A stretch of 64,000 nt of DNA. Origin: Litoreibacter albidus. Lineage in GTDB: Bacteria > Pseudomonadota > Alphaproteobacteria > Rhodobacterales > Rhodobacteraceae. Below the pieces are notes generated by a model that was not told the DNA's origin, did no database searches, and saw nothing but the letters and a program-made list of their open reading frames with translations. The translations under genes and the position numbers were made by a program. Below are positions 1 through 64,000 of this stretch, in pieces. The stretch covers positions 62,001 to 126,000 of the forward strand of contig NZ_FNOI01000007.1 in assembly GCF_900107015.1 (NCBI RefSeq). The letters are read 5' to 3'. Numbering within the stretch: the stretch's first letter is position 1; every line of letters starts with the position of its first letter.

Positions 1-2446
1 CCACGCCGGGGGAGAGGTTGGATTGCACGGACACCGCTAAAGAGCCCGCCTGCCGCGTGATCGTTGACTGGCTGACCACTGGGGTCAGGGTCGCCGCGGC
101 GGAGAGCGGGATGTATGCGCCACTTGGCAAGCGTAAGAAAATGGCCTCAAGATCGGACGGGTCATTGATTGGTGGCCCACCGGGGATCACGCGCACGTCG
201 GTTTCAGTATCGTTGTTGAACACGCTGACGGCGACACGACCTTGGGTCATGGCACTTATTGTCTGGGTAATCTCCGCCTCGCTAAGGCCGAAGACGCTGG
301 ACATCTCTTCGTCAACGCGGACTTCATACTGTGACTGAACACTATCGCCTGAGAGCTGCGGATTGGTGAACATATCGTCGCGGGCCATGGCTGCGACGAG
401 CGCGTCGGCCGCGTCGGTCATGGCGTCGACGTTGGTGCCGGTTACGGCAAATTGCAGGCCCCGACCGGCACCCCGAATGTTGAGGCTGTTGGTGGAGCGC
501 GCCGCGACTTGCACACCGGGCACCGTGTTTAGTTGCGCGCTGATGTCGGCGATGATGTCTTGCTGCGATCTGTCTCGGGTGCTCCAGTCCGGAAGGCGCA
601 CGATGATGAACGCGCTGGTCCCGCCGCCGACGCCGATGATGCTTTGCACGGCGCTGATCTCGTTGCTTTCGCGGAAAGGGGTTAGGATTTCTTCGATCTG
701 TGCGACTTGCGTGTCGAGGTAGTCGACGGTCGTATCTGGCGCGCCGCGTGCTTGTATCAAGAAGAACCCGCGGTCCTCTGTCGGGGTGATGCTGGATGAT
801 AACGTGTTTGCGGCACCGGCGGCGATGATCGCAAACCCTATGCCGATGGCCAGCACCACAAGAGGCGCGCGGATGGCTTGATCCATGACCCAGTCAAACC
901 CGCGCGCGAGCTTGCTTGGGGCGCTGGGGGATGCCTCATGCGTCACCTTGCCTTTGCCTGGATCAAGGAAGGCAGCCAAAACGGGCGCCAAGGTCAGCGC
1001 GGCGATGGAGGACAGCGTGACCGCGAAGGCCAGAACGAAACCAAACTCACTGAACACGCCACCAGCCTGCCCCGGCAGGAAGGAGATAGGGATGAAGACC
1101 GCTGCCAGTGTTGCGGTGGTCGAGATTACGGCAAAGAACACCTCATTGGTGCCGGAGGCGGCTGCTGCATACGCGCCCAGCCCCTGTTTGCGTTTGCGCA
1201 CGATGTTTTCGACCACGACAATTGCGTCGTCCACGACCATCCCCGTGGCCAACACCAGCGCCAGCAAACTGATCGTATTGACCGAAAATCCCGTGATCCA
1301 GATTGCGGCGATAGTCCCGACAAGCGCCACTGGAATTGTGACGGCGGGAATAAAGGTGGCGCTGGGAGAGCGCAGAAAGGCGAAGATGACCAAGATCACG
1401 ATGGCGGTGGCCATGCCGATGGATTTCACGACCTCGCTCATCGCCCCTTCAATGAAGACACCGTCATCGGACGTGATCAACAGGTCTATGCCGTCGGGCA
1501 ACCCCGCTTGAAGCTCCGTGACTGCGGCGCGCACATCCTTCGATATCTCAAGCGTGTTGCCCGCAGATTGGCGGCTGATGTCGATTCCGATTGCTGTCTG
1601 CCCGTTCACGCGCGAACTGACGTCGGAATCCTCGGGCACCAACTGAACGAACGCAACGTCCGCCACACGGGTTTGCGCATTGATGGATATCTGGCCGATG
1701 CTTTGGGCGGTCACTTCGGCATTGCCCACCCGCAGAGCCAAGGTCTGGGATGTGCTCTCTAGCGACCCAAGCGGAGTGTCGTCGCGCAGATCGTTCAAGG
1801 CATCGGTGACGTCGAACACGGTCAAGCCACGGCTTAGCAACGATGGGATATTCAACGTAACGCGGAATTCGTTGGCGCGGTTGCCGCGCACCGTGACCTC
1901 GGAAATGCCGTCAATCAGGGAGAGCCGGTCGTAGATCGCCCCCTCCGCCAATGCGGTCATTTCGTCGAGTGTCGCATCCCCCATAATAGCGAGGCGAATG
2001 ATGGCGTCGGCGTTGCTGTCACTTTTTGACACGCTTGGGTCGTCTTCAAGATCGTCAGGCAATTGCCGCATTGTGGCGGCTACGATCTCCCGAGCCTCGT
2101 TCGCGGCGACATCGATGTCTGTGCCCTCGGACAGGTCGATGGTGATGCGGCTGGAGCCGGTACTGGAAGAGGATTCAATATAGGACAGCCCCTCAAGCGC
2201 GTTTAACGCGTCCTCTAAAACCTGCGTTATTTCCTGATCTACGGTTGAGGGCACGGCGCCCTCATAGGTTGTGCGCACTGAAATAACCGGCTGATCAACA
2301 TTCGGCATTTCACGCACGTCAACGGAGTTCAGCGCCGCCAACCCTGCGATGAGGATGAGCAGGTTAATCACGATGCCAAAAATAGGGCGGGCGACGAAGA
2401 GGTCGGCCATGCCCCTGACGGCGCGTTTCAGGGCTGGCGCGCTCAT
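1..2446 (-). CDS. RND-family efflux transporter (partial, C-terminus outside window)
   Basis: Inner-membrane proton-driven efflux pump of the AcrB/HAE1 type. About 815 codons are present and reading stays open to the left edge; the family is about 1030-1050 aa, so roughly the last 220 residues are missing. The N-terminus shows the usual cytoplasmic helix followed by a first membrane helix (FGIVINLLILIAGL), a porter domain, then a central membrane bundle with GMVVDDAIVVVENIVR, the charged TM4 stretch that carries the proton-relay Asp pair. The start ATG overlaps the stop of the upstream membrane-fusion gene (ATGA), so the two are co-translated. The exported substrate cannot be read from the sequence. 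No TolC-like outer-membrane gene is seen nearby. Confidence 0.93.
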   Translation of the reverse strand, partial: MSAPALKRAVRGMADLFVARPIFGIVINLLILIAGLAALNSVDVREMPNVDQPVISVRTTYEGAVPSTVDQEITQVLEDALNALEGLSYIESSSSTGSSRITIDLSEGTDIDVAANEAREIVAATMRQLPDDLEDDPSVSKSDSNADAIIRLAIMGDATLDEMTALAEGAIYDRLSLIDGISEVTVRGNRANEFRVTLNIPSLLSRGLTVFDVTDALNDLRDDTPLGSLESTSQTLALRVGNAEVTAQSIGQISINAQTRVADVAFVQLVPEDSDVSSRVNGQTAIGIDISRQSAGNTLEISKDVRAAVTELQAGLPDGIDLLITSDDGVFIEGAMSEVVKSIGMATAIVILVIFAFLRSPSATFIPAVTIPVALVGTIAAIWITGFSVNTISLLALVLATGMVVDDAIVVVENIVRKRKQGLGAYAAAASGTNEVFFAVISTTATLAAVFIPISFLPGQAGGVFSEFGFVLAFAVTLSSIAALTLAPVLAAFLDPGKGKVTHEASPSAPSKLARGFDWVMDQAIRAPLVVLAIGIGFAIIAAGAANTLSSSITPTEDRGFFLIQARGAPDTTVDYLDTQVAQIEEILTPFRESNEISAVQSIIGVGGGTSAFIIVRLPDWSTRDRSQQDIIADISAQLNTVPGVQVAARSTNSLNIRGAGRGLQFAVTGTNVDAMTDAADALVAAMARDDMFTNPQLSGDSVQSQYEVRVDEEMSSVFGLSEAEITQTISAMTQGRVAVSVFNNDTETDVRVIPGGPPINDPSDLEAIFLRLPSGAYIPLSAAATLTPVVSQSTITRQAGSLAVSVQSNLSPGV

Positions 2447-3630
2447 GTCGGTTGCTCGCTGGATGGGGGGGCGGAGGGTCGGGCCGGTGCATTCACCCGT
2501 TCCGCTTGCGGAACTTGTTCTTCGGCGGCGTGGTCACCCACATCCATGATTTTCGCCCCCGCGCGCATTTTTTGCGCCCCCTCGGTGACGACCATCGTTC
2601 CGGCGGGTACATCTACGTCGAGCCACACAAGGTCATTGCGGCGGTGCACAATGGTGATGGGTTGTTGGACGGCAGTGCCGTCCTGCGCAACCCAGATGCG
2701 GGCCCCGTCACGCGACCAAGTTACCGCTGTCGAGGGCAGGGCCGCCATGGGCGCGGTTTGGTCAATCAGGCGAACGGAGAAGGTCATGCCAGGCCATAGA
2801 TCGCCGTCCGCGTTTTCAACGCGGGCTTCGACGCTAACACTGCGGGTGGTGGGGTCGATGCGACTGTCAAAAGACGTGATGTGCCCGGTGAATACCCGGC
2901 CCGTAAGTGACGGTGTCCCCAGCAAAACCTCGCGCCCCTTGGCAAGCAGCGCGATGGAGCGTTCGGGCAATTCAAAATCAACGATCAGAGCATCTGCGTT
3001 ATCAATCGTGACGATGGCCATGCCTGCGCCCAGTGTGTCGCCAACGTTGAGGTCACTCAAGCCCAAGGTGCCCGAGATGGGTGCCAGAACCGTGCGGTCA
3101 TCGAGCGCAAGTTGCGCAAGGCCTACGTTCACCTCTGCCAGTTGTTGGGCCAAACGTGCATCTGAAATCGCAACGTCGGATACCGTGGCGTTACCTGTCG
3201 CGCGAAGGCGTTCGTAGCGGGAAACCGCGTCGCGAGCTTGTGCCAGCTCTCCTTCGGCTTTTTCCAGATTGAGGCGCTCTACACGGTCGTCAAGTTGCAC
3301 CAAGCTATCGCCCTGAGATACCTGCGTGTTCGGTGTGAGGTTCAGCGCCGTGATTTTGCCGGACACATCTGACGTTACCGTCGCGCTTTGCAGGGCTTTA
3401 GCGCTGCCGACGGCGTGCAAGGTGTCCCCATACGGCATCAAAGTGAGCGGGGTGAGAACGACGGAGGTGGCACCGCCACCGCGCCGCCCAGCAGGTCTGG
3501 TGTTGCTCGCCGCGGGGGTTTCCGTTTCGGCCCCGATAAAGGGCGACACAGACGCCGGAACACCGAACGACCAAATATACGCGCCAGCAACAAAGGCTGC
3601 TGAAGCGATAAGCACCAAAGGTTTCTTCAT
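2443..3630 (-). CDS. RND efflux periplasmic adaptor (membrane-fusion) subunit
   Basis: Adaptor of the RND pump encoded just downstream (395 aa). An N-terminal hydrophobic segment after MKKP acts as signal or anchor. It is followed by a lipoyl/barrel-sandwich half (VTSDVSGKITALNLTPNTQVSQGDSL), a coiled-coil hairpin (residues about 120-170), the second lipoyl half (TVLAPISGTLGLSDLNVGDTL) and a beta-barrel. The C-terminus is rich in Pro, Ala and Glu. I chose the ATG at 3630 because the signal-like segment begins there; an in-frame GTG at 3678 would add 16 residues of no recognisable function. The stop overlaps the transporter start by 4 bp. Confidence 0.92.
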   Translation of the reverse strand: MKKPLVLIASAAFVAGAYIWSFGVPASVSPFIGAETETPAASNTRPAGRRGGGATSVVLTPLTLMPYGDTLHAVGSAKALQSATVTSDVSGKITALNLTPNTQVSQGDSLVQLDDRVERLNLEKAEGELAQARDAVSRYERLRATGNATVSDVAISDARLAQQLAEVNVGLAQLALDDRTVLAPISGTLGLSDLNVGDTLGAGMAIVTIDNADALIVDFELPERSIALLAKGREVLLGTPSLTGRVFTGHITSFDSRIDPTTRSVSVEARVENADGDLWPGMTFSVRLIDQTAPMAALPSTAVTWSRDGARIWVAQDGTAVQQPITIVHRRNDLVWLDVDVPAGTMVVTEGAQKMRAGAKIMDVGDHAAEEQVPQAERVNAPARPSAPPSSEQPT

Positions 3631-3731
3631 TCTCAACGTATCCCGCGACTGTTCGGGGGATTGAACGTTGCGGCCCACCGTTTCCGTCGCACTAAATGAA
3701 ATTAATTTTCAACCAAGGTGGATTTTTGTTC

Positions 3732-4229
3732 TCACGAGTACGCGCCACCTGAATAGGTAAGCTCGTAGCTGTGGCTGTAGAGTTCAAACACGATTCCGAA
3801 GGGGTCCTCGACGTAGACCATGCGGTAAGGTTTTTCGTCGGGGAAGTAAGTGCGCACCGGCATACGTTGTTTGCCACCGGCGGCGACGATTTTCTCCAGC
3901 AGGTCCTCTAGGTTCGGGTCTTGGATGGCGAAGTGGAACATCCCGTGTTGCTTGAAGTTCAGGTTGTTATCTGGGGCATGGTTGCCTTCCATTTCGAATA
4001 GCTCGATTCCGATGCGATCAGCGGTGGCGAGGTGCGCAATACGCAACTGGCTCCAACCAGGTCCGAAAACGTCAGTACACATTTGCCCGATGTCGCTGTC
4101 GTCCTCAACAACTTCGGTGGGCTGCATGATGATGTAGAAGCCTAAAACGTCGCTGTAGAATTTGATAGCGGCGTCTAGATCGGGGACCGACAAACCGATG
4201 TGCGAGAAAGAGCGTGGTGTAGGTGTCAT
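3732..4229 (-). CDS. VOC-family (glyoxalase/dioxygenase-like) protein
   Basis: A 165-aa cytoplasmic protein of the vicinal-oxygen-chelate superfamily. It has two beta-alpha-beta-beta-beta modules, the first beginning FSHIGLSVPDLDAAIKFYSDVLGF and the second around HGMFHFAIQDP; the closing strand is DPFGIVFELYSH. Candidate metal ligands are His10, a Glu in the first module (IELFE), the His of MFHFAI and the Glu of FELYS. Whether it is a lyase, dioxygenase or binding protein cannot be decided. A good ribosome site (AGGAAA) precedes the ATG. It is divergent from a LysR-type regulator, which probably controls it through the dyad between them. Confidence 0.85.
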   Translation of the reverse strand: MTPTPRSFSHIGLSVPDLDAAIKFYSDVLGFYIIMQPTEVVEDDSDIGQMCTDVFGPGWSQLRIAHLATADRIGIELFEMEGNHAPDNNLNFKQHGMFHFAIQDPNLEDLLEKIVAAGGKQRMPVRTYFPDEKPYRMVYVEDPFGIVFELYSHSYELTYSGGAYS

Positions 4230-4290
4230 GGTGGTTTCCTTTTAAATGTGACTTGGGGCGAAAATAGCTGGAACATGTCTGGATAAAAAA

Positions 4291-4315
4291 TTATCATTTC
4301 AGATTATAATCATAA
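4291..4315. promoter_or_regulatory. Imperfect dyad between VOC gene and lysR (candidate LysR box)
   Basis: Half-sites TTATCATT (4291-4298) and AATCATAA (4308-4315) are inverted repeats with one mismatch, separated by 9 bp. A perfect 10-bp palindrome GATTATAATC lies at 4302-4311. LysR-type regulators typically bind such AT-rich T-N11-A dyads in the divergent promoter they share with a target gene. The binding role is inferred. Confidence 0.5.
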
Positions 4316-4318
4316 CTA

Positions 4319-5209
4319 TTGGTAATTTCCTTGCTGAACGCAACTTGGTTGGAAACCTTCACGACCCTGTGTGAGGTCGGTCACTTTACCCACACGGCGG
4401 AGCGGCTGGGCATGACGCAGCCAGGTGTTTCCCAGCATTTGCGCAAGCTGGAGGCGCAGGTTGGCAAGCCGTTAATCTCTCAAGAGGGCAAGTCGTTCAC
4501 TGTGACACCAGCGGGTGATGCGGTCCTATCTGTCGGTAAGGCGCGGCGGACGCAGGAACGCGCATTGCGCGACGCCATTGATCAGGACAATCCCAATGCG
4601 GGCACCGTGAGCATCGGCTGTTCGGGCAGCTTCGCGCTTTGGGCCTACCCGCGCTTGTTAGACCATATGGCGCGGGCGCCCGAGTTGGTAATCCAACTGA
4701 CCGCCGCCCCACAGGCCAGCATCGTGCGCGACGTACTAAGCGGTGATTTCGATCTGGGCGTCCTCGCGTCAAAGCCGGACCACCCGCGCTTGGACGCGAG
4801 TCCGTTGACGGCGGAGGAGTTATGCCTCGTGGTGCCAGCGGGATATGACACCGCCGACTTAAACCTGCACCAGCTTAATGAACTCGGGTTCGTGGCCCAT
4901 CCAGATGGGAATACTTATGCGGACGATCTGTTGTCGTTGAATTTCGCCGCTGACTATCAAGGGGCGGATAGCTTGCGGGTTAGAACGTTCGTCAACCAGA
5001 TCGGCCAAATTCCGGCCCCCGTTGCACGGGGGCTTGGGTACACGATCCTGCCACGGTCGGGGCTTGAGGCGTATTCCGAGCGACACAAGCTGGACATAGT
5101 GCCGCTGCGTAAGCGCAGGTTCATTGATCAATGGCTGATATCGCGGCGCGGGCGGTCCGCGTTTGCCCGTGTCGCGGCGGTGCGCGAACTGATCGAGCGT
5201 CGCAGTTAG
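4319..5209 (+). CDS. LysR-family transcriptional regulator
   Basis: A 296-aa DNA-binding regulator. The N-terminal winged helix-turn-helix is clear (WLETFTTLCEVGHFTHTAER, GMTQPGVSQHLRKLEAQVGKPL), followed by the type-2 periplasmic-binding-like effector domain from about residue 90 (VSIGCSGSF). No ATG fits the start of the HTH; TTG codons at 4319 and 4331 are both possible, and the latter would give the more usual short N-terminus. It lies divergent to the VOC gene and about 200 bp upstream of creatinase, so either may be its target. The effector is unknown. Confidence 0.9.
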   Translation: MVISLLNATWLETFTTLCEVGHFTHTAERLGMTQPGVSQHLRKLEAQVGKPLISQEGKSFTVTPAGDAVLSVGKARRTQERALRDAIDQDNPNAGTVSIGCSGSFALWAYPRLLDHMARAPELVIQLTAAPQASIVRDVLSGDFDLGVLASKPDHPRLDASPLTAEELCLVVPAGYDTADLNLHQLNELGFVAHPDGNTYADDLLSLNFAADYQGADSLRVRTFVNQIGQIPAPVARGLGYTILPRSGLEAYSERHKLDIVPLRKRRFIDQWLISRRGRSAFARVAAVRELIERRS

Positions 5210-5354
5210 TCTGGGGCGTTGAAGACGCTTGCCAGAATGGTGGATGTTCGGGCATGTAGAAGTATGGGTGGGCGATGGCGTCGCCAGCAATACTTTGCAA
5301 ACCTGACTATCATCTTCCTGAACGCCGGGACTTTTCTTTGCCGTTTGCACGGCT

Positions 5355-5409
5355 GGGGGAGACCGGCTCCCCCGCTGCGCAACGGCTTACCCCAGAAGGA
5401 GCCATTGCG
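5355..5409 (+). promoter_or_regulatory. Two hairpins in the creatinase 5' leader, one spanning the ribosome site
   Basis: A perfect 7-bp hairpin (GGGGGAG, loop ACCGG, CTCCCCC) lies at 5355-5373. A second stem pairs CGCAACGGC (5378-5386) with GCCATTGCG (5401-5409) with one mismatch. Its loop holds most of the ribosome site AGAAGGAG (5394-5401), and the stem ends on the base before the ATG. This geometry could limit translation initiation. It matches no riboswitch class I can name with confidence. Confidence 0.45.
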
Positions 5410-6612
5410 ATGGATCGTCCAGAATTTTACCGTTTCCACCAAGGAGAGAAGACCCTCCCCTTCGCGCTGCAAGAGTATGAGGCGCGCCTTTCGAAACTTC
5501 GCGCGGACATGCGGGCGGCGGGGGCTGATGCCTGTGTTTTCACATCAATGCATAACATCGCGTATTACTCCGGCTTCCTGTATTGCGCCTTTGGCCGCCC
5601 CTACGCGCTGGTCGTGACGGATCAGGATTGCGTCACCATGAGCGCAGGGATCGACGCGGCCCAGCCGTGGCGGCGCAGCTTCGGCGACAATATCACCTAC
5701 ACCGACTGGAAGCGGAACAATTACTGGCGCGCCATCTTGTCGGTGACGGGGACCGGAAAAGCCATCGGATATGAGGCCGATCACCTTACGTTGGCGCAGC
5801 ACACGCTTCTTGAGGACTTCCTGTCGCCAAAGGCCTTGGTGGACGTGGCCCCAATGACGATGCGCCAGCGGATGCACAAATCTGCGGCGGAGCTGTCGTT
5901 GATCCGTTCTTGCGCGCAGGTTGCGGACGTGGGCGGCTATGCCATTAAGGATGCCGTCAAGGTTGGCGTGCGTGAAATTGACGTCGCCATGGCGGGGCGC
6001 GATGCGATGGAATTGGAGATCGCCAAGCGCTTCCCCGACGCAGAATACCGCGACACTTGGGTGTGGTTCCAGTCTGGCATCAACACCGATGGCGCGCATA
6101 ATCCGGTGACGTCGCGTGCGCTGCAATCGGGCGACATCTTGAGCCTGAACGCCTTCCCGATGATCAGTGGCTACTACACCGCGTTGGAGCGGACCTTGTT
6201 CGTCGACACAGTCGACCCCGCAAGCCTTGCTGTTTGGCAGGCCAATGTGGCGGCGCATGAATACGGGATGAGCCTGTTGAAGCCGGGCGTTAGTTGCGCG
6301 CAGGTTACCGGACAAATCAATGCGTTCCTAGAGGAGCGCAATCTTCTGCAATACCGCACCTTTGGGTACGGCCATTCCTTCGGCATCCTGTCGCATTACT
6401 ACGGACGCGAAGCGGGACTGGAGTTGCGTGAGGATATCGACACCGTGTTAGAGGCCGGCATGGTGATATCGATGGAGCCGATGCTGACGATCCCCGAGGG
6501 GACGGCAGGCGCAGGCGGATATCGTGAGCATGACATCCTGATCATCACGGAAGATGGCAACGAAAATATAACGGGCTACCCCTACGGCCCAGAGTTCAAT
6601 ACTGTCGGTTAA
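5410..6612 (+). CDS. Creatinase (creatine amidinohydrolase)
   Basis: Hydrolyses creatine to sarcosine and urea. The 400-aa protein has the M24 pita-bread fold and matches Pseudomonas creatinase along its whole length. Landmarks are ITYTDWKRNNYW, GINTDGAHNPVTSRALQSGDILSLNAFPM (His230 is the likely catalytic base), YYTALERTLF, QYRTFGYGHSFGILSHYYGREAGLELREDIDTV and MVISMEPM. Creatinases lack the metal ligands of aminopeptidases but keep these substrate-binding Glu and His residues. The ATG at 5410 follows AGAAGGAG at normal spacing; upstream in-frame starts would add 45 residues absent from the family. Sarcosine demethylation would lead to glycine and the gcv operon further on, but no sarcosine oxidase is in the window. 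Confidence 0.93.
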   Translation: MDRPEFYRFHQGEKTLPFALQEYEARLSKLRADMRAAGADACVFTSMHNIAYYSGFLYCAFGRPYALVVTDQDCVTMSAGIDAAQPWRRSFGDNITYTDWKRNNYWRAILSVTGTGKAIGYEADHLTLAQHTLLEDFLSPKALVDVAPMTMRQRMHKSAAELSLIRSCAQVADVGGYAIKDAVKVGVREIDVAMAGRDAMELEIAKRFPDAEYRDTWVWFQSGINTDGAHNPVTSRALQSGDILSLNAFPMISGYYTALERTLFVDTVDPASLAVWQANVAAHEYGMSLLKPGVSCAQVTGQINAFLEERNLLQYRTFGYGHSFGILSHYYGREAGLELREDIDTVLEAGMVISMEPMLTIPEGTAGAGGYREHDILIITEDGNENITGYPYGPEFNTVG

Positions 6613-6624
6613 AGCTAGCGAAAA

Positions 6625-6649
6625 GGGGCAGTAGGCGACTACTGCTCCC
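6625..6649. terminator. Terminator between convergent creatinase and secretion operons
   Basis: GGGGCAGTAG pairs with CTACTGCTCCC around loop GCGA, with one bulged base. Read on the minus strand the stem is followed by TTTT, so it should end the type I secretion operon, and it may also stop creatinase transcripts. It overlaps the stop codon of the membrane-fusion gene. Confidence 0.7.
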
Positions 6650-7979
6650 TAAACGCGCGGTTCATGCTGTCGGTGATAGGTTTCATCAAGTACTGAAAGA
6701 ACGTCCGCGCTTCGGTCTGAATCATGATCTCTGCGGGCATGCCCGGCGTGGGGGAGAAGCCCCTAACGCGGTCCAGCTGTTCTGGCGACACGGATACGCG
6801 GGCGATGTACACCTCCTGCGGCATCTCTTGGCGGCGGTCGAGGATGGCATCGGCAGAGACATAAAATACCTGACCCTCGAGTATTGGCGTCGTGCGTGCG
6901 TTCAACCCTGTGAGGCGAACGGTGGCCATTTGCCCTTGCTGAACGACGTCGACTTCGGTGCGCGGCACGCTGGCCTCAATGATCAGCGGCTCGCCCGATG
7001 GCAAAATCTCCGCAATGGGCTTACCGCTCTCAATAACGCCGCCGGCGGTGTGATAATGCAGCGTGACAACGGTGCCAGACACCGGCGCTAACACCTCCGA
7101 GCGCCGCAGTATGTTCTCCGCGCGGCGGGCCTGCTCGCTGACGCTTTCCAGTTCTGATTGCACAAGTTGCAACTCATCTAGCGCGGCACTTTGCCGTTCG
7201 CTGATGGTCTGGGCGATCTGGGCCTCGTAGCGCTTGGTCACCTCGGTTATCTCGCTGATCTCCGCAGTGAGACGCCCGACCTGACCTTGGGCTTCTGCGA
7301 TAGCACGCCGGAGCGCGTTGACCTCCGTGCGCCGGATCAGGCCACGATCCAGCAGTTCCTGCTTGCTCTCTAAATCCTCATGAAGAATTTCAAGCTGGGT
7401 GCGGGTTGCGTCAAGCTGGTAGCCGTAGCCGGAGGAGCGAACGGTCAAGGCTTCGATGCTTTGTTCAAGTAGCACGATATCGTTTTTTAGTTGGCGGGCG
7501 GCGGCGTCGAACGTCACTTTCTGGCTGTCCAGCATGGACGCAATGCTGAAATCAGACCGTAGGGTTTCGATGTGTGGCGGGAACACAAGTCGCTCCGCGC
7601 CGCTGTGCTCCGCAAGAATGCGTACCTCCATCGCCTCTAGGCGGATCTGCCGTAGGAAGAGTTCGCGTTCCGTCGCTAAGGCAGCGGTTTCGTCCAGTAG
7701 CAGGATTGGCTGGCCGGCGGTGACGGTGTCGCCTTCCTCAATAAGGATTGAGTTAATGATGCCGCCCTCAAGGTGCTGCACAATCTTGTTGCGGCCTGTC
7801 GCTACAAAGCTGCCTTGCGCGATAACGGCGGCCGCCAACGGGGCCCGTAAGGCCCACGCACCGAAACCACCAAAAGACAGGACGAACAGAAGTAGCCCGA
7901 AGATCATGTGCTTGCTGACGGACCGCGGGACGTCGTCATACCATTCGGCGGGGGCTGTGTGGAGGGTGACATTAGACAT
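6639..7979 (-). CDS. Type I secretion membrane-fusion protein (HlyD/PrtE family)
   Basis: Periplasm-spanning adaptor linking the inner-membrane ABC exporter to an outer-membrane channel (446 aa). It has a short cytoplasmic N-terminus, one membrane helix (MIFGLLLFVLSFGGFGAWAL), a first lipoyl-like strand set (GTVTAGQPILLLDE region), a long coiled coil (about residues 110-290), then VLAPVSGTVVTLHYHTAGGVIESGKPIAEILP and a C-terminal beta-barrel. The ATG at 7979 overlaps the last 8 bp of the upstream ABC gene, so the two are coupled. An in-frame extension to 8102 merely reads the ABC gene out of frame. No TolC homologue is present in the window, so the channel must be encoded elsewhere. Confidence 0.92.
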   Translation of the reverse strand: MSNVTLHTAPAEWYDDVPRSVSKHMIFGLLLFVLSFGGFGAWALRAPLAAAVIAQGSFVATGRNKIVQHLEGGIINSILIEEGDTVTAGQPILLLDETAALATERELFLRQIRLEAMEVRILAEHSGAERLVFPPHIETLRSDFSIASMLDSQKVTFDAAARQLKNDIVLLEQSIEALTVRSSGYGYQLDATRTQLEILHEDLESKQELLDRGLIRRTEVNALRRAIAEAQGQVGRLTAEISEITEVTKRYEAQIAQTISERQSAALDELQLVQSELESVSEQARRAENILRRSEVLAPVSGTVVTLHYHTAGGVIESGKPIAEILPSGEPLIIEASVPRTEVDVVQQGQMATVRLTGLNARTTPILEGQVFYVSADAILDRRQEMPQEVYIARVSVSPEQLDRVRGFSPTPGMPAEIMIQTEARTFFQYLMKPITDSMNRAFREQ

Positions 7980-10038
7980 TTGGTTGGCCTCCTGGCCCGC
8001 TTTGCCCACCTTGTGCAGGGGGAAGGTTGCCGTTTTGCTGGTTGCGCTGGGCAAGTTGTTGCAGCACCTGCTGGCGGTAGCCGAACATCGCGATGTTGCC
8101 ATCCGCCATCAGCATGATCTTATCGACCACGCTAAGAAGGGACGGCTTTTGGGTGATGACGACAACGGTGATGCCGTTCTGGCCCGCGTGCTGAATTGCG
8201 TTCGCCAAAGCGCGGTCCCCCGCGGTGTCTAGGTTCGAGTTGGGCTCATCCAGCACCAGCAGGCGCGGGTTGCCAAAGAACGCACGGGCCAACGCAATGC
8301 GCTGCTTCTGACCGCCCGACAGGGGGGAGCCGTCGGCCTGCACCATCGTCTCATAGCCGTGGGGTAACATCGCGATCATATCGTGGACGTCGGCCAGCAT
8401 GGCGGCGCGATGAACGTCCTCGTCGCTGGCTCCGGCGCGCATGCGGGCGATGTTTGCTTTGATGGAGCCGGGGAACAGCTGCACGTCTTGCGGCAAGTAT
8501 CCGATGTTTTCGCCAAGCTGGCGCGGATCCCAATTGCGCAAATCCATCAGATCAAGCCGTACGTTGCCAGAAGTGGGAAGGATCGACCCCACAAGCATTT
8601 TACCCAGCGTGGTCTTCCCCGCGCCGGAGTTGCCGATGACGCCCAAGGACTCACCGGGGTTCAGGCCGAAGGTAAGCCCGTTCAGGATCACCTGCTTGGT
8701 GCCGGAGGGGACGAAAAGCAACCGCTCTACGTTCAGGCGGCCCTCGGGGTTTGGCAGAACCAGCTTCTCAAACCGTTGCACGGAGTTATGCATCAGCGCG
8801 CGCACCCTGTCATAGGCAGAGCGCGACATGATGAAACCGTTCCAGCCTTCAATAGCACCCTCAATGGGCGCGAGGGCGCGGCCTGCGATGATCGACGCCG
8901 CGATGACCATGCCGCCGGTGATCTCGCCTTGGATGGCCAGATAGGCCCCCCAGCCCAGCATGGCGATCTGCGTAAGCAGACGCGCGGCGCGGGACACCGC
9001 CGCCCACGCGATGTTGCGGTCTTGCGCGCTGACTTGGGAGCGCAACGAGTCTGCGGTATCCTTACCCCAGAGCGCTACAGCCTCGGGAACCATGGCCAGC
9101 GCATTAATGATCTGGCTGTTGCGGGTCATCGAATCCAGATGCATGTTGGCCTTGCTCTGCGCCAGATTTGCGGCGGCAAAGGGCTTGGCAGTGACCTTTT
9201 GGTTGATCATGGCAATGACCATCAAGATCACGGCAGTAGTGACAACGATCATGCCCAGATGCGGATGGACGAGAAAAATCGCAAAGATGAAGAACGGCGC
9301 GAACGGCACGTCTAGAAACGAGATCAAGGTGCCGGAGGTCAGGAACCCCCGTAGCAACTGCAAGTCGCCCAAGGTCTGATACTGGCGTCCATTGTCTTGC
9401 AAAGATGCGTGGGCGGCCGCGCTTAGCACGGGGGCGCCGAGGCGCACCGCGACCTCCACCGCCGTGCGCATCAAGATGAACCTGCGCACGGCGTCAAACA
9501 CCGCCTGCAACACCACCGCGCCGACAATCACCGTGGTGAGCATTACCAATGTGTCGAGCGAACGACTGGTGAGCACCCTGTCAGAGATTTGAAACAGATA
9601 GATAGGGATCGCCAGTACCAGCAAGTTTGTGGCGCATGTCAGCAGCATTACAAAGGACAGATTGCGCCTGACGATCCGCGTGCCCGCATGAAGTTGCTGG
9701 ACGAATTGGTCGGGCGCTGCGCGTTTGTGAAAGCTGGGGGTGCCCCCGCCACCACCGCCGCCGCCACCTTTGCCACCACCATCGGAGGTCGGGGGCTTGC
9801 CGCCGCCGTCGGATTTCAGGATCGGTCCTGTGTCCCCCTCGATCTGGTCGCCGCCCAGTCCTTTGGCGCGCATTGGCGCGTCGTTGCGTTTGCTTTTGAA
9901 CGCAAGAGGGTCTTGCGGGTTGACCCGCAAATCGGGCGTCAGCGGCAGTGGTTCTGCTTTGCGTGCGGTGGGCGAGGCGTCGTGGGTTTTAGATGCAGGC
10001 GCGGCTTTTGCGAAGCTCTTGGTATCATTCAATGTCAT
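7972..10038 (-). CDS. Type I secretion ABC transporter, permease-ATPase (PrtD-like)
   Basis: Exporter that moves proteins from cytoplasm to the type I channel (688 aa). Residues 1 to about 115 form a disordered extension with a run of ten glycines; family members normally start close to the first helix. A six-helix permease domain follows (LSFVMLLTCATNLLVLAIPIY onward). The ATPase has Walker A GNSGAGKTT (Lys475), signature LSGGQKQR and Walker B LLVLDEP with its catalytic Glu. The switch (H-loop) position reads VVVITQKPSLL: Gln630 stands where family members carry His. The gene lies 17 bp after the 669-aa repeat protein gene, which makes that protein a likely substrate. Confidence 0.92.
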   Translation of the reverse strand: MTLNDTKSFAKAAPASKTHDASPTARKAEPLPLTPDLRVNPQDPLAFKSKRNDAPMRAKGLGGDQIEGDTGPILKSDGGGKPPTSDGGGKGGGGGGGGGTPSFHKRAAPDQFVQQLHAGTRIVRRNLSFVMLLTCATNLLVLAIPIYLFQISDRVLTSRSLDTLVMLTTVIVGAVVLQAVFDAVRRFILMRTAVEVAVRLGAPVLSAAAHASLQDNGRQYQTLGDLQLLRGFLTSGTLISFLDVPFAPFFIFAIFLVHPHLGMIVVTTAVILMVIAMINQKVTAKPFAAANLAQSKANMHLDSMTRNSQIINALAMVPEAVALWGKDTADSLRSQVSAQDRNIAWAAVSRAARLLTQIAMLGWGAYLAIQGEITGGMVIAASIIAGRALAPIEGAIEGWNGFIMSRSAYDRVRALMHNSVQRFEKLVLPNPEGRLNVERLLFVPSGTKQVILNGLTFGLNPGESLGVIGNSGAGKTTLGKMLVGSILPTSGNVRLDLMDLRNWDPRQLGENIGYLPQDVQLFPGSIKANIARMRAGASDEDVHRAAMLADVHDMIAMLPHGYETMVQADGSPLSGGQKQRIALARAFFGNPRLLVLDEPNSNLDTAGDRALANAIQHAGQNGITVVVITQKPSLLSVVDKIMLMADGNIAMFGYRQQVLQQLAQRNQQNGNLPPAQGGQSGPGGQPNV

Positions 10039-10055
10039 GTGAACTGGGTATCCTG

Positions 10056-12065
10056 TTAGGCCAACATCGACTGCATCACATCAGAGGATGCGGTGCTTTC
10101 GGACGCGGTTGCGGTGATAGGTGCATCGGCGGGGCCCATGTCGGGGGTCATCATGTCGTCGGCTAGAAAAGCGACGGCCTCCGACGCGAGAGCAGGCATG
10201 TCGACGCCCAGCGGATCCGCGTTTGTGTCGATAAGCTCTGCTTGGTAGAGCAAGGCGTCGTCGTACACGTCGCCGTTCACGGACACTTCGGAATCCACGC
10301 CATAGGTGTTTATGCTGGCGATGTTCACCGTGGAGTTCGAGCCAGCGGTGACTGTCGCGCTGGTGCCCGTGGCCGCCTCAAAGCTGTCGAGCGCCAGATG
10401 CACCTGATCGGAGTCGCCCAAGATGTTTGTCTGCTCAATCCAGTTGATGGTGGTCAGGTCGCCCTCAATGTAGAGCACGCGCAGGATTTCAACGCCCTCA
10501 AAGACACTGTCATGCGCGACGCCAGTGCCAATGGATTGTGCGCCATCTGCTAGACTGTCGCTGGCGGAAGCGAAGTTGTCCTGCATCTCGCCGTAGCTGT
10601 CGACACCCACCGCATTGATGATCGCGCCGTTGAACAGCAGGTTGTCACTGCCGCTAAAGTCGCCCGCAACGTCGCCGGAATAGGTCACCGTATCGTTGTC
10701 GACCATCACGTTGACTTGGCTGATCCAATCAACGGATATCATGCTGCCACCGATCATGATCAGGTCGTAGCCGAACCCCAATTCGGCGAAGTCGGTCAGG
10801 TTTACCACCGTGTTGTCGCCCAAGCCGATGTAGGTGTTGGCGCTACTGAACGTGATTTCAGCGCGATCGTTGTCAGTGACGAAACTGTACTGGCTGATCT
10901 GGTTGACGCTGATCAAGTCACCCTCAATCCGCGTCACGGCCCAATTCGACGGCAAGCCCGTGGGTGGGGGCGCGGCGTCACCCTCGGCGTCCAGTGGCGG
11001 CGTTGTTGCCGTGATTGTATGTGTCACCGCGTTCATCACGGTGGACGTGCCCGCGTCCGCGAAAGTGCCGTAGTCGATATCCATCAGGACATTGATCTGC
11101 GCGACAACGCTGAGTTTGACCACGTCGCCCATCACCGAAATGACGGGGGCGTCGAGCCACGCGGAGGAGATCGCGACCTCGTTGATCAGGGAGTTTGCAC
11201 CGGCCACCACAGCGTGCCCGTCGTCTATTTCGGGGATCGTGTCGTCCCCCATGGCGGGGCTTAACCCGTCGAAGGGATCAGGCCAATCATGCCCATCCGC
11301 CTCATCGTCTGGCACATCGTCATCCTCAGTTTTGATCGCGGGCCAAAGGTCAGTAAGGGTGGGCAGTTCGTCGGTGTCATCACCGTTGACGTGTGTGCCT
11401 ATCGCATCGACGCCGTGCATCATATGGGCGGTAACACCAGACAGGGTCGACACCGTGGCGGCCCCTGCAAGCGTGTGGAGCGCTATTGCGTCCTCGGTTG
11501 CGGTTTTCCCCGGGATAAGCCTGTCCGCATCAAGCGGTGCCCCGATGGCCGCCGCCACAGTCTGCAGTTGTGCAATCTGCTCCCAGAATTCAGCAGGGTC
11601 GGTGAAGATGGTGTCGCCGTTGCCCAACATTAAGATGTCGTTATCGCTCAGATACGCGGCTTGTGAGGTGATAACGGCGACGCTGGCGGGTGGATCAAGG
11701 ATCAGCTGCGGACGCCCGCCACCGCCGGTAATCTGCATGTAGATAGAAAGCGAGTTGGCAGGGGCTTCGTTGATGAAGGGCAGGGCGGCGGAGAGGCCGG
11801 TTAGGTCTGCGAAGAACGGGCTTGATACCTCGGAGGCCGGACCGATGGGCGGCCCCTCGGAATACCGCAGGTTGGGCGTGTAGCCATCAAGTGTATACTT
11901 TGCTTGGAAAGTAAGACCGGGCGCGGCTAGAGGATCACTGTCGGGATCCGCCGCTTGGAGCGCCTTAAATTTATCGTAGGCATCACGCATACGCGCTTCT
12001 TCAATGCCGGTATGAAATATACCAATCATGTGAGCGACCATTTCGGTCATTTTGTCCATTAACAT
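10056..12065 (-). CDS. Repeat protein encoded with the type I exporter, candidate secreted substrate
   Basis: I do not recognise a named family in this 669-aa acidic protein. No Sec signal peptide is visible. The N-terminal half is mixed. From residue 313 a 19-residue core recurs: Gly-Asp at the start, Gln at +10 and Asp at +16 and +18. Copies begin at residues 313, 382, 440 and 535, with a weaker fifth at 598; the pattern is GDhhxhxxhxQxNhhxDxD. Asn-containing strand pairs lie between copies. The Asp pairs could bind calcium, but the classic RTX nonapeptide is absent. The ribosome site GCGAGG precedes the ATG. It is first in an operon with the ABC exporter and membrane-fusion genes. Export by them is inferred. 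Confidence 0.75.
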   Translation of the reverse strand: MLMDKMTEMVAHMIGIFHTGIEEARMRDAYDKFKALQAADPDSDPLAAPGLTFQAKYTLDGYTPNLRYSEGPPIGPASEVSSPFFADLTGLSAALPFINEAPANSLSIYMQITGGGGRPQLILDPPASVAVITSQAAYLSDNDILMLGNGDTIFTDPAEFWEQIAQLQTVAAAIGAPLDADRLIPGKTATEDAIALHTLAGAATVSTLSGVTAHMMHGVDAIGTHVNGDDTDELPTLTDLWPAIKTEDDDVPDDEADGHDWPDPFDGLSPAMGDDTIPEIDDGHAVVAGANSLINEVAISSAWLDAPVISVMGDVVKLSVVAQINVLMDIDYGTFADAGTSTVMNAVTHTITATTPPLDAEGDAAPPPTGLPSNWAVTRIEGDLISVNQISQYSFVTDNDRAEITFSSANTYIGLGDNTVVNLTDFAELGFGYDLIMIGGSMISVDWISQVNVMVDNDTVTYSGDVAGDFSGSDNLLFNGAIINAVGVDSYGEMQDNFASASDSLADGAQSIGTGVAHDSVFEGVEILRVLYIEGDLTTINWIEQTNILGDSDQVHLALDSFEAATGTSATVTAGSNSTVNIASINTYGVDSEVSVNGDVYDDALLYQAELIDTNADPLGVDMPALASEAVAFLADDMMTPDMGPADAPITATASESTASSDVMQSMLA

Positions 12066-12174
12066 CGCAGCCTCGCTTTGAGTTAATTTGAGCGCTCTCC
12101 TCGGGTCGTTTCTTGGTTTTGTTGCGCAGAATGTAGCGGGTCGATTAAAAAGGTAGCTTGTCTAAATATGGGGT

Positions 12175-12200
12175 CCGAGCCCGACTCTCATCGGGCTCGG
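12175..12200. terminator. Terminator-like hairpin after the Asn/Gly-rich gene
   Basis: CCGAGCCCGA (12175-12184) and TCGGGCTCGG (12191-12200) form a perfect 10-bp stem with a 6-base loop, 16 bp beyond the stop of the minus-strand 576-aa gene. There is no strong T-run, so it may be a terminator or a stabilising mRNA end. It separates that gene from the secretion operon. Confidence 0.65.
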
Positions 12201-12216
12201 AGATCGTTTCTAAGGC

Positions 12217-13947
12217 TTATGCGCCGTCGCCATCGTCGCCGATGTAGCTGGAGCTGAACGAGCCGCCAACAACCGTCATATCGACAGTGTTGCCAAGCAC
12301 GTTGGCACCTTGCACGATGGTCTGGTTGAACGCAGATGTATCAATCTGCGAAGCTGCGGATGCGAAGGACTCGCCGGTGACATAACCGTCATCACCGTTG
12401 CCCGAGCCCCACATGCCAGCGTTGCCACCAGCACCGCCGCCGCCAGCGTAAGCGTCACCGCCCGCGCCACCAACTCCGCCGCCAGCTTGGACGCCGCCGA
12501 CTTGAGCTTGGCCGCCAAACGCATCGCCAGAGCCACCGCCCCAAGCGTGTCCGCCGTAGCCGTCACCACCTGCGCCGCCGTTGGCTGCGTTCTGTCCGCC
12601 GTAGCCAGCCGTGCTGTTCATCGCACCGGAGATTGCACCAGCGTCGCCGCCGCCGCCGCCGTTTGCGTTCCCAGCGTCAGCCAGTCCAGCACCCATGCCG
12701 GTTGCACCGGACATAGCACCGGCACCACCGCCGTCACCGCTTGCACCGAGGCCAGCACCAAAGCCAGCACCTAATGCGTCTGCGTCGGCTTCACCGGTGG
12801 AGCCATTGTTCGCTCCGGCAAGGCCAAGGCCTAACAGGCCAAGTCCGGCGCCAAGGGCACCTGCGTCGCCTGTGTTGCTGCTGTCTGCACCAGCACCGGC
12901 TGCACCGATCCCTGCGCCAACACCGCCAGCGATACCAGAGTCGCCGCCTTCAGCGTTTGCACCTGACAAGGCAGTTCCTGCGCCAAGTCCAGCCGCCAAT
13001 GAAGCAGCGTCGCCGCCTTCACCACCAGATGTACCAGCACCGGAGGACGCGCCCCCAAGGCCGACACCTAGGCCGACAGCAGTACCAGCCGCACCTGCGC
13101 CACCTGAGCCACCTGCTGCACCGGCGTGACCGCCGTTACCGCTTGCGCCACCAGTTGCACCAGCTGCACCGCCGATACCAAGACCACCTACGGCCCCGCC
13201 ACCGTCAGCGTAAGCTGACCCGTTGCCTTTGCCTCCGTCTGCACCGGCAGAGATGCCGTCGTCAGACTTCGCGTGACCACCGGAGGAGTCATTGTCCTGC
13301 TGGAGGTTGCCGCTGTTGGACACATTGTCCAGCACGTCGTTGTCCGTCAGTTTGTTCGACTGCGTGTTGACCGTTGCGGAGTCGTTGCCAGCGCCGTTCA
13401 GGGCATCGTTCAAGATGTCCTCGATGTTCATGTCATCGCCGGGGCTGTAGTTCATATCGCCATTGGACATGACGATATCGTCGATGTTGCTGCCAGTCAT
13501 ATCAATGTCGGCAAAATCATCGTCGGTCGGCACCCAACCCGCCATGTTCAGGTCGACATCAACGTCGACATCCGTGGTGGAGGTGTTGTGGTTTGCGTTC
13601 AGGTTGCCATTCAGGTTCCCGTTCAGGTTGCCATTGGCGTTGCCGTTCGCATTTCCGTTTCCGTTGGAGTTGCCGTTTGAGTTACCGTTACCGTTATGGT
13701 TCCCATTCCCGTTGCCGTTCAGGTTACCATTTCCGTTCAGGTTGCCATTCCCATTGCCGTTCCCGTTGTGATTGCCGTTGTCGTTATCGTTATCACTGTT
13801 GGAGGACTGGTGCTGGCCTTGACCCTGACCTTGCAGCTGGGCCTGTAGTTCGGCCTGCGCTTGCAGCTGGTCTTGATCCTGATTCTGGTTTTGATCTTGA
13901 TGACCGTGGCCGCCTATCGGGAAGAAAAAGTTGTTCTTGTTAGACAT
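12217..13947 (-). CDS. Gln/Asn-rich then Gly/Ala-rich low-complexity protein, candidate matrix protein
   Basis: A 576-aa protein with no enzymatic domain. Order: a short head (MSNKNNFFFPIGGHGH), a Gln-rich stretch at about 17-47, and a stretch at 57-121 in which every second residue is Asn (33 Asn alternating with Gly, Leu, Ser, Ala or His). Next come an Asp-rich stretch (TDVDVDVDLN) with several Asn/Asp turns, then about 300 residues of Gly, Ala and Ser. The C-terminal tail is NQTIVQGANVLGNTVDMTVVGG. This tail resembles the repeat core of the neighbouring 669-aa protein (Gln, Asn, hydrophobic-Leu-Gly, Asn/Asp). The composition is prion-like or amyloid-like and suits a secreted scaffold. It lacks a signal peptide, so export by the adjacent type I system is an inference. 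GGAG precedes the ATG. Confidence 0.8.
   Translation of the reverse strand: MSNKNNFFFPIGGHGHQDQNQNQDQDQLQAQAELQAQLQGQGQGQHQSSNSDNDNDNGNHNGNGNGNGNLNGNGNLNGNGNGNHNGNGNSNGNSNGNGNANGNANGNLNGNLNGNLNANHNTSTTDVDVDVDLNMAGWVPTDDDFADIDMTGSNIDDIVMSNGDMNYSPGDDMNIEDILNDALNGAGNDSATVNTQSNKLTDNDVLDNVSNSGNLQQDNDSSGGHAKSDDGISAGADGGKGNGSAYADGGGAVGGLGIGGAAGATGGASGNGGHAGAAGGSGGAGAAGTAVGLGVGLGGASSGAGTSGGEGGDAASLAAGLGAGTALSGANAEGGDSGIAGGVGAGIGAAGAGADSSNTGDAGALGAGLGLLGLGLAGANNGSTGEADADALGAGFGAGLGASGDGGGAGAMSGATGMGAGLADAGNANGGGGGDAGAISGAMNSTAGYGGQNAANGGAGGDGYGGHAWGGGSGDAFGGQAQVGGVQAGGGVGGAGGDAYAGGGGAGGNAGMWGSGNGDDGYVTGESFASAASQIDTSAFNQTIVQGANVLGNTVDMTVVGGSFSSSYIGDDGDGA
13585..13779 (-). repeat. Degenerate hexanucleotide repeat encoding alternating Asn-X
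   Basis: About 32 tandem hexamers, each one Asn codon plus one variable codon (Gly, Leu, His, Ser or Ala), seen on the plus strand as variants of gttnccntt. Repeat units differ at wobble positions, which slows but does not prevent slippage. Copy-number changes would lengthen or shorten the Asn-rich stretch in steps of two residues without shifting frame. Confidence 0.85.
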
Positions 13948-14771
13948 GTTGGTATCTCCGTAAATGACACCTACGGGACCGCCACTCTATCAAAGGCGAC
14001 CAACGTGTAGATGCTGTATGGGATTGATGTTTGGTTTTGGGAACGTCGGACGATGACTCGATCCAAGGTTCACATGCTTCTGGATTAAATGCTTCTCGTT
14101 GGCAGTACCCCCAATGTTCAAGTCTCTCAGAGCAGGAGCGCAACAAGGTGATTCGGGCGAAATGCCCCGATGATGCCCCCCGAACCGGCACCTAATGTGG
14201 CATCGGCGATCACGTTGAATTCGTGATTGGCTTAGCTTCTACCGACTGGGCTGACTTCGTAAGCTGGACATAGGGTTAACGAATTAGCGACCCCACACTG
14301 CTTTGTTTTTGGGGGATAAAATCGGGAAAGTTATCGAAAGGTGTAGGCGAAATTTGCCTATTTTATAGTTATTTCGATATGAAAAATGGCCCACTTGAGG
14401 CGGGGATGTGCCGAGGATGCGACAAAGAAGTGGCGGACAAATGCCGGATTTAGTGATAGGTTAAAAAACAGTTAAGCGTTTTGGCAGGCGCCTTCGAATG
14501 CCTGTTTTGAGCGCAGTTCAGTTTTTGAATTTAGTTTTAAGTTAAGCGCGGGTGTTTCTGGGAAGCTTTGTTTACCCGATGACCGGATCACCCCGAAAGA
14601 GCCACCATAAGGTGGCCGGCACGCCTGTAATCCCTGCCTGACACGCTATACCCGCGTTTAGGGCAGTGAGCGAACGGCGCTCATTATCGGGAACATTGTA
14701 GCAAGACCCTTGGCGCCGTTTGTTTAGCGGCTGCCTGAATAATTAGTTATTAGTTAGATGAGTAAGCAGAT
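13948..14771. other. Long non-coding regulatory region between the matrix-protein gene and luxR
   Basis: About 820 bp with no convincing gene; an 83-codon open frame on the minus strand at its left end has no family resemblance and overlaps the start of the 576-aa gene. The part from about 14270 to 14570 is clearly more AT-rich than the flanks. Visible elements are GTTAAGCG twice, at 14471 and 14541, exactly 70 bp apart; a dyad GCCACC-ATAA-GGTGGC at 14601-14616; and a dyad TGAGCG-AACGG-CGCTCA at 14667-14683. It must hold the divergent promoters for both flanking genes and is long enough for a small RNA. Confidence 0.6.
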
Positions 14772-15491
14772 ATGAAACTTGCTGAGAAAAATATGAATGC
14801 CAAAACCGTCGGTTGCGTGTTTGTTGGCAACCCGCTGAGTTTTTCGGACACGGCGCTTAAACTTGTTGAAACGGAATTACCGTGCATCAGTTGTATCCGG
14901 ACAGCTGCAGTTAATGATCTTCTTTTAATGGGGGAGGCACGCACAAATGCGGTGCGCCTTATTATCGTAGATGAATCCATGCTGGAGAATTTGGCTAAGG
15001 CCCTGCCGCAACTTCGCGAGGCCTTCCCGATGGCAAGCATCGCGCTCGCATTTCGCAACACTGAAATCGCACGCAACTTGGTGGTGCGTTTGCAAACGGA
15101 CGCATCATGGGGGCAAGTCGGCTTCCTGCCGATGAACATTAACCTCGATTTCTGGCTGTCGGTTGTGCGCCTGTTGGCGGCAGGCGAATGCTATTTTCCA
15201 GCGGAACTTTTCGTGCGCAATCAGCCGGTATCGGAAGCCCCTGTTCAGCAAGAGGCCCAACCAGACAACGCCCGGGAATTGCACCCCTGCGAAGCGGTTC
15301 ATCTTACCACGCGGGAGTTGCAGGTGCTGGAGTCTGCGGCTGAGGGCAAGCAGAACAAAATCATTGCGGATGAATTGCAGCTGTCGCAGCACACCGTGAA
15401 ACTGCACATGCATCACATCATCGCCAAGCTGGGTGTTCACAACCGGACCGAGGCCGCGAATTGGTATCACCGACGTAATCCAGACGGGTGA
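14772..15491 (+). CDS. LuxR/CsgD-like transcriptional regulator with pseudo-receiver
   Basis: A 239-aa regulator. The C-terminal 60 residues are a LuxR-type helix-turn-helix (LTTRELQVLESAAEGKQNKI, then ELQLSQHTVKLHMHHIIAKL). The N-terminal half has the alternating strands and helices of a response-regulator receiver and keeps an Asp in LIIVDESM. It lacks the paired acidic residues expected near the N-terminus, so phosphorylation is doubtful, as in CsgD. Its position between the matrix-protein gene and the polysaccharide genes suggests that it controls one or both. The start is weakly supported; an ATG at 14793 is an alternative. Confidence 0.85.
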   Translation: MKLAEKNMNAKTVGCVFVGNPLSFSDTALKLVETELPCISCIRTAAVNDLLLMGEARTNAVRLIIVDESMLENLAKALPQLREAFPMASIALAFRNTEIARNLVVRLQTDASWGQVGFLPMNINLDFWLSVVRLLAAGECYFPAELFVRNQPVSEAPVQQEAQPDNARELHPCEAVHLTTRELQVLESAAEGKQNKIIADELQLSQHTVKLHMHHIIAKLGVHNRTEAANWYHRRNPDG

Positions 15492-15504
15492 GGAGGCAGG
15501 GCCG

Positions 15505-16005
15505 ATGACCAAGGCGCAGGGCGCTATAGATTTTGACGCCTTCTTGCTGCTGATCGGCAAGCTCAACTACAGCTGGACCAACACCGAAAGCCTGCTGATC
15601 CATCTGATCGCGGGCCTATCGGGCATGGACAAAGAAATCGCCACCGTGGTGTTCCTGACGCTAAACACCACACGCGCGCGCATCGACATGGTGGAGCGTC
15701 TGGCCAAGTTGGACCGCATCGCACCAGAGGAGCGCGCGCGTATTCTGGCGCTGACGGGGCGGATACAACGTCAATCGGCGCTGCGAAACCGGTACAATCA
15801 CTGCATTTATGCATTCGACAGCGATGGCGATAACCCGCGCTCCATCCTCATGCGGATAGCGGACCGCAAGGACAGATTGATGATGGGGCAGGTCAACGAC
15901 CTGGACGCTGCGGCCGCAGAAGACGTTCGCGCGGCGATCGGTGAACTCCAGTCAATCAACCGCGACATATGGCAAACAGTGAGCGATCTTAACTACCCGG
16001 ACTAG
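15505..16005 (+). CDS. HEPN-like helical protein of unknown function
   Basis: A 166-aa, probably all-helical soluble protein. The ATG at 15505 follows a strong site (GAGGAGG), so it is clearly translated; an open frame extends upstream into luxR but without support. The sequence RNRYNH (Arg94 to His99) sits after a long helix and fits the R-x4-H signature of HEPN nucleases and nucleotide-binding proteins. Around it are LLIGKLNYSWTNTESLLIHL and TRARIDMVERLAKL. The gene begins 13 bp after luxR and points toward the polysaccharide genes. Nuclease activity is only a possibility; many HEPN proteins are inactive. No toxin-antitoxin partner of the MNT type is adjacent. Confidence 0.7.
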   Translation: MTKAQGAIDFDAFLLLIGKLNYSWTNTESLLIHLIAGLSGMDKEIATVVFLTLNTTRARIDMVERLAKLDRIAPEERARILALTGRIQRQSALRNRYNHCIYAFDSDGDNPRSILMRIADRKDRLMMGQVNDLDAAAAEDVRAAIGELQSINRDIWQTVSDLNYPD

Positions 16006-16221
16006 TCCCATTGGGGTGACCCTATTCCTATTGTTAGGTTCCCCCACTAAGTCGCCGCTTCTACAGTTAAATTACATTTTCATACGGTCTGGGGGCTGCT
16101 TGACAGACCTTGGTTGTCCACTGCTCAGGGTCGAATTACGGCCAGCTTTTTTCCACGGCTTGGACCACCTGTCTGCCTTTTCTAATTCACAAACCCAGAC
16201 CGATTTTTCGGGGGTAACAAG

Positions 16222-17238
16222 GTGACTATTTTTACGTCGAACATTCACTCTCAAACGCGCCATGGTGTGCGCCGCATCTTGGTTGCTGGCGGTGCGGGCT
16301 TTCTGGGAAGTCATCTGTGCACGAAACTGATTAAAGACGGGCATCGGGTTGTTTGTGTCGACAACTTCCTGACTGGCCGTAGATCAAACATCGAACACCT
16401 GCTGACCCATCCCAGATTTAAGCTGATACGGCATGACATCATAGAGCGCTTGCCCGCCTTGGGGCCAGTGGACCAAATCTACAACCTAGCTTGCGCAGCC
16501 TCGCCACCAAAATACCAGTCGGACCCGCTTCATACGTTCAAGACCAATGTGATCGGTGCGATGAATCTTTTGGAAATAGCTGAGCGCAACAATGCGACGA
16601 TCCTGCAATCCTCCACCTCGGAGGTTTACGGCGATCCAGAGGTCAGCCCCCAGCCGGAGGGATACCACGGCAACGTGAACACCGTTGGTCCGCGATCCTG
16701 CTACGACGAAGGCAAACGCGCGGTTGAAACGCTGTTTTATGAGTACCATTTGCAGCGGGGTGTTAGTACTCGCATAGCGCGCATCTTCAACACCTATGGG
16801 CCGCGCATGTCACCCAGTGACGGGCGCGTTGTGTCCAACTTTGTGGTGCAAGCTTTGGCGGGCGATGACGTGACCGTCTTCGGCGATGGCAGCCAGACAC
16901 GGTCCTTCTGCTACATCAGCGACATGGTGCGCGGACTGATGGCCTTGATGAACGCGCCAGACAGCGTTTGCGATCCGGTCAACCTGGGCAATCCGACAGA
17001 GTTCACCATTCTGGAGCTGGCGCAGACGGTCATTGAGACGTTGGCATCGCCATCGCGCGTGGTGTTCTCACGGCTGCCTGTCGATGACCCCAAACAACGC
17101 AAGCCCGATATTTCGCGCGCGGCGGAATGCTTGGGCTGGGCGCCTCACGTGCCGCTTGCCGAAGGCTTGGTACAGAGCATTCCCTACTTCGCAGCAGAGG
17201 CGGTGCGTGCGCCTCTGAGATTGGTGGTCGCTGAATGA
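16222..17238 (+). CDS. UDP-glucuronate decarboxylase-like NAD-dependent epimerase/dehydratase
   Basis: An extended short-chain dehydrogenase (338 aa) of the UXS type, which turns UDP-glucuronate into UDP-xylose. It has the nucleotide-binding [11 protein letters not shown], the family segment [14 protein letters not shown], the serine-rich STSEVYGDP, and the catalytic Tyr/Lys of [18 protein letters not shown] and [10 protein letters not shown] are further family marks. The start is GTG at 16222 after GGGGGTAACAA. Its stop overlaps the next ATG (ATGA). It probably supplies a nucleotide sugar for the membrane glycosyltransferase encoded two genes later. A dTDP-glucose dehydratase role is less likely given the SPPKYQ segment. 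Confidence 0.88.
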
Positions 17239-18236
17239 AAAAGGCGCGGTCCATATGTTTAACCGGTGGCGCGGGCTATATCGGCAGCCACGCCTGCCTT
17301 GCGCTTGCGGCGCGGGGGGCGAAGCCGCTGGTCGTGGATAATCTGGTGACGGGATCGCGGGATGCGGTTGAATGGGGACCGCTGGTCGAACTGGACATCC
17401 GCCATACGGAGGAACTCACCCAAGCTTTGCTCGCACGGGCGGTCGACACGGTTTTGCACTTCGCGGCCTCGGCCTATGTCGGGGAATCCGTGACCAACCC
17501 ACGGGCCTATTATGAGAACAACGTCGGCGGTATGTTGTCCTTGCTGACAGCCTGCGCTGCAGCAGGTGTGAAAACCTTTGTCCTTTCAAGCAGCTGCGCC
17601 ACTTACGGCGTGCCGAAGACGGTTCCGGTAACGGAAACCACGCCACAGCAGCCCATCAACCCTTACGGGATGACGAAGTTGATGTGTGAGCAGATGTTGA
17701 AAGACATCGCCCCACAGACGGGCATGTCCTACGGGATATTGCGGTACTTCAACGTCGCGGGTGCGGACGTTAGCGGCATGTTGCGCGAACGCCATGACCC
17801 AGAGACACATCTAATCCCACTGACCTTATTCGCCGCCGCCGGATGGACGCAGGGCCTCAAGTTGTTCGGGGATGACTACGACACAGAAGACGGAAGCTGC
17901 ATCCGCGACTATGTGCATGTATCGGATTTGGTCCACGGACACATGCTGGCTCTCGAACACCTGAGTGCGCAGGGCGGGAGCCTGACGCTCAATCTTGGGA
18001 GCGGCCGTGGGACGTCCAACTTCGAGATTGTAGAGATGGTGGAGCGATTGACGGGGCGATCCGTCCCAGTGGAGATTGCGCCCCGCCGTGCTGGCGACCC
18101 GCCCATGCTGGTCGCTGACACCTCGCTTGCGTATGAAACTCTAGGGTTCAAGCCGCAGCGGTCTGATCTGGCGACTATTGTGGCGGACGCCGCACGTAGT
18201 TTCGGGGTGGAGGCTGTTCATGCAATTTCGGCCTGA
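17235..18236 (+). CDS. galE: UDP-glucose 4-epimerase
   Basis: Interconverts UDP-glucose and UDP-galactose (333 aa, typical length). It has the NAD-binding [14 protein letters not shown], the segment [22 protein letters not shown], the serine site SSSCATYG, the catalytic Tyr/Lys of NPYGMTKLM, and the C-terminal mark [14 protein letters not shown]. Translation is coupled to the upstream decarboxylase gene, and the 3' end overlaps the glycosyltransferase start by 17 bp. The operon context points to sugar-nucleotide supply for an exopolysaccharide. A UDP-glucuronate or UDP-xylose epimerase specificity cannot be excluded. Confidence 0.92.
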
Positions 18237-20073
18237 CCCCTTAACACGCCCCAGCGAAACCTTTCGCCAAGCTATCCTGACGGGGCGCCGACGCACCAAA
18301 TACAGGATGGTCATCAGCGCGTGGGTAGTCTGCGCGGCCTTCTTTTGGTTGTGGTGGTTGCGGCCGGAACACAACATCGGCTGGGGCCGCTACTTGCTGG
18401 TGAGCGCGTGCCTGTTCTGGATTTTCTTCTTACAAGCATATTTTTTAGCCATGTTCATGCGGGCGCAGCAGGTGGCGAAAAATTTCGCGGTAACGGGCGA
18501 CTGGCGCGTGGCAATGGTGGTGACCAAAGCCCCTGCGGAGCCGTTTGAGGTGGTGCGGGAAACCTTGCTGGCAATGCTGGCGCAGGACGTGGCGCACGAC
18601 ACATGGCTCGCCGATGAAGACCCGCAACCTGCCGCGGTTGCATGGTGCGAAGCCAACGGCGTCAAGATATCCACGCGCAAGGGTGTGGAGGCCTATCACC
18701 AAGCGCATTGGCCGCGCCGGACCCGCTGCAAGGAAGGCAACCTAGCCTATTTCTATGACCACTACGGGTACGAACAGTACGACATAGTCGCCCAACTGGA
18801 CGCAGATCACGTGCCGCAACCCGGTTACCTGCGCGAGATGCTACGGCCCTTCGCCGACCCGAACATAGGCTATGTCAGCGCCCCCAGCATTTGTTCGCAG
18901 AACGCTGAAATGAGTTGGGCGGCTCGCACGCGCTTGCACGCCGAGGCGATGTTCCACGGGGTTCTGCAAGCTGGCTATTCCAATGGATGGGCCCCGATGT
19001 GCATCGGCTCCCACTATGCGGTTCGGACGAAGGCTTTACGCCAGATCGGTGGGTTGGGGCCGGAGCTGGCGGAGGATCACTCCACCTCCATGTTGATGAA
19101 CGCGGCAGGGTGGCGGGGCATGCACGCGATGGACGCTATTGCTATCGGGCAGGGCCCCGCCAACTTGTCCGATCTTGTGACACAAGAGTTCCAATGGTCG
19201 CGCAGTCTGTTGACGTTGTTGCTGTCGCATACTCCGCGGTACCTACGCACGTTGCCGGCCCGCCAGAAATTTCAGTTCGTGTTCTCGCAGCTTTGGTATC
19301 CGATCTTTGCGGTGTTCATGGCGACGCTATTCGTGATGCCCATCTGTGCGCTGTTGTTTGATGTGCGGTTTGTGGGGGTTATGTATCCCGCCTTTGTGGC
19401 GCATATCTTGCCGACCGTCATCATGCTGCTGTTACTTGCCTACCTTGTAAGGGCCGACAAAATGTTCCGACCCTATGACGCTAAAATTCTGGGTTGGGAG
19501 AAGGCGTTGTTTGCCGCGTTGCAATGGCCGTGGGTTCTGTGGGGCTGCGTGATGGCGCTGCGTGATAAGCTCACGGGCAACTTCGTCGATTTTCGCGTGA
19601 CGCCCAAAGGGGAGGCCGCGTCGTCGGTGGTGCCATGGTCGGTGCTGGCCCCGTACTTTGTGCTGGCTCTGGTGTCCTTGCTGCCGGTGATCTTCGCCAA
19701 GGACGTGTCGCAAGCTGCCGGTTTCTACATCTTCGCGCTGGTCAATGCCGCGATCTACACCAGCCTGTTTGCCATTATCGTTGTGAACCACTTGCGAGAG
19801 AACCCGATGTTGCACCGCAGGGTCACGGGAACCTTAGGCGCGCAGTTCGGCTGCATCGCGGTGCTGACCGCAGCGATCGGTTACGGCACGGTCGCGCAGG
19901 GCAGTGACGCGATTATTGCCTTGGCGACGACGGGCGGTGAGGTGCGCTTTATTCAGTCCGGCTTCGTCGTTGCGGGCGCGGGGCAGGGCAGGCGCGGACA
20001 AGTCCACGTCAGCTATAACTCGAACTGGCTATCAGACCTTATTTCAAACATGGATATTAGGAAGGGAAAGTAA
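18220..20073 (+). CDS. Membrane glycosyltransferase family 2 (cellulose synthase-like)
   Basis: A processive-type inner-membrane polysaccharide synthase (617 aa). Two N-terminal helices (VVCAAFFWLWWL and YLLVSACLFWIFFLQAYF) precede a GT-A domain with the metal-binding LDADHVPQPGYL and the ED of LAEDHSTSML. QEFQWSRSLLTLL corresponds to the QxxRW product-binding motif but reads QxxQW. Four to five C-terminal helices form the translocation channel region. The ATG at 18220 follows GTGGAGG; the upstream in-frame start would only read galE out of frame. It is followed by a GH26-like hydrolase, a common partner of synthases. The polymer is unknown; beta-linked glucose, mannose or xylose backbones are candidates. 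Confidence 0.88.
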   Translation: MQFRPDPLTRPSETFRQAILTGRRRTKYRMVISAWVVCAAFFWLWWLRPEHNIGWGRYLLVSACLFWIFFLQAYFLAMFMRAQQVAKNFAVTGDWRVAMVVTKAPAEPFEVVRETLLAMLAQDVAHDTWLADEDPQPAAVAWCEANGVKISTRKGVEAYHQAHWPRRTRCKEGNLAYFYDHYGYEQYDIVAQLDADHVPQPGYLREMLRPFADPNIGYVSAPSICSQNAEMSWAARTRLHAEAMFHGVLQAGYSNGWAPMCIGSHYAVRTKALRQIGGLGPELAEDHSTSMLMNAAGWRGMHAMDAIAIGQGPANLSDLVTQEFQWSRSLLTLLLSHTPRYLRTLPARQKFQFVFSQLWYPIFAVFMATLFVMPICALLFDVRFVGVMYPAFVAHILPTVIMLLLLAYLVRADKMFRPYDAKILGWEKALFAALQWPWVLWGCVMALRDKLTGNFVDFRVTPKGEAASSVVPWSVLAPYFVLALVSLLPVIFAKDVSQAAGFYIFALVNAAIYTSLFAIIVVNHLRENPMLHRRVTGTLGAQFGCIAVLTAAIGYGTVAQGSDAIIALATTGGEVRFIQSGFVVAGAGQGRRGQVHVSYNSNWLSDLISNMDIRKGK

Positions 20074-20972
20074 TGCTACCCCTCATGCATAAAAAGACCA
20101 TTGGTGCTGGCGCTTTGATTGGCGCGATGATGATTGCTGCGCCTGTCATGCCGCAGTCACTGCCACCAGGCGATATTCCCTTTGGCGTCTTCGATCCGAG
20201 CGGCGATTTTAGCGACGTGACAGGCATCGCAATCGAGCACCTGTTTTTGCCATGGGAAGACGTGTTCTTGCCCAGTTTGGCTGAGGCCGAAACCTACTCC
20301 AAGGACCGTGGGCGATCTTTGCTTGTGACGATTGAGCCTTGGACGTGGACCCGCGACGAGCGCAATTCACCAGCTGTTCTACAAGCCGGTATCGCGGCGG
20401 GTGTGTACGACGAGACGATGACAACAGTGTGCTCCTCGCTCGGCTCGCTAGGGCGCCCATTAACGATCCGTTGGGCGCAAGAGATGGACGACGAAAGTGG
20501 GCAATTCATCTGGGCCGGATGGGCGCCGCAAACCTATGTGGACGCGTACCAAAAGATGATCGACATCTGTCGCGTGTCTGCACCTAATGCGTCTTTCATG
20601 TGGTCGCCCTTGGGGTTCGAGGACATGGCGGATTACTATCCCGGTGACGATTACGTCGACGTGGTAGGGCTGTCAGTGTTCAGCTTGGGGCCGTGGGAAA
20701 AGCAGGTACTCGGTGAGGAGCAGTCCTTCGATGATATCTTCGCCCCGCGCTACGCCCGTGCCCAAGAATTCGGAAAACCCATCATGATTGCGGAGCTGGG
20801 CTTCACTGGCGACGAGGAACACATGGCCCTTTGGGAGGCAGACGTGCGCAGCAAGTCCGCGCAATATCCTGAGTTGGACGCAGTGATCTATTTTAACCAG
20901 CGAGAAGTCTATCCATGGCCAAATGGATTCGGATTACCTGATTGGCGGCGCCCGCAAAACGTGACGAACTGA
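20073..20972 (+). CDS. GH26-like periplasmic glycoside hydrolase
   Basis: A 299-aa protein with an N-terminal signal segment (GAGALIGAMMIAAPVMPQS) and a TIM-barrel hydrolase. RWAQEMDDESGQF contains the probable acid/base Glu and MIAELGF the probable nucleophile Glu, the spacing and context of clan GH-A family 26 enzymes (mannanases and lichenases). The start codon overlaps the synthase stop (TAATG), preceded by GGAAGGGAAA. Such hydrolases encoded with synthases trim or release the nascent polymer in the periplasm. Substrate specificity cannot be told from the sequence. Confidence 0.82.
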   Translation: MLPLMHKKTIGAGALIGAMMIAAPVMPQSLPPGDIPFGVFDPSGDFSDVTGIAIEHLFLPWEDVFLPSLAEAETYSKDRGRSLLVTIEPWTWTRDERNSPAVLQAGIAAGVYDETMTTVCSSLGSLGRPLTIRWAQEMDDESGQFIWAGWAPQTYVDAYQKMIDICRVSAPNASFMWSPLGFEDMADYYPGDDYVDVVGLSVFSLGPWEKQVLGEEQSFDDIFAPRYARAQEFGKPIMIAELGFTGDEEHMALWEADVRSKSAQYPELDAVIYFNQREVYPWPNGFGLPDWRRPQNVTN

Positions 20973-21119
20973 CGGGCAAGCCGTGGGGTGGCAGATATAG
21001 GCGGCAATCGGCCAAGTCGGCTGGCGACAATTCGCGCAAGCTAACGGATTGAGTTCCCTCTCCTTCTCAGCAGATGGGCGGATGAACGCCGCGCATGGGC
21101 TGGCTTATGAGACACGTTT

Positions 21120-21162
21120 GCCAGCTTAAAACTCAGGCTGGCTTGACCGTTTAGCGGTTTTT
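21120..21162. terminator. Paired hairpins in the gap after the polysaccharide operon
   Basis: GCCAGC (21120-21125) pairs with GCTGGC (21137-21142). A small stem ACCG-TTTAG-CGGT followed by TTTT lies at 21146-21162. Together they may end the polysaccharide operon, although they lie about 150 bp past its last stop. The rest of the 257-bp gap shows nothing clear. Confidence 0.35.
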
Positions 21163-21229
21163 AAGGCATTTCTCTCACATTAACGAGGATCGCGCGTCCT
21201 GAATGCGGTTCCGAATTGAGGAGAGAACA

Positions 21230-21424
21230 GTGGTTTTTCAAATGCACCGGCCTTTGGGCCGCACGATGGTTTTCGGGTTGGCAATTGTTAGCGCGGTAAG
21301 CCTTTCAACGACGTCCCGCAGTGCTGCCGCAGAGGCGACCGAAATCGCCAGCACGACGGGCAGCGGTACGTATGTTTGCTCCCCCGCTGGGTTCGGTAGC
21401 AAGTCGCGTTGCTATCGCCGCTGA
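21230..21424 (+). CDS. Small exported peptide with Cys pair (unknown family)
   Basis: A 64-aa product starting at GTG 21230, which has an excellent ribosome site (GAGGAG, 6 nt away); an in-frame ATG at 21203 lacks one. Residues from about 11 to 34 are hydrophobic and end in SAAAEA, a plausible signal-peptidase site. The mature part would be under 35 residues and ends GTYVCSPAGFGSKSRCYRR, with two Cys 10 apart that could form a disulphide. I recall similar CSPAGFG tails in small alphaproteobacterial proteins but know no function. It stands alone, convergent with the permease gene. Confidence 0.6.
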   Translation: MVFQMHRPLGRTMVFGLAIVSAVSLSTTSRSAAAEATEIASTTGSGTYVCSPAGFGSKSRCYRR

Positions 21425-21437
21425 TCTTAGGCGAGGT

Positions 21438-22214
21438 TTAGCCGCGTTTAGCGTCGCTCCGCCAGCGCAGCGCGCGTCGCTCTACGACGCCAATGACGGC
21501 GTATTCCAGCACCAGCATAATAGCGACGAAGCTTAGCGCGTAAGCTAGGACATAGGCCGTCTCGAATAGCTGGAAATACAGATGTATCTGGAAGCCGACG
21601 CCATCACTGCGACCTAAGAATTCCACCACCAAGACAATCTTCCAGATGATCGCCAAGCCGTTGCGGGTGCTGGACGCAATGAACGGCCAGAGTTGTGGCA
21701 AGATGACGTGACGCAATCTGCTTGCGGGCCGCAGTTGGTAGGATCGGGCCATCTCGGACAGCTTGGGGTCCAATGAATGAACGCCCTCGCGGATAGTCAC
21801 TGCGACCATAGCAGTCTTATTCAATGCTACTGCTGTAATAGCGGCAACTTCGTTCAGGCCAATCCATAAATAGCACAGCACGATAACCACGAGCGCGGGG
21901 ATGTTCAGCAAGACAACAAGCCACGCACCGAACCACCGGTTTAGGGTGGCATTCAGTCCCATCGCGATGCCGATGATCAAGCCGAATCCCATCGCGAGCG
22001 TGAAGGCAAAAAAGACCCGCCGTAGGGTGGCAAAAAGGTGCTTGGTAAGCTCCCCAGACTGGCTTTCAGAGATCACCAAGGACCAGACGGCGGAGGGACT
22101 TGGCAAGATCGTCGGATCAGCCCCGACCCACGCCGCAACCGCCCACGCTATGATAAGTGCGCACAGCGATATTGCGACGACCGACGCTTGATTGGGAGCG
22201 GAGGGGTTTGTCAT
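21438..22214 (-). CDS. TauT/SsuC-type ABC transporter permease
   Basis: A 258-aa inner-membrane permease of the nitrate/sulfonate/taurine class with about six helices. The cytoplasmic coupling loop is EMARSYQLRPASRLRHVILPQLWPFI, the EAA-type motif. No ATPase or binding protein adjoins it. A matching ATPase and binding protein lie at 31653-33327 on the same strand, beyond the quinoprotein genes, so the system looks split. The gene is divergent from the NosR-like gene. Confidence 0.85.
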   Translation of the reverse strand: MTNPSAPNQASVVAISLCALIIAWAVAAWVGADPTILPSPSAVWSLVISESQSGELTKHLFATLRRVFFAFTLAMGFGLIIGIAMGLNATLNRWFGAWLVVLLNIPALVVIVLCYLWIGLNEVAAITAVALNKTAMVAVTIREGVHSLDPKLSEMARSYQLRPASRLRHVILPQLWPFIASSTRNGLAIIWKIVLVVEFLGRSDGVGFQIHLYFQLFETAYVLAYALSFVAIMLVLEYAVIGVVERRALRWRSDAKRG

Positions 22215-22318
22215 ACGCGCAGGGTGTCACGAAATGCCATAACTCCCCAAGCCAAATCCTCAGAGTGTGTACCTAAGTCGAATATCGTGGGCACGGGGGC
22301 GGGCCTACGCTTCTTGCC

Positions 22319-24415
22319 ATGGGGGTAGGTGTCTCACTTCACAAGGCTCTTCTTGGAGCGCTTTTATGGATGTGCTTTGCGGCCACTTGCATCGCGCAAC
22401 CACTACCGCGCGACGTGCTCGCGCCCTTCATCGCGCCCCCGATGTCGCTCGGCGAAAAGGTGAACGACGAAGGCGTGTGGCAGCTTTTGAACTCCGGCGG
22501 GACGCAGGCCGGATACGTATTCGAGACGGAGCCGATGGCCCCCCTTCCAGGGTTCTCTGGTGCAGCGATTAACGTGTTGGTTGTGTTGGACCTAGAGGGT
22601 CGCTTCCTTGACGTGCAGTTGATTTCGCACAATGAGCCGATTTTTGTGTCCGGCCTGCCGGAGAAGTTATTTTTCGATTTCTTCAAACAGTACCGCGGGC
22701 ATTCCATATCGGATAGCTTAGTCGTCGGCTCCCCCTACGGGGCCGGCAGCGACGGGTCGGCGTTGGTCTATCTGGACGGGGTCACCAAAGGCACCGCATC
22801 AGTCCGGATTGCGCATGAAAGCATATTGGCCGCGACACTAAAGGTCGCCCGCGAGAAGATGAATGGCATCTCGACCGGCCCGCCAGCTTATCCGGATATG
22901 GACTACGTCGAGGAGTTGTCGTGGGACGATTTGGTCGCTGAAGGGATTGCTGCGCGAAAGACTGTTCTGAACCGCGATATCGACGCGATATTCGCGGGCA
23001 CTTTGTGGGAGGACGATGATCCCGAGGCCAAGGAAAACCCCGACGCGCCATATCTGGATCTGTGGGTCATTGATCTGGGCGCACCTTCCATTGCGCAAGC
23101 CGTCCTGAGCGAAGGAGGACTGGAGGAGCTGCAACAATTCATGTCGATCTCGACGACGGATGAGCCCGTCTTGGTGATCGACACCGCACGTCATGGTCTG
23201 GTGACCGAGGATTTTGTGCGCAACACATCGCCTGACTTGATCAGCGCTGAGCAAGGCGGGTTCCCGATCGCCTTCCGCGACTCCGATATATACGTGGAGC
23301 TGAACGATGCCTTGCCAGACGCCCTACACGATGGCGCGGCACTGATTTTGCGCACGGACCGCAGGCTGGGGTTCGACCCGACGGCGGATTGGGTGTTGCG
23401 CATAAAGGCGCTGCGCAAGCACGGTTCCTTTCAGCCCGAGCTAGGCTCCGTCGATCTGGAACTCACCCATGCCACGCCGGAGCGGTTTTACGCACGTGTG
23501 GAGGCGGTGAAACCCGTGCCGCCATGGGTTGATGCCCTACGTAACCGTCAAGCGGACCTGATCGTGCTGGGCGTTTTTCTTACTGCACTTCTGGCCGTAC
23601 TAGGGCTGCGACTAAACCGGCTTGCAGGGCACCGCCACTTTGCAGCGATACGGCTTGGGGTTTTGGCATTTGTGACGTGCTTCATTGGCTGGTGGGGGCA
23701 AGGCCAGTTGTCGATTGCCACGCCACTGGCGGTGGCGCGCACGGCGCTGGAGGGCGGGTCATATGCGTTTTTGTTGTACGATCCATTTTCGCTGGCGATC
23801 TGGGGCGTCACGATACTGGGCTTCGTCCTATGGGGACGCGGGTTGTTTTGCGGTTGGCTATGCCCGTTCGGTGCGCTTCAGGAGTTCGCGCATCACCTAG
23901 GCCGCATTTTGCGGCTGCCCCAGATCGAACCGTCACAGGTTTGGGACGGCCGCTTGAAGTGGATCAAATACGGGGTGCTTGCAGCGCTAGTTTTAATGTT
24001 GCTCACGGCCCCCGCACGGCTGGACAAAGCTATCGAGGTGGAGCCGTTCAAGACCGCTATAACGACATTTTTCCTGCGGGAATGGTATTACGTCGCCTAT
24101 GCCGTCGGGTTGCTTGTGTTGTCGATGGTGCTGTTTAAAGGCTTCTGCCGCTACGTTTGCCCGCTGGGCGCAGTCATGGCTATCGGCGGACTTGTCCGTG
24201 GACAAGACTGGATAGAGCGCCGCGACGAATGTGGGTCTCCATGTCAGCTTTGCAAGGTGAAATGCAGTTACGGGGCGATCAAGAAAACCGGTGAGATCCA
24301 GTACTCGGAGTGCTTCCAATGTCTGGATTGCGTCACCATCCATGACGACAGAACGCAGTGCGTGCCGTTGATACTCGCCGCTAAACGCCGCCCTTCGGAG
24401 GTCGCTGCCGAATGA
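22319..24415 (+). CDS. NosR/NirI-like flavo-iron-sulfur membrane protein
   Basis: A 698-aa membrane electron carrier. A signal segment (KALLGALLWMCFAATCIAQ) leads to a periplasmic FMN-binding domain with DGVTKGTAS at 153-161; Thr159 aligns with the Thr that ApbE flavinylates in NosR and NqrC. About six helices follow, with polyferredoxin-type CGWLCPFGALQEF and CRYVCPLGAVMAI. The cytoplasmic Cys clusters CGSPCQLCKVKC and CFQCLDC can hold two [4Fe-4S] centres. Its stop overlaps the apbE start. No nosZ or denitrification gene is near; the neighbours are quinoprotein genes, so a role in alcohol-oxidation electron flow is more likely. The ATG at 22319 has no clear ribosome site. Confidence 0.88.
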   Translation: MGVGVSLHKALLGALLWMCFAATCIAQPLPRDVLAPFIAPPMSLGEKVNDEGVWQLLNSGGTQAGYVFETEPMAPLPGFSGAAINVLVVLDLEGRFLDVQLISHNEPIFVSGLPEKLFFDFFKQYRGHSISDSLVVGSPYGAGSDGSALVYLDGVTKGTASVRIAHESILAATLKVAREKMNGISTGPPAYPDMDYVEELSWDDLVAEGIAARKTVLNRDIDAIFAGTLWEDDDPEAKENPDAPYLDLWVIDLGAPSIAQAVLSEGGLEELQQFMSISTTDEPVLVIDTARHGLVTEDFVRNTSPDLISAEQGGFPIAFRDSDIYVELNDALPDALHDGAALILRTDRRLGFDPTADWVLRIKALRKHGSFQPELGSVDLELTHATPERFYARVEAVKPVPPWVDALRNRQADLIVLGVFLTALLAVLGLRLNRLAGHRHFAAIRLGVLAFVTCFIGWWGQGQLSIATPLAVARTALEGGSYAFLLYDPFSLAIWGVTILGFVLWGRGLFCGWLCPFGALQEFAHHLGRILRLPQIEPSQVWDGRLKWIKYGVLAALVLMLLTAPARLDKAIEVEPFKTAITTFFLREWYYVAYAVGLLVLSMVLFKGFCRYVCPLGAVMAIGGLVRGQDWIERRDECGSPCQLCKVKCSYGAIKKTGEIQYSECFQCLDCVTIHDDRTQCVPLILAAKRRPSEVAAE

Positions 24416-25290
24416 CACTCACACGCCGCCGTTTCATGACCGTCTCCGCCGCCTTCGCCTGCGCGCCAAACGCCGCGCACGCCCACAGTTGGAAAGGCCG
24501 CGCATTTGGCGCGGACATTGCGATAACGATCAGGGGGGGCGCAGACGCTGCCGCAGCCTTGCGCGATGCGCGGCGGGTGATGTCGGAGGTGGAAGCCCTG
24601 TTTAACCTATACGATCCTTCCTCGGCCCTATCGCGACTGAATGCTGTTGGCCACCTTGAGGGGCCTGAACCGTGGTTTTTGGAGCTGATGACGGCCGCCG
24701 ACCGCATCCACAAGCTGACCGACGGACTGTTCGACCCGACTGTGCAGCGGCTTTGGAAAGCGCGCGCGGCGGGACGGGTAGTGGGGGCCTCTGGCACGGG
24801 AGGAGACTGGGGAAAGGTTAAATTGGACGCCCGCCGTATTGTGCTGGGCAAGTCGCAAGCGCTAACGTTCAACGGTATCGCGCAGGGATTTGCGACGGAT
24901 AAAGTCACAGAGGTTCTGCGCGCGCACGGTCTTGGCGATGTGCTGGTCAACATAGGGGAACACCGCGGCGTTGGTGGCCCTTGGCGCTTGGAGCTGAGTG
25001 ACCCGGTCCACGGCTCTCTTGGCATGCGAACGCTGACAACCGGTGCCATAGCGACGTCCAGTCCGAACGCCACCCCCCTGCCCGGGGGGGGGCATATCGT
25101 CCACCCGACTGCGAGGCCACAGTGGTCGACGGTATCGGTAGAAGCGGCTTCGGCGGTTTTGGCCGATGGGCTGTCGACCGCCTTGGTTCTTGCCCCCTTG
25201 GAGTTGGTTAAACGGATAGTCTCGGAAGGGCAGATTTCGCGGGTCACATTGGTGGATCGTTCGGGTGACCTGACCACGTTTTCAGCGTGA
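24412..25290 (+). CDS. apbE: FAD:protein FMN transferase (ApbE family)
   Basis: Attaches FMN covalently to a Thr or Ser of a periplasmic target (292 aa). An N-terminal twin-arginine signal is visible (TRRRFMTVSAAFACAPNAAHA). Family marks are FNLYDPSSALSRLN, DGLFDPTVQRLW, FNGIAQGFATDKV, DVLVNIGEHRGVGG and HIVHPTA; the last includes the His near the flavin. Its start overlaps the stop of the NosR-like gene by 4 bp, which makes the FMN domain of that protein (Thr159) its obvious substrate. A 352-codon open frame on the opposite strand is only a GC-rich shadow. Confidence 0.92.
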   Translation: MTLTRRRFMTVSAAFACAPNAAHAHSWKGRAFGADIAITIRGGADAAAALRDARRVMSEVEALFNLYDPSSALSRLNAVGHLEGPEPWFLELMTAADRIHKLTDGLFDPTVQRLWKARAAGRVVGASGTGGDWGKVKLDARRIVLGKSQALTFNGIAQGFATDKVTEVLRAHGLGDVLVNIGEHRGVGGPWRLELSDPVHGSLGMRTLTTGAIATSSPNATPLPGGGHIVHPTARPQWSTVSVEAASAVLADGLSTALVLAPLELVKRIVSEGQISRVTLVDRSGDLTTFSA

Positions 25291-25294
25291 AAGC

Positions 25295-26191
25295 CTATCT
25301 TTCCGGCGGTTGGAAGGTCAGGCCGTATTGGCCATAGATGTCGGCGATGCGGCCATCCTGTAACGCTGCGTTGATGGCATCGTCCACCGTGTAAGACAGC
25401 GGGCGGTAGCGAAAGTTTACCGCGACACCCAACGTCCATTTGCTGACGGCGAACCCTGCTAAAGGTGGTTGGTGGACAGAGGTTTTCGTGGTCAATCCGT
25501 GCTCTAGTTGCGCCAGTGGTCCCATCGCGGCCTTCGTCGCGCCGGCGTTCAGTGCCGCCATGGCGTCCACCATGTTCGGGAATCTCTGGATTTTCTGCGA
25601 TAGCTGACCGCCTGCGAAAGAGGACAGGTAGAAGTCGGAAATTGAATCGTTCTCAACTGCGACAGGGTCAAACCTGAAATAAGCAGGGACCGGCTTTTCG
25701 TCGGGGTAGGCGGCCTTGCTATATGCAATCGCCACGGACTCTGCGGCGTATTGGCCCGTAAACACAACCTGCTCTACACGGCATTTGAAGCTGCTGTCGT
25801 AAGGAACTCGCATCATGACGTTAGAAATACGCCCGCCTATTAATGCGCCTTTCCAGATGTTGTTGCGTAGGTCCGACTCCAGGTTTTCCCCTGCGGAGAC
25901 GAAGTTGAACCGCGCCTCTACGCCGATATCTTCAGCGATGATTTTTGCGATATCCACGTCAACGCCGCGTGGCTGTCCGGCGTCCTCCCAGCTGTAAGGG
26001 GGATAGTCTTCGTAGACGGCGAACAGCATGTGGCCTTGGTCTTGGATCACGTCCATTTCCTGCCCAACGATGTCACGGCCAACGTTTTGCGGCTTGGGCT
26101 GTAAGACATAGTCGGCGCATGGATCCGCCGCATAGACCTGTCCCGATAGGAACAGCCCCATGCAAAGGACAGTTTTTGTGAGGCCCGGCAC
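25295..26191 (-). CDS. Quinoprotein-associated periplasmic binding protein (MxaJ/XoxJ-like)
   Basis: A 298-aa secreted protein of the solute-binding fold, resembling MxaJ/XoxJ, which sit beside PQQ alcohol dehydrogenases and are thought to help activate them rather than import a solute. The signal region is LTKTVLCMGLFLSGQVYA, followed by a Cys near the mature N-terminus (DPCADYVLQPKPQNVGRDIVGQEMD). Other marks are YPPYSWEDAGQPRGVDVDIAKIIAEDIGV and YRPLSYTVDDAINAAL. The start is GTG, immediately abutting the pedF stop, so both are on one transcript. Confidence 0.86.
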   Translation of the reverse strand: MPGLTKTVLCMGLFLSGQVYAADPCADYVLQPKPQNVGRDIVGQEMDVIQDQGHMLFAVYEDYPPYSWEDAGQPRGVDVDIAKIIAEDIGVEARFNFVSAGENLESDLRNNIWKGALIGGRISNVMMRVPYDSSFKCRVEQVVFTGQYAAESVAIAYSKAAYPDEKPVPAYFRFDPVAVENDSISDFYLSSFAGGQLSQKIQRFPNMVDAMAALNAGATKAAMGPLAQLEHGLTTKTSVHQPPLAGFAVSKWTLGVAVNFRYRPLSYTVDDAINAALQDGRIADIYGQYGLTFQPPER

Positions 26192-26890
26192 CTAGTTCGC
26201 TGCGGAGAGACCGATGGTCAACGTCTCTGCCGCCGATTTGTAGGACGCTGGGGAGCCGTCGATCAGGTTGGCCGCGCGGAAAGCGACAGAGTCTGCAATC
26301 GGCGCGCCGGAGTACGTCTCGATGGTGCTGGCAATCTCACTCAGGCGGGACTTTAGCGCGTCCGCGTCCGCACCTGTTGCGTCTGTGGAGTAGCTGTTCA
26401 ATTGGTCGCGCATCGCCATCAACTCTTCTGCCACGGTTTCCATCGCATCGGCGTCGGGACGGGTTTCGACGTATGTGCGGATTGCCCAAGCTGCGTCCTG
26501 GCCCAGCAATTCGCCAAACGCTGGCATTTTAGTGGTACCGTTTTGCGTGTAGCCTGTACGGAAGCGTTCCACGAACCATTCGTCGCCGTATTCCTCTGCT
26601 TCAAGGAACCGCAGGTCTGGGGCGAGGCCGCCGGACACCACTTCCAATCCGTGGCACCGTGCGCAATTTTGGTTGTATCCGGAGGCGCCAATCTCAATGG
26701 CTTTTAGCCAGACATCTTCGCCTACGGCATCTGCGCGGTATGGGTTCTCGGTCAGCCATTCCTCCCCTGTTTCAGGCAGGCCAGCGGTATCCACGGGCTG
26801 CGGGTTCACATCTCCATGGGCGTAGACAACGGTGCTGGCTGCAAGCACCAGACCGCCGGCCAAAATGCTCTTGAGTGATAGCTGTTTCAT
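26192..26890 (-). CDS. pedF: Cytochrome c-550 PedF, electron acceptor for quinoprotein alcohol dehydrogenase
   Basis: A periplasmic c-type cytochrome (232 aa) that takes electrons from the PQQ dehydrogenase. It has a signal peptide ending VVYAHG, the family head HGDVNPQPVDTAGLPETGEEW, heme attachment at Cys76/Cys79/His80 (GYNQNCARCHGLEVVSGGLA) and a probable axial Met122 (TTKMPAFGELLG). The strong site GGGAGG precedes the ATG. It is followed without a gap by the MxaJ-like gene. Assignment to PedF rather than a generic cytochrome rests on the N-terminal head and the segment around the heme. Confidence 0.9.
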   Translation of the reverse strand: MKQLSLKSILAGGLVLAASTVVYAHGDVNPQPVDTAGLPETGEEWLTENPYRADAVGEDVWLKAIEIGASGYNQNCARCHGLEVVSGGLAPDLRFLEAEEYGDEWFVERFRTGYTQNGTTKMPAFGELLGQDAAWAIRTYVETRPDADAMETVAEELMAMRDQLNSYSTDATGADADALKSRLSEIASTIETYSGAPIADSVAFRAANLIDGSPASYKSAAETLTIGLSAAN

Positions 26891-27036
26891 GCTGGTCCTC
26901 CCTAGACGCTATAGTCCTTTTCCAAGTTTGTAATCCAGCAGTTGCGGGGGGCGGTATTGGACTTTGGTTGCGGTCAGTGTGGCCCCCGACCAAAGTCTAG
27001 TTCGACGGGTCGCTTGCTGCTTGCTAGCCTATTTCT

Positions 27037-28212
27037 ATGGTACGCAATCACATCATAGGAGCGTCGCTGCTTCTTGCCGCGACGGCTTCCGGATCGTCCG
27101 GTCTGGCAGAGCCGAACCTGACGGTCGGGTATCTGCGGGTTGAGGTGGCGCTTGCGCCAACGTTGTCCAACTTGGACCCAATCCCGGACGATATCGGGAT
27201 CGCAGGCGCACGTACTGGTCTGAAAGACAACCAGACGACGGGCAAGTTTTTGGGTCACGAATATACGCTTAACACGCAAAGCGTGCCCGTGGATGGTGAC
27301 GTGCTGGGTGCGGCCAAGGAAATGCTGGGGGCGTCGCCTTACCTAGTGCTGGACGCCCCCGCCGAGGTTTTGCTGCAGATTGCCGATCTACCCGATGCTG
27401 AGGGTGCGCTGCTGTTTAATACGTCTGCTGGCGACATTGCCCTGCGAGACGACGCGTGCCGCGTGAACCTTCTGCATAGTCTTCCGTCGGATGCGATGCG
27501 CACTGACGCTTTGGCGCAGGTTTATGTACAAAAGAGGTGGACTGATCTGGTGATGATCACCGGTACCGCGCCGCACGACAAAGCTTATGCTGATGCTATG
27601 CGTCGATCGTTGACCAAGTTTGGCCTCAAGCTTTCGGATGAAAAAGAGTGGGACGAAGCCGCAGACATGCGCCGCACCGCGTCCCAAGAAATACCGTTGT
27701 TTACCCAAAGCTTCGGCGACTACGACGCGATGATAGTGGCGGATGAGCTTCAGGATTTTGGCCGCTACGTGCTTTATAATACTTGGGCGGCACGTCCTGT
27801 CACGGGGTCGGAGGGGCTGTCCGCCGTCACTTGGTCACCTGTGATCGAGCAGTGGGGCGCCGCGCAATTGCAAAGCCGGTTTGCCGACCAGAACAACCGG
27901 GAAATGCGTAGTCAGGACTACGCCGCATGGGCGGCGCTTCGCACATTGGGGGAGGCCGTGACCCGTACAAATTCCGCAGAGGCCGAGGCGCTGCGCGGCT
28001 ACATTTTCTCGGATGCGTTTGAGTTGGCGGGATTTAAAGGCCGCCCGCTGACGTACCGCGATTGGAATGGTCAGTTGCGCCAACCTATCGCGGTGGTTCA
28101 CCCGCGGGCGCTGGTCGCACAAGCGCCGTTGGACGGTTTTTTGCACCAGACCAATGAGCTCGACAGTCTTGGGCTGGACCGCCCAGAAAGCAAATGTGAG
28201 GCATTCCGATGA
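27037..28212 (+). CDS. Quinoprotein-associated ABC substrate-binding-like protein
   Basis: A 391-aa periplasmic protein of the branched-chain amino-acid binding fold, the type found with PQQ alcohol dehydrogenase systems. A signal peptide (IIGASLLLAATASGSSGLA) is followed by LTVGYLRVEVALAPTLSNLDPIPDDIGIAGARTG, which is typical of this specialised group. VMITGTAPHDKAYADAMRRSLTKFGL is another mark. Its stop overlaps the start of the propeller gene. The ABC ATPase and permease genes follow three and four genes later. Its ligand is unknown. Confidence 0.85.
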   Translation: MVRNHIIGASLLLAATASGSSGLAEPNLTVGYLRVEVALAPTLSNLDPIPDDIGIAGARTGLKDNQTTGKFLGHEYTLNTQSVPVDGDVLGAAKEMLGASPYLVLDAPAEVLLQIADLPDAEGALLFNTSAGDIALRDDACRVNLLHSLPSDAMRTDALAQVYVQKRWTDLVMITGTAPHDKAYADAMRRSLTKFGLKLSDEKEWDEAADMRRTASQEIPLFTQSFGDYDAMIVADELQDFGRYVLYNTWAARPVTGSEGLSAVTWSPVIEQWGAAQLQSRFADQNNREMRSQDYAAWAALRTLGEAVTRTNSAEAEALRGYIFSDAFELAGFKGRPLTYRDWNGQLRQPIAVVHPRALVAQAPLDGFLHQTNELDSLGLDRPESKCEAFR

Positions 28213-29180
28213 TCCTGAGCCGAAGTATCCGCACCGCTGGTTTGGCTGTGTTGTTGTCCACCACTGCCGGTTTGGCGGGGCAGATTTGGGTGACCAATGA
28301 AAAGGACGACACCGTGTCAGTAATCGACACGGACAGCCTGGAAGTGATCCAGACCTACGAGACCGGAGAGCGCCCACGCGGCATCACGTTCTCCAAGGAT
28401 TACTCGCGGGTTTATATCTGCGCATCGGATAGTGACGCGGTTCAGGTTATGGACCCAGAAACGGGTGAAATTCTGCACGACTTGCCATCGGGCGAGGACC
28501 CAGAGCAATTCGTCCTCCATCCAGACGATACGCATTTGTACATTGCCAATGAAGACGATGCGATCACAACAGTGGTGAACACCCAGACCCGCAAAGTCGT
28601 GGCGCAAATAGATGTTGGGGTGGAGCCGGAAGGCATGGCTGTTTCGCCGGACGGTAAGATTGCCATCACTACGTCAGAGACCACTAACATGGCGCATTGG
28701 ATTGACACGGAAACGCAGGAATTATTTGCGAACACATTGGTGGACAGTCGCCCGCGACACGCTGAATTCGCAAAAGATGGCACGCAGATGTGGGTCAGCT
28801 CCGAGATTGGGGGAACGTTGACCGTGTTCGACACCGCTACCCAAATGGAACAGGCCAAGATTACCTTTGAAGTTCAAGGCGTCCATCCTGACCGCGTACA
28901 GCCAGTGGGTTTTGAATTCACCAAAGGTGACAAGTTTGCATTTGTGGCCCTTGGCCCGTCGAACCACGTTGCCGTGGTAAATGCCGAAACCTTCGAGGTG
29001 GAGGACTACATTCTGGTGGGGCGGCGCGTGTGGCACATGGCGTTCAACGCGGACAAGACGCAGCTTTTCACCACCAATGGCGTGTCTGGTGATGTGACTG
29101 TCGTAGATGTCGCCTCGCGCAAGGCGGTCAAGTCAATCAAGGTGGGTCGCTTCCCATGGGGGGCGGCCTTTAGACCTTAA
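28209..29180 (+). CDS. YVTN beta-propeller protein of PQQ alcohol-oxidation loci
   Basis: A 323-aa periplasmic seven-bladed propeller. After a signal peptide (AGLAVLLSTTAGLAGQ), repeats of about 42 residues each carry the pattern VxNExDDTVSVIDTDSLEVIQTY and GxRPRGITFSKDYSRVYI. This group accompanies PQQ-dependent alcohol breakdown genes. The role is unproven; binding or protecting the quinoprotein or cofactor has been proposed in general terms. ATGA overlap with the upstream gene indicates coupled translation. Confidence 0.88.
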   Translation: MILSRSIRTAGLAVLLSTTAGLAGQIWVTNEKDDTVSVIDTDSLEVIQTYETGERPRGITFSKDYSRVYICASDSDAVQVMDPETGEILHDLPSGEDPEQFVLHPDDTHLYIANEDDAITTVVNTQTRKVVAQIDVGVEPEGMAVSPDGKIAITTSETTNMAHWIDTETQELFANTLVDSRPRHAEFAKDGTQMWVSSEIGGTLTVFDTATQMEQAKITFEVQGVHPDRVQPVGFEFTKGDKFAFVALGPSNHVAVVNAETFEVEDYILVGRRVWHMAFNADKTQLFTTNGVSGDVTVVDVASRKAVKSIKVGRFPWGAAFRP

Positions 29181-29222
29181 CAAGTCATTAGATTTGCAAT
29201 GATCAAAAGAAGGATTCCGACG

Positions 29223-29672
29223 ATGATTACCGCTATTACGAAAGTGCTTAGCACTGCCCTTGTCGCCGCGTTCGCGCTCAGCGCGGCACCAGCATTGGCC
29301 GACGGCCTCGGGGCAGCCGGTTTGCTGTCGGGCAAGAATAAAGAAGACCTCCCCCCGATCAAACTGTCCTCGGGGGAGCCTATTTCGGAGGGCCCTTGGA
29401 CTTTGAAGTCGGGAACCTACTACGAGTTTGAGATCATCGGCGACGGGTCGCAGGAACTGGCGCTTGCTGGCGCTGAATTTTTTCGTGCCATCTGGATTGA
29501 CGAGATCGTTGTCGAAGGGTTGGAGATACGTCCGCTCGGCTTGGACAGCATCGAATTCGATGAAGCCGGAGAGATGGAAATAGGCTTTGTCGCGATCAAA
29601 CCTGGCCGCTACCATATGAAAATTCCGGGCACAGAGGGCGAAACCCAACGGGTCGAAATTACGATTGAATGA
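29223..29672 (+). CDS. Small secreted beta-rich protein of the quinoprotein locus (unknown)
   Basis: A 149-aa protein with a clear signal peptide (STALVAAFALSAAPALADG). The mature part is acidic and probably all-beta: LSSGEPISEGPWTLKSGTYYEFEIIGDGSQELAL, FFRAIWIDEIVVEGLEI and GRYHMKIPG. This looks cupredoxin-like in layout, but I see no full His-Cys-His-Met copper site, so metal binding is doubtful. I chose ATG 29223 because AGAAGGA lies upstream; ATG 29199 is an alternative. The stop overlaps the next ATPase gene. I cannot name the family. Confidence 0.8.
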   Translation: MITAITKVLSTALVAAFALSAAPALADGLGAAGLLSGKNKEDLPPIKLSSGEPISEGPWTLKSGTYYEFEIIGDGSQELALAGAEFFRAIWIDEIVVEGLEIRPLGLDSIEFDEAGEMEIGFVAIKPGRYHMKIPGTEGETQRVEITIE

Positions 29673-30385
29673 ACGGGATCGAGGTCGCCAATCTCGGATA
29701 CGCATACGGTGCGAAGCGGGCGCTGGATGATGTCAGCTTCACCGTAAAGACGGGGCAGTTTTGCGCTTTGCTGGGCCCCAACGGGGCTGGCAAGTCGACG
29801 CTGTTTAACTTGCTGACACGGCTGTTTACGTCACCTGAAGGGCGGATCAGGATCGCGGGGCATGATTTGGCGACAGGGCCGCGTGCCGCATTAGCAAATC
29901 TTGGTATTGTATTTCAGCAATCGACATTGGACCTTGATCTAACGGTTCGACAGAACCTGAGCTATTTTGCGTCATTGCACGGAATATCCGGCAGAGATGC
30001 GGCACAGCGGATCGAGGCGTGTCTGCGCAAGTTGGATATGTTGGCAAGGGCTGACGAGAAGGCCCGATCCTTGAACGGCGGTCATAGGCGACGGGCGGAA
30101 ATCGCGCGCGCGCTGATACATGATCCCGCTGTCTTGCTTCTGGATGAGCCGACAGTGGGCTTGGACGCCGCGGCGCGGGCGTCGATCACGGGGCACGTCC
30201 ATGACCTCACCAGCGACGGCACGACCGTGCTTTGGGCAACGCATCTGACGGATGAGGTCGCACCTGACGATCAGCTGATCGTTTTGCACAACGCGCGTGT
30301 TTTGGCTGATGGCATTTGCCAAGACATGTGTGGTGACACGCCCTTGCAAGAGCGGTTTCTGGAACTGACGGGGGCGTCTGTATGA
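29669..30385 (+). CDS. ABC transporter ATPase of the PQQ alcohol dehydrogenase system
   Basis: A 238-aa nucleotide-binding subunit of the drug/exporter (CcmA/NatA-like) class. Walker A is GPNGAGKST, Walker B VLLLDEPTVGLD, and the switch His lies in WATHLTDE. The signature is LNGGHRRRAEIARA, a relaxed form of LSGGQ. It starts inside the stop of the small beta-protein gene and ends inside the start of the permease gene. Sequence class and context match the ATPase repeatedly found in quinoprotein alcohol-oxidation loci. The cargo is unknown. Confidence 0.9.
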   Translation: MNGIEVANLGYAYGAKRALDDVSFTVKTGQFCALLGPNGAGKSTLFNLLTRLFTSPEGRIRIAGHDLATGPRAALANLGIVFQQSTLDLDLTVRQNLSYFASLHGISGRDAAQRIEACLRKLDMLARADEKARSLNGGHRRRAEIARALIHDPAVLLLDEPTVGLDAAARASITGHVHDLTSDGTTVLWATHLTDEVAPDDQLIVLHNARVLADGICQDMCGDTPLQERFLELTGASV

Positions 30386-31173
30386 ATGCCTACCTGACGT
30401 CCCTTTCGGCGATCGTCAAACGTGAGGCGCTGCGGTTCGTTCACCAACGCGAGCGCTTTATTGCGGCGCTTGTGCGCCCGTTGGTGTGGTTGCTGGTCTT
30501 CGCCGCTGGGTTTCGGGCGGCTTTGGGGCTCAGCATCATTCCCCCATACCAGACCTATATCACCTATGAGACATATATCGTACCGGGTTTGTGCGGCATG
30601 GTCTTGCTGTTCAACGGCATGCAGTCTTCGCTTAGCCTCGTGTATGATCGTGAAATGGGGTCGATGAAGCTGCTATTAACCAGCCCGTTGCCCCGCTGGT
30701 GGCTGTTGTTTTGCAAGCTAATCGGATCGACCGCGATCTCAGTTCTACAGGTCTACGCCTTTCTCGGCATAGCCGCTGCCTTCGGCATCACCATGCCCCT
30801 GATAGGCTATGTAACAGTGCTACCCGCTTTGGTCGTAGCGGGGGTGATGCTGGGGGCGCTGGGTTTGCTGTTATCGAGCTTCATCAAGCAGCTAGAAAAC
30901 TTCTCTGGCGTCATGAATTTCGTGATCTTCCCAACGTTCTTTTTGTCATCCGCGCTATATCCGCTGTGGAAAATGGCAGAAAGCTCCGAGCTGCTATACA
31001 AAATCTGCGCGATCAACCCCTTCACTCAGGCGGTGGAGTTAATCCGCTTCGCGCTCTACGCCAACTTCAATGGGACCGCGCTGTTCTGGAGCCTGTCGGC
31101 TGCGGTCATTTTTACTTTTGTTGCGGTTTGGGGGTATAATCCCGCCCGTACAGGTTTAGCGAAGAGAGGATAG
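30382..31173 (+). CDS. ABC-2 type permease of the PQQ alcohol dehydrogenase system
   Basis: A 263-aa membrane protein with about six helices (LVWLLVFAAGFRAALGLSII, MVLLFNGMQSSLSLVYDREM and later ones), an ABC-2 exporter fold like NodJ or CcmB. DREMGSMKLLLTSPLPRWWLL is the cytoplasmic loop that meets the ATPase. It is coupled by ATGA overlap to the upstream ATPase gene. Because ABC-2 permeases export, the system may secrete a small molecule or assemble something in the periplasm rather than import alcohol. Confidence 0.9.
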   Translation: MNAYLTSLSAIVKREALRFVHQRERFIAALVRPLVWLLVFAAGFRAALGLSIIPPYQTYITYETYIVPGLCGMVLLFNGMQSSLSLVYDREMGSMKLLLTSPLPRWWLLFCKLIGSTAISVLQVYAFLGIAAAFGITMPLIGYVTVLPALVVAGVMLGALGLLLSSFIKQLENFSGVMNFVIFPTFFLSSALYPLWKMAESSELLYKICAINPFTQAVELIRFALYANFNGTALFWSLSAAVIFTFVAVWGYNPARTGLAKRG

Positions 31174-31176
31174 TTC

Positions 31177-31713
31177 ATGAAGTTTATTGCAACGATTTTG
31201 TTTCTGACAACCTCACCGGCCTTGGCCCAGACTGGCGAAGAACTTGGTACTTTGAACCCCGAGGAAATGACTTGGGGGTCGATCACCGAACGTGCCCAAC
31301 GGGGCGAGGTTGATATGAACATCTGCGCCAGTGGTTACGCGATAACCAAGGCGGGGAACCACAGCGCGGCTCGTGCAATCTTTGAAGCTTGCGCTGCGGC
31401 TGGCTACACTGGCGCTATGACGTGGATGAGCCAGTTGGACAACAACGGGTTAGGCGGCGAGTACGACCCTGATGCAGCGGCAGAGTGGGACCGGCGGGCA
31501 GCAGATGCGGGCGATCCGGTGGGTAAGTTCAACTACGGGCTGGACTTGATGCGTGGCCACGGTGTGGCACAAGACACGTCTCTTGGTCGCCAGTACGTAG
31601 ACGAAGCCGCGAGTGACGGCCTGCAAATCGCCAAGCGGTTGCAAGGGGCAGGTTACGATTTGGACGAAGTCACCCCAGATGCCGATGACTGGAAGTACGC
31701 CCCATTGTTCTGA
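31177..31713 (+). CDS. Secreted Sel1-like repeat protein
   Basis: A 178-aa periplasmic protein. A signal peptide (KFIATILFLTTSPALAQ) is followed by two to three Sel1-type helical repeats, seen in EACAAAGYTGAMTWMSQLDNNGLGG, AAEWDRRAADAGDPVGKFNYGLDLMRGHG and VDEAASDGLQIAKRL. Such repeats mediate protein contacts. The gene starts 3 bp after the permease stop, so it is last in the quinoprotein-associated operon. Its 3' end overlaps the convergent ATPase gene by 61 bp. Confidence 0.83.
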   Translation: MKFIATILFLTTSPALAQTGEELGTLNPEEMTWGSITERAQRGEVDMNICASGYAITKAGNHSAARAIFEACAAAGYTGAMTWMSQLDNNGLGGEYDPDAAAEWDRRAADAGDPVGKFNYGLDLMRGHGVAQDTSLGRQYVDEAASDGLQIAKRLQGAGYDLDEVTPDADDWKYAPLF

Positions 31714-32333
31714 ATATCGCGGGTGATCTGCGCAGGCGCGCCGCCCAATGTCACGATGCGGCTGGCTAGGCGTTGGGCTTCGGCTTCTACATGAGTGACC
31801 AATATTGTTGTTACGGTGTGAGCCGCACGGAGCTTGGCGAAGAGTTCCATCATGTCGTCCACTAAGGCCGGATCCAGCGACACGAACGGCTCATCCATAA
31901 GCAGCAGGTCAGGCTTTATCGCGAAGGCCCTTGCCAGAGACAGGCGTCGTTGTTGCCCTAGAGACAACGCGTTTGGAAAGTCTTGTGCGCGATCTGCCAG
32001 CCCTACGTTGGCAAGGGCCGATATCGCGTCACCAGGGGGTATGTTGCAAGCGATGCACAGATTGTCTTGCAGGGTGCGCCACGGCAAAAGTGTCGGCTCT
32101 TGGAAGACCATGGCGACCCGCCCAGCGACATGGCAGTTGCCATCGTAGCGATCTTCCAGCCCCGCGATGATCCGCAGAAGCGATGTTTTGCCGACACCGG
32201 ACGGGCCGGTCAGCGCCACAGTCTCGGCCCTTGCGATGCTCAAGTCGAAAGCCCCCAAAACCTGAACGGCCCCGAGAGTGAGGCCGTTCAAGCGCAGGTC
32301 AAGTGCGTGACCCGCTTGGGAGAAGTTTGGCAC
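31653..32333 (-). CDS. TauT/SsuB-type ABC transporter ATPase
   Basis: ATPase of a nitrate/sulfonate/taurine-class importer (226 aa from GTG 32333). Walker A is GPSGVGKTS, the signature reads LSLGQQRRLSLARA, Walker B LLLMDEPFVSLD, and the switch His lies in LVTHVEAEA. An in-frame ATG at 32423 would overlap the upstream binding-protein gene by 68 bp and only re-read it out of frame, so I prefer GTG, although its ribosome site is poor. It is transcribed with the binding protein upstream. The likely permease is the lone gene at 21438-22214. Confidence 0.87.
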   Translation of the reverse strand: MPNFSQAGHALDLRLNGLTLGAVQVLGAFDLSIARAETVALTGPSGVGKTSLLRIIAGLEDRYDGNCHVAGRVAMVFQEPTLLPWRTLQDNLCIACNIPPGDAISALANVGLADRAQDFPNALSLGQQRRLSLARAFAIKPDLLLMDEPFVSLDPALVDDMMELFAKLRAAHTVTTILVTHVEAEAQRLASRIVTLGGAPAQITRDIQNNGAYFQSSASGVTSSKS

Positions 32334-32355
32334 AGTGGCTGCGTGTTGCAGTGGA

Positions 32356-33327
32356 TTAACTCCCGCTTCGCAAGAATGTCCCCTTCGGCAATTCGGTAGT
32401 ATCGCCCAGAAGTTCCTTGCCACCCAGTTGCACCATCAAGTCCAACATGCGTGCGGCGGCGTCTTCATCCACGGGGCCAGGGGCGGGGATTCCTGCGCGA
32501 AAGCCTGCTTTTAACGCTTCAAACTGCGCGTCAGTTTTCGCGTTCATTTTCGGGCGAAGGCGCTCCCATTCTGCGTCGTTCGTTGCAAGTAAATCCTTCG
32601 CAGCGCGCGATGCAGCGGCAAGCCCCTGAACCAACTCTGGAGCGTCGCGCAGCAATTCGCCTTTTACCACGTAACCTAGCAGGGGCGTATTCGGATCAAG
32701 ACCTAGGTCTGCGGCGGCCTCTGTCACATCCACCAGCTTGCGCATGCCGGAGGCTTCCATTTTCGCCATGAAATGCCAGTAGTTGATCGCGGCGGACACT
32801 TCGCCGGACAGGGCGGATTTGAAGATGAGAGGCGGGGCGCCGTAGACCTGCTCGGTCTCCTCGCTCAGGTCCATGTTGAAGTTCTTCTCGGCGTAGGCCT
32901 GTAGAATAAGCCAGCTTTTGTCGAGCGGCCCGCCCGCAATCCCGATCTTTGCACCTTTGAGCTCGGCCAAGGTTTGCGCGGTGCTGTCTTTGCCGACCAG
33001 CACGCCACCTACGGCTTTAGAGTAGGGGATGAAGACGTAGTCTTTGCCAGCCGCGCGTTGGCGTGCAACCCAGAGCCAGTCGGACACGATCACGTCCGCT
33101 TCCCCGCCTTGGAACGCAACTTTTGCGGCTGACCCACCCGCCATGCCTTGCACGTCGAGCGTGAAACCGTTGTCCGCATCGAGGGCGTGATGCTTGATTG
33201 TGTTCAGCTCCCAATTGACGGTGCCGAACTTCAGGACCGCCGCGCGCAATGTTGGGGCCTCGGCCCAAGCGGTTGTCGTGATCAGCGCGGCGATGGCCGT
33301 CGCGACGAGTTTTTTCACAAGTGTCAT
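32356..33327 (-). CDS. TauT-type ABC substrate-binding protein
   Basis: A 323-aa periplasmic binding protein of the NMT1/SsuA fold. A signal peptide (LVATAIAALITTTAWAEA) is followed by LRAAVLKFGTVNWELNTIKHHALD, the ligand-pocket strands GGEADVIVSDWLWVARQRAAGKD and AELKGAKIGIAGGPLDKSW. It is divergent from the quinoprotein dehydrogenase gene across 273 bp, so the two promoters face away from a shared region and joint control is likely. A ligand connected to alcohol oxidation (substrate, cofactor precursor or metal chelate) is possible but unproven. Confidence 0.87.
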   Translation of the reverse strand: MTLVKKLVATAIAALITTTAWAEAPTLRAAVLKFGTVNWELNTIKHHALDADNGFTLDVQGMAGGSAAKVAFQGGEADVIVSDWLWVARQRAAGKDYVFIPYSKAVGGVLVGKDSTAQTLAELKGAKIGIAGGPLDKSWLILQAYAEKNFNMDLSEETEQVYGAPPLIFKSALSGEVSAAINYWHFMAKMEASGMRKLVDVTEAAADLGLDPNTPLLGYVVKGELLRDAPELVQGLAAASRAAKDLLATNDAEWERLRPKMNAKTDAQFEALKAGFRAGIPAPGPVDEDAAARMLDLMVQLGGKELLGDTTELPKGTFLRSGS

Positions 33328-33566
33328 ATCTGCCTCCCTGTTGCGCTTAGAGTAGCCAAAACTTCCGACAGGGGAATACGACCAAAGGCCCGCCTAGAGC
33401 GCATGTGCTGCGCCGAGTCGGGCTGCCCAAAACGCCTTGAAAGCGTGCATGTCAAGGGGCTGAGGGTCTTACGACTAATGTTCAATATCTAGGTTGGGGC
33501 TTTGTACGAATACTGCTGAAGGGGACCAATTGCGCCTGTTTATTTGCGCGTTGGCCCGAACGGCAT

Positions 33567-33582
33567 GCCCCGAGTTTGGGGC
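33567..33582 (+). promoter_or_regulatory. Hairpin just upstream of the dehydrogenase ribosome site
   Basis: GCCCC (33567-33571), loop GAGTTT, GGGGC (33578-33582) lies directly before the strong site AGGGAGGA. It may shape translation or protect the 5' end of a highly expressed message. The rest of the 273-bp divergent region shows no obvious dyad. Confidence 0.35.
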
Positions 33583-33600
33583 TCAGGGAGGAAACAACTT

Positions 33601-35373
33601 ATGAACAGGTTCATCATCGCGGCCACGGCCAGCATGTTGGCAACCGCAGCATTTGCAGATGGCCACGGCGGCGTGACGGAAGAGATGCTTGCCAACGACA
33701 CGGCATCTACGGGGGACGTTTTGACCAACGGGATGGGGCGGCATCTGCAGCGACATTCCCCCTTGGAAATCCTCAACAAGGAGAACGTGAAGAATTTGGT
33801 TCCCGCTTGGGCGTTCAGCCTAGGAGGGGAGAAACAGCGCGGTCAGGAAACACAGCCAATTGTGCATGACGGCGTGATGTATATCACCGGATCCTACAGC
33901 CGGATGTATGCGATTGATATTAAGACGGGCCAAGAGTTGTGGCAGTACGATGCCCGCTTGCCAGAGGGTATTTTGCCCTGCTGCGACGTGGTGAACCGCG
34001 GGGCTGCGATCTACGGCGAGAACATCTATTTCGGCACACTTGATGCGCGGATCGTCGCGTTGAACCAGAAAACCGGCGATGTTGTCTGGAACAAGAAAAT
34101 TGCGGATTATAAGGCGGGGTATAGCTACACCGCCGCGCCGCTGATCGTGAACGGTTTGATCATCACGGGCAACTCCGGCGGCGAATTCGGCATTGTTGGT
34201 GAAGTCCAGGCGCGCAGCGCTGAGACTGGTGACATTGTTTGGACACGTCCCGTCATCGAGGGGCACATGGGCACCCTGAATGGCGAGGAAAGCACCATGA
34301 CAGGGACGCTGAACGCGACCTGGCCGGGGGACATGTGGAAGACGGGTGGCGGTGCCACCTGGCTTGGCGGCTCTTACGATGCGGATACCGACACGCTGGT
34401 GTTCGGCACTGGCAACCCCGCGCCGTGGAACAGCCACCTACGGAACGCTGGCGCGCCCACAGAGGGCAATGTTGGCGATAACCTTTATGCGGCCTCTCGG
34501 CTGGGTATTGATCCCGCGACAGGTGAGATCAAATGGCACTATCAGACCACACCGCGCGAAGGCTGGGATTACGACGGCGTAAATGAGGTCGTGGCCTATG
34601 AGGATCGTTCCGGCAACAAGCGCTATGCGACGGCGGACCGAAACGGGTTCTTCTACGTCTTGAACCGTGAAGACGGCGCGTTCGTTTCGGCGGTGCCATT
34701 CGTCAAGGATATCACTTGGGCAGAGGGTATAGACGACACGGGCCGCCCGATCTTTGCGGAAGACAACCGCCCAGGCGATCCAAGTGCTGCGGCGGACGGT
34801 AAGAAAGGCGAGGTCGTGTTCTCTTCGCCGTCATTCCTTGGTGGCAAGAACTGGATGCCGATGGCGCACAGCCCCAAGACTGGCCTGTTTTATGTTCCCT
34901 CGAACGAATGGGGCATGGATATCTGGAACGAGCCTATCACCTACAAGAAAGGCGCGGCCTATCTGGGGTCGGGCTTCACGATCAAGCCAAACTACGACGA
35001 TCACATTGGCAGCTTGAAGGCTATCGACCCTGACACAGGCGAAACCAAGTGGGAGTTCAAAAACAACGCACCCCTTTGGGGCGGCGTGATGACCACAGCC
35101 GGTGGTCTGGTATTCACTGGCACGCCGGAGGGTGAATTTATCGCCTTCGACGATGAGACGGGTGAGCAACTCTGGTCCTTCCAGACGGGCTCTGGTGTGA
35201 TCGGCCAACCGATCACTTGGGAGCAGGACGGTGAGCAGTATGTGACCGTGATCTCAGGCTGGGGCGGCGCGGTTCCACTTTGGGGCGGTGAGGTCGCCAA
35301 AAAGGTGAACTACCTTAACCAAGGTGGGCTGCTGTGGACGTTCCGTTTGCCGGCACAGCTCGCGGCTAACTGA
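33601..35373 (+). CDS. PQQ-dependent alcohol dehydrogenase, lanthanide type (PedH/ExaF-like)
   Basis: Periplasmic quinoprotein that oxidises alcohols and passes electrons to cytochrome c (590 aa). The start ATG 33601 follows GGGAGGAAA and begins a clean signal peptide ending AAFADG. The eight-bladed propeller shows tryptophan-docking repeats such as [13 protein letters not shown]. Adjacent Cys127-Cys128 (LPCCDVV) form the ring disulphide. The catalytic base is Asp323 in GWDYDGVNE, and Asp325 two residues on is the extra ligand that marks lanthanide-dependent enzymes (calcium enzymes have Ala, Ser or Thr there). Overall it resembles ethanol-type PedE/PedH/ExaA more than methanol-type XoxF. The neighbouring pedF, MxaJ-like and ABC genes support the role. 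Confidence 0.92.
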
Positions 35374-35394
35374 TACCTGCGAAAAACTGGAGAG

Positions 35395-35423
35395 GCGCGC
35401 ATCAGAAATGGTGCGCGCTTTTT
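35395..35423 (+). terminator. Intrinsic terminator after the alcohol dehydrogenase gene
   Basis: GCGCGCA (35395-35401) pairs with TGCGCGC (35412-35418), followed by TTTTT. It lies 21 bp past the dehydrogenase stop and isolates that gene from davA. Confidence 0.85.
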
Positions 35424-35496
35424 CGTGACACTATCTTGGTTGAACATTTTTCATTTCCGTCGTTACCTTGCGCCAAGTTTCGAGGGGTGAGGGGCA

Positions 35497-36315
35497 ATGA
35501 AGATCTGTTGCATGCAAGTGGCATCGCGACCGCTAGCCGTGTCCGAGAACATGGCGCGGCTCGAGCGCGCAGCGCGTGAGGCCAATGCGGAGGGATGCGA
35601 TCTGCTGATCACGCCGGAGATGTATCTGACTGGTTACAACATCGGTGCGGACGAAGTGCATCGCTTGGCAGAACCTTTTGACGGCCCAAATGCGCAGCGC
35701 GTCGGTGAGATTGCAAAAGATACGGGCATTGGCATCTTGTTCGGCTATCCTGAGTTAGGTGAGGGTGACAGCGGTATTTTCAACGCAGTGCAACTGGTTG
35801 ACGGGGCGGGGACCATGCGCGCACGTTACCGCAAAACCCACCTCTACGGGGATGTGGACCGCGCCCAGTTCTCCGCCGGCAAGGCCCGCTCAAATATTGT
35901 GGCATTCAAAGGCTGGAAGGTGGCTCTGGCGATCTGTTTTGATATCGAATTTCCAGAACTCGCCCGAGCTTATGCCTTAGATGGCGCTGACATTATCTTA
36001 ACGCCTACCGCAAACATGATCCCATATGAGGGCGTCTCGAAGCGATTGGTCCCAGCCCGCGCAGAAGAAAACGGTCTTTTCGTTGTCTACGCGAATTACT
36101 GCGGGACGGAAGGCGGCTTTGACTACTGCGGGTTGTCTTGCATCTGTGGCCCCAACGGCGAGGATGTCGCACGGGCTGGTCAAGGCGAGGCGTTGCTTAT
36201 GGCAAACATGAATCGCGCGGATGTTGCATCGGTGCGGCAAAACCTAAACTACCTGTCCGGTTTGAGGCCGGAGGTTTATGGCAACATCACAACTGGAGTT
36301 TCGAGCGATGACTGA
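35497..36315 (+). CDS. davA: 5-aminopentanamidase (delta-aminovaleramidase)
   Basis: Hydrolyses 5-aminovaleramide to 5-aminovalerate, the second step of the monooxygenase route of lysine breakdown. The 272-aa protein is a nitrilase-superfamily amidase with the full triad: Glu41 (ITPEMYLTGYN), Lys113 (YRKTHLYGD) and Cys147 (AICFDIEFPE). Specific naming rests on its coupling to a clear lysine 2-monooxygenase gene that starts within its last codons. On its own it could only be called a carbon-nitrogen hydrolase. The later steps (transaminase, semialdehyde dehydrogenase) are not in the window. Confidence 0.87.
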   Translation: MKICCMQVASRPLAVSENMARLERAAREANAEGCDLLITPEMYLTGYNIGADEVHRLAEPFDGPNAQRVGEIAKDTGIGILFGYPELGEGDSGIFNAVQLVDGAGTMRARYRKTHLYGDVDRAQFSAGKARSNIVAFKGWKVALAICFDIEFPELARAYALDGADIILTPTANMIPYEGVSKRLVPARAEENGLFVVYANYCGTEGGFDYCGLSCICGPNGEDVARAGQGEALLMANMNRADVASVRQNLNYLSGLRPEVYGNITTGVSSDD

Positions 36316-37981
36316 AGCCGGACGGCCAATCCCAGACGTGACCGCATTTGGTCCAGACTTCACGTTCTCGTTTGATGATTGGATCAATAGCCCTGATGGC
36401 ATCGGGACCGTCCCCGCGCAAAGTCACGGGCGTAAGGTCGCTATTATCGGGGCTGGTATCTCGGGGATCGTTTCAGCCTATGAATTGATGAAGCTGGGCT
36501 TGCGCCCAGTTGTCTACGAGTCGGGCCAGTTTGGTGGGCGGCTGCGGAGCCAGCAGTTTGAAGGCTCCAGCACCGCGATCGCTGAATTGGGCGGTATGCG
36601 CTTTCCGATCTCGTCTACTGCGTTCTACCGCTACGTGGACAAGCTGGGTATTGAGACGCGTCCCTTTCCGAACCCACTAACCACAGCTGCGGGATCAACG
36701 GTTATCGATCTGGCAGGAGAGACGCTCTACGCGGAAACGATTGATGACCTGCCGCCGTTGTTCCGAGAAGTGGGTGATGCCTACAACCGCGCGTTGGAAG
36801 ATCATGCCCAATTCGGCGCGTTGCAGGCGGCGATTAAAAACCGCGACGCAGCACTGGTAAAGGAGCTGTGGAACCCGATTGTACGCGAATGGGACGACCG
36901 TAGTTTCTATGATTTCATCGCGTCGTCTGATGCGTTCAAAAAGCTGTCGTTCAGGCACCGCGAAGTCTTCGGTCAGGTCGGTTTTGGCACGGGCGGCTGG
37001 GACAGTGATTTCCCAAACTCGATGCTGGAAATTTTACGCGTAAACCTGTTGGGTCTCGACGACGATCAGCGTTTCATGGTGGGCGGCGTGGAGCAGGTTC
37101 CGCGTGGTTTGTGGACCCGTGCGCCGCGAAATCTTATGCATTGGCCTAAGGGTACCACACTTGAGAAGCTACACGGTGGCTCCACTTTGCCGGGGGTCGT
37201 GAAGGTGCACCGTGAGGGCACGGACGGGCAGTTTGTGATTACTGACAGATGGGGCCGCAGCGAGAAATACGACGCAATTATCAGCACCTGTCAAAGTTGG
37301 CTGATGACTACGTCGATGGACTTTGAAGAACGTCTGCTGAGCCAAAAAATGTGGATGGCGCTGGACCGCACACGTTATATGCAGTCGTCCAAAACCTTTG
37401 TGATGGTAGACCGACCGTTCTGGCGTGACCGCGACCCGAAAACGGGCCGAGAAGTGATGAGTGTGACGCTGACGGACCGGATGACGCGGGGCACCTATTT
37501 GTTCGAGAACGGCCCGAATGAACCTGCGGTAATCTGCCTGACCTATTCGTGGATGTCCGATGCGCTCAAGATGGAGCCGCTGTCGGTGGAGAAACGGGTG
37601 GAACTTGCCTTGGACTCGCTGCGCAAGATTTACCCCGACGTTGATATCGCCAAGCACATCGTCGGCAACCCCATTACTGTGAGCTGGGAGAGTGACGAGA
37701 ACTTTCTAGGGGCGTTCAAGGGGGCGTTGCCTGGCCACTACAGATACAACCACCGGATGTATGGGCACTTCGTGCAATCCGAGATGCCAGCAGAGCAGCG
37801 CGGGCTATTCCTTGCGGGAGACGGTATCAGTTGGACGCCTGCGTGGGTTGAAGGCGCGGTCCAGACGGCATTGAACGCCGTCTGGGGGGTGATGAACCAC
37901 ATGGGCGGGCAGTCCTCTAAATCAAATCCCGGCCCCGGTGATGCTTATGCGGAACACGGCCCGATTGATCTGGGCGATTAG
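36308..37981 (+). CDS. davB: L-lysine 2-monooxygenase
   Basis: FAD enzyme that turns L-lysine, with oxygen, into 5-aminovaleramide (557 aa). It has the dinucleotide-binding VAIIGAGISGIVSAYELMKLGLRPVVYE, and long stretches match Pseudomonas DavB: ELGGMRFPISSTAFYRYVD, HREVFGQVGFGTGGWDSDFP, MWMALDRTRYMQSSKTFVMV and ALPGHYRYNHRMYGHF. The C-terminal FAD motif is LFLAGDGISWTPAWVEGAVQ. The start at 36308 overlaps davA by 8 bp; an ATG at 36278 with a closer GGAGG is also possible. A tryptophan 2-monooxygenase role is less likely because the similarity to DavB is so close and DavA is its partner. Confidence 0.92.
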   Translation: MTEAGRPIPDVTAFGPDFTFSFDDWINSPDGIGTVPAQSHGRKVAIIGAGISGIVSAYELMKLGLRPVVYESGQFGGRLRSQQFEGSSTAIAELGGMRFPISSTAFYRYVDKLGIETRPFPNPLTTAAGSTVIDLAGETLYAETIDDLPPLFREVGDAYNRALEDHAQFGALQAAIKNRDAALVKELWNPIVREWDDRSFYDFIASSDAFKKLSFRHREVFGQVGFGTGGWDSDFPNSMLEILRVNLLGLDDDQRFMVGGVEQVPRGLWTRAPRNLMHWPKGTTLEKLHGGSTLPGVVKVHREGTDGQFVITDRWGRSEKYDAIISTCQSWLMTTSMDFEERLLSQKMWMALDRTRYMQSSKTFVMVDRPFWRDRDPKTGREVMSVTLTDRMTRGTYLFENGPNEPAVICLTYSWMSDALKMEPLSVEKRVELALDSLRKIYPDVDIAKHIVGNPITVSWESDENFLGAFKGALPGHYRYNHRMYGHFVQSEMPAEQRGLFLAGDGISWTPAWVEGAVQTALNAVWGVMNHMGGQSSKSNPGPGDAYAEHGPIDLGD

Positions 37982-37986
37982 GAATG

Positions 37987-39384
37987 TCAGGCGGTGGGGG
38001 GCGCCATTTTTAGCCACGCGCCACTGCCTGCAACCCCTTCAAATTCAGTGTCGCGCACGATGACGCGCCCACCCGACACAACCGTGACGGGCATCCCAGT
38101 GACGGTTGTTCCTTCAAAAGGGTTGTAGCCGACGTTGTCGCTAAGGTCGTTGGTGCCATAGGTTTTGGTAAGGGTCTGATCCCATATCGCGATGTCTGCG
38201 TCGTAGCCTTCCGCGATCAAGCCCTTGCCGTGCAAGCCAAACGCCTTGGCGGGTGCCGTCGCGGTGAGGTCGACGAAAGCTTCCAACGTTGCGCGGCCCT
38301 TACTCACCATTGCGTCGAACATAAGCGGAAGGCGTGTTTCCAACCCTGGCATCCCGTTGGCGATTTTATTGAACGGCGCGTCCGTGCCATGCGCAAACTT
38401 TCCGCTGGCGTCCATGCGGTAGGGGGCGTGGTCGGATGTCACCAGTTCAATCGTGCCATCGGCGATGGCATCCCAGAGCGCGTTTTGGTCGCCGACGGTT
38501 CTTTGCGGCGGGGAGCACATGAAACGGGCGGGGTCGCGGCTTTCCAATATGTCGACGGTCATGAACAAGTAATGCGGGCAGGTTTCGGCTTGCACGTTTA
38601 TGCCGCGCGCACGGGCTTGCCGCACTATCTCCGCGCCCTCGCGGGTGGAGACGTGGAAGATCACCACTCGCGCGCCGGTAAATTCGGCGAAACGACACAT
38701 CCGTTCGATGGCTTCGATCTCCGCCTCCCGCGGGTGGGAGGCGGCGTGGTACTTGGGCGCAGTCCTTCCTTCTGCCAGCAGTTTCTCCGTCATGTTACGG
38801 ATCAGCCCATCGTTCTCAGCATGAAAACACACGACCGCGCCGTCACGCTTGGCCACATCCAGAATGTCGAGGATGGATTTATCGTCTTGGCGCACCTTGT
38901 CGTAAGTCGTGAAAATCTTGATGGAGCGGTGCCCCTGCGCAATCAGCTGCGGAATGTCTTCCGACAGGTTGCCGTTGCTAGTGTCTGCGACGATCATGTG
39001 GAAGGCGTGGTCAATAACAGCGCCCTTGCGGGCCAACGCTCTGTAGTCTGCCACGACTTGGCGCATTCGCTGACCGGGATGTTGCGCGGCGAAGGACACG
39101 GTCGTCGTTGTGCCGCCCAAGGCCGCTGAACGGGTCGCGGTCTCGAATGTATCGGCGTTCATCAGTCCTGCGCCGGAAATCTGCTCGATATGGCAATGCG
39201 TATCCACACCGCCTGGCAGCACGTAACGTCCGGTGGCGTCGATCTGGCGCTTGCTAGCGCGGGACAGAGATGTCGCGATTTCTGCAATTTTGCCGTCCAC
39301 GATGCCGATGTCGACTTTTTGCACGCCTTGCAAAGTAACGACGGTGCCGCCATGGATAGTTAAGTCGAAGTGGGAGTTCTGCAT
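37987..39384 (-). CDS. Dihydropyrimidinase/hydantoinase-family amidohydrolase
   Basis: Ring-opening cyclic amidase with a two-metal TIM barrel (465 aa, family-typical). Metal ligands: His63 and His65 (GGVDTHCHIEQ), the carboxylated Lys156 (SIKIFTTYD), His in CFHAEN and FHVST, and Asp of TSDHAPY. It opens hydantoins, dihydropyrimidines or similar rings to N-carbamoyl acids. It converges with davB 5 bp away and is divergent from the GntR regulator, with tandem operator-like heptamers between. No N-carbamoyl amidase is adjacent, but a racemase-like gene of the hydantoin type lies in the same island. Confidence 0.88.
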   Translation of the reverse strand: MQNSHFDLTIHGGTVVTLQGVQKVDIGIVDGKIAEIATSLSRASKRQIDATGRYVLPGGVDTHCHIEQISGAGLMNADTFETATRSAALGGTTTTVSFAAQHPGQRMRQVVADYRALARKGAVIDHAFHMIVADTSNGNLSEDIPQLIAQGHRSIKIFTTYDKVRQDDKSILDILDVAKRDGAVVCFHAENDGLIRNMTEKLLAEGRTAPKYHAASHPREAEIEAIERMCRFAEFTGARVVIFHVSTREGAEIVRQARARGINVQAETCPHYLFMTVDILESRDPARFMCSPPQRTVGDQNALWDAIADGTIELVTSDHAPYRMDASGKFAHGTDAPFNKIANGMPGLETRLPLMFDAMVSKGRATLEAFVDLTATAPAKAFGLHGKGLIAEGYDADIAIWDQTLTKTYGTNDLSDNVGYNPFEGTTVTGMPVTVVSGGRVIVRDTEFEGVAGSGAWLKMAPPTA

Positions 39385-39415
39385 TGCGGCCTCGAAGCTA
39401 AGATTTTGAAAGTTG

Positions 39416-39434
39416 ATATACCGAGTGTATACCG
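39416..39434. promoter_or_regulatory. Candidate GntR operator, two heptamers 11 bp apart
   Basis: TATACCG occurs at 39417-39423 and 39428-39434, exactly 11 bp apart, and GTATAC inside the second is a perfect palindrome. It lies in the divergent gap between the hydantoinase gene and the gntR gene. Closely related heptamers with the same period recur before the VOC gene at 40201-40230, which suggests one regulator for both. Binding by the adjacent FCD regulator is inferred. Confidence 0.6.
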
Positions 39435-39503
39435 TTTACAAAGTATTGAAAGACGATGCGCGTAAATTGACCGAAAGGTTTGGCGCTTGGAGGAGGAATT
39501 GTG

Positions 39504-40151
39504 ATGGCCGACGCAGTGCAGACATTGGGAGACTCTACCTTCGAGCGGATGAAGGCCATGATTTTGGATGGAACGCTAGAGCCGGGAGCGCGATTGAGCG
39601 AGAAGAAATTCGCAGATCACTTGGGCGTTTCCCGTACGCCAGTGCGCGAAGCTATCGGGCAGTTGATCAGCGAAGGCCTTGCGGTCAGGGGGGCAGGCGG
39701 CACTCCGGTGGTAAATAGCGTGTCGCTGGGCGACATCATGGAAATACTGCATGTGCGAAGCTTGCTGGAGTGTGAAGCTGCAAGGAAAGCAGCGATTTCA
39801 GGCCAATCCGACGAGGAAATAAAGGTACTTCGCGTTGAGGTTGCGGCTATACTCGAAGGCCCGCCGCCTAGTGCTGCAGAGCATACCGCGCTAGATATGA
39901 AGCTTCATTTCGCCATTGCGCGCATGGCGGGGTCAAAGCTGCTGATCGAATTGATCGAGGGGCTAAAGACTAAAACGCGGATGTACGACCAAGGGTCGAT
40001 ACCCGATCGCCTTATTCCAGGGTGCCATGAACATTTGGCGATTATCGACGCGATTACGGCCAAAGCGCCGGAGCAGGCGGCGGCAGCGATGAAAGAGCAC
40101 CTAGCAAATGTGCGCGCGGCGATTATAGCGCACATTTATCACCCATTTTGA
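39504..40151 (+). CDS. GntR-family regulator, FCD subclass
   Basis: A 215-aa regulator with an N-terminal winged helix (TFERMKAMILDGTLEPGARLSEKKFADHLGVSRTPVREAIGQL) and an all-helical FCD effector domain (LHVRSLLECEAARKAAI; the DMKLHFAIARMAGS and HEHLAIIDAI segments supply Asp/His metal ligands). FCD regulators respond to small carboxylic acids, often a pathway intermediate. The ATG follows GGAGGAGG; an adjoining GTG at 39501 is also in frame. It sits between two operator-like heptamer clusters, consistent with control of the hydantoinase, itself and the transporter operon. Confidence 0.9.
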   Translation: MADAVQTLGDSTFERMKAMILDGTLEPGARLSEKKFADHLGVSRTPVREAIGQLISEGLAVRGAGGTPVVNSVSLGDIMEILHVRSLLECEAARKAAISGQSDEEIKVLRVEVAAILEGPPPSAAEHTALDMKLHFAIARMAGSKLLIELIEGLKTKTRMYDQGSIPDRLIPGCHEHLAIIDAITAKAPEQAAAAMKEHLANVRAAIIAHIYHPF

Positions 40152-40200
40152 AAACTCCTGCCGGGCGCAGTCAGTTTTTCTGACCGTCATTCTTGACTCT

Positions 40201-40230
40201 GCATACTATGTGTATACCATTTGCATACCA
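40201..40230. promoter_or_regulatory. Candidate GntR operator, three heptamers with 11-bp period
   Basis: GCATACT (40201), GTATACC (40212) and GCATACC (40223) start exactly 11 bp apart, so they face the same side of the helix. They lie 25 bp before the VOC gene that begins the transporter operon, where a bound repressor would block transcription. The heptamers match those in front of gntR. Confidence 0.6.
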
Positions 40231-40254
40231 ATTATGTAGATTACGGGATACACT

Positions 40255-40656
40255 ATGACCGCGCAGACAGCCCAGCGGCCAACGGACGGCATCGTTCTGG
40301 CCATCACCTTCCAGTATTACCGCGATCTCCCTAAGGCGATGACCTTCTACGAGGATATCTTGGGCTTTGATCTGGCGATTGATCAGGGGTGGTCCAAAAT
40401 CTACCGCATTGATGGTCAGGCGCATATTGGCTTGGTCGATGAGGCGCGGGGCATGCAAAACTGGGCGGAAGCGAAGACCGTTCAGATTTGTCTCAGGGTA
40501 CCCGACGTGGATGCGTGGCATGCGTGGGCTGCCGCAAATGATGTGGACGGGCTGACCGCCCCGCGCGACAGCGAAGAATTGGGCATACGAGCGTTCGTGA
40601 TGAATGACCCCGAAGGCTATCAGATTGAAGTGCAAACGGCGAAGCCGGGCCACTGA
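40255..40656 (+). CDS. VOC-family protein
   Basis: A 133-aa single-module vicinal-oxygen-chelate protein: VLAITFQYYRDLPKAMTFYEDILGFDLAI, RIDGQAHIGLVDE, AFVMNDPEGYQIEVQT. The closing Glu of IEVQT and the His of AHIGLV are possible metal ligands. It is the first gene after the tandem operator and precedes the periplasmic binding protein gene. It may be an isomerase, lyase or ligand-binding protein for the compound taken up; its reaction cannot be assigned. Confidence 0.8.
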   Translation: MTAQTAQRPTDGIVLAITFQYYRDLPKAMTFYEDILGFDLAIDQGWSKIYRIDGQAHIGLVDEARGMQNWAEAKTVQICLRVPDVDAWHAWAAANDVDGLTAPRDSEELGIRAFVMNDPEGYQIEVQTAKPGH

Positions 40657-40744
40657 CCAAAAATCTCCGAAACTAACAACTAAGAGGGTCGGTAAACCGG
40701 CTCCGACGACTGTTCACTTGATTTACCAACACAGAGGAGTTTCC

Positions 40745-42298
40745 ATGAAATATCTATCTCACACAGCGCTGCGTGCAGGGGCTGTTGGCGTCGCCATCGC
40801 AGCCGCCGGTGCCGCATTTGCGCAGGATAAATCCGTGATGATTGGTCTGACATCAGACCCAAGCCACCTGTACCCGCTCGCGGGGGAGGAGCTGTCATCG
40901 AATATCATGTATTACCATCTCTACGACCCTTTGGTGAAGCGAGGGGCCGACCTGTCGTTCGGGCCAGGCCTTGCTGAAAGCTGGGAAAACGTGGATGAGA
41001 TCACATGGCGCTTCAAGCTGCGCCAAGGCGTGACGTTCCACAACGGCAACGCCTTCACTGCAGCGGACGTGGTCTACACCGTCAATAAGGCCCGCGAGTC
41101 GATCCGGCCTGATTTGGTGGCAAATGTGGCCTCTGTGACTGCAGTTGATGACTACACGGTCGAGATCAAGACACCGAAACCCTACGCTGTGTTGCCAAAT
41201 GATCTGGCCGAACTGCTTATCCTTGATGAGGAGTACACCACCGCTACCGGCGACGAGAAGATGGATTTGATGCCTATGGGCACGGGTCCGTACAAGTTGG
41301 GCGAATGGATCAAGGAAGAGAAGCTGACCCTGACCGCCAATGACGGTTATTGGGCGGGTGAGCCGAAGATCAAGAACGTCACGTTCCGCCCCATCACAAA
41401 TCCCGCGACCCGCACCGCAGCGCTGCTGACGGGGGAAGTGGATGTCATTCAAGACTTGGCCGTGCGCGATGTTGACCGCGTCAAAAAGGAAGACGGCTAC
41501 AGCGTCGTGACGCGGCCAAGCTTGCTGAACGTTGTGCTTGCGATGGACATGCGTGAGCAGTCCCCGACCATCGAGGGCAAGAACCCGATGACGGACCAGC
41601 GCGTACGCGAAGCTATTGCACGGGCCGTGGACGTTAATGCGATCAACAAGATCGTCATGAACGGTCTGGCCACTCCAAGTGACCAGTTCGTGCCATCGTC
41701 GCATATCGGCTACGTTGACGGGATGAGCTTCCGCGAGATGTATCCGCTGGATATCGAAAAGGCCAAAGCGCTGATGGCGGATGCGGGCTATCCTGACGGC
41801 TTCACCATGACGTTGGATGCAACCAACAACCGTTACGTCAACGATGCGCAGATTGCGCAGGCTTTGGCCTCTATGTTGGCCAAAATCGGGGTGACGTTGG
41901 AGCTGAACATCATGCCGAAATCGAACTTCTGGGGCCACATTCGCGTGCCGACCGAGAACTCCAGCTTCATCATGAGCGGCTGGGATGTTCCAGCAGGCGA
42001 TGCCGGCTCGATGTACGGCGCGCTGTTCTACACGCGCGACAAGAAGGACGGCTACGGTCAGGTTAACCGCGGGTCCTACTCGAACGCGGAGATGGACGCA
42101 CTTGTCGACAAGGCGGACTCCACCCCCGATGTGGAGCAGCGTGATGCCTACCTTCAGGAGGCGACTAAGATTCTGATGGCGGACATCCCGATGATCCCTG
42201 TTCACTATGAGCAAGACATCTACGCCGTGCGGGATGGCGTGACACTGGTGCCTCGCGTGGACAAGTTCCTGTGGGCCTATGACATGGACGTCGACTGA
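40745..42298 (+). CDS. ABC transporter substrate-binding protein, peptide/opine (DppA) family
   Basis: A 517-aa periplasmic binding protein (SBP_bac_5). The start ATG 40745 follows AGAGGAG and begins a signal peptide ending AAGAAFAQD; upstream in-frame reading to 40604 overlaps the VOC gene and is unlikely. Family marks are GLAESWENVDEITWRFKLRQGVTFHNGNAFTAADVVYTV, MPMGTGPYKLGEW and VREAIARAVDVNAI. It is followed by a hairpin and then the four membrane and ATPase genes. The family binds peptides, opines, nickel or other amides; the ligand is not readable, but the surrounding amidohydrolases suggest a cyclic or substituted amide. Confidence 0.92.
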   Translation: MKYLSHTALRAGAVGVAIAAAGAAFAQDKSVMIGLTSDPSHLYPLAGEELSSNIMYYHLYDPLVKRGADLSFGPGLAESWENVDEITWRFKLRQGVTFHNGNAFTAADVVYTVNKARESIRPDLVANVASVTAVDDYTVEIKTPKPYAVLPNDLAELLILDEEYTTATGDEKMDLMPMGTGPYKLGEWIKEEKLTLTANDGYWAGEPKIKNVTFRPITNPATRTAALLTGEVDVIQDLAVRDVDRVKKEDGYSVVTRPSLLNVVLAMDMREQSPTIEGKNPMTDQRVREAIARAVDVNAINKIVMNGLATPSDQFVPSSHIGYVDGMSFREMYPLDIEKAKALMADAGYPDGFTMTLDATNNRYVNDAQIAQALASMLAKIGVTLELNIMPKSNFWGHIRVPTENSSFIMSGWDVPAGDAGSMYGALFYTRDKKDGYGQVNRGSYSNAEMDALVDKADSTPDVEQRDAYLQEATKILMADIPMIPVHYEQDIYAVRDGVTLVPRVDKFLWAYDMDVD

Positions 42299-42314
42299 TA
42301 TCGCATAACCGCGA

Positions 42315-42341
42315 GCCCCTGGCGGACAAGCCGCCGGGGGC
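42315..42341 (+). terminator. Hairpin between binding-protein and permease genes
   Basis: GCCCCTGGCGG pairs with CCGCCGGGGGC (one G-T pair) around loop ACAAG, 16 bp after the binding-protein stop. There is no T-run. Such hairpins usually stabilise the upstream message or partly stop transcription, so that binding protein outnumbers permease. Confidence 0.7.
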
Positions 42342-42381
42342 AAAGGTTTCCTACTAATTTGCGCAAGACGGGCCTCACCTT

Positions 42382-43347
42382 ATGTTCGGATATCTGCTGA
42401 AACGACTGATACAAATGACTCTGGTGCTATGGGTCGTGTCGGTCATCGTGTTCTTGATGATGAGTTTCACCGGTGATCCGGTTTTCATGGTCGTCCCTAT
42501 TGATGCGACCGATTCCGAGATCGCCCAAGCACGCCGGCTGTTGGGATTAGATCAGTCCCCGTTGGTTCAGTACTGGCGGTTCCTGACCAGTCTGGTGCAG
42601 GGCGACTTCGGTCAATCCTACGTATTCCGTCAACCCGCGATGACCCTGATCTTGGAGCGGTTGCCCGCGACTGTGGAAATGGTGCTGGTGGCTATGGTTA
42701 TGGCTGTCGCCGTGGCCATCCCGCTTGGTGTTTATGCAGGGGCCAACCCTGAAGGGCGCCTGAGCCGCACGATCATGGCGGGATCATTGCTAGGTATTTC
42801 CCTTCCCGGTTTTTGGGTAGGCATGGTGTTGATCTACCTTTTTGCCGTCCATTGGGGGGTGTTCCCGTCCTCCGGTCGTGGTGACACGGCGGAGCTATTC
42901 GGTCTGCGCATCAGTCTGCTGACGTGGGATGGGTGGCATCACATCATTTTGCCCGCTGTGACGCTCTCCCTTGGGACGATGGCAATTCTGCTTCGTATGA
43001 CGCGGGCGGGTATGATGGAGGTCGGGCGGCAGGACTTTATGAAGTTCGCCCGCGCCAAAGGTGCCACACGCCACGACGTGCTTTACAAGCATGGGCTGAA
43101 AAATGCGCTGATCCCAGTCGTGACAATCTTCGGTCTGCAACTCGGGGACCTTATTGCCTTTGCAACTATCACCGAGACGATCTTCTCGTGGCCCGGCATG
43201 GGTAAGCTGTTGATCGATTCCATATATCGCGCGGACCGTCCGGTGATCGTTGTCTATCTGATGCTGGTAGCGCTGATTTTTGTCGTGATCAATTTTCTCG
43301 TCGACCTCGTCTATACGCTGATCGACCCGCGTATTTCGTTGAAATGA
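42382..43347 (+). CDS. ABC transporter permease, DppB family
   Basis: A 321-aa inner-membrane permease with six helices, the first being FGYLLKRLIQMTLVLWVVSVIVFLMM. The coupling loop MEVGRQDFMKFARAKGATRHDVLYKHGLKNALIPVV is the EAA motif of DppB-type subunits, and DLVYTLIDPRI is the usual C-terminus. It pairs with the DppC-type gene, whose start overlaps its stop. Confidence 0.93.
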   Translation: MFGYLLKRLIQMTLVLWVVSVIVFLMMSFTGDPVFMVVPIDATDSEIAQARRLLGLDQSPLVQYWRFLTSLVQGDFGQSYVFRQPAMTLILERLPATVEMVLVAMVMAVAVAIPLGVYAGANPEGRLSRTIMAGSLLGISLPGFWVGMVLIYLFAVHWGVFPSSGRGDTAELFGLRISLLTWDGWHHIILPAVTLSLGTMAILLRMTRAGMMEVGRQDFMKFARAKGATRHDVLYKHGLKNALIPVVTIFGLQLGDLIAFATITETIFSWPGMGKLLIDSIYRADRPVIVVYLMLVALIFVVINFLVDLVYTLIDPRISLK

Positions 43348-44234
43348 GGGCCCCACAGATGACGACAGGTTTCCTGAGATCCGAATTCTTTCACAACTAC
43401 AAACGTAGCACTTCTGCGATTGTCGGAAGCGGGCTTATGCTCTTCTTTGCGGCATGCGTTCTGATTGGGCCGTTTCTTGTGACGCAAAATCCCTACGACA
43501 TTGCGTCGCTTGATTTGATGGATAGCTACAAGCCACCCATGTGGCTTGAAGGGGGCGATAGTCGCTTCCCACTGGGGACCGACGGGCAGGGCAGGGACGT
43601 TTGGGCGTCCATTCTGTATGGCGCACGGATATCAGTGTTTATCGGTCTCGTGGCAATGATCGCGTCCTGCACGATCGGCACGCTGCTTGGTCTCATTGCG
43701 GGGTTTTACGGCGGCGTCGTGGATTCCGTCATAATGCGGATCGCAGACATCCAGCTGTCGTTCCCGTCGATCCTGATCGCGCTGTTCTTGATGTCGGCAG
43801 TTGGCACCGGAGTGGACAAGGTTCTGATCGCTTTGACGGCGGTGGGCTGGGTTGTCTATGCGCGCACCGTGCGCGGCTCGACGTTATCCGAGATCGAAAA
43901 GGAATACGTGCAAGCCGCCAAGGTCGCCGGATTGCCGAACCATAAAATCATCCGCAAGCACGTGCTTCCGAACGTTCTGACACCGCTGATTGTCATCGCG
44001 ACAATTCAAGTCGGCACATTCGTTCTGATTGAAGCATCGCTTAGTTTTCTGGGGGTCGGCGTGCCGATAACGCAGCCATCTTTAGGGCTGCTGATTAAGA
44101 ACGGCTTTGACGTTTTGTTCAGCGGGCTGTGGTGGACGTCGGTCTTCCCTGGGTTCGCGATCATGACGCTGGTCTTCGGCATCAACCTGTTTGGTGACTT
44201 CTTGCGCGATGAATTGAATCCGAGGCTCAAATGA
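43344..44234 (+). CDS. ABC transporter permease, DppC family
   Basis: A 296-aa permease partner of the DppB-type subunit. Typical marks are HPLGTDGQGRDV-like FPLGTDGQGRDVWASILYG, GRISVFIG-like ARISVFIGLVAMI, and the coupling loop EYVQAAKVAGLPNHKIIRKHVLPNVLTPLIV. The ATG at 43344 overlaps the previous stop; an ATG at 43359 with GAGG upstream would give 291 aa and is about as likely. Its own stop overlaps the next ATPase start. Confidence 0.92.
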   Translation: MRAPQMTTGFLRSEFFHNYKRSTSAIVGSGLMLFFAACVLIGPFLVTQNPYDIASLDLMDSYKPPMWLEGGDSRFPLGTDGQGRDVWASILYGARISVFIGLVAMIASCTIGTLLGLIAGFYGGVVDSVIMRIADIQLSFPSILIALFLMSAVGTGVDKVLIALTAVGWVVYARTVRGSTLSEIEKEYVQAAKVAGLPNHKIIRKHVLPNVLTPLIVIATIQVGTFVLIEASLSFLGVGVPITQPSLGLLIKNGFDVLFSGLWWTSVFPGFAIMTLVFGINLFGDFLRDELNPRLK

Positions 44235-45229
44235 TGACGAATGACACACAAAACCCGCTGCTGGCGGTGCGCGATCTGCGGACGTATTTTCACACGTTTT
44301 CCGGCACCGTGAAGGCGGTCAATGGCGTCAGCTTCGAGATAGGCGAAGGCGAGGTGATGGGGCTTGTTGGGGAAAGTGGTGGCGGTAAGTCGGTCGTCGG
44401 CTTCTCCGTCCTTGGCCTTATCGACGAACCCGGTAAAATCGAGGGCGGGGAAATATTGCTGGACGGCCAAGACCTTGTGACGGCCGGTGAAGATCGGCTG
44501 CGCGAGGTGCGCGGGCGCGAGATATCAATGGTCTTTCAAGACCCGATGACATCACTCAACCCACTGCACACGGTCGGTCGCCAGATGGATGAGGTCTTGC
44601 GGTTACACACGAAGCTGGACGCGGATGCCCGCCATCAGGCGTGCGTAGAGATGCTAGAGAGTGTTGGGATCAGTCAGGCCGCCGAGCGGTTGAAGGCGTT
44701 CCCGCACCAGTTCTCTGGCGGGATGCGTCAACGCGTGGTCATTGCGATCGCCCTTCTGGCGCGGCCACGTCTGATCATTGCGGATGAGCCGACGACGGCG
44801 CTTGATGTGACGATCCAAAGCCAAATCCTGAAACTGATGCGTCAGCAGATCGCGGATAAAGGCGCGTCGATGATCCTGATCACCCACGATCTTGCCGTCG
44901 TGTCCGAGATGGCAGATCACATTACCGTCCTTTACTGTGGCAACGTGGTGGAGCGTGGCAAAACCCGCGACCTGATCGAAACGCCGTCTCACCCTTACAC
45001 GCGTGGCCTGATCGACAGCATTCCCGACACCGCCCATCGCCACGATAGGTTGATGCAAATTCCAGGCTCCGTGCCTGATATTCGCAACCTGCCCAAGGGC
45101 TGTAATTTCCGTGATCGTTGCCCCCGCGCGCAGGCGCTCTGTGCGCAGCAAGAGCCCGTTTTGACCAAGCAGCACGCGACCCTATGGGCGGCCTGCCACT
45201 ATCCACTCAAGCCGGGAGAAACCGCATGA
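44231..45229 (+). CDS. ABC transporter ATPase, DppD family
   Basis: A 332-aa ATPase. Walker A is GESGGGKSV, the signature FSGGMRQRVVIAIAL, Walker B LIIADEPTTALD, and the switch His lies in LITHDLAVV. The C-terminal oligopeptide-transporter extension carries a Cys cluster (CNFRDRCPRAQALC) typical of the family, which may bind an iron-sulfur centre. Start and stop both overlap neighbours by 4 bp. Confidence 0.94.
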   Translation: MMTNDTQNPLLAVRDLRTYFHTFSGTVKAVNGVSFEIGEGEVMGLVGESGGGKSVVGFSVLGLIDEPGKIEGGEILLDGQDLVTAGEDRLREVRGREISMVFQDPMTSLNPLHTVGRQMDEVLRLHTKLDADARHQACVEMLESVGISQAAERLKAFPHQFSGGMRQRVVIAIALLARPRLIIADEPTTALDVTIQSQILKLMRQQIADKGASMILITHDLAVVSEMADHITVLYCGNVVERGKTRDLIETPSHPYTRGLIDSIPDTAHRHDRLMQIPGSVPDIRNLPKGCNFRDRCPRAQALCAQQEPVLTKQHATLWAACHYPLKPGETA

Positions 45230-46260
45230 ATACCAGCAACACCCCCATGCTTGAGGTGCGTGATTTGAAGATGCATTTCCCGATTGGGGGCGGCTTCTTC
45301 AACCGGCTGAAGCTAGGAGGCAAGGGTGTTCGGCTCGAAAATCCAGTGGTGCAAGCGGTCAACGGGGTCAGCTTCAAGATCGGACGCGGCGAGATCATGG
45401 CGTTGGTCGGCGAAAGCGGTTGTGGCAAATCAACGGTCGCCAAGACCATAGCGCGCATCCACAAACCCACTTCCGGCGAGGTGCGGATCGAGGGCGAGGA
45501 CATCGCGGGCTACGGCTTCGCAGAAATGCTGCCGGTTCGTGCTAAGATGCAGATGATTTTTCAAGACCCCTACGCGTCGCTTAACCCGCGTCAACGCGTC
45601 CGCGATATCGTGGCGGAGCCTTTGCTAGAGCAAACCAAAACCGCCCAAGGTCGCAAGGATGTGCCCGCGCGGATTGAGGCATTGTTGGCGAAAGTTGGCC
45701 TGAACTCGGAACACGCGGGTCGCTACCCACATCAGTTCTCTGGCGGTCAGCGCCAAAGGATCGGCATCGCCCGTGCATTGTCGGTAACCCCCGGCTTGAT
45801 CGTCGCGGATGAACCAGTGTCGGCTTTAGACGTGTCGATTCAGGCGCAAATCTTGAACCTTATGAAAGACCTGCGCGACGAGTTTGGCCTAGCCTATCTG
45901 TTCATCAGCCATGACCTGTCGGTCGTGCACCACATCGCGGACCGTGTTGGGGTGATGTATCTGGGCTCAATGGTAGAGAACGCACCGCGTGATGTGCTGT
46001 TCGCCAAGCCGCGTCACCCCTACACCCGCGCGCTGCTTTCGGCGGCCCCCAGCATCAAAGAGAAGCGGGACAAAGAGGAGATCGTTTTGTCTGGCGAGGT
46101 GCCATCGGCGCTCAACCTGCCATCGGGATGCTGCTTTAGAACACGTTGTCCGTTTGCGTGGGACCGCTGCGCGCGCGAGCGCCCCGCGCTGCAAGATGTC
46201 GGCGACGATCAAACGGTCGCCTGCCACCTGATAGACGAACCGGAAAGGGACACCGCATGA
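45226..46260 (+). CDS. ABC transporter ATPase, DppF family
   Basis: A 344-aa second ATPase of the heterodimeric pair. Walker A is GESGCGKST, the signature FSGGQRQRIGIARAL, Walker B LIVADEPVSALD, the switch His in FISHDLSVVHH, and a C-terminal Cys cluster CCFRTRCPFAWDRC. The ATG at 45226 overlaps the DppD-type stop; further in-frame codons upstream belong to that gene in another frame. Its stop overlaps the start of the second binding-protein homologue. Confidence 0.94.
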   Translation: MNTSNTPMLEVRDLKMHFPIGGGFFNRLKLGGKGVRLENPVVQAVNGVSFKIGRGEIMALVGESGCGKSTVAKTIARIHKPTSGEVRIEGEDIAGYGFAEMLPVRAKMQMIFQDPYASLNPRQRVRDIVAEPLLEQTKTAQGRKDVPARIEALLAKVGLNSEHAGRYPHQFSGGQRQRIGIARALSVTPGLIVADEPVSALDVSIQAQILNLMKDLRDEFGLAYLFISHDLSVVHHIADRVGVMYLGSMVENAPRDVLFAKPRHPYTRALLSAAPSIKEKRDKEEIVLSGEVPSALNLPSGCCFRTRCPFAWDRCARERPALQDVGDDQTVACHLIDEPERDTA

Positions 46261-47696
46261 CCGTGATTGCACAGGCGCGGTTGGGTATTCACGACCCACA
46301 TGACTGCACAGATGCCAACGACGAGCTAACAATTTTGCACGCTGTATACGACACGTTGGTGCGGCGCGTTGGGCAAAGGTTCGTGCCCCATTTGGCGCAG
46401 CGTTGGACCGTGTCGGAAGACGCGCGGACATGGGTGTTCCACCTGCACCCCGGCGTTAAATTTCATGACGGGACAGACTGCGACGCGGATGCGGTGGCAC
46501 TCTGTTTGCAACGCATGGCGCGTGAAGACAAAGGCTACACCTTGGGGGCACCGGCGGTTTGGCGGCAGTTCTTGAAGGACGCGGTGCTTGATGTCATCGA
46601 CGCTGAAACGATCCGCGTAACGCTGGCGGAACCAATGGCCGACCTACTGGACGTGCTAGAGCAGGGTTTCATCGTCGCACCGTCCGCCTTCGCGGCGCTT
46701 GATGCGAAGGATTACACCGCGCAAATTGGGTCGGGTCCCTACAAGCTTGTGTCGATTTCCGACACCGAGATTTCAGCGACGCGCGTGAACAACCATTTTG
46801 CGGGTGAGCCTGCAAACGCGACGGTTTCGTGGCGGTTGGTCCCAGATGCGGCGGCGCGGCTGTCTCTTCTGGAGCGCGGCGAGGTGCAAGTCGCCAATAC
46901 GTTGGATTTTGAGGCTTCGCGCGCTTTGGGTGATATGCGGCACGAGTTCCTGTCTCCTGTGGCGATCATTTACCTTTTGAACGCGGCTAAAGGCCCGCTT
47001 GCTGACGGGCGCGTCCGTCGCGCACTCAGCCTTGCGGTGGACCGTGACGCGATCGTGCAGACGGTCATGGCGGGCGCGGCGCAGCCCTTGCGCGGGTTCG
47101 TCAGCCCTAATCACTACGGCTCTGGTCACGGCGCGGGGGGCGACGCCCAGATGGACCGCACCCAAGCGCGCGCGCTGCTGGTGGAGGCAGGGTTCGGCGA
47201 TGGCTTAACGCTTGAGGTTGATTGCCCGACCCGCTTGCCCGATGAAGCACAACGTTTGACTGCTGCCCTTGCGGATCAACTGAACGCCGTTGGTATAACG
47301 CTAAATGTTCACATCCATCCGGAGCGCGAGGATTATGCGCATATGGTGCGTCGCAAGGAAATTCGAGATCTTTGTGTTTTCGATTCCAGCCCCATGAGCA
47401 CCTACCGCGTTCTTTATGAAAAGATCGACGCGCGTATCGCGGGATCATGGTGGCAGGGCTATCATAACCCCGCTGTCGAGGCCCTAATTGATGAGGGGCG
47501 CGCCACACCCGACAGCGACGCACGGTCCGATATTTGGCAAAAGGCCTATACGCTGTTGCAGGAGGATCCTGCGTGGTTGACGCTTTATAACCCCATCCGT
47601 GTGATCGGCGTGGCTGGCGATCACCCCGGCTTTGTCATGCCCGCCGACGGTGTGATTGACGTGGCTCGATTGCCCGCACTTGAAGGGGCCGCGTGA
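46257..47696 (+). CDS. DppA-family binding-protein homologue without signal peptide
   Basis: A 479-aa SBP_bac_5 protein whose first residues (MTVIAQARLGIHDPHDCTDANDELTILHAVYDTLV) start directly in the mature fold. There is no signal peptide at the ATG coupled (ATGA) to the upstream ATPase gene, and the in-frame codons upstream (to 46146) read the ATPase gene without making one. Fold marks are WVFHLHPGVKFHDGTDCDADAVALCL and VRRALSLAVDRDAI. It would stay in the cytoplasm, so it could be a ligand sensor or carrier rather than a transporter subunit. The later genes are coupled to it. Confidence 0.87.
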   Translation: MTVIAQARLGIHDPHDCTDANDELTILHAVYDTLVRRVGQRFVPHLAQRWTVSEDARTWVFHLHPGVKFHDGTDCDADAVALCLQRMAREDKGYTLGAPAVWRQFLKDAVLDVIDAETIRVTLAEPMADLLDVLEQGFIVAPSAFAALDAKDYTAQIGSGPYKLVSISDTEISATRVNNHFAGEPANATVSWRLVPDAAARLSLLERGEVQVANTLDFEASRALGDMRHEFLSPVAIIYLLNAAKGPLADGRVRRALSLAVDRDAIVQTVMAGAAQPLRGFVSPNHYGSGHGAGGDAQMDRTQARALLVEAGFGDGLTLEVDCPTRLPDEAQRLTAALADQLNAVGITLNVHIHPEREDYAHMVRRKEIRDLCVFDSSPMSTYRVLYEKIDARIAGSWWQGYHNPAVEALIDEGRATPDSDARSDIWQKAYTLLQEDPAWLTLYNPIRVIGVAGDHPGFVMPADGVIDVARLPALEGAA

Positions 47697-49141
47697 TGCA
47701 GGCTGATACACTTTTGATCGGGGGGCATATCATCACCATGGACCCCGCCCGTCGCATACTTGAGAACGGGGCCGTGGCCATCGCTGATGGCAAGATCGTA
47801 GCACTCGGTGACGCTGCACAGATGCGTAAAACTGTTCGGGCGGAACAGGTGTTGGATTATAGCGACCATGTCGTGTTTCCGGGCTTGATTGATGTGCATG
47901 CCCACGCCGGGCATGGTTTGGTCAAGACGATCGGGATGCATGGCGGCGACCGCTGGGAAGACATTTGCGGCGAAGTCTACACTCAAGCGTCCCCACCTGA
48001 ATTTTGGTACGTGGAGGCGCGGCTGGCGGCGCTGGAGCGCCTACGCTTCGGTGTAACTACGGGCGTGTCGCTGCTAGGCGGTGGCGACACGATCATGCGT
48101 ACCGATCAGCCCGAGTACGCGGCTGCGCATTGTCGCGGTGTGAGTGAGGTCGGTACGCGCAGTGTTGTCGCCGTCGGCCCAACCCGCGCGCCCCATCCGC
48201 AGACCTATGGCAGTTGGACGGGCGGCCAGCGCACCGATTACCCCGTGACTTTCGAGCAGCAGTTGAAGACTTGCCAACAAATTGTCACCGACTGGCACGG
48301 CGCTCATGAGGGGCGCATCAACATCGCCATGCTTTATCCCGTTTTGCGCGACGAGCACGAACGCGACATGAGCCCCACTGACTATCAGACGGCCTGTGAG
48401 CAAGCGGAGATCGTGCGCAAATATGCGCGTGAGATGGGGCTAACCTTCACGCAGGACGGCCATTGGCGCGGCTCCATCCGCCGGGCTGAAAAGCTGGGAC
48501 TGTTGGGTCCGGATACGTTGCTGTCGCACTGCATTGACTTACACGAAGACGAGATCGCGCTGGTTGCTAAAACCAGCACGAAGATCGCGCATAATCCGTC
48601 CGCGAATGCGTCCATCATGGGCCGATGTCCAGCTACGGAAATGATGGCGGCAGGGGCTTGCGTTGCTCTGGGATCCGATGCGACCGCACCGGACCGCTCC
48701 GGCGATATGTTCCGGCATATGCAGCAAGCGATGCATTACCACCGCACGCACTTTTCCGATGCCAGCGTGCTGCCGATTGGTAAGGTGCTGGACATGTGCA
48801 CAATCAGCGGCGCCAAGGCGCTTGGACAGGAAGGCTGCATTGGCTCGCTAGAGGTTGGTAAGCAAGCAGACATCGTAACCGTCGATATGCGCCGCCCGCA
48901 TCTCTACCCGCCCAATATGGTCGCGCATCGCTTGGTTTGTTTTGCGAATGGTAACGACGTCACCAACGTCATTATTGGCGGGGAGCTGGTGCTAGAGGAT
49001 GGCAAGGCCACCCGCGTACGTGAGGCCGAAATCATGGCTGACGCAGCGGCGCAAGCGCAGTTGATGATTGAACGTATCGGAGCGCAGGGCGATCTTGCGC
49101 TGCCCAGCGATTTTTGGGGACGGGAGGGGCAATCGTCATGA
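47696..49141 (+). CDS. ATZ/TRZ-family amidohydrolase (deaminase-like)
   Basis: A 481-aa cytoplasmic amidohydrolase of the aminohydrolase class that includes 8-oxoguanine deaminase, guanine deaminase and triazine hydrolases. Metal-site marks are His-Ala-His in GLIDVHAHAGHG, a His in FTQDGHWRGS, SHCIDLHEDE, and the Asp of LGSDATAPDRSGDM. The ATG at 47696 overlaps the previous stop (TGATG); a GTG one codon earlier is also open. The substrate is unknown; the operon suggests deamination or dechlorination-type hydrolysis of an imported ring compound. Confidence 0.87.
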   Translation: MQADTLLIGGHIITMDPARRILENGAVAIADGKIVALGDAAQMRKTVRAEQVLDYSDHVVFPGLIDVHAHAGHGLVKTIGMHGGDRWEDICGEVYTQASPPEFWYVEARLAALERLRFGVTTGVSLLGGGDTIMRTDQPEYAAAHCRGVSEVGTRSVVAVGPTRAPHPQTYGSWTGGQRTDYPVTFEQQLKTCQQIVTDWHGAHEGRINIAMLYPVLRDEHERDMSPTDYQTACEQAEIVRKYAREMGLTFTQDGHWRGSIRRAEKLGLLGPDTLLSHCIDLHEDEIALVAKTSTKIAHNPSANASIMGRCPATEMMAAGACVALGSDATAPDRSGDMFRHMQQAMHYHRTHFSDASVLPIGKVLDMCTISGAKALGQEGCIGSLEVGKQADIVTVDMRRPHLYPPNMVAHRLVCFANGNDVTNVIIGGELVLEDGKATRVREAEIMADAAAQAQLMIERIGAQGDLALPSDFWGREGQSS

Positions 49142-49797
49142 CGATATATGTGGTTAATCCAAATAGCAGCCAGCATGTGACCGACGGTATAGATAAGGCT
49201 ATCGACCCGATGCGGGCGGCAAGTTTAGTGCCAATTGAGGCGCGCACCTTGACGCAAGGCCCTCCAGGTATCGAGACACAGGCGCATGTGGATGGCGTGG
49301 TCGCACCGTTGCTGGAGCATTGCGCGGCATTCGAGAATGACGCCAGCGCGTTTGTCGTGGCCTGTTATTCTGATCCAGGTCTCGCGGCACTAAGGGAGCA
49401 ATCCGCCCGTCCAGTAATCGGTATTGCGGAGGCGTCAATTCTTACTGCGATGACTTTCGGCCAGCGCTTCGGGATTATCTCGATCTTGTCCAAAAGCGTG
49501 CCGCGCCACATGCGTTACGTTGGTGCGATGGGGGTTATGGATCGGCTCGCGGCAGACCTGCCGCTTGAGTTGGGCGTGCTGGAACTGGCAGACGAAACCC
49601 GCACCTTCGAGAGACTAAAAGCAGTGGGTGAGGCCCTGCGCGACACTGCAATGGCGGATGTGGTCATTCTTGGTTGCGCGGGTATGACGGCTTTTCGAAC
49701 AGACTTGGAACAGCATTTGGGTCTTCCGGTAATCGAACCTTGTCAGGCGGCTGTTGCGATGGCCATCGGCCAAGTGGCTCTTCAAACGACACGTTAG
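49138..49797 (+). CDS. Asp/Glu/hydantoin racemase family protein
   Basis: A 219-aa protein of the pseudo-symmetric racemase fold with the expected two catalytic Cys, in VVACYSDPGL and VILGCAGMTAF. The N-terminus TIYVVNPNSSQHVTDGI matches hydantoin racemases (HyuE). It could interconvert stereoisomers of a 5-substituted hydantoin or an amino-acid derivative; maleate isomerase and arylmalonate decarboxylase share the fold. ATGA overlap with the amidohydrolase gene shows co-translation. Confidence 0.87.
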   Translation: MTIYVVNPNSSQHVTDGIDKAIDPMRAASLVPIEARTLTQGPPGIETQAHVDGVVAPLLEHCAAFENDASAFVVACYSDPGLAALREQSARPVIGIAEASILTAMTFGQRFGIISILSKSVPRHMRYVGAMGVMDRLAADLPLELGVLELADETRTFERLKAVGEALRDTAMADVVILGCAGMTAFRTDLEQHLGLPVIEPCQAAVAMAIGQVALQTTR

Positions 49798-49806
49798 GAA
49801 ATTTAT

Positions 49807-50730
49807 ATGACACAGCTTACTCCCGACGCCTCCGGCGTATTCGTTATCGCGGTGACCCCATTTACGCCCGATGGGGGCATTGACTTTGAGAGTTGCGACA
49901 AGATGGTAGATTTCTACCTTGATGTGGGCGCCACGGGCCTAACGGTTCTCGGAATGATGGGGGAGGCGCCAAAGCTCACCGTTGAAGAATCCCGCGATGT
50001 CGTTGCACGAATTTTGGCCCGCGTGAACGGTCGTGTGCCGGTCGTTGTGGGCGTCTCCGCGCCCGGCTTTGCGCAGATCGAGACCCTGACCAAGATGGTG
50101 ATGGACCTTGGGGCGGCAGGGGTCATGATCGCGCCGCCATCGTCGCTACGCACGGATGATCAAATTGTTAATTACTACACTCAGGTTGCCGCGCTAATCG
50201 GTGATGTGCCGTTCGTGTTGCAGGATTTCCCGCTGGTGACGGGGGTGCAGATGGCATCCAAAGTGATCGCGCGCATCGCAAATGACGTGCCGACTTGCGT
50301 CTGTCTGAAGCACGAAGACTGGCCCGGGCTGGAAAAGATTTCGACGCTGCGCGCGGACGGGGTGCTGAACAAGCGTATCTCGATCCTTTGCGGCAACGGT
50401 GGCCTGTTCCTGCCCGAAGAAATGGCGCGCGGTGCCGACGGTGCAATGACCGGATTTGCCTATCCGGAAATGATGGTCAGCGTGGTGGAGCACTATAACC
50501 GAGGCGACGTGGAGCGGGGGCAAGACATCTTCAACGCCTACCTGCCACTTGCGCGGTTTGAGCAGCAGCCGGGAATGGGGCTCGCTATTCGCAAGTACGC
50601 ATTGGCGAAACGCGGCGTCATTGCACATGACGCGCTGCGTAAACCCGGCGCCGGGTTATCGAAAGAAAGCCGGGTAGAGGTCGACAGGCTTATTGCGCGG
50701 CAAGAGAAACGACTGAAGGAGCTTGGTTAA
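49807..50730 (+). CDS. DapA-family (dihydrodipicolinate synthase-like) aldolase/lyase
   Basis: A 307-aa class I aldolase-type TIM barrel. The Schiff-base Lys168 is clear (CVCLKHEDWPGL), as is the N-terminal GLTVLGMMGEAPKLTVEES (GTTGE-type pocket, here GMMGE). The Tyr that relays protons in true DapA is replaced by Phe141 in VLQDFPLVTG. It is therefore probably not lysine-biosynthetic DapA but a catabolic keto-acid lyase or hydrolase. The gene starts 9 bp after the racemase stop. Confidence 0.87.
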   Translation: MTQLTPDASGVFVIAVTPFTPDGGIDFESCDKMVDFYLDVGATGLTVLGMMGEAPKLTVEESRDVVARILARVNGRVPVVVGVSAPGFAQIETLTKMVMDLGAAGVMIAPPSSLRTDDQIVNYYTQVAALIGDVPFVLQDFPLVTGVQMASKVIARIANDVPTCVCLKHEDWPGLEKISTLRADGVLNKRISILCGNGGLFLPEEMARGADGAMTGFAYPEMMVSVVEHYNRGDVERGQDIFNAYLPLARFEQQPGMGLAIRKYALAKRGVIAHDALRKPGAGLSKESRVEVDRLIARQEKRLKELG

Positions 50731-51500
50731 TGGAACTTGAAATAGGCGGAAAACGCGCGCTCGTCTTGGGGGCCAGCCGTGGCCTAGGCATGGCGATTGC
50801 AAAGTCATTGGCGAGTGAGGGTGTCACGGTGTTCGCCGCCGCGCGGAGCCACGACAAGATTGTGGACTGGGCGAAAGGCATGGACAACGTGCATCCCGTT
50901 CAGCTCGACCTGAGCAAGCTTGACGAGGTCGACAGCGTCGTTGACACGCTGCTGAAAGATGGCGGCGTCGATATCATCGTGAACAATAGTGGCGGGCCGC
51001 CCCCCGGCACCGCGCAAGCTGCGGATCGCGGCACTTGGCTCGCGCATTTCGAAGCGATGGCCGCCAATCTGTTCCACTTGAACACCCGCCTCCTGCCTTC
51101 GATGAAAGAGCGCAAGTGGGGGCGCATCGTGTCGATCACGTCTTCAGGTGTGGAGCAACCTATTCCAAACCTTGCCGTGTCCAACGGCATCCGCGGGGCG
51201 GTTGTTGGGTGGTCCAAAACGCTGGCAAATGAAGTTGCGGGCGACGGGATCACCGTCAATGTTGTCATGCCTGGGCGCATTCATACTCAACGAGTGGACG
51301 AGTTGGACGCGGCTGCGGCCAAGCGTACCGACACCGACATCGCCGATGTATCGGCCAAGTCCCGTGCAACGATCCCAGCCGGACGCTATGGCAAGCCTGA
51401 AGAATTCGCGGACGTCGTAACGTTTTTGGCGTCACAGCGTGCGTCTTACGTGACTGGTTCCCGCATCCGCATTGATGGCGGGTCGATCAAGTCGATCTGA
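50730..51500 (+). CDS. SDR-family oxidoreductase with atypical active site
   Basis: A 256-aa classical-length SDR with the NAD(P)-binding LVLGASRGLGMAI and NNSGGPPPG (the NNAG-like motif). After the catalytic Ser region (RIVSITSSGVEQPIPN), the usual YxxxK is replaced: the segment reads LAVSNGIRGAVVGWSKTLANE, with no Tyr at the expected site. A subclass of FabG-like SDRs shares this LSN pattern. TAATG overlap with the DapA-like gene puts it last in the operon. Whether it is a dehydrogenase at all is open. Confidence 0.86.
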   Translation: MELEIGGKRALVLGASRGLGMAIAKSLASEGVTVFAAARSHDKIVDWAKGMDNVHPVQLDLSKLDEVDSVVDTLLKDGGVDIIVNNSGGPPPGTAQAADRGTWLAHFEAMAANLFHLNTRLLPSMKERKWGRIVSITSSGVEQPIPNLAVSNGIRGAVVGWSKTLANEVAGDGITVNVVMPGRIHTQRVDELDAAAAKRTDTDIADVSAKSRATIPAGRYGKPEEFADVVTFLASQRASYVTGSRIRIDGGSIKSI

Positions 51501-51512
51501 GGGACCTGTAGA

Positions 51513-51544
51513 CCTGTGCGCCACTTTAATGGGTGGCGCGCAGG
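51513..51544. terminator. Bidirectional terminator between convergent sdr and lacI genes
   Basis: CCTGTGCGCCAC (51513-51524) pairs with GTGGCGCGCAGG (51533-51544), 12 bp with one G-T pair and an 8-base loop. It overlaps the lacI stop and lies 13 bp past the SDR stop. There is no T-run. Confidence 0.7.
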
Positions 51545-52539
51545 ACCAGCTGTGTATCAATAAATACCGTTTCGCTTTGCTTTCCGGGAGTGGCAAGTCG
51601 CCGTTCTAGCAGGTTGAGTATTTCGGTGACGGAGGCGTCAATCGGGTTACGCACTGTGGTAAGATCAAACATCGGCCAACTGGCCATGGAGATGTCATCG
51701 AAGCCCACCACTGACAAATCTTTAGGAACCGCCAGCCCCATCTCCCGTGCTGCGGTCAACGCGCCAATTGCCATAGCGTCGTTGGCGCAGATCAGCGCGT
51801 CAATGGCGTGGGAGCTCAGCAGTTGTTTTGCGCTCGAATGCCCACCAGCGACCGTGTAGTCGCCCAAGCTTTCTGCAACAAGTGAAAGCCCCGCTGCTTT
51901 CAAGGCCTCAAGCACCCCGCCTTTACGAATCGCCGAGGAGTAGAAATCTGCAGGACCAGCCAAAAAACCGAAGCGAGTTCTGCCCTGCCTGATCAAGGTT
52001 TCAGTCATCTCTTTGGTGCCGTCCGAGTGCCTGCAGCAGACATTGTCTACGTCTGGCGCTTCAATGGGGCGACCGGATGATATCATCGGAATCGCGTATT
52101 TCGTGCACTGGCTGACGATATCTGCCGACATGCTGCCCCCGCGCAGGATAAGGGCGTCCAGCGGATAGCGAAGCACGTCTTCAATCGCGGTTGCGGCCCG
52201 TTGACCGCCGCCATCAATGAGAATCGGCCACTTGTTCAAGGCGTTCAATTCGCCGACCAACTGGCCGACAAACGCGGTGTCGTAAGGGCTGCGCATGTCG
52301 CCAACGAAGATCGCAACCAGATGCGATCTACCGCCTTGCAAACCTGCTGCGAGGGCATTGGGTTTGTAGCCCAAAATTGCGGCTACTTCGCGGATTTTAG
52401 TGCGCTTTTTATCGTCAAGGTAAGCCCCGTCGGTGAATGCGCGCGAGACGGCGGAGCGGGACACGCCTGCGGCCTCTGCAACCATTCGAGCTGTCACGCG
52501 GCGGGGCCGCTGGCCATGGACGGGGATGTAATCGCTCAC
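51526..52539 (-). CDS. LacI-family transcriptional regulator
   Basis: A 337-aa repressor-type protein. The N-terminal HTH and hinge read TARMVAEAAGVSRSAVSRAFTDG and KIREVAAILGYKPNALAAGLQGG. The sugar-binding-like core follows (LVAIFVGDMRSPYDTAFVGQL, DALICANDAMAIGAL, PKDLSVVGFDDI). It is divergent from the ugpB-type gene, and a near-perfect 16-bp dyad lies in between, so it probably controls that transporter. The inducer is unknown. Confidence 0.92.
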   Translation of the reverse strand: MSDYIPVHGQRPRRVTARMVAEAAGVSRSAVSRAFTDGAYLDDKKRTKIREVAAILGYKPNALAAGLQGGRSHLVAIFVGDMRSPYDTAFVGQLVGELNALNKWPILIDGGGQRAATAIEDVLRYPLDALILRGGSMSADIVSQCTKYAIPMISSGRPIEAPDVDNVCCRHSDGTKEMTETLIRQGRTRFGFLAGPADFYSSAIRKGGVLEALKAAGLSLVAESLGDYTVAGGHSSAKQLLSSHAIDALICANDAMAIGALTAAREMGLAVPKDLSVVGFDDISMASWPMFDLTTVRNPIDASVTEILNLLERRLATPGKQSETVFIDTQLVLRATH

Positions 52540-52619
52540 GCCAGACCTGTCCTATTCCTGAGGGGGATTTGTCAAGATTGTCGTAAATGTTTCGTCGAAC
52601 TGTCACACAGCGCGGCTAG

Positions 52620-52635
52620 GTGAACACGTGTGCAC
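52620..52635. promoter_or_regulatory. Candidate LacI-type operator upstream of ugpB
   Basis: GTGAACACGTGTGCAC is a 16-bp dyad with 7 of 8 pairs matched and a central CG, the classic LacI-family layout. It lies between the divergent lacI and ugpB genes, 138 bp before the latter. Confidence 0.55.
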
Positions 52636-52772
52636 ACCGTGCATGCCTCGGGAAGGGGCGTGACCCTTCTCATTGTTACAGCCGCATGGGGCAGGTGCCC
52701 CGAAACCAACTGCATATGCAAACCCCGTGCGCGTGCACCCCACGGGTACAGATTTAAATCTGGAGGACAGAT

Positions 52773-54080
52773 ATGAAAGCTTTCAAAATTACCACGGCTG
52801 CCGCCGCTTTCGCACTCATGGCGAATGCGTCTTTCGCCGCGACAGAAATTAGCTGGTGGCACGCTATGGGCGGCGCTCTTGGCGATACCGTCAACCAGCT
52901 GGCCGAGGACTTCAATGCGAGCCAAAGCGATTACAAAATCACGCCAGTATTCAAAGGCACTTATGAGGAAGCGTTGACGGCTGGGATCGCCGCCTTCCGT
53001 GCGGGCGAGCAGCCAAACGTCTTGCAGGTGTTCGATGCCGGTGCCGCCACTGTTATTGGTGCAAAAGGGGCGACCGTTCCGGTCCAAGACCTGCTCGTTG
53101 ACAACGGAGCCGACTTCGACATCAACGATTACATTTCCGGTGTGCGTTACTTCTACGCGGACAGCGATGGCAAGATGATCGGCATGCCGTTCAACTCCTC
53201 GTCGCCAATCATGTATTACAACGTGCAAGCGTTGGAAAAGGCCGGTGTGACCGCGCCTAAAACATGGGAAGAGTTTCAGACAGTCACGGCCCCTGCTTTG
53301 AAAGATGCGGGCTACACTGCGTTGTCGCAATCGCACCTGCCGTGGATTTTCACTGAGAACTTCATGTCCCGCCACGATCTGCCGTTTGCCACGAACGACA
53401 ACGGCTACGAGGGCGCAGAGGGTACAAAAATTCTGGTGAACAACGACGCCATCAAGAACCACTTCACCGCGGTAACGGACTGGCAGAAGAACGGCTATTT
53501 TGAGTGGTTCGGCACTGGCTGGGGCGACAACCAAACCCCGTTTGAAGAAGGCAAAGTGGCGATCTGGCTTGGCTCCTCCGGCTCGTTCGGTGGTCTGGCC
53601 AAAAAAGGCCTGCCGTTTGATTTCTCCGCGACTTACCTCCCATATTGGGAAGCCGTCACGACTGAGCCTAAGCAGACCTTCATCGGTGGTGCATCCTTGT
53701 TCGCAATGGCTGGGAAAAGCCCTGAAGAGAACAAAGCAACCGCCGCGTTCTTCGAGTTCCTGACCAAGCCCGAGACACAGTATTTCTGGCACCAGGAAAC
53801 CGGTTACGTACCGATCACGGAAGCCGCTTATGAGATGGCCAAAGCTGATGGCCACTACGACCGCGCACCGGCGGCCGAAACCGGCATCTTGCAGCTGTCC
53901 TTGCCAGCAGGTGAGAACACCAAGGGCTACCGGATGGGCTTCTATGTACAGATCCGTGATGTGATGAACCGCGAATACGGCCGCATCCTGACCGGAGAAA
54001 CGTCCGTAGAGGATGCCTTCGCGAACATTGAAGAAGAGGCCAACGGCCTGCTCGCTCGCTTCGCCAAAACGCAGAACTAA
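52773..54080 (+). CDS. ugpB: Extracellular solute-binding protein, UgpB-like
   Basis: A 435-aa periplasmic binding protein of family 1. A signal peptide ends ANASFAAT, followed by EISWWHAMGGALGDTVNQLAEDFNASQSDYKI, close to E. coli UgpB (glycerol-3-phosphate and its diesters). YEEALTAGIAAFRAGEQPNVLQVF and GTGWGDNQTPFEEGKVAIWLGSSGS continue the match. It is the first of four coupled genes in the usual ugp order B-A-E-C. Length and order support a glycerol-phosphate system, but the divergent LacI regulator would also fit a sugar. The 549-codon open frame on the other strand is a shadow. Confidence 0.87.
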   Translation: MKAFKITTAAAAFALMANASFAATEISWWHAMGGALGDTVNQLAEDFNASQSDYKITPVFKGTYEEALTAGIAAFRAGEQPNVLQVFDAGAATVIGAKGATVPVQDLLVDNGADFDINDYISGVRYFYADSDGKMIGMPFNSSSPIMYYNVQALEKAGVTAPKTWEEFQTVTAPALKDAGYTALSQSHLPWIFTENFMSRHDLPFATNDNGYEGAEGTKILVNNDAIKNHFTAVTDWQKNGYFEWFGTGWGDNQTPFEEGKVAIWLGSSGSFGGLAKKGLPFDFSATYLPYWEAVTTEPKQTFIGGASLFAMAGKSPEENKATAAFFEFLTKPETQYFWHQETGYVPITEAAYEMAKADGHYDRAPAAETGILQLSLPAGENTKGYRMGFYVQIRDVMNREYGRILTGETSVEDAFANIEEEANGLLARFAKTQN

Positions 54081-54102
54081 ACGTTTCCCACACAATGCCA
54101 TC

Positions 54103-54127
54103 GGCGGTCGCAGCACTTGCGGCCGCC
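54103..54127 (+). terminator. Hairpin between ugpB and ugpA
   Basis: GGCGGTCGCA pairs with TGCGGCCGCC (one G-T pair) around loop GCACT, 22 bp after the ugpB stop. It probably protects ugpB mRNA or attenuates transcription into ugpA. Confidence 0.65.
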
Positions 54128-54153
54128 ATTTCGTTCCGACAGGAGGCCCCCCT

Positions 54154-55035
54154 TTGAAACGCGCCGGATTCACCACCCGATGGCTGCCCATTTTGCTGCT
54201 TTTGCCGCAATTGCTGATCATCGCGGTTTTCTTTTATTGGCCCGCAGTTCACGCGGTACAGTCATCCTTCTTCTTGCAAGACCCCTTTGGCTTCGGCTCC
54301 AGCTTCGTCGGGTTGGACAATTACAGGGACCTTGCAGGCAGTGGAGAATACATCAAAATCGCGCGTTTCACGCTGCTCTTCACCGTGCTTGTAACCTTCT
54401 TTTCGCTAGGTTTGGCGCTGCTGCTGGCGGTTAAGGCTGACAATGTTATCCGTGGCGCCAGATCGTACCGTACCTTGCTGATGTGGGTCTACGCTGTGGC
54501 CCCGCCCGTCGCGGGCTTTATCGGCTTGCTCATGTTCAACCAAAGCTGGGGGCCACTGACCGAGATGGCGCGCGCCATCGGCTGGGACTTCAAGCTGGGT
54601 GTGAACTTCAACGATACCGCCACAGCGATGGTAATTGTGTCGGTCTGGAAGCAGGTACCGGTCAACTTCATTTTCTTCCTGTCCGGATTGCAGTCTATCC
54701 CTAAATCGGTGCGCGAGGCCGCGTTGATCGATAACCGCTCCGCTGTTGGCCGCTTTTGGGATGTGACCTTTCCGTTGCTGGCACCGACTGGCTTTTTCCT
54801 GCTGATCATCAACATCACCTACGCGCTGTTTGATACCTTTGGGATTATCGACACGCTGGTGAAGGGAGAGCCAGGAAATAACCCGATGACCTTGGTTTAC
54901 AAGGTCTACGTCGACGGCTTTCGCGGCAATGATCTGGGCGGCTCGTCAGCCCAATCAGTTGTGCTGATGGTGCTTGTCCTTGCCTTAACCGTATTCCAGT
55001 TCCGCTTGATCGAGCGGCGCATCCATTACACGTGA
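54154..55035 (+). CDS. ugpA: ABC transporter permease, UgpA-like
   Basis: A 293-aa permease with six helices, first LPILLLLPQLLIIAVFFYWPAVHAV. The coupling loop is SIPKSVREAALIDNRSAVGRFWDVTFPLLAPT. I set the start at TTG 54154: it has a perfect AGGAGG 7 nt upstream and gives the family N-terminus KRAGFTTRWLP. Starts further upstream (54013) would read through ugpB. It forms a heterodimer with the UgpE-like product. Confidence 0.9.
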   Translation: MKRAGFTTRWLPILLLLPQLLIIAVFFYWPAVHAVQSSFFLQDPFGFGSSFVGLDNYRDLAGSGEYIKIARFTLLFTVLVTFFSLGLALLLAVKADNVIRGARSYRTLLMWVYAVAPPVAGFIGLLMFNQSWGPLTEMARAIGWDFKLGVNFNDTATAMVIVSVWKQVPVNFIFFLSGLQSIPKSVREAALIDNRSAVGRFWDVTFPLLAPTGFFLLIINITYALFDTFGIIDTLVKGEPGNNPMTLVYKVYVDGFRGNDLGGSSAQSVVLMVLVLALTVFQFRLIERRIHYT

Positions 55036-55045
55036 GGACGCGATA

Positions 55046-55933
55046 ATGACTGACATATCACAAGACCCGCACGCCACACCCGCCCGCCGCATAAAATGGG
55101 GCAGGGTACTGGATCATGCGATCTTGATCGTCGGATCTCTGTTCATGCTCATCCCACTGTTGGTCGTGCTGCAAACCACGACGACCACGGATATCGAGAC
55201 GATAAAGAACGGTCCAGAATTGTTAATCGGCACACAGTTCGATGACAACTTCATGAAGGCGATGTTCAAGGCGTCGGGCTTCTCGGGCGAAAATACTGGG
55301 ACGTCGATGTTGATTAACTCGATGATCCTAGGCCTTGGGTTTGCGCTTGGTAAAATCGTGATCGGCATGATGGCGGCCTACGCGCTGGTTTACTTTCGCC
55401 TGCGCTTCGCCACCTTCGCGTTCTGGTTAATCTTCACGACGTTGTTGCTTCCGCTGGAGGTGCGCATTCTGCCGTCTTATGAGATTGCGCAAAAGCTTAG
55501 CCTGCTGAACACCTATACGGGATTGATCGTTCCGCTGATTGCGTCCGCCACGGCGACGTTCTTCTTTCGCCAGTATTTCCGGTCTGTCCCCGAAGAGTTG
55601 GTGGAGGCCGCGCGCATTGACGGGGCAGGACCGGTCAAATTCTTCATAGATATCTTGGTGCCTTTGTCTCAAACAATGATCGCCGCGATGTTCATCATCA
55701 TGTTTGTCTTTGGCTGGAACCAGTATCTCTGGCCCACAATGGTGACGACAGAGGAAGGTATGTACACGCTGGTGCGCGGCATCAAGCAACTGACGCAAGA
55801 CCTTGAAGGCACCAACATCCCCGAATACGGACGAGCAAATATGCTCGCCCTCATAGCGATCCTGCCACCTGTGGCAGTCGTGATTTTCTTCCAGAGCTGG
55901 TTCGTCAAGGGACTGACGGAATCGGATAAGTAA
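55046..55933 (+). CDS. ugpE: ABC transporter permease, UgpE-like
   Basis: A 295-aa second permease. It has [20 protein letters not shown] as first helix and the coupling loop [31 protein letters not shown], ending [15 protein letters not shown] as in the family. It starts 10 bp after ugpA and ends 10 bp before ugpC. Confidence 0.91.
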
Positions 55934-55943
55934 GGACGCAAAA

Positions 55944-56984
55944 ATGGCGCAAATTTCCCTACAGAACCTTCGCAAAATCTACCCCAACGGCTTCGAGGCG
56001 GTGCAGCCGACGAACTTTGATATTGCGGATGGCGAGTTTGTGGTGCTCGTCGGACCGTCCGGCTGCGGCAAGTCCACGCTTCTACGCATGGTCGCTGGAC
56101 TGGAGGACATCACAGAAGGTTCCTTGTCTATCAACGGGCGGCAGGTGAACAATGTCGACCCCGCAGACCGTGACATCGCGATGGTGTTTCAGAACTACGC
56201 GCTCTACCCGCATATGACGGTACGCAAGAATATCGGCTACGGGTTGAAGAACCGCAAAACCGCGCCCGCCGAGATTGAGGCCAAGGTGCAAGAGGCAGCA
56301 AAGATGTTGAACCTTGTGGAATACCTAGACCGCAAGCCCAGCCAGCTTTCGGGCGGCCAGCGTCAGCGTGTTGCCATGGGGCGCGCAGTGGTCCGCGACC
56401 CTGCGCTGTTCTTATTTGATGAGCCTCTGTCAAACCTTGATGCGAAGCTGCGTCATCAAATGCGGATCGAGATCAAGTCCTTGCAACGCCGCCTTGGTGT
56501 GACGTCAATCTATGTGACCCACGATCAGGTCGAGGCGATGACCATGGCCGACAGGATCATTGTTCTGAACGGGGGGCAGATCGAGCAAATCGGAACGCCC
56601 GCGGAAATTTACCACGCACCCGCCTCAACCTTCGTGGCAAGCTTCATGGGCGCTCCGCCGATGAACCTAGTTGAGGGACGCCTGGACACCGGTCAGGTAA
56701 TGATCGGAGACGGCATCGCCCTCGGAAACGCAGAAGGCACGGGCCCTGTCACTGTGGGCATCCGTCCCGAAGACGTTGAACTTAACGATCAAGGCAGCCT
56801 TATGTTCACGGTCGATTTGGTCGAAGAGTTAGGCGCGCACCGGTTGCTCCACGGGCGGTTGGCGGGGCAGCCGTTTACCGTTCACGTCGGGAAAGAGGTC
56901 GTTGTCGGTGCCGGTGATGCTGCCGTGAACATCAAACCAGATTCAATACGCTTGTTCGACGTTGAGACAGGTGCCGCGCGGTGA
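55944..56984 (+). CDS. ugpC: ABC transporter ATPase, UgpC/MalK-like
   Basis: A 346-aa ATPase of the CUT1 class. Walker A is GPSGCGKST, the signature [14 protein letters not shown], Walker [13 protein letters not shown], and the switch His in YVTHDQVEA. The C-terminal OB-fold regulatory domain starts about residue 235 ([19 protein letters not shown]). It powers the UgpA-UgpE pair. Confidence 0.92.
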
Positions 56985-56987
56985 GCA

Positions 56988-57012
56988 GTGGCGGGTCAAT
57001 ATGAGCCGCCAC
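56988..57012. terminator. Weak hairpin after ugpC
   Basis: GTGGCGG (56988-56994) pairs with CCGCCAC (57006-57012) across an 11-base loop, just after the ugpC stop. No T-run follows. It may separate the ugp operon from the riboswitch leader. Confidence 0.4.
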
Positions 57013-57095
57013 GCGTAGGCTCTTGACTCGTACAGCATTCAACTGTCATTTGGCCGTGCTTGGCTGGAGCACATGCTTCGGTCATCGCGCAGTTA

Positions 57096-57242
57096 CGTCG
57101 GGAGAACCAGCTTGTCTGGTGCCGAAGGAGCAACCGCCCCGGAAACTCTCAGGCCAAAGGGACCGACGCAACAGATAAGGATCTGGAGAGAGGTGTTAGA
57201 TCACCCGCCGAAGGGATAGCGATCTCAGGCAAAAGGACAGAG
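57096..57242 (+). ncRNA. Tandem glycine riboswitch
   Basis: Two glycine aptamers in series upstream of gcvT. The first is closed by CGTCGG (57096-57101) with CCGACG (57163-57168) and holds GCCGAAGGAGCAA and CTCAGGCCAAAGGGACCG. The second holds GGAGAGAGGTG, GCCGAAGGGATAG and CTCAGGCAAAAGGAC. These are the conserved glycine-riboswitch cores. Glycine binding is known to switch on gcv operons in this arrangement. The expression platform lies between about 57242 and the gcvT start at 57335. The rest of this gap shows no gene. Confidence 0.93.
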
Positions 57243-57334
57243 TGGGCATCATGCGTGTGGGGACACCACGCGTTCTTTGGTGCCGGACGCTGTGCATACA
57301 GGATATCGTCGGCTTGATTGAGAAGGGCCGGAAG

Positions 57335-58450
57335 ATGTCAGATTTGCTGCAGACACCGCTACACGATTTACACGTCAAATTAGGGGCCAAGATGGTGCCC
57401 TTCGCCGGGTACTCCATGCCTGTTCAGTACAAGCTTGGCGTGATGAAAGAGCATATCCACACCCGTACCAAAGCTGGCTTGTTTGATGTCAGCCACATGG
57501 GGCAGGTGATGGTTCAGGGTGACGGGGCGGCCGCCGCGTTGGAAATGCTGATACCCGTCGACGTTGTGGGGTTAGGGCAGGATCGTCAGCGGTACGGCTT
57601 CTTCACGAATGAGGCGGGCGGGATCACCGATGATCTGATGTTGGCCAACCGCGGGGACCATATCTTTGTGGTGGTGAATGCTGCCTGCAAGTCTGCGGAC
57701 ATTGCGCATATGAAGGCCAATCTGGAGCCTGCGGTTCAAGTGATGCCGATCACGGACCGTGCGTTGCTCGCGCTGCAAGGCCCTTCTGCAGAAGCCGTGC
57801 TGAGCGCCCTTGACCCTGCCGCTGCGCAGATGAAGTTTATGGACGTGGCGACCCTTTCCCTGAATGGTGCGGAATGCTGGGTGTCGCGGTCTGGCTACAC
57901 GGGTGAAGACGGGTACGAGATTTCGGTTCCAAACAGTCAAGCCGTGGCGCTGGCCGAAGCTTTGATCGCGCACGACGACGTTGAGCCAATTGGTTTAGGT
58001 GCCCGCGACTCGCTTCGCCTAGAGGGCGGCTTGTGCCTCTATGGGCACGACATCGACACCAAAACGACGCCTGTTCAAGCGGGCCTGACATGGGCAATCC
58101 AGAAAGTACGCCGTGCAGGTGGCGACCGCGCTGGCGGTTTCCCTGGCGCGGAAATCATTCTTGAGGAAATGGACGCGGGGGCGGCGCGTAAGCGCGTGGG
58201 CCTGCACCCCGAGGGGCGCGCGCCGATGCGCGAGGGCGTGCCGCTTTTCGCAGCCGCTGAAGGCGGTGCAGAGGTCGGGGTAATCACATCCGGTGGCTTC
58301 GGGCCAACAGTGGAAGGGCCGGTGGCAATGGGCTACTTGCCTACCGATTTGGCCAAGCCGGATACTGTCGTTTACGGGGAGTTGCGGGGCAAACGCTTGC
58401 CGCTCACCGTGGTCAAAATGCCGTTCACACCGGCAAACTTCAAACGCTAA
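57335..58450 (+). CDS. gcvT: Glycine cleavage system T protein (aminomethyltransferase)
   Basis: Transfers the methylene of aminomethyl-lipoyl GcvH to tetrahydrofolate and releases ammonia (371 aa). Marks are LHVKLGAKMVPFAGYSMPVQYKLG, GLFDVSHMGQV, GGITDDLMLANRGDHIFVVVN, RSGYTGEDGYEISVP and ARDSLRLEGGLCLYG; the Asp/Glu and Arg of these segments bind folate. The ATG at 57335 follows AGAAGGG; an in-frame upstream region lies inside the riboswitch leader. It is first of gcvT-gcvH-gcvP. Confidence 0.94.
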   Translation: MSDLLQTPLHDLHVKLGAKMVPFAGYSMPVQYKLGVMKEHIHTRTKAGLFDVSHMGQVMVQGDGAAAALEMLIPVDVVGLGQDRQRYGFFTNEAGGITDDLMLANRGDHIFVVVNAACKSADIAHMKANLEPAVQVMPITDRALLALQGPSAEAVLSALDPAAAQMKFMDVATLSLNGAECWVSRSGYTGEDGYEISVPNSQAVALAEALIAHDDVEPIGLGARDSLRLEGGLCLYGHDIDTKTTPVQAGLTWAIQKVRRAGGDRAGGFPGAEIILEEMDAGAARKRVGLHPEGRAPMREGVPLFAAAEGGAEVGVITSGGFGPTVEGPVAMGYLPTDLAKPDTVVYGELRGKRLPLTVVKMPFTPANFKR

Positions 58451-58469
58451 TCAACAGGGGAACGATCTT

Positions 58470-58829
58470 ATGAAATATACAGAAGAGCATGAATGGCTGC
58501 GCGCCGAAGACGACATCATCGTAGTGGGCATCACGGAGCACGCGACGACCCAATTGGGCGACATCGTGTTTGTTGAGTTGCCCGACGTGGGAACTGTCGT
58601 GACCAAAGATGACGAGGTTGTAGTGATCGAGTCTGTGAAGGCGGCCTCCGATATTTTGGCGCCAATTGATGGCGAGATCGTCGAGGTAAACGACGCTCTA
58701 ACCGACAACCCCAGCCTGACCAACGAAGACGCGATTGGCGACGGTTGGTTCTTCAAGATCAAGGCGTCCGACCCGTCCCAGATGGATGAGTACATGGACG
58801 AAGCTGCCTACAAAGCAATGATTGAATAA
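58470..58829 (+). CDS. gcvH: Glycine cleavage system H protein
   Basis: Lipoyl carrier of the glycine cleavage complex (119 aa). The lipoylated Lys57 sits in [24 protein letters not shown], and the N-terminus is [16 protein letters not shown]. It starts 19 bp after gcvT, and GGGGAA precedes the ATG. Longer in-frame starts (58293) overlap gcvT and are rejected. Confidence 0.96.
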
Positions 58830-58842
58830 GCGGAGCGCAAAC

Positions 58843-61677
58843 ATGACTTTCACCCCCACAGACTACCTGCCGTACGACTTCGCAAACCGCCGACACATCG
58901 GCCCCTCGCCAGCCGAGATGGCGCAGATGCTGCAGGTTGTGGGGGCGAAAAATCTTGATGCATTAATCGGCGATACGCTGCCCGCCGAAATCCGCCAAAA
59001 GCAGCCGTTGGACTTCGGCAAGCCAAAGTCCGAGCGCGAATTGCTGCATCACATGAAAGAGGTTGCCTCAAAGAACAAGGTGCTGACGTCCTTGATCGGC
59101 CAAGGCTACCACGGTACGGTGACACCACCTGCAATTCAACGGAACATCTTGGAAAACCCCGCTTGGTACACGGCATACACCCCGTATCAACCGGAGATCA
59201 GCCAAGGCCGTCTGGAGGCGCTGCTGAACTTTCAGACCATGATCTCGGACTTGACGGGTCTGGAAATGGCCAATGGCTCTTTGCTGGATGAGGCGACAGC
59301 CTGCGCTGAGGCCATGACCATGGCCCAACGCGTCGCGAAGTCCAAGGCGACCAGCTTCTTTGTTGATGAAAACTGCCACCCGCAAAACATCGCGGTGATG
59401 AAGACCCGCGCGGTCCCGCTAGGGATTGAGATCATCGTCGGCAATCCCGATGATTTGGACGCTGGCGCGGTGTTCGGCGCGATTTTTCAGTACCCTGGAA
59501 CGCATGGCCAGCTGCGCGATTTCACCAATGAAATCTCCGCACTTCATGACAACGCCGCCATCGGTGTCATCTCCGCCGATCCCATGGCGCTTACCTTGCT
59601 GAAAGAGCCCGGCGCTATGGGCGCGGACATCGCAGTCGGCAGCACGCAACGTTTCGGCGTGCCGGTCGGGTACGGCGGTCCACACGCGGCTTACATGGCC
59701 ACCCAAAAAGCCCATGTTCGCGCGATGCCGGGGCGGATCATTGGCGTCTCGATCGACAGCCACGGAAACCGTGCGTATCGTTTGTCCCTGCAAACACGCG
59801 AGCAACACATCCGACGCGAAAAGGCGACCTCCAACGTCTGCACCGCACAAGCTTTGCTGGCGGTGATGGCGGGTTTCTACGCCGTCTTCCACGGCCCCGA
59901 GGGCTTGAAAGCTATTGCACAGCGTATCCATCGCAAGACCGTGCGCTTGGCACGCGGGCTGGAGGAAAACGGCTTCAAGATTGAGCAGGACAGCTTCTTC
60001 GACACAATAACAGTGGACGTCGGTCCCCTCCAAGACGCCGTGATGAAATCCGCCGTGGACGAGGGCATCAACCTGCGCCGTGTGGGCGACACATGCGTTG
60101 GTATCACTTTGGATGAACGTACGCGGGCCGCGACCATTCGTGCCGTGTGGCGGGCTTTCGGCATCGCGGATCGTGAGACTGACCTAACGGCGGAATACCG
60201 CATCCCTGATGCGTTGTTGCGGACGTCGGAATATCTGACCCACCCCGTCTTCCATATGAACCGTGCCGAGACAGAAATGATGCGTTACATGCGCCGCTTG
60301 GCCGATCGCGACCTCGCACTTGACCGTGCGATGATCCCGCTGGGGTCATGCACCATGAAGCTGAATTCTGCGGCGGAAATGATGCCAGTGACGTGGGATG
60401 AATTTTCGCTGCTGCACCCATACATTCCGAAAGATCAGGCGGCCGGTTACAGCGAGATGATAGACGATCTGTCCGCGAAGCTCTGCGAGATTACCGGCTA
60501 CGATGCGATTTCTATGCAGCCAAATTCCGGTGCGCAGGGAGAGTTGGCCGGATTGCTCAGCATCGCGGGCTACCACCGCGCAAACGGGCAAGGGCACCGC
60601 AACATTTGCCTGATCCCTATGTCAGCGCACGGGACCAACCCCGCCTCCGCCCAGATGGTCGGCTGGAAGGTCGTACCGGTTAAATCAGCGGAGAACGGTG
60701 ATATTGATCTGGAAGATTTCCGCGCGAAAGTTGAAAAGCACGGCGATAACTTGGCGGCCTGCATGATCACCTACCCGTCGACCCACGGCGTGTTTGAGGA
60801 AACTGTGATCGACATCTGCAAGATCACGCACGAGAATGGCGGGCAGGTTTACATCGACGGGGCAAACATGAACGCCATGGTCGGCCTGTCACGTCCGGGT
60901 GATTTGGGCGGCGACGTTAGCCACCTGAACTTGCACAAGACGTTCTGCATCCCACATGGTGGTGGTGGGCCGGGTATGGGGCCGATTGGTGTGAAAAGCC
61001 ATCTGATCGAGCATCTGCCGTCCGATCCCTCCACTGGCGAGGAGGGGGCCGTTTCCGCCGCTGCATTCGGCTCGCCGTCGCTGCTGCCGATCTCTTGGGC
61101 CTACTGCCTGATGATGGGCGGAGAGGGGCTGACCCAAGCGACGCGCGTGGCTATTTTGAACGCCAACTACATCGCCAAGCGGTTGGAAGGTGCTTTTGAT
61201 GTTCTCTACAAAGGTCCATCGGGTCGCGTAGCGCATGAGTGCATCATCGACACTCGGCCCTTCGCGGATAGCGCCAATGTAACGGTGGATGATATCGCAA
61301 AGCGTCTGGTCGATTGTGGCTTCCACGCGCCAACGATGAGTTGGCCTGTCGCCGGGACTTTGATGATCGAGCCAACCGAGTCAGAAACCAAAGCCGAACT
61401 TGACCGCTTCTGTGATGCGATGCTGGCCATTCGTGCCGAGATCGCAGCCATTGAGAACGGCGAAATGGATGCGGAAAACAACCCGCTGAAAAACGCGCCG
61501 CACACGATGGAAGATTTGGTTAAAGACTGGGGTCGACCTTACACCCGCGAGACTGGGTGTTTCCCACCGGGTGCGTTTCGCGTGGACAAGTACTGGCCAC
61601 CGGTGAACCGCGTTGACAACGTCTGGGGCGACCGCAACCTGACGTGCACGTGCCCGCCGATGGACAGCTATACCTAA
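58843..61677 (+). CDS. gcvP: Glycine dehydrogenase (decarboxylating), P protein
   Basis: PLP enzyme that decarboxylates glycine and loads GcvH (944 aa, single-chain form). The N-terminal half has [14 protein letters not shown] and [21 protein letters not shown]. The C-terminal half has the PLP Lys699 in [21 protein letters not shown], and the closing region [18 protein letters not shown]. The ATG at 58843 follows GGAG; the in-frame start at 58822 overlaps gcvH. It follows gcvH by 13 bp and ends at a good terminator. Confidence 0.96.
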
Positions 61678-61698
61678 TTATCAGCCGACACCCGACAC

Positions 61699-61720
61699 CC
61701 GACCCGCAAGAGCGGGTCGG
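61699..61720 (+). terminator. Terminator hairpin after gcvP
   Basis: CCGACCCGC, loop AAGA, GCGGGTCGG is a perfect 9-bp stem, 21 bp after the gcvP stop. No T-run follows. Short CCGACACCCGACACCCGACC direct repeats precede it. Confidence 0.7.
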
Positions 61721-61906
61721 CGCGCCATCCTATACCCCTGTTCAACAAGCGCGTCGTCTATTCTGTTGTATTTCAGTTTTGACACGCGATGACGGCCACG
61801 TTGTTCCGCGCTAGTGCGCACATAAACTGCGCGCGAAGCGCAGTTGTGTGAATATTTGTTCTGCTGCACAACCCTCCTAACAGCATATCTCTCAGAGGGT
61901 TCTGAC

Positions 61907-62455
61907 ATGAAAGTACTTGCATTTGCGGCGTCGAACAGCCGCTCATCAATCAACAAGCGCCTCGTGACGCATGCGGCGGAGGTTTTTGCGCAAGAGATCG
62001 ATACGACCGCAGAAACAGAGGTCATTGACCTCAATGACTATGAGTTGCCGATCTATAGTGAGGATCGCGAGGCCGACGGCGGTGTACCGGAACTGGCCAA
62101 GGCGCTTTACGCGAAATTGGGTGAAGCGGACGCGATCCTGATCTCTTATGCGGAGCACAACGGCAACTACTCAGCAGTTTGGAAAAACACATTCGATTGG
62201 ATGTCGCGCATTGATCAAAAGGTCTTTCAAGACAAGCCGATGGTCATCATGGCAACGTCGCCCGGTCAAGGTGGGGGCGGACGCGTTCTGAAGATCGCGG
62301 AAGACTCCATCGGCGTCTTCGGTGCGAAGGTAAAAGGTAGCGTTTCAGTCGCGACCTTCGGCGACAACTTTGACCTAGAGCGTGGGCGATTGACCCATGG
62401 GGAGAGCTCCGCAGCTTTGAAAGCAGCCCTGACGGATCTTCACGCGGCGCTATAG
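61907..62455 (+). CDS. NADPH-dependent FMN reductase
   Basis: A 182-aa flavodoxin-like oxidoreductase. FMN-binding marks are FAASNSRSSINKRLVTHA near the N-terminus and YAEHNGNYSAVWKNTFDWMSR; MATSPGQGGGGRVL completes the pocket. Members reduce quinones, azo dyes or chromate. The ATG at 61907 follows AGAGGG. It stands alone between the gcv operon and the convergent tungstate transporter genes. Confidence 0.9.
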   Translation: MKVLAFAASNSRSSINKRLVTHAAEVFAQEIDTTAETEVIDLNDYELPIYSEDREADGGVPELAKALYAKLGEADAILISYAEHNGNYSAVWKNTFDWMSRIDQKVFQDKPMVIMATSPGQGGGGRVLKIAEDSIGVFGAKVKGSVSVATFGDNFDLERGRLTHGESSAALKAALTDLHAAL

Positions 62456-62458
62456 AAT

Positions 62459-62495
62459 GTGCCCACGCGGCGGATAAATCCCGCCGCGTGGGCAC
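62459..62495. terminator. Bidirectional terminator between FMN reductase and tupA
   Basis: A perfect 15-bp stem (GTGCCCACGCGGCGG with CCGCCGCGTGGGCAC) and a 7-base loop ATAAATC, lying 4 bp after one stop and 9 bp before the other. It serves both convergent genes. Confidence 0.85.
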
Positions 62496-62503
62496 CGCGA
62501 CAA

Positions 62504-63310
62504 CTACTTCGTCGCGTTGAAGGTGAACAGCGTTTCGCCATTGATCTTGTAATCATTGATCAGCGTCTTGGCCGCGTCGCTGACGAGCCAGTCTTCCAGC
62601 TTGAGGGCCAGATCATTCTTCACATGGTCGTGCTTTTCCGGATTTACGGGAATGAATGCGTATTGATTGAATAAAACGGGATCGCCCTCGAACAGGATCG
62701 CAAGACCTGCCTTGTTCCCGAAGTTGAGCCAACTTGCGCGGTCGGACATGATGTGCCCACCCATGCCGGATGCCGTGTTCAACGCCGCACCCATACCCGC
62801 GCCAACCGCGTTGTACCAATCCCCGAAATCCGCCGCGTCAAGATTGGCGCCTGACCACAGAGACAGCTCTTTCTTATGTGTGCCGCTGTCATCGCCACGG
62901 CTCACGAAGGCCACTTCGGCTGACGCCATCTTGGTCATCGCGTCGGTGATGTTTTCAGCGCCCGCGAGACCGGCAGGGTCTCCTTCAGGGCCCACGATGA
63001 TAAAGTCGTTGTACATGATTTCGCGGCGGTGAGTGCCAAAGCCCGCCTCCAGAAATGCCTCTTCAGCTTTGCGCGAGTGAACCAGAATAGCGTCCACGTC
63101 ACCAGCTTCGCCCAAGCGCAGGGCCTGGCCAGTACCAACCACAAGAAGTTGTACATCCAAGCCGGTGTCGGCTTTGATTTCTGGCAGCAGAATGTCTGAC
63201 AGGCCCGAGTTGTGGAACGACGTGGTGACGGCCATTCTCATCGTTTCGGCGACCGCATCAAGCGGTAGGATGGCGGCGGCCGTTGCTGCGATAAATAGTT
63301 TCCGGATCAT
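62504..63310 (-). CDS. tupA: Tungstate ABC transporter substrate-binding protein
   Basis: A 268-aa periplasmic binding protein. A signal peptide ends LDAVAET. The pocket segments are AVTTSFHNSGLSDILLPEI, VGTGQALRLGEAGDVDAILVHSRKAEEAFL and RGDDSGTHKKELSLW, which match TupA rather than ModA. Its start overlaps the stop of the ATPase gene (ATGA). A tungstate (or molybdate) supply would serve formate or aldehyde oxidoreductases encoded elsewhere. The permease (tupB) must lie to the right of the window. Confidence 0.9.
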   Translation of the reverse strand: MIRKLFIAATAAAILPLDAVAETMRMAVTTSFHNSGLSDILLPEIKADTGLDVQLLVVGTGQALRLGEAGDVDAILVHSRKAEEAFLEAGFGTHRREIMYNDFIIVGPEGDPAGLAGAENITDAMTKMASAEVAFVSRGDDSGTHKKELSLWSGANLDAADFGDWYNAVGAGMGAALNTASGMGGHIMSDRASWLNFGNKAGLAILFEGDPVLFNQYAFIPVNPEKHDHVKNDLALKLEDWLVSDAAKTLINDYKINGETLFTFNATK

Positions 63311-64000
63311 ACAATGTCTCCTTTTAGGAATGCGACGGCCTCTGCCGTCTTCGGGGTTGAAAAAAAACTGTCGGCAGTGCCGGTCTCATGCACGCGACCT
63401 TTCAGCATGAAGATTACGCGGGTGGCGAGCCTGCGAGCTTGGCCCAAGTCGTGCGTGGACATGACCAGCGTTCGCCCGACGTCGCGCTCCGCCAAAAGCA
63501 TGGTTTCAATGTCGCGCGTGGCGTGCCCGTCAAGATTGGCGCAAGGTTCATCAAGAAACACCAACTCAGGCTTGGTGATAAGAGCACGAGCTAAGGCGAC
63601 TTTTTGTTTCTCGCCGCCGGACAGGTTTGGGGCGGCTTGGCTCAGGGCGTGCGTCAGCTCAATCCGCGCGGCCCAGTCTTCTGCCATTACGGTGGCCTCA
63701 TCGCGTGATGTGCCACGAAGCTTCAGCGGATAGATTAGGTTGTCGCGCAAGGACCGGCGCATCATGATCGGGTGCTGCGAAACAAAGGCCTGCGCATCCC
63801 GTGCGGCGACGGTTGGCACCGCATAGTTGATGCTGCCAGAGCTGAGGCGCTGCAACCCATGCATTGCGCGCATAAGCGTCGTTTTACCAGCGCCATTTGG
63901 GCCAAGCACAATGGTAAGGTCACCAGCGTCCAAACTAAGATCAATCGGGCCGATCAGCGTTTTGCCGCGACGGCGCACGCAGACATCACGCAGCTTGAGG
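63307..64000 (-). CDS. tupC: Tungstate ABC transporter ATPase (partial, N-terminus outside window)
   Basis: ATPase partner of TupA. The frame stays open past the right edge: LKLRDVCVRRRGKTLIGPIDLSL precedes the GTG that could be read as a start at 63978, so the true start is beyond 64000. Walker A is GPNGAGKTT, the signature LSGGEKQKVALARAL, Walker B LVFLDEPCANLD, and the switch His in MSTHDLGQA. It overlaps tupA by 4 bp. Confidence 0.9.
   Translation of the reverse strand, partial: LKLRDVCVRRRGKTLIGPIDLSLDAGDLTIVLGPNGAGKTTLMRAMHGLQRLSSGSINYAVPTVAARDAQAFVSQHPIMMRRSLRDNLIYPLKLRGTSRDEATVMAEDWAARIELTHALSQAAPNLSGGEKQKVALARALITKPELVFLDEPCANLDGHATRDIETMLLAERDVGRTLVMSTHDLGQARRLATRVIFMLKGRVHETGTADSFFSTPKTAEAVAFLKGDIV

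Follow-up and report, generated by a model that had tools for sequence, protein, structure and literature searches.

The Litoreibacter albidus genome encodes, beside a type I exporter, a protein (gly) rich in alternating Gln/Asn-X pairs and in Gly/Ala, which raises the question of whether so simple a protein is itself the cargo of the pump and, if so, what it would form outside the cell. The locus was analysed in a 64,000-nucleotide stretch of contig NZ_FNOI01000007.1 (hereafter the window), for which a first-pass annotation had proposed gly as a new class of structural type I substrate. The strictly alternating Asn region that it placed at residues 57–121 turned out to be slightly longer, with 35 pairs at residues 53–122, and was indeed preceded by a Gln-rich stretch (longest Gln-X run, residues 16–31) and followed by a Gly/Ala body (residues 236–510; 41% Gly and 24% Ala, or 65% Gly/Ala). 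A 35-pair Asn-X run was reached by none of 5000 shuffles, of either the whole protein or its first 125 residues, and the mixed codons of the tract (27 AAC and 8 AAT for Asn; GGC 8, GGG 5, GGA 3 and GGT 3 for Gly) rule out a slipped DNA repeat. The open reading frame (12217–13947, minus strand) is conserved in frame among relatives, and its product contains no Cys, no Arg and 4 Lys, with no hydrophobic N-terminus found. Neither the window gly nor the 669-aa protein encoded behind it (par) had a Pfam or NCBIfam match at E 0.1, in agreement with the earlier statement that gly has no enzyme domain, and the same held for the lack of RTX repeats, as four scattered GGxGxD strings occur in the Gly body with no tandem array. 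Glycine zippers were also considered and rejected, since the 16 GxxxGxxxG strings in the Gly body were a count reached by 1452 of 2000 shuffles. The structure model of gly had a mean pLDDT of 42.6 and no confident fold.

The locus consists of a p190-luxR pair divergent from gly-par-ABC(PrtD)-HlyD (Table 1). Lying between gly and the exporter, par is likely a second substrate that the first-pass annotation had missed. The type I secretion operon reported beside gly was verified as a PrtD-type ABC transporter (TIGR01842, 691 bits versus a cut-off of 510) and an HlyD-type adaptor (TIGR01843), the start of which was set at an internal Met by comparing relatives, the longest reading frame reaching 8102. 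Because the nearest other ABC transporter in the same genome is 39% identical, the exporter looks dedicated to this locus. A TolC profile matched in only 8 of 80 loci. Of the CsgD-like regulator, the LuxR-type helix-turn-helix (GerE) and linker stood, these being common to NarL, VpsT and others, while the assignment to CsgD did not (47.3 bits versus a cut-off of 250).

Table 1. Coordinates of the locus features in the window.
Feature	Position	Strand	Basis
gly, 576-aa Gln/Asn-X, Gly/Ala-rich protein, predicted major substrate	12217..13947	-	ORF and family comparison
gly Gln-X rich tract, residues 16-47	13807..13902	-	composition
gly Asn-X tract, residues 53-122, 35 pairs	13582..13791	-	composition
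gly acidic middle domain, conserved, residues 123-239, VNxQxNxLxDND motif resembling par half-repeat	13231..13581	-	alignments
gly Gly/Ala body, length very variable among relatives	12418..13230	-	composition, relatives
gly C-terminal module, conserved, residues 511-576; candidate export signal and par-like half-repeat	12217..12417	-	
RNA hairpin behind gly, 12-bp stem and 4-nt loop in the window, covarying	12174..12201	-	
par, 669-aa repeat protein, predicted beta-rich, C-terminus DVMQSMLA, predicted second substrate	10056..12065	-	
Type I secretion ABC transporter, PrtD type	7972..10038	-	TIGR01842
HlyD-type periplasmic adaptor	6639..7979	-	TIGR01843
Candidate regulatory element, 24 bases, gly-luxR gap, common to a subset of relatives	14256..14279	.	
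luxR, LuxR-type regulator, divergent	14772..15491	+	Pfam (GerE), NCBIfam
p190, conserved protein, no convincing family, likely start about 15505	15433..16005	+	

The sixth gene product, p190, is conserved at 57% mean column identity across 26 sequences. A Pfam scan of these 26 members returned HTH_30 in four (best E 0.0072) and DUF7620 in one (E 0.005), and a PDB sequence search with the p190 profile gave flagellin matches only, at E 0.26 or worse. It carries an RNRYNH-like stretch, which we take to be reminiscent of HEPN motifs, and may serve in regulation or assist secretion. Neither Pfam nor NCBIfam offered a convincing family for gly, par or p190, the NCBIfam search covering the family members of par and the window protein alone for gly and p190.

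Homologues with the same neighbours were recovered throughout. Matches to the gly C-terminal profile were found in 34 of 394 genomes of the family, and all 34 also contained par, luxR and p190, with par adjoining gly in every one. Scanning 13–20 kb around each locus with profiles of the neighbour genes found ABC and HlyD in 32 of the 34; the remaining two stop at a contig edge behind par, L083 after 162 bases and L031 after 598 bases, and in the latter an open frame starts, by eye, with MKDY, as do the ABC genes of L026, L029 and L030. The exporter was thus present wherever the contig reaches, and no homologue was found away from a type I exporter in the loci examined, so that the refuting outcome named in the first-pass annotation did not arise there. 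For seven loci (L029, L069, L072, L076, L081, L082 and L086), owing to the HMM bias filter, the presence of gly rests on the homologue search together with the gly C-terminal profile. The two genes were inherited together: of 81 genomes, counting the own one, 8 contained gly and the same 8 contained par. In a class-wide draw, the gly C-terminal profile matched 2 of 385 genomes, namely the own genome and a weak match of 24 bits in another family (L094), and the par profile matched the same two; by profile, the L094 locus contains p190, par, ABC and HlyD and lacks luxR.

A profile search of genome contigs with the par alignment, requiring one par peptide pattern, extended the survey to the best 80 of 94 relatives, which came from Octadecabacter, Litoreibacter, Sulfitobacter, Phaeobacter, Tritonibacter, Roseovarius, Ruegeria, Thioclava, Limimaricola, Paracoccus, Mesorhizobium, Nitratireductor, Fulvimarina, Roseibium and others. 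These 80 named loci overlap with the family set, as 19 of them have a par identical to that of a family-set locus. Found by par, the best 80 of 94 contained gly in 79, ABC in 78, HlyD in 78, luxR in 75 and p190 in 74, and each missing gene, checked one by one, falls beyond a contig end. All six genes were found in 72 named loci, with the same order and orientation in 71 of them, the exception being L128, in which the p190-luxR pair is located behind HlyD. The distances of par, ABC, HlyD, luxR and p190 correlated at 0.72–0.86, values that have no species-tree baseline and from which nothing is inferred.

Plasmids carry the locus as well, par being detected on 31 of 72,556 plasmid records, including those of Sulfitobacter, Ensifer, Sinorhizobium and Paracoccus, where it is annotated as a hypothetical protein or as 'type I secretion protein ATPase', or is unlisted in an incomplete gene table. 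The ATPase label was met on a Sulfitobacter faviae plasmid (L186:9001-11109), and the sequence of that par homologue gives it no support. By profile, luxR is missing from three of four Rhizobiaceae plasmid loci and from L094, so the LuxR-type regulator is not universal for the system. In the own genus, the locus occurs in 6 of 21 genomes, with gly 81–87% identical to the window protein in three and about 40–60% identical in pieces in two. This patchy presence and uneven identity, together with plasmid carriage, suggest that the locus has spread by horizontal transfer. No published description of it was recognised in the literature covered, from which subscription journals are largely missing, and one may be in print.

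The polysaccharide genes reported beside gly were present in the window, in which sugar-nucleotide and glycosyltransferase functions (UDP-glucuronate decarboxylase-like, galE, cellulose-synthase-like GT2 and GH26 genes) occupy positions 16222–20972. As a rule for the locus the adjacency did not stand: a strong GT2 match adjoins 9 of 80 named loci, beside p190 or HlyD in two arrangements, and sugar genes also adjoin the locus on two Sulfitobacter plasmids. A general polysaccharide linkage is unsupported by this minority of loci, and a sugar-gene link, if any, would be recurrent but optional.

Across 79 relatives, gly ranges from 237 to 1460 aa in length. At least five alternating Q-X or N-X pairs lie within the first 160 residues in 71 of the 79 (0.9 expected by shuffling), or in 72 when the N-terminal part up to an anchor is counted, and the tract beats all 200 own shuffles in 67; the proteins are all distinct, with many close relatives among them, so this count does not amount to 79 independent events. 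The alternating tract is a trait of the gly family, while the alternating residue (Q-X, N-X or both) is free. Near-invariant positions in the family alignments lie mainly in the middle domain and the last 65 residues, the C-terminal module following the pattern WGSxNGDDG...AFNQxIVxGANVLGNxVDMTVVGG; the Asn tract was rejected as the conserved core, which is formed by these middle and C-terminal parts. The Gly/Ala body is optional, because members span the whole length range and a distant pair of ∼285 aa is nearly devoid of it. Cys is absent from 72 of 79 gly proteins, and the median computed pI of both the gly and par families is 4.05, the floor of the method. For folding, 41 of the 79 proteins were aligned; a Pfam scan of these 41 gave scattered weak matches (best E 0.0037; TrAA12 in two, SARAF in one), and a PDB sequence search with the gly C-terminus profile gave 0 matches.

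Tandem gly genes were observed in three places. In L094, from another family of the class, two gly-like genes of ∼285 aa lie in tandem, almost without a Gly body and retaining a long Q-X tract, an acidic motif, a Q...DND motif and a GANIQFN ending. Tandem duplicates also occur in Roseibium aggregatum (L173; 237 and 251 aa) and in Rhodobacteraceae bacterium Alg231_04 (L129; 488 and 547 aa).

The second protein is of a different make. An alignment of 66 par proteins displayed near-invariant Gly, Asn, Gln and Asp with repeat spacing, in the motifs G-x-N-x3-N-x-A and I-x-Q-x-N-x-L-x-D-x-D, and an Asp is found at position -8 of the C-terminus in 79 of 80. The 66 were drawn from 81 proteins (the window and 80 named loci), leaving out the partial L104, close relatives, repeats and very long proteins; the par alignment A3 covered 33 of 40 loci. 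The AlphaFold2 model of par (mean pLDDT 77.6; 316 of 669 residues at 90 or above) is mostly beta with long strands, ending in a low-confidence tail with a short helix. Foldseek against the PDB yielded no significant fold match for this model, which is no proof of a new fold; FapC (E 0.44) and CsgA (E 0.46) topped the list, with a TM of about 0.05, and the PDB sequence search with the par profile gave 0 matches. Only scattered weak matches came from the Pfam scan of the 66 (best E 0.011), and the NCBIfam scan matched the LapA retention module in one of the 66 (E 0.0029); the repeat family Curlin_rpt (PF07012) was detected in none of the window proteins and in one of the 66 par (E 0.083), and was absent from the families listed for the 41 gly. 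A LapG-like [TAP]AA[GV] string occurs in 4 of 80 par N-termini.

The two proteins resemble each other in short motifs. Against par, the gly C-terminal motif scored 37.9 over 34 columns (maximum of 150 column shuffles, 23.3; hhalign probability 77%) and the middle motif 31.6 over 21 columns (maximum of 150 column shuffles, 21.2; hhalign probability 22%), and the probability was 3% for the gly C-terminus against the last par repeat alone. The middle motif and the C-terminal module are read here as putative half-repeats shared with par; convergence on a simple motif could also produce such likeness.

Between gly and par, a GC-rich hairpin with an 11–12-bp stem and at least as strong as -20 kcal/mol was found in all 77 gaps, at a median 16 nt past the gly stop. 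These gaps represent 77 of 81 loci (the window and 76 named), the contig ending within gly in L104, L135, L142 and L174. In control stretches of equal length at the same threshold, such hairpins occurred in none of 77 upstream of gly, none of 77 at the 3′ end of gly and 3 of 77 inside par, and in 14 of 74 past HlyD, a region in which terminators would be expected. Counting from the loop, stem positions 1–11 are canonically paired in between 70 of 74 and 77 of 77 loci even though the letters change, chiefly by exchange of GC and CG and, at most positions, to AT or TA as well, and the twelfth position is paired in 49 of 67; choosing hairpins by energy favours pairing, and the controls were chosen identically. 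Because a U-run is clear behind some hairpins, these may be terminators, while behind most it is unclear or absent. A comparable hairpin lies between cistrons of the puf operon, in the same bacterial order, and was reportedly the subject of work by Klug in 1987. In the available part of a report on Rhodobacter, segmental mRNA stability contributes to the subunit stoichiometry of puf (PMC6238624). The puf genes differ in serving photosynthesis, and by this analogy alone the hairpin suggests an excess of gly over par. In the gly-luxR gap, the 24-base element TTCGTAAGCTGGACATAGGGTTAA at 14256–14279 has at least 16 matches in 10 of 74 gaps, one being the window's own (shuffles, 0 of 74), and is a possible regulator site.

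On balance, and with moderate confidence, we read gly and par as dedicated non-RTX substrates of the adjoining PrtD/HlyD exporter that would build a matrix or fibre, with gly as the major and par as the minor component. The earlier idea of a structural type I substrate thereby gains support from genes, motifs and RNA, and is altered in its unit, which is a pair of proteins instead of one. In the proposed course, the LuxR-type regulator would switch the gly-par operon on, and the hairpin would protect the upstream gly message, so that gly would be produced in excess of par. Both proteins, acidic and nearly Cys-free, would then exit unfolded via ABC-HlyD and a TolC-type channel, presumably guided by C-terminal signals. 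Outside the cell, par would fold to a repeat beta structure that gly may join through its two par-like half-repeats, and the Q/N-X tract with the Gly/Ala body could supply a flexible, hydrated and cohesive part of a coat, fibre or biofilm matrix. More specifically and more tentatively, the locus may specify an unnamed two-subunit extracellular polymer of α-proteobacteria, secreted by the type I route, with par as a beta-repeat nucleator and gly as a split-repeat major subunit, its repeat divided by a Gly/Ala spacer that can expand freely and headed by the Q/N-X tract, in a ratio set by the hairpin.

Known systems share parts of this arrangement. Curli have a major and a minor subunit, with a short repeat in common that has Gln, Gly and Asn positions. 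On our reading, gly and par would resemble curli (CsgA/CsgB) and Fap in the major/minor pair, the shared short repeat and the adjoining LuxR-family regulator, whereas curli have their own export route and a type I exporter stands here instead. The features in line with a putative amyloid nature are composition and the predicted beta structure of par. With RTX/PrtD-type systems the locus has in common a PrtD-type ABC and HlyD adjoining acidic, Cys-poor proteins with no apparent Sec signal. The nonapeptide array is described as the defining RTX feature in the available part of a review (PMC3034196); in place of the tandem GGxGxDxUx array, only the four scattered strings are present in the window gly and none in par, and the two proteins have their own repeat with no Pfam or NCBIfam family found. 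By these comparisons, gly-par is provisionally classed with the type I-exported surface proteins as a variant of its own, distinct from curli, RTX and Cdz.

The Cdz system leads to a rival explanation, namely that gly and par form a contact-dependent bacteriocin of two Gly-rich, aggregating proteins that stay attached to the surface after type I export and are accompanied by an immunity protein. In the accessible sections of the Caulobacter report, CdzC and CdzD are likewise such a Gly-rich pair, aggregating on the surface after type I export, encoded in divergent operons and patchily distributed (PMC5380434), and the gly-par locus has a scattered distribution too (34 of 394 genomes) and is at times on plasmids. 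However, according to the same sections CdzC and CdzD are tiny toxins of 86 and 84 aa (PMC5380434), compared with the 237–1460 aa of gly, and among the products of the six genes neither a toxin so small nor a small membrane immunity protein was seen: strongly hydrophobic stretches were detected in 5 of 74 p190, 3 of 78 gly and 24 of 80 par, so p190 does not look like such an immunity protein. With GxxxGxxxG in the window Gly body not above chance either, we regard a Cdz-like role as quite improbable.

Two other explanations retain export and change what is exported or built, and both appear unlikely. If par alone left the cell, gly would remain in the cytoplasm as a disordered helper, holdase or adaptor for secretion, as would suit a protein whose model has no confident fold and whose export is predicted only; but gly has a conserved C-terminal module, the acidic and near-Cys-free composition and the par-like motifs, and exceeds 1000 aa in some relatives, unlike a helper. 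The other, to which we likewise give little weight, accepts both proteins as exported and has them form a coat, either amorphous or like an S-layer, or a matrix that binds polysaccharide, in each case lacking fibre or amyloid order. It draws on the same export evidence as the matrix-or-fibre reading and on the sugar genes that adjoin a minority of loci in two arrangements (GT2 in 9 of 80; two Sulfitobacter plasmids), while the predicted ordered, beta-rich par and the motifs common to it and gly favour a specific assembly.

By this analysis, three conserved families for which Pfam and NCBIfam have no convincing model become one testable system of marine roseobacters, Paracoccus, Mesorhizobium, Ensifer and others. 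Should gly and par be exported and assembled as proposed, type I secretion would gain a structural class made of two non-RTX proteins, and biofilm-forming bacteria a possible component of their matrix. With gly ranging from 237 to 1460 aa, its relatives would constitute a natural experiment on the effect of low-complexity Q/N-X and Gly/Ala tracts outside the cell.
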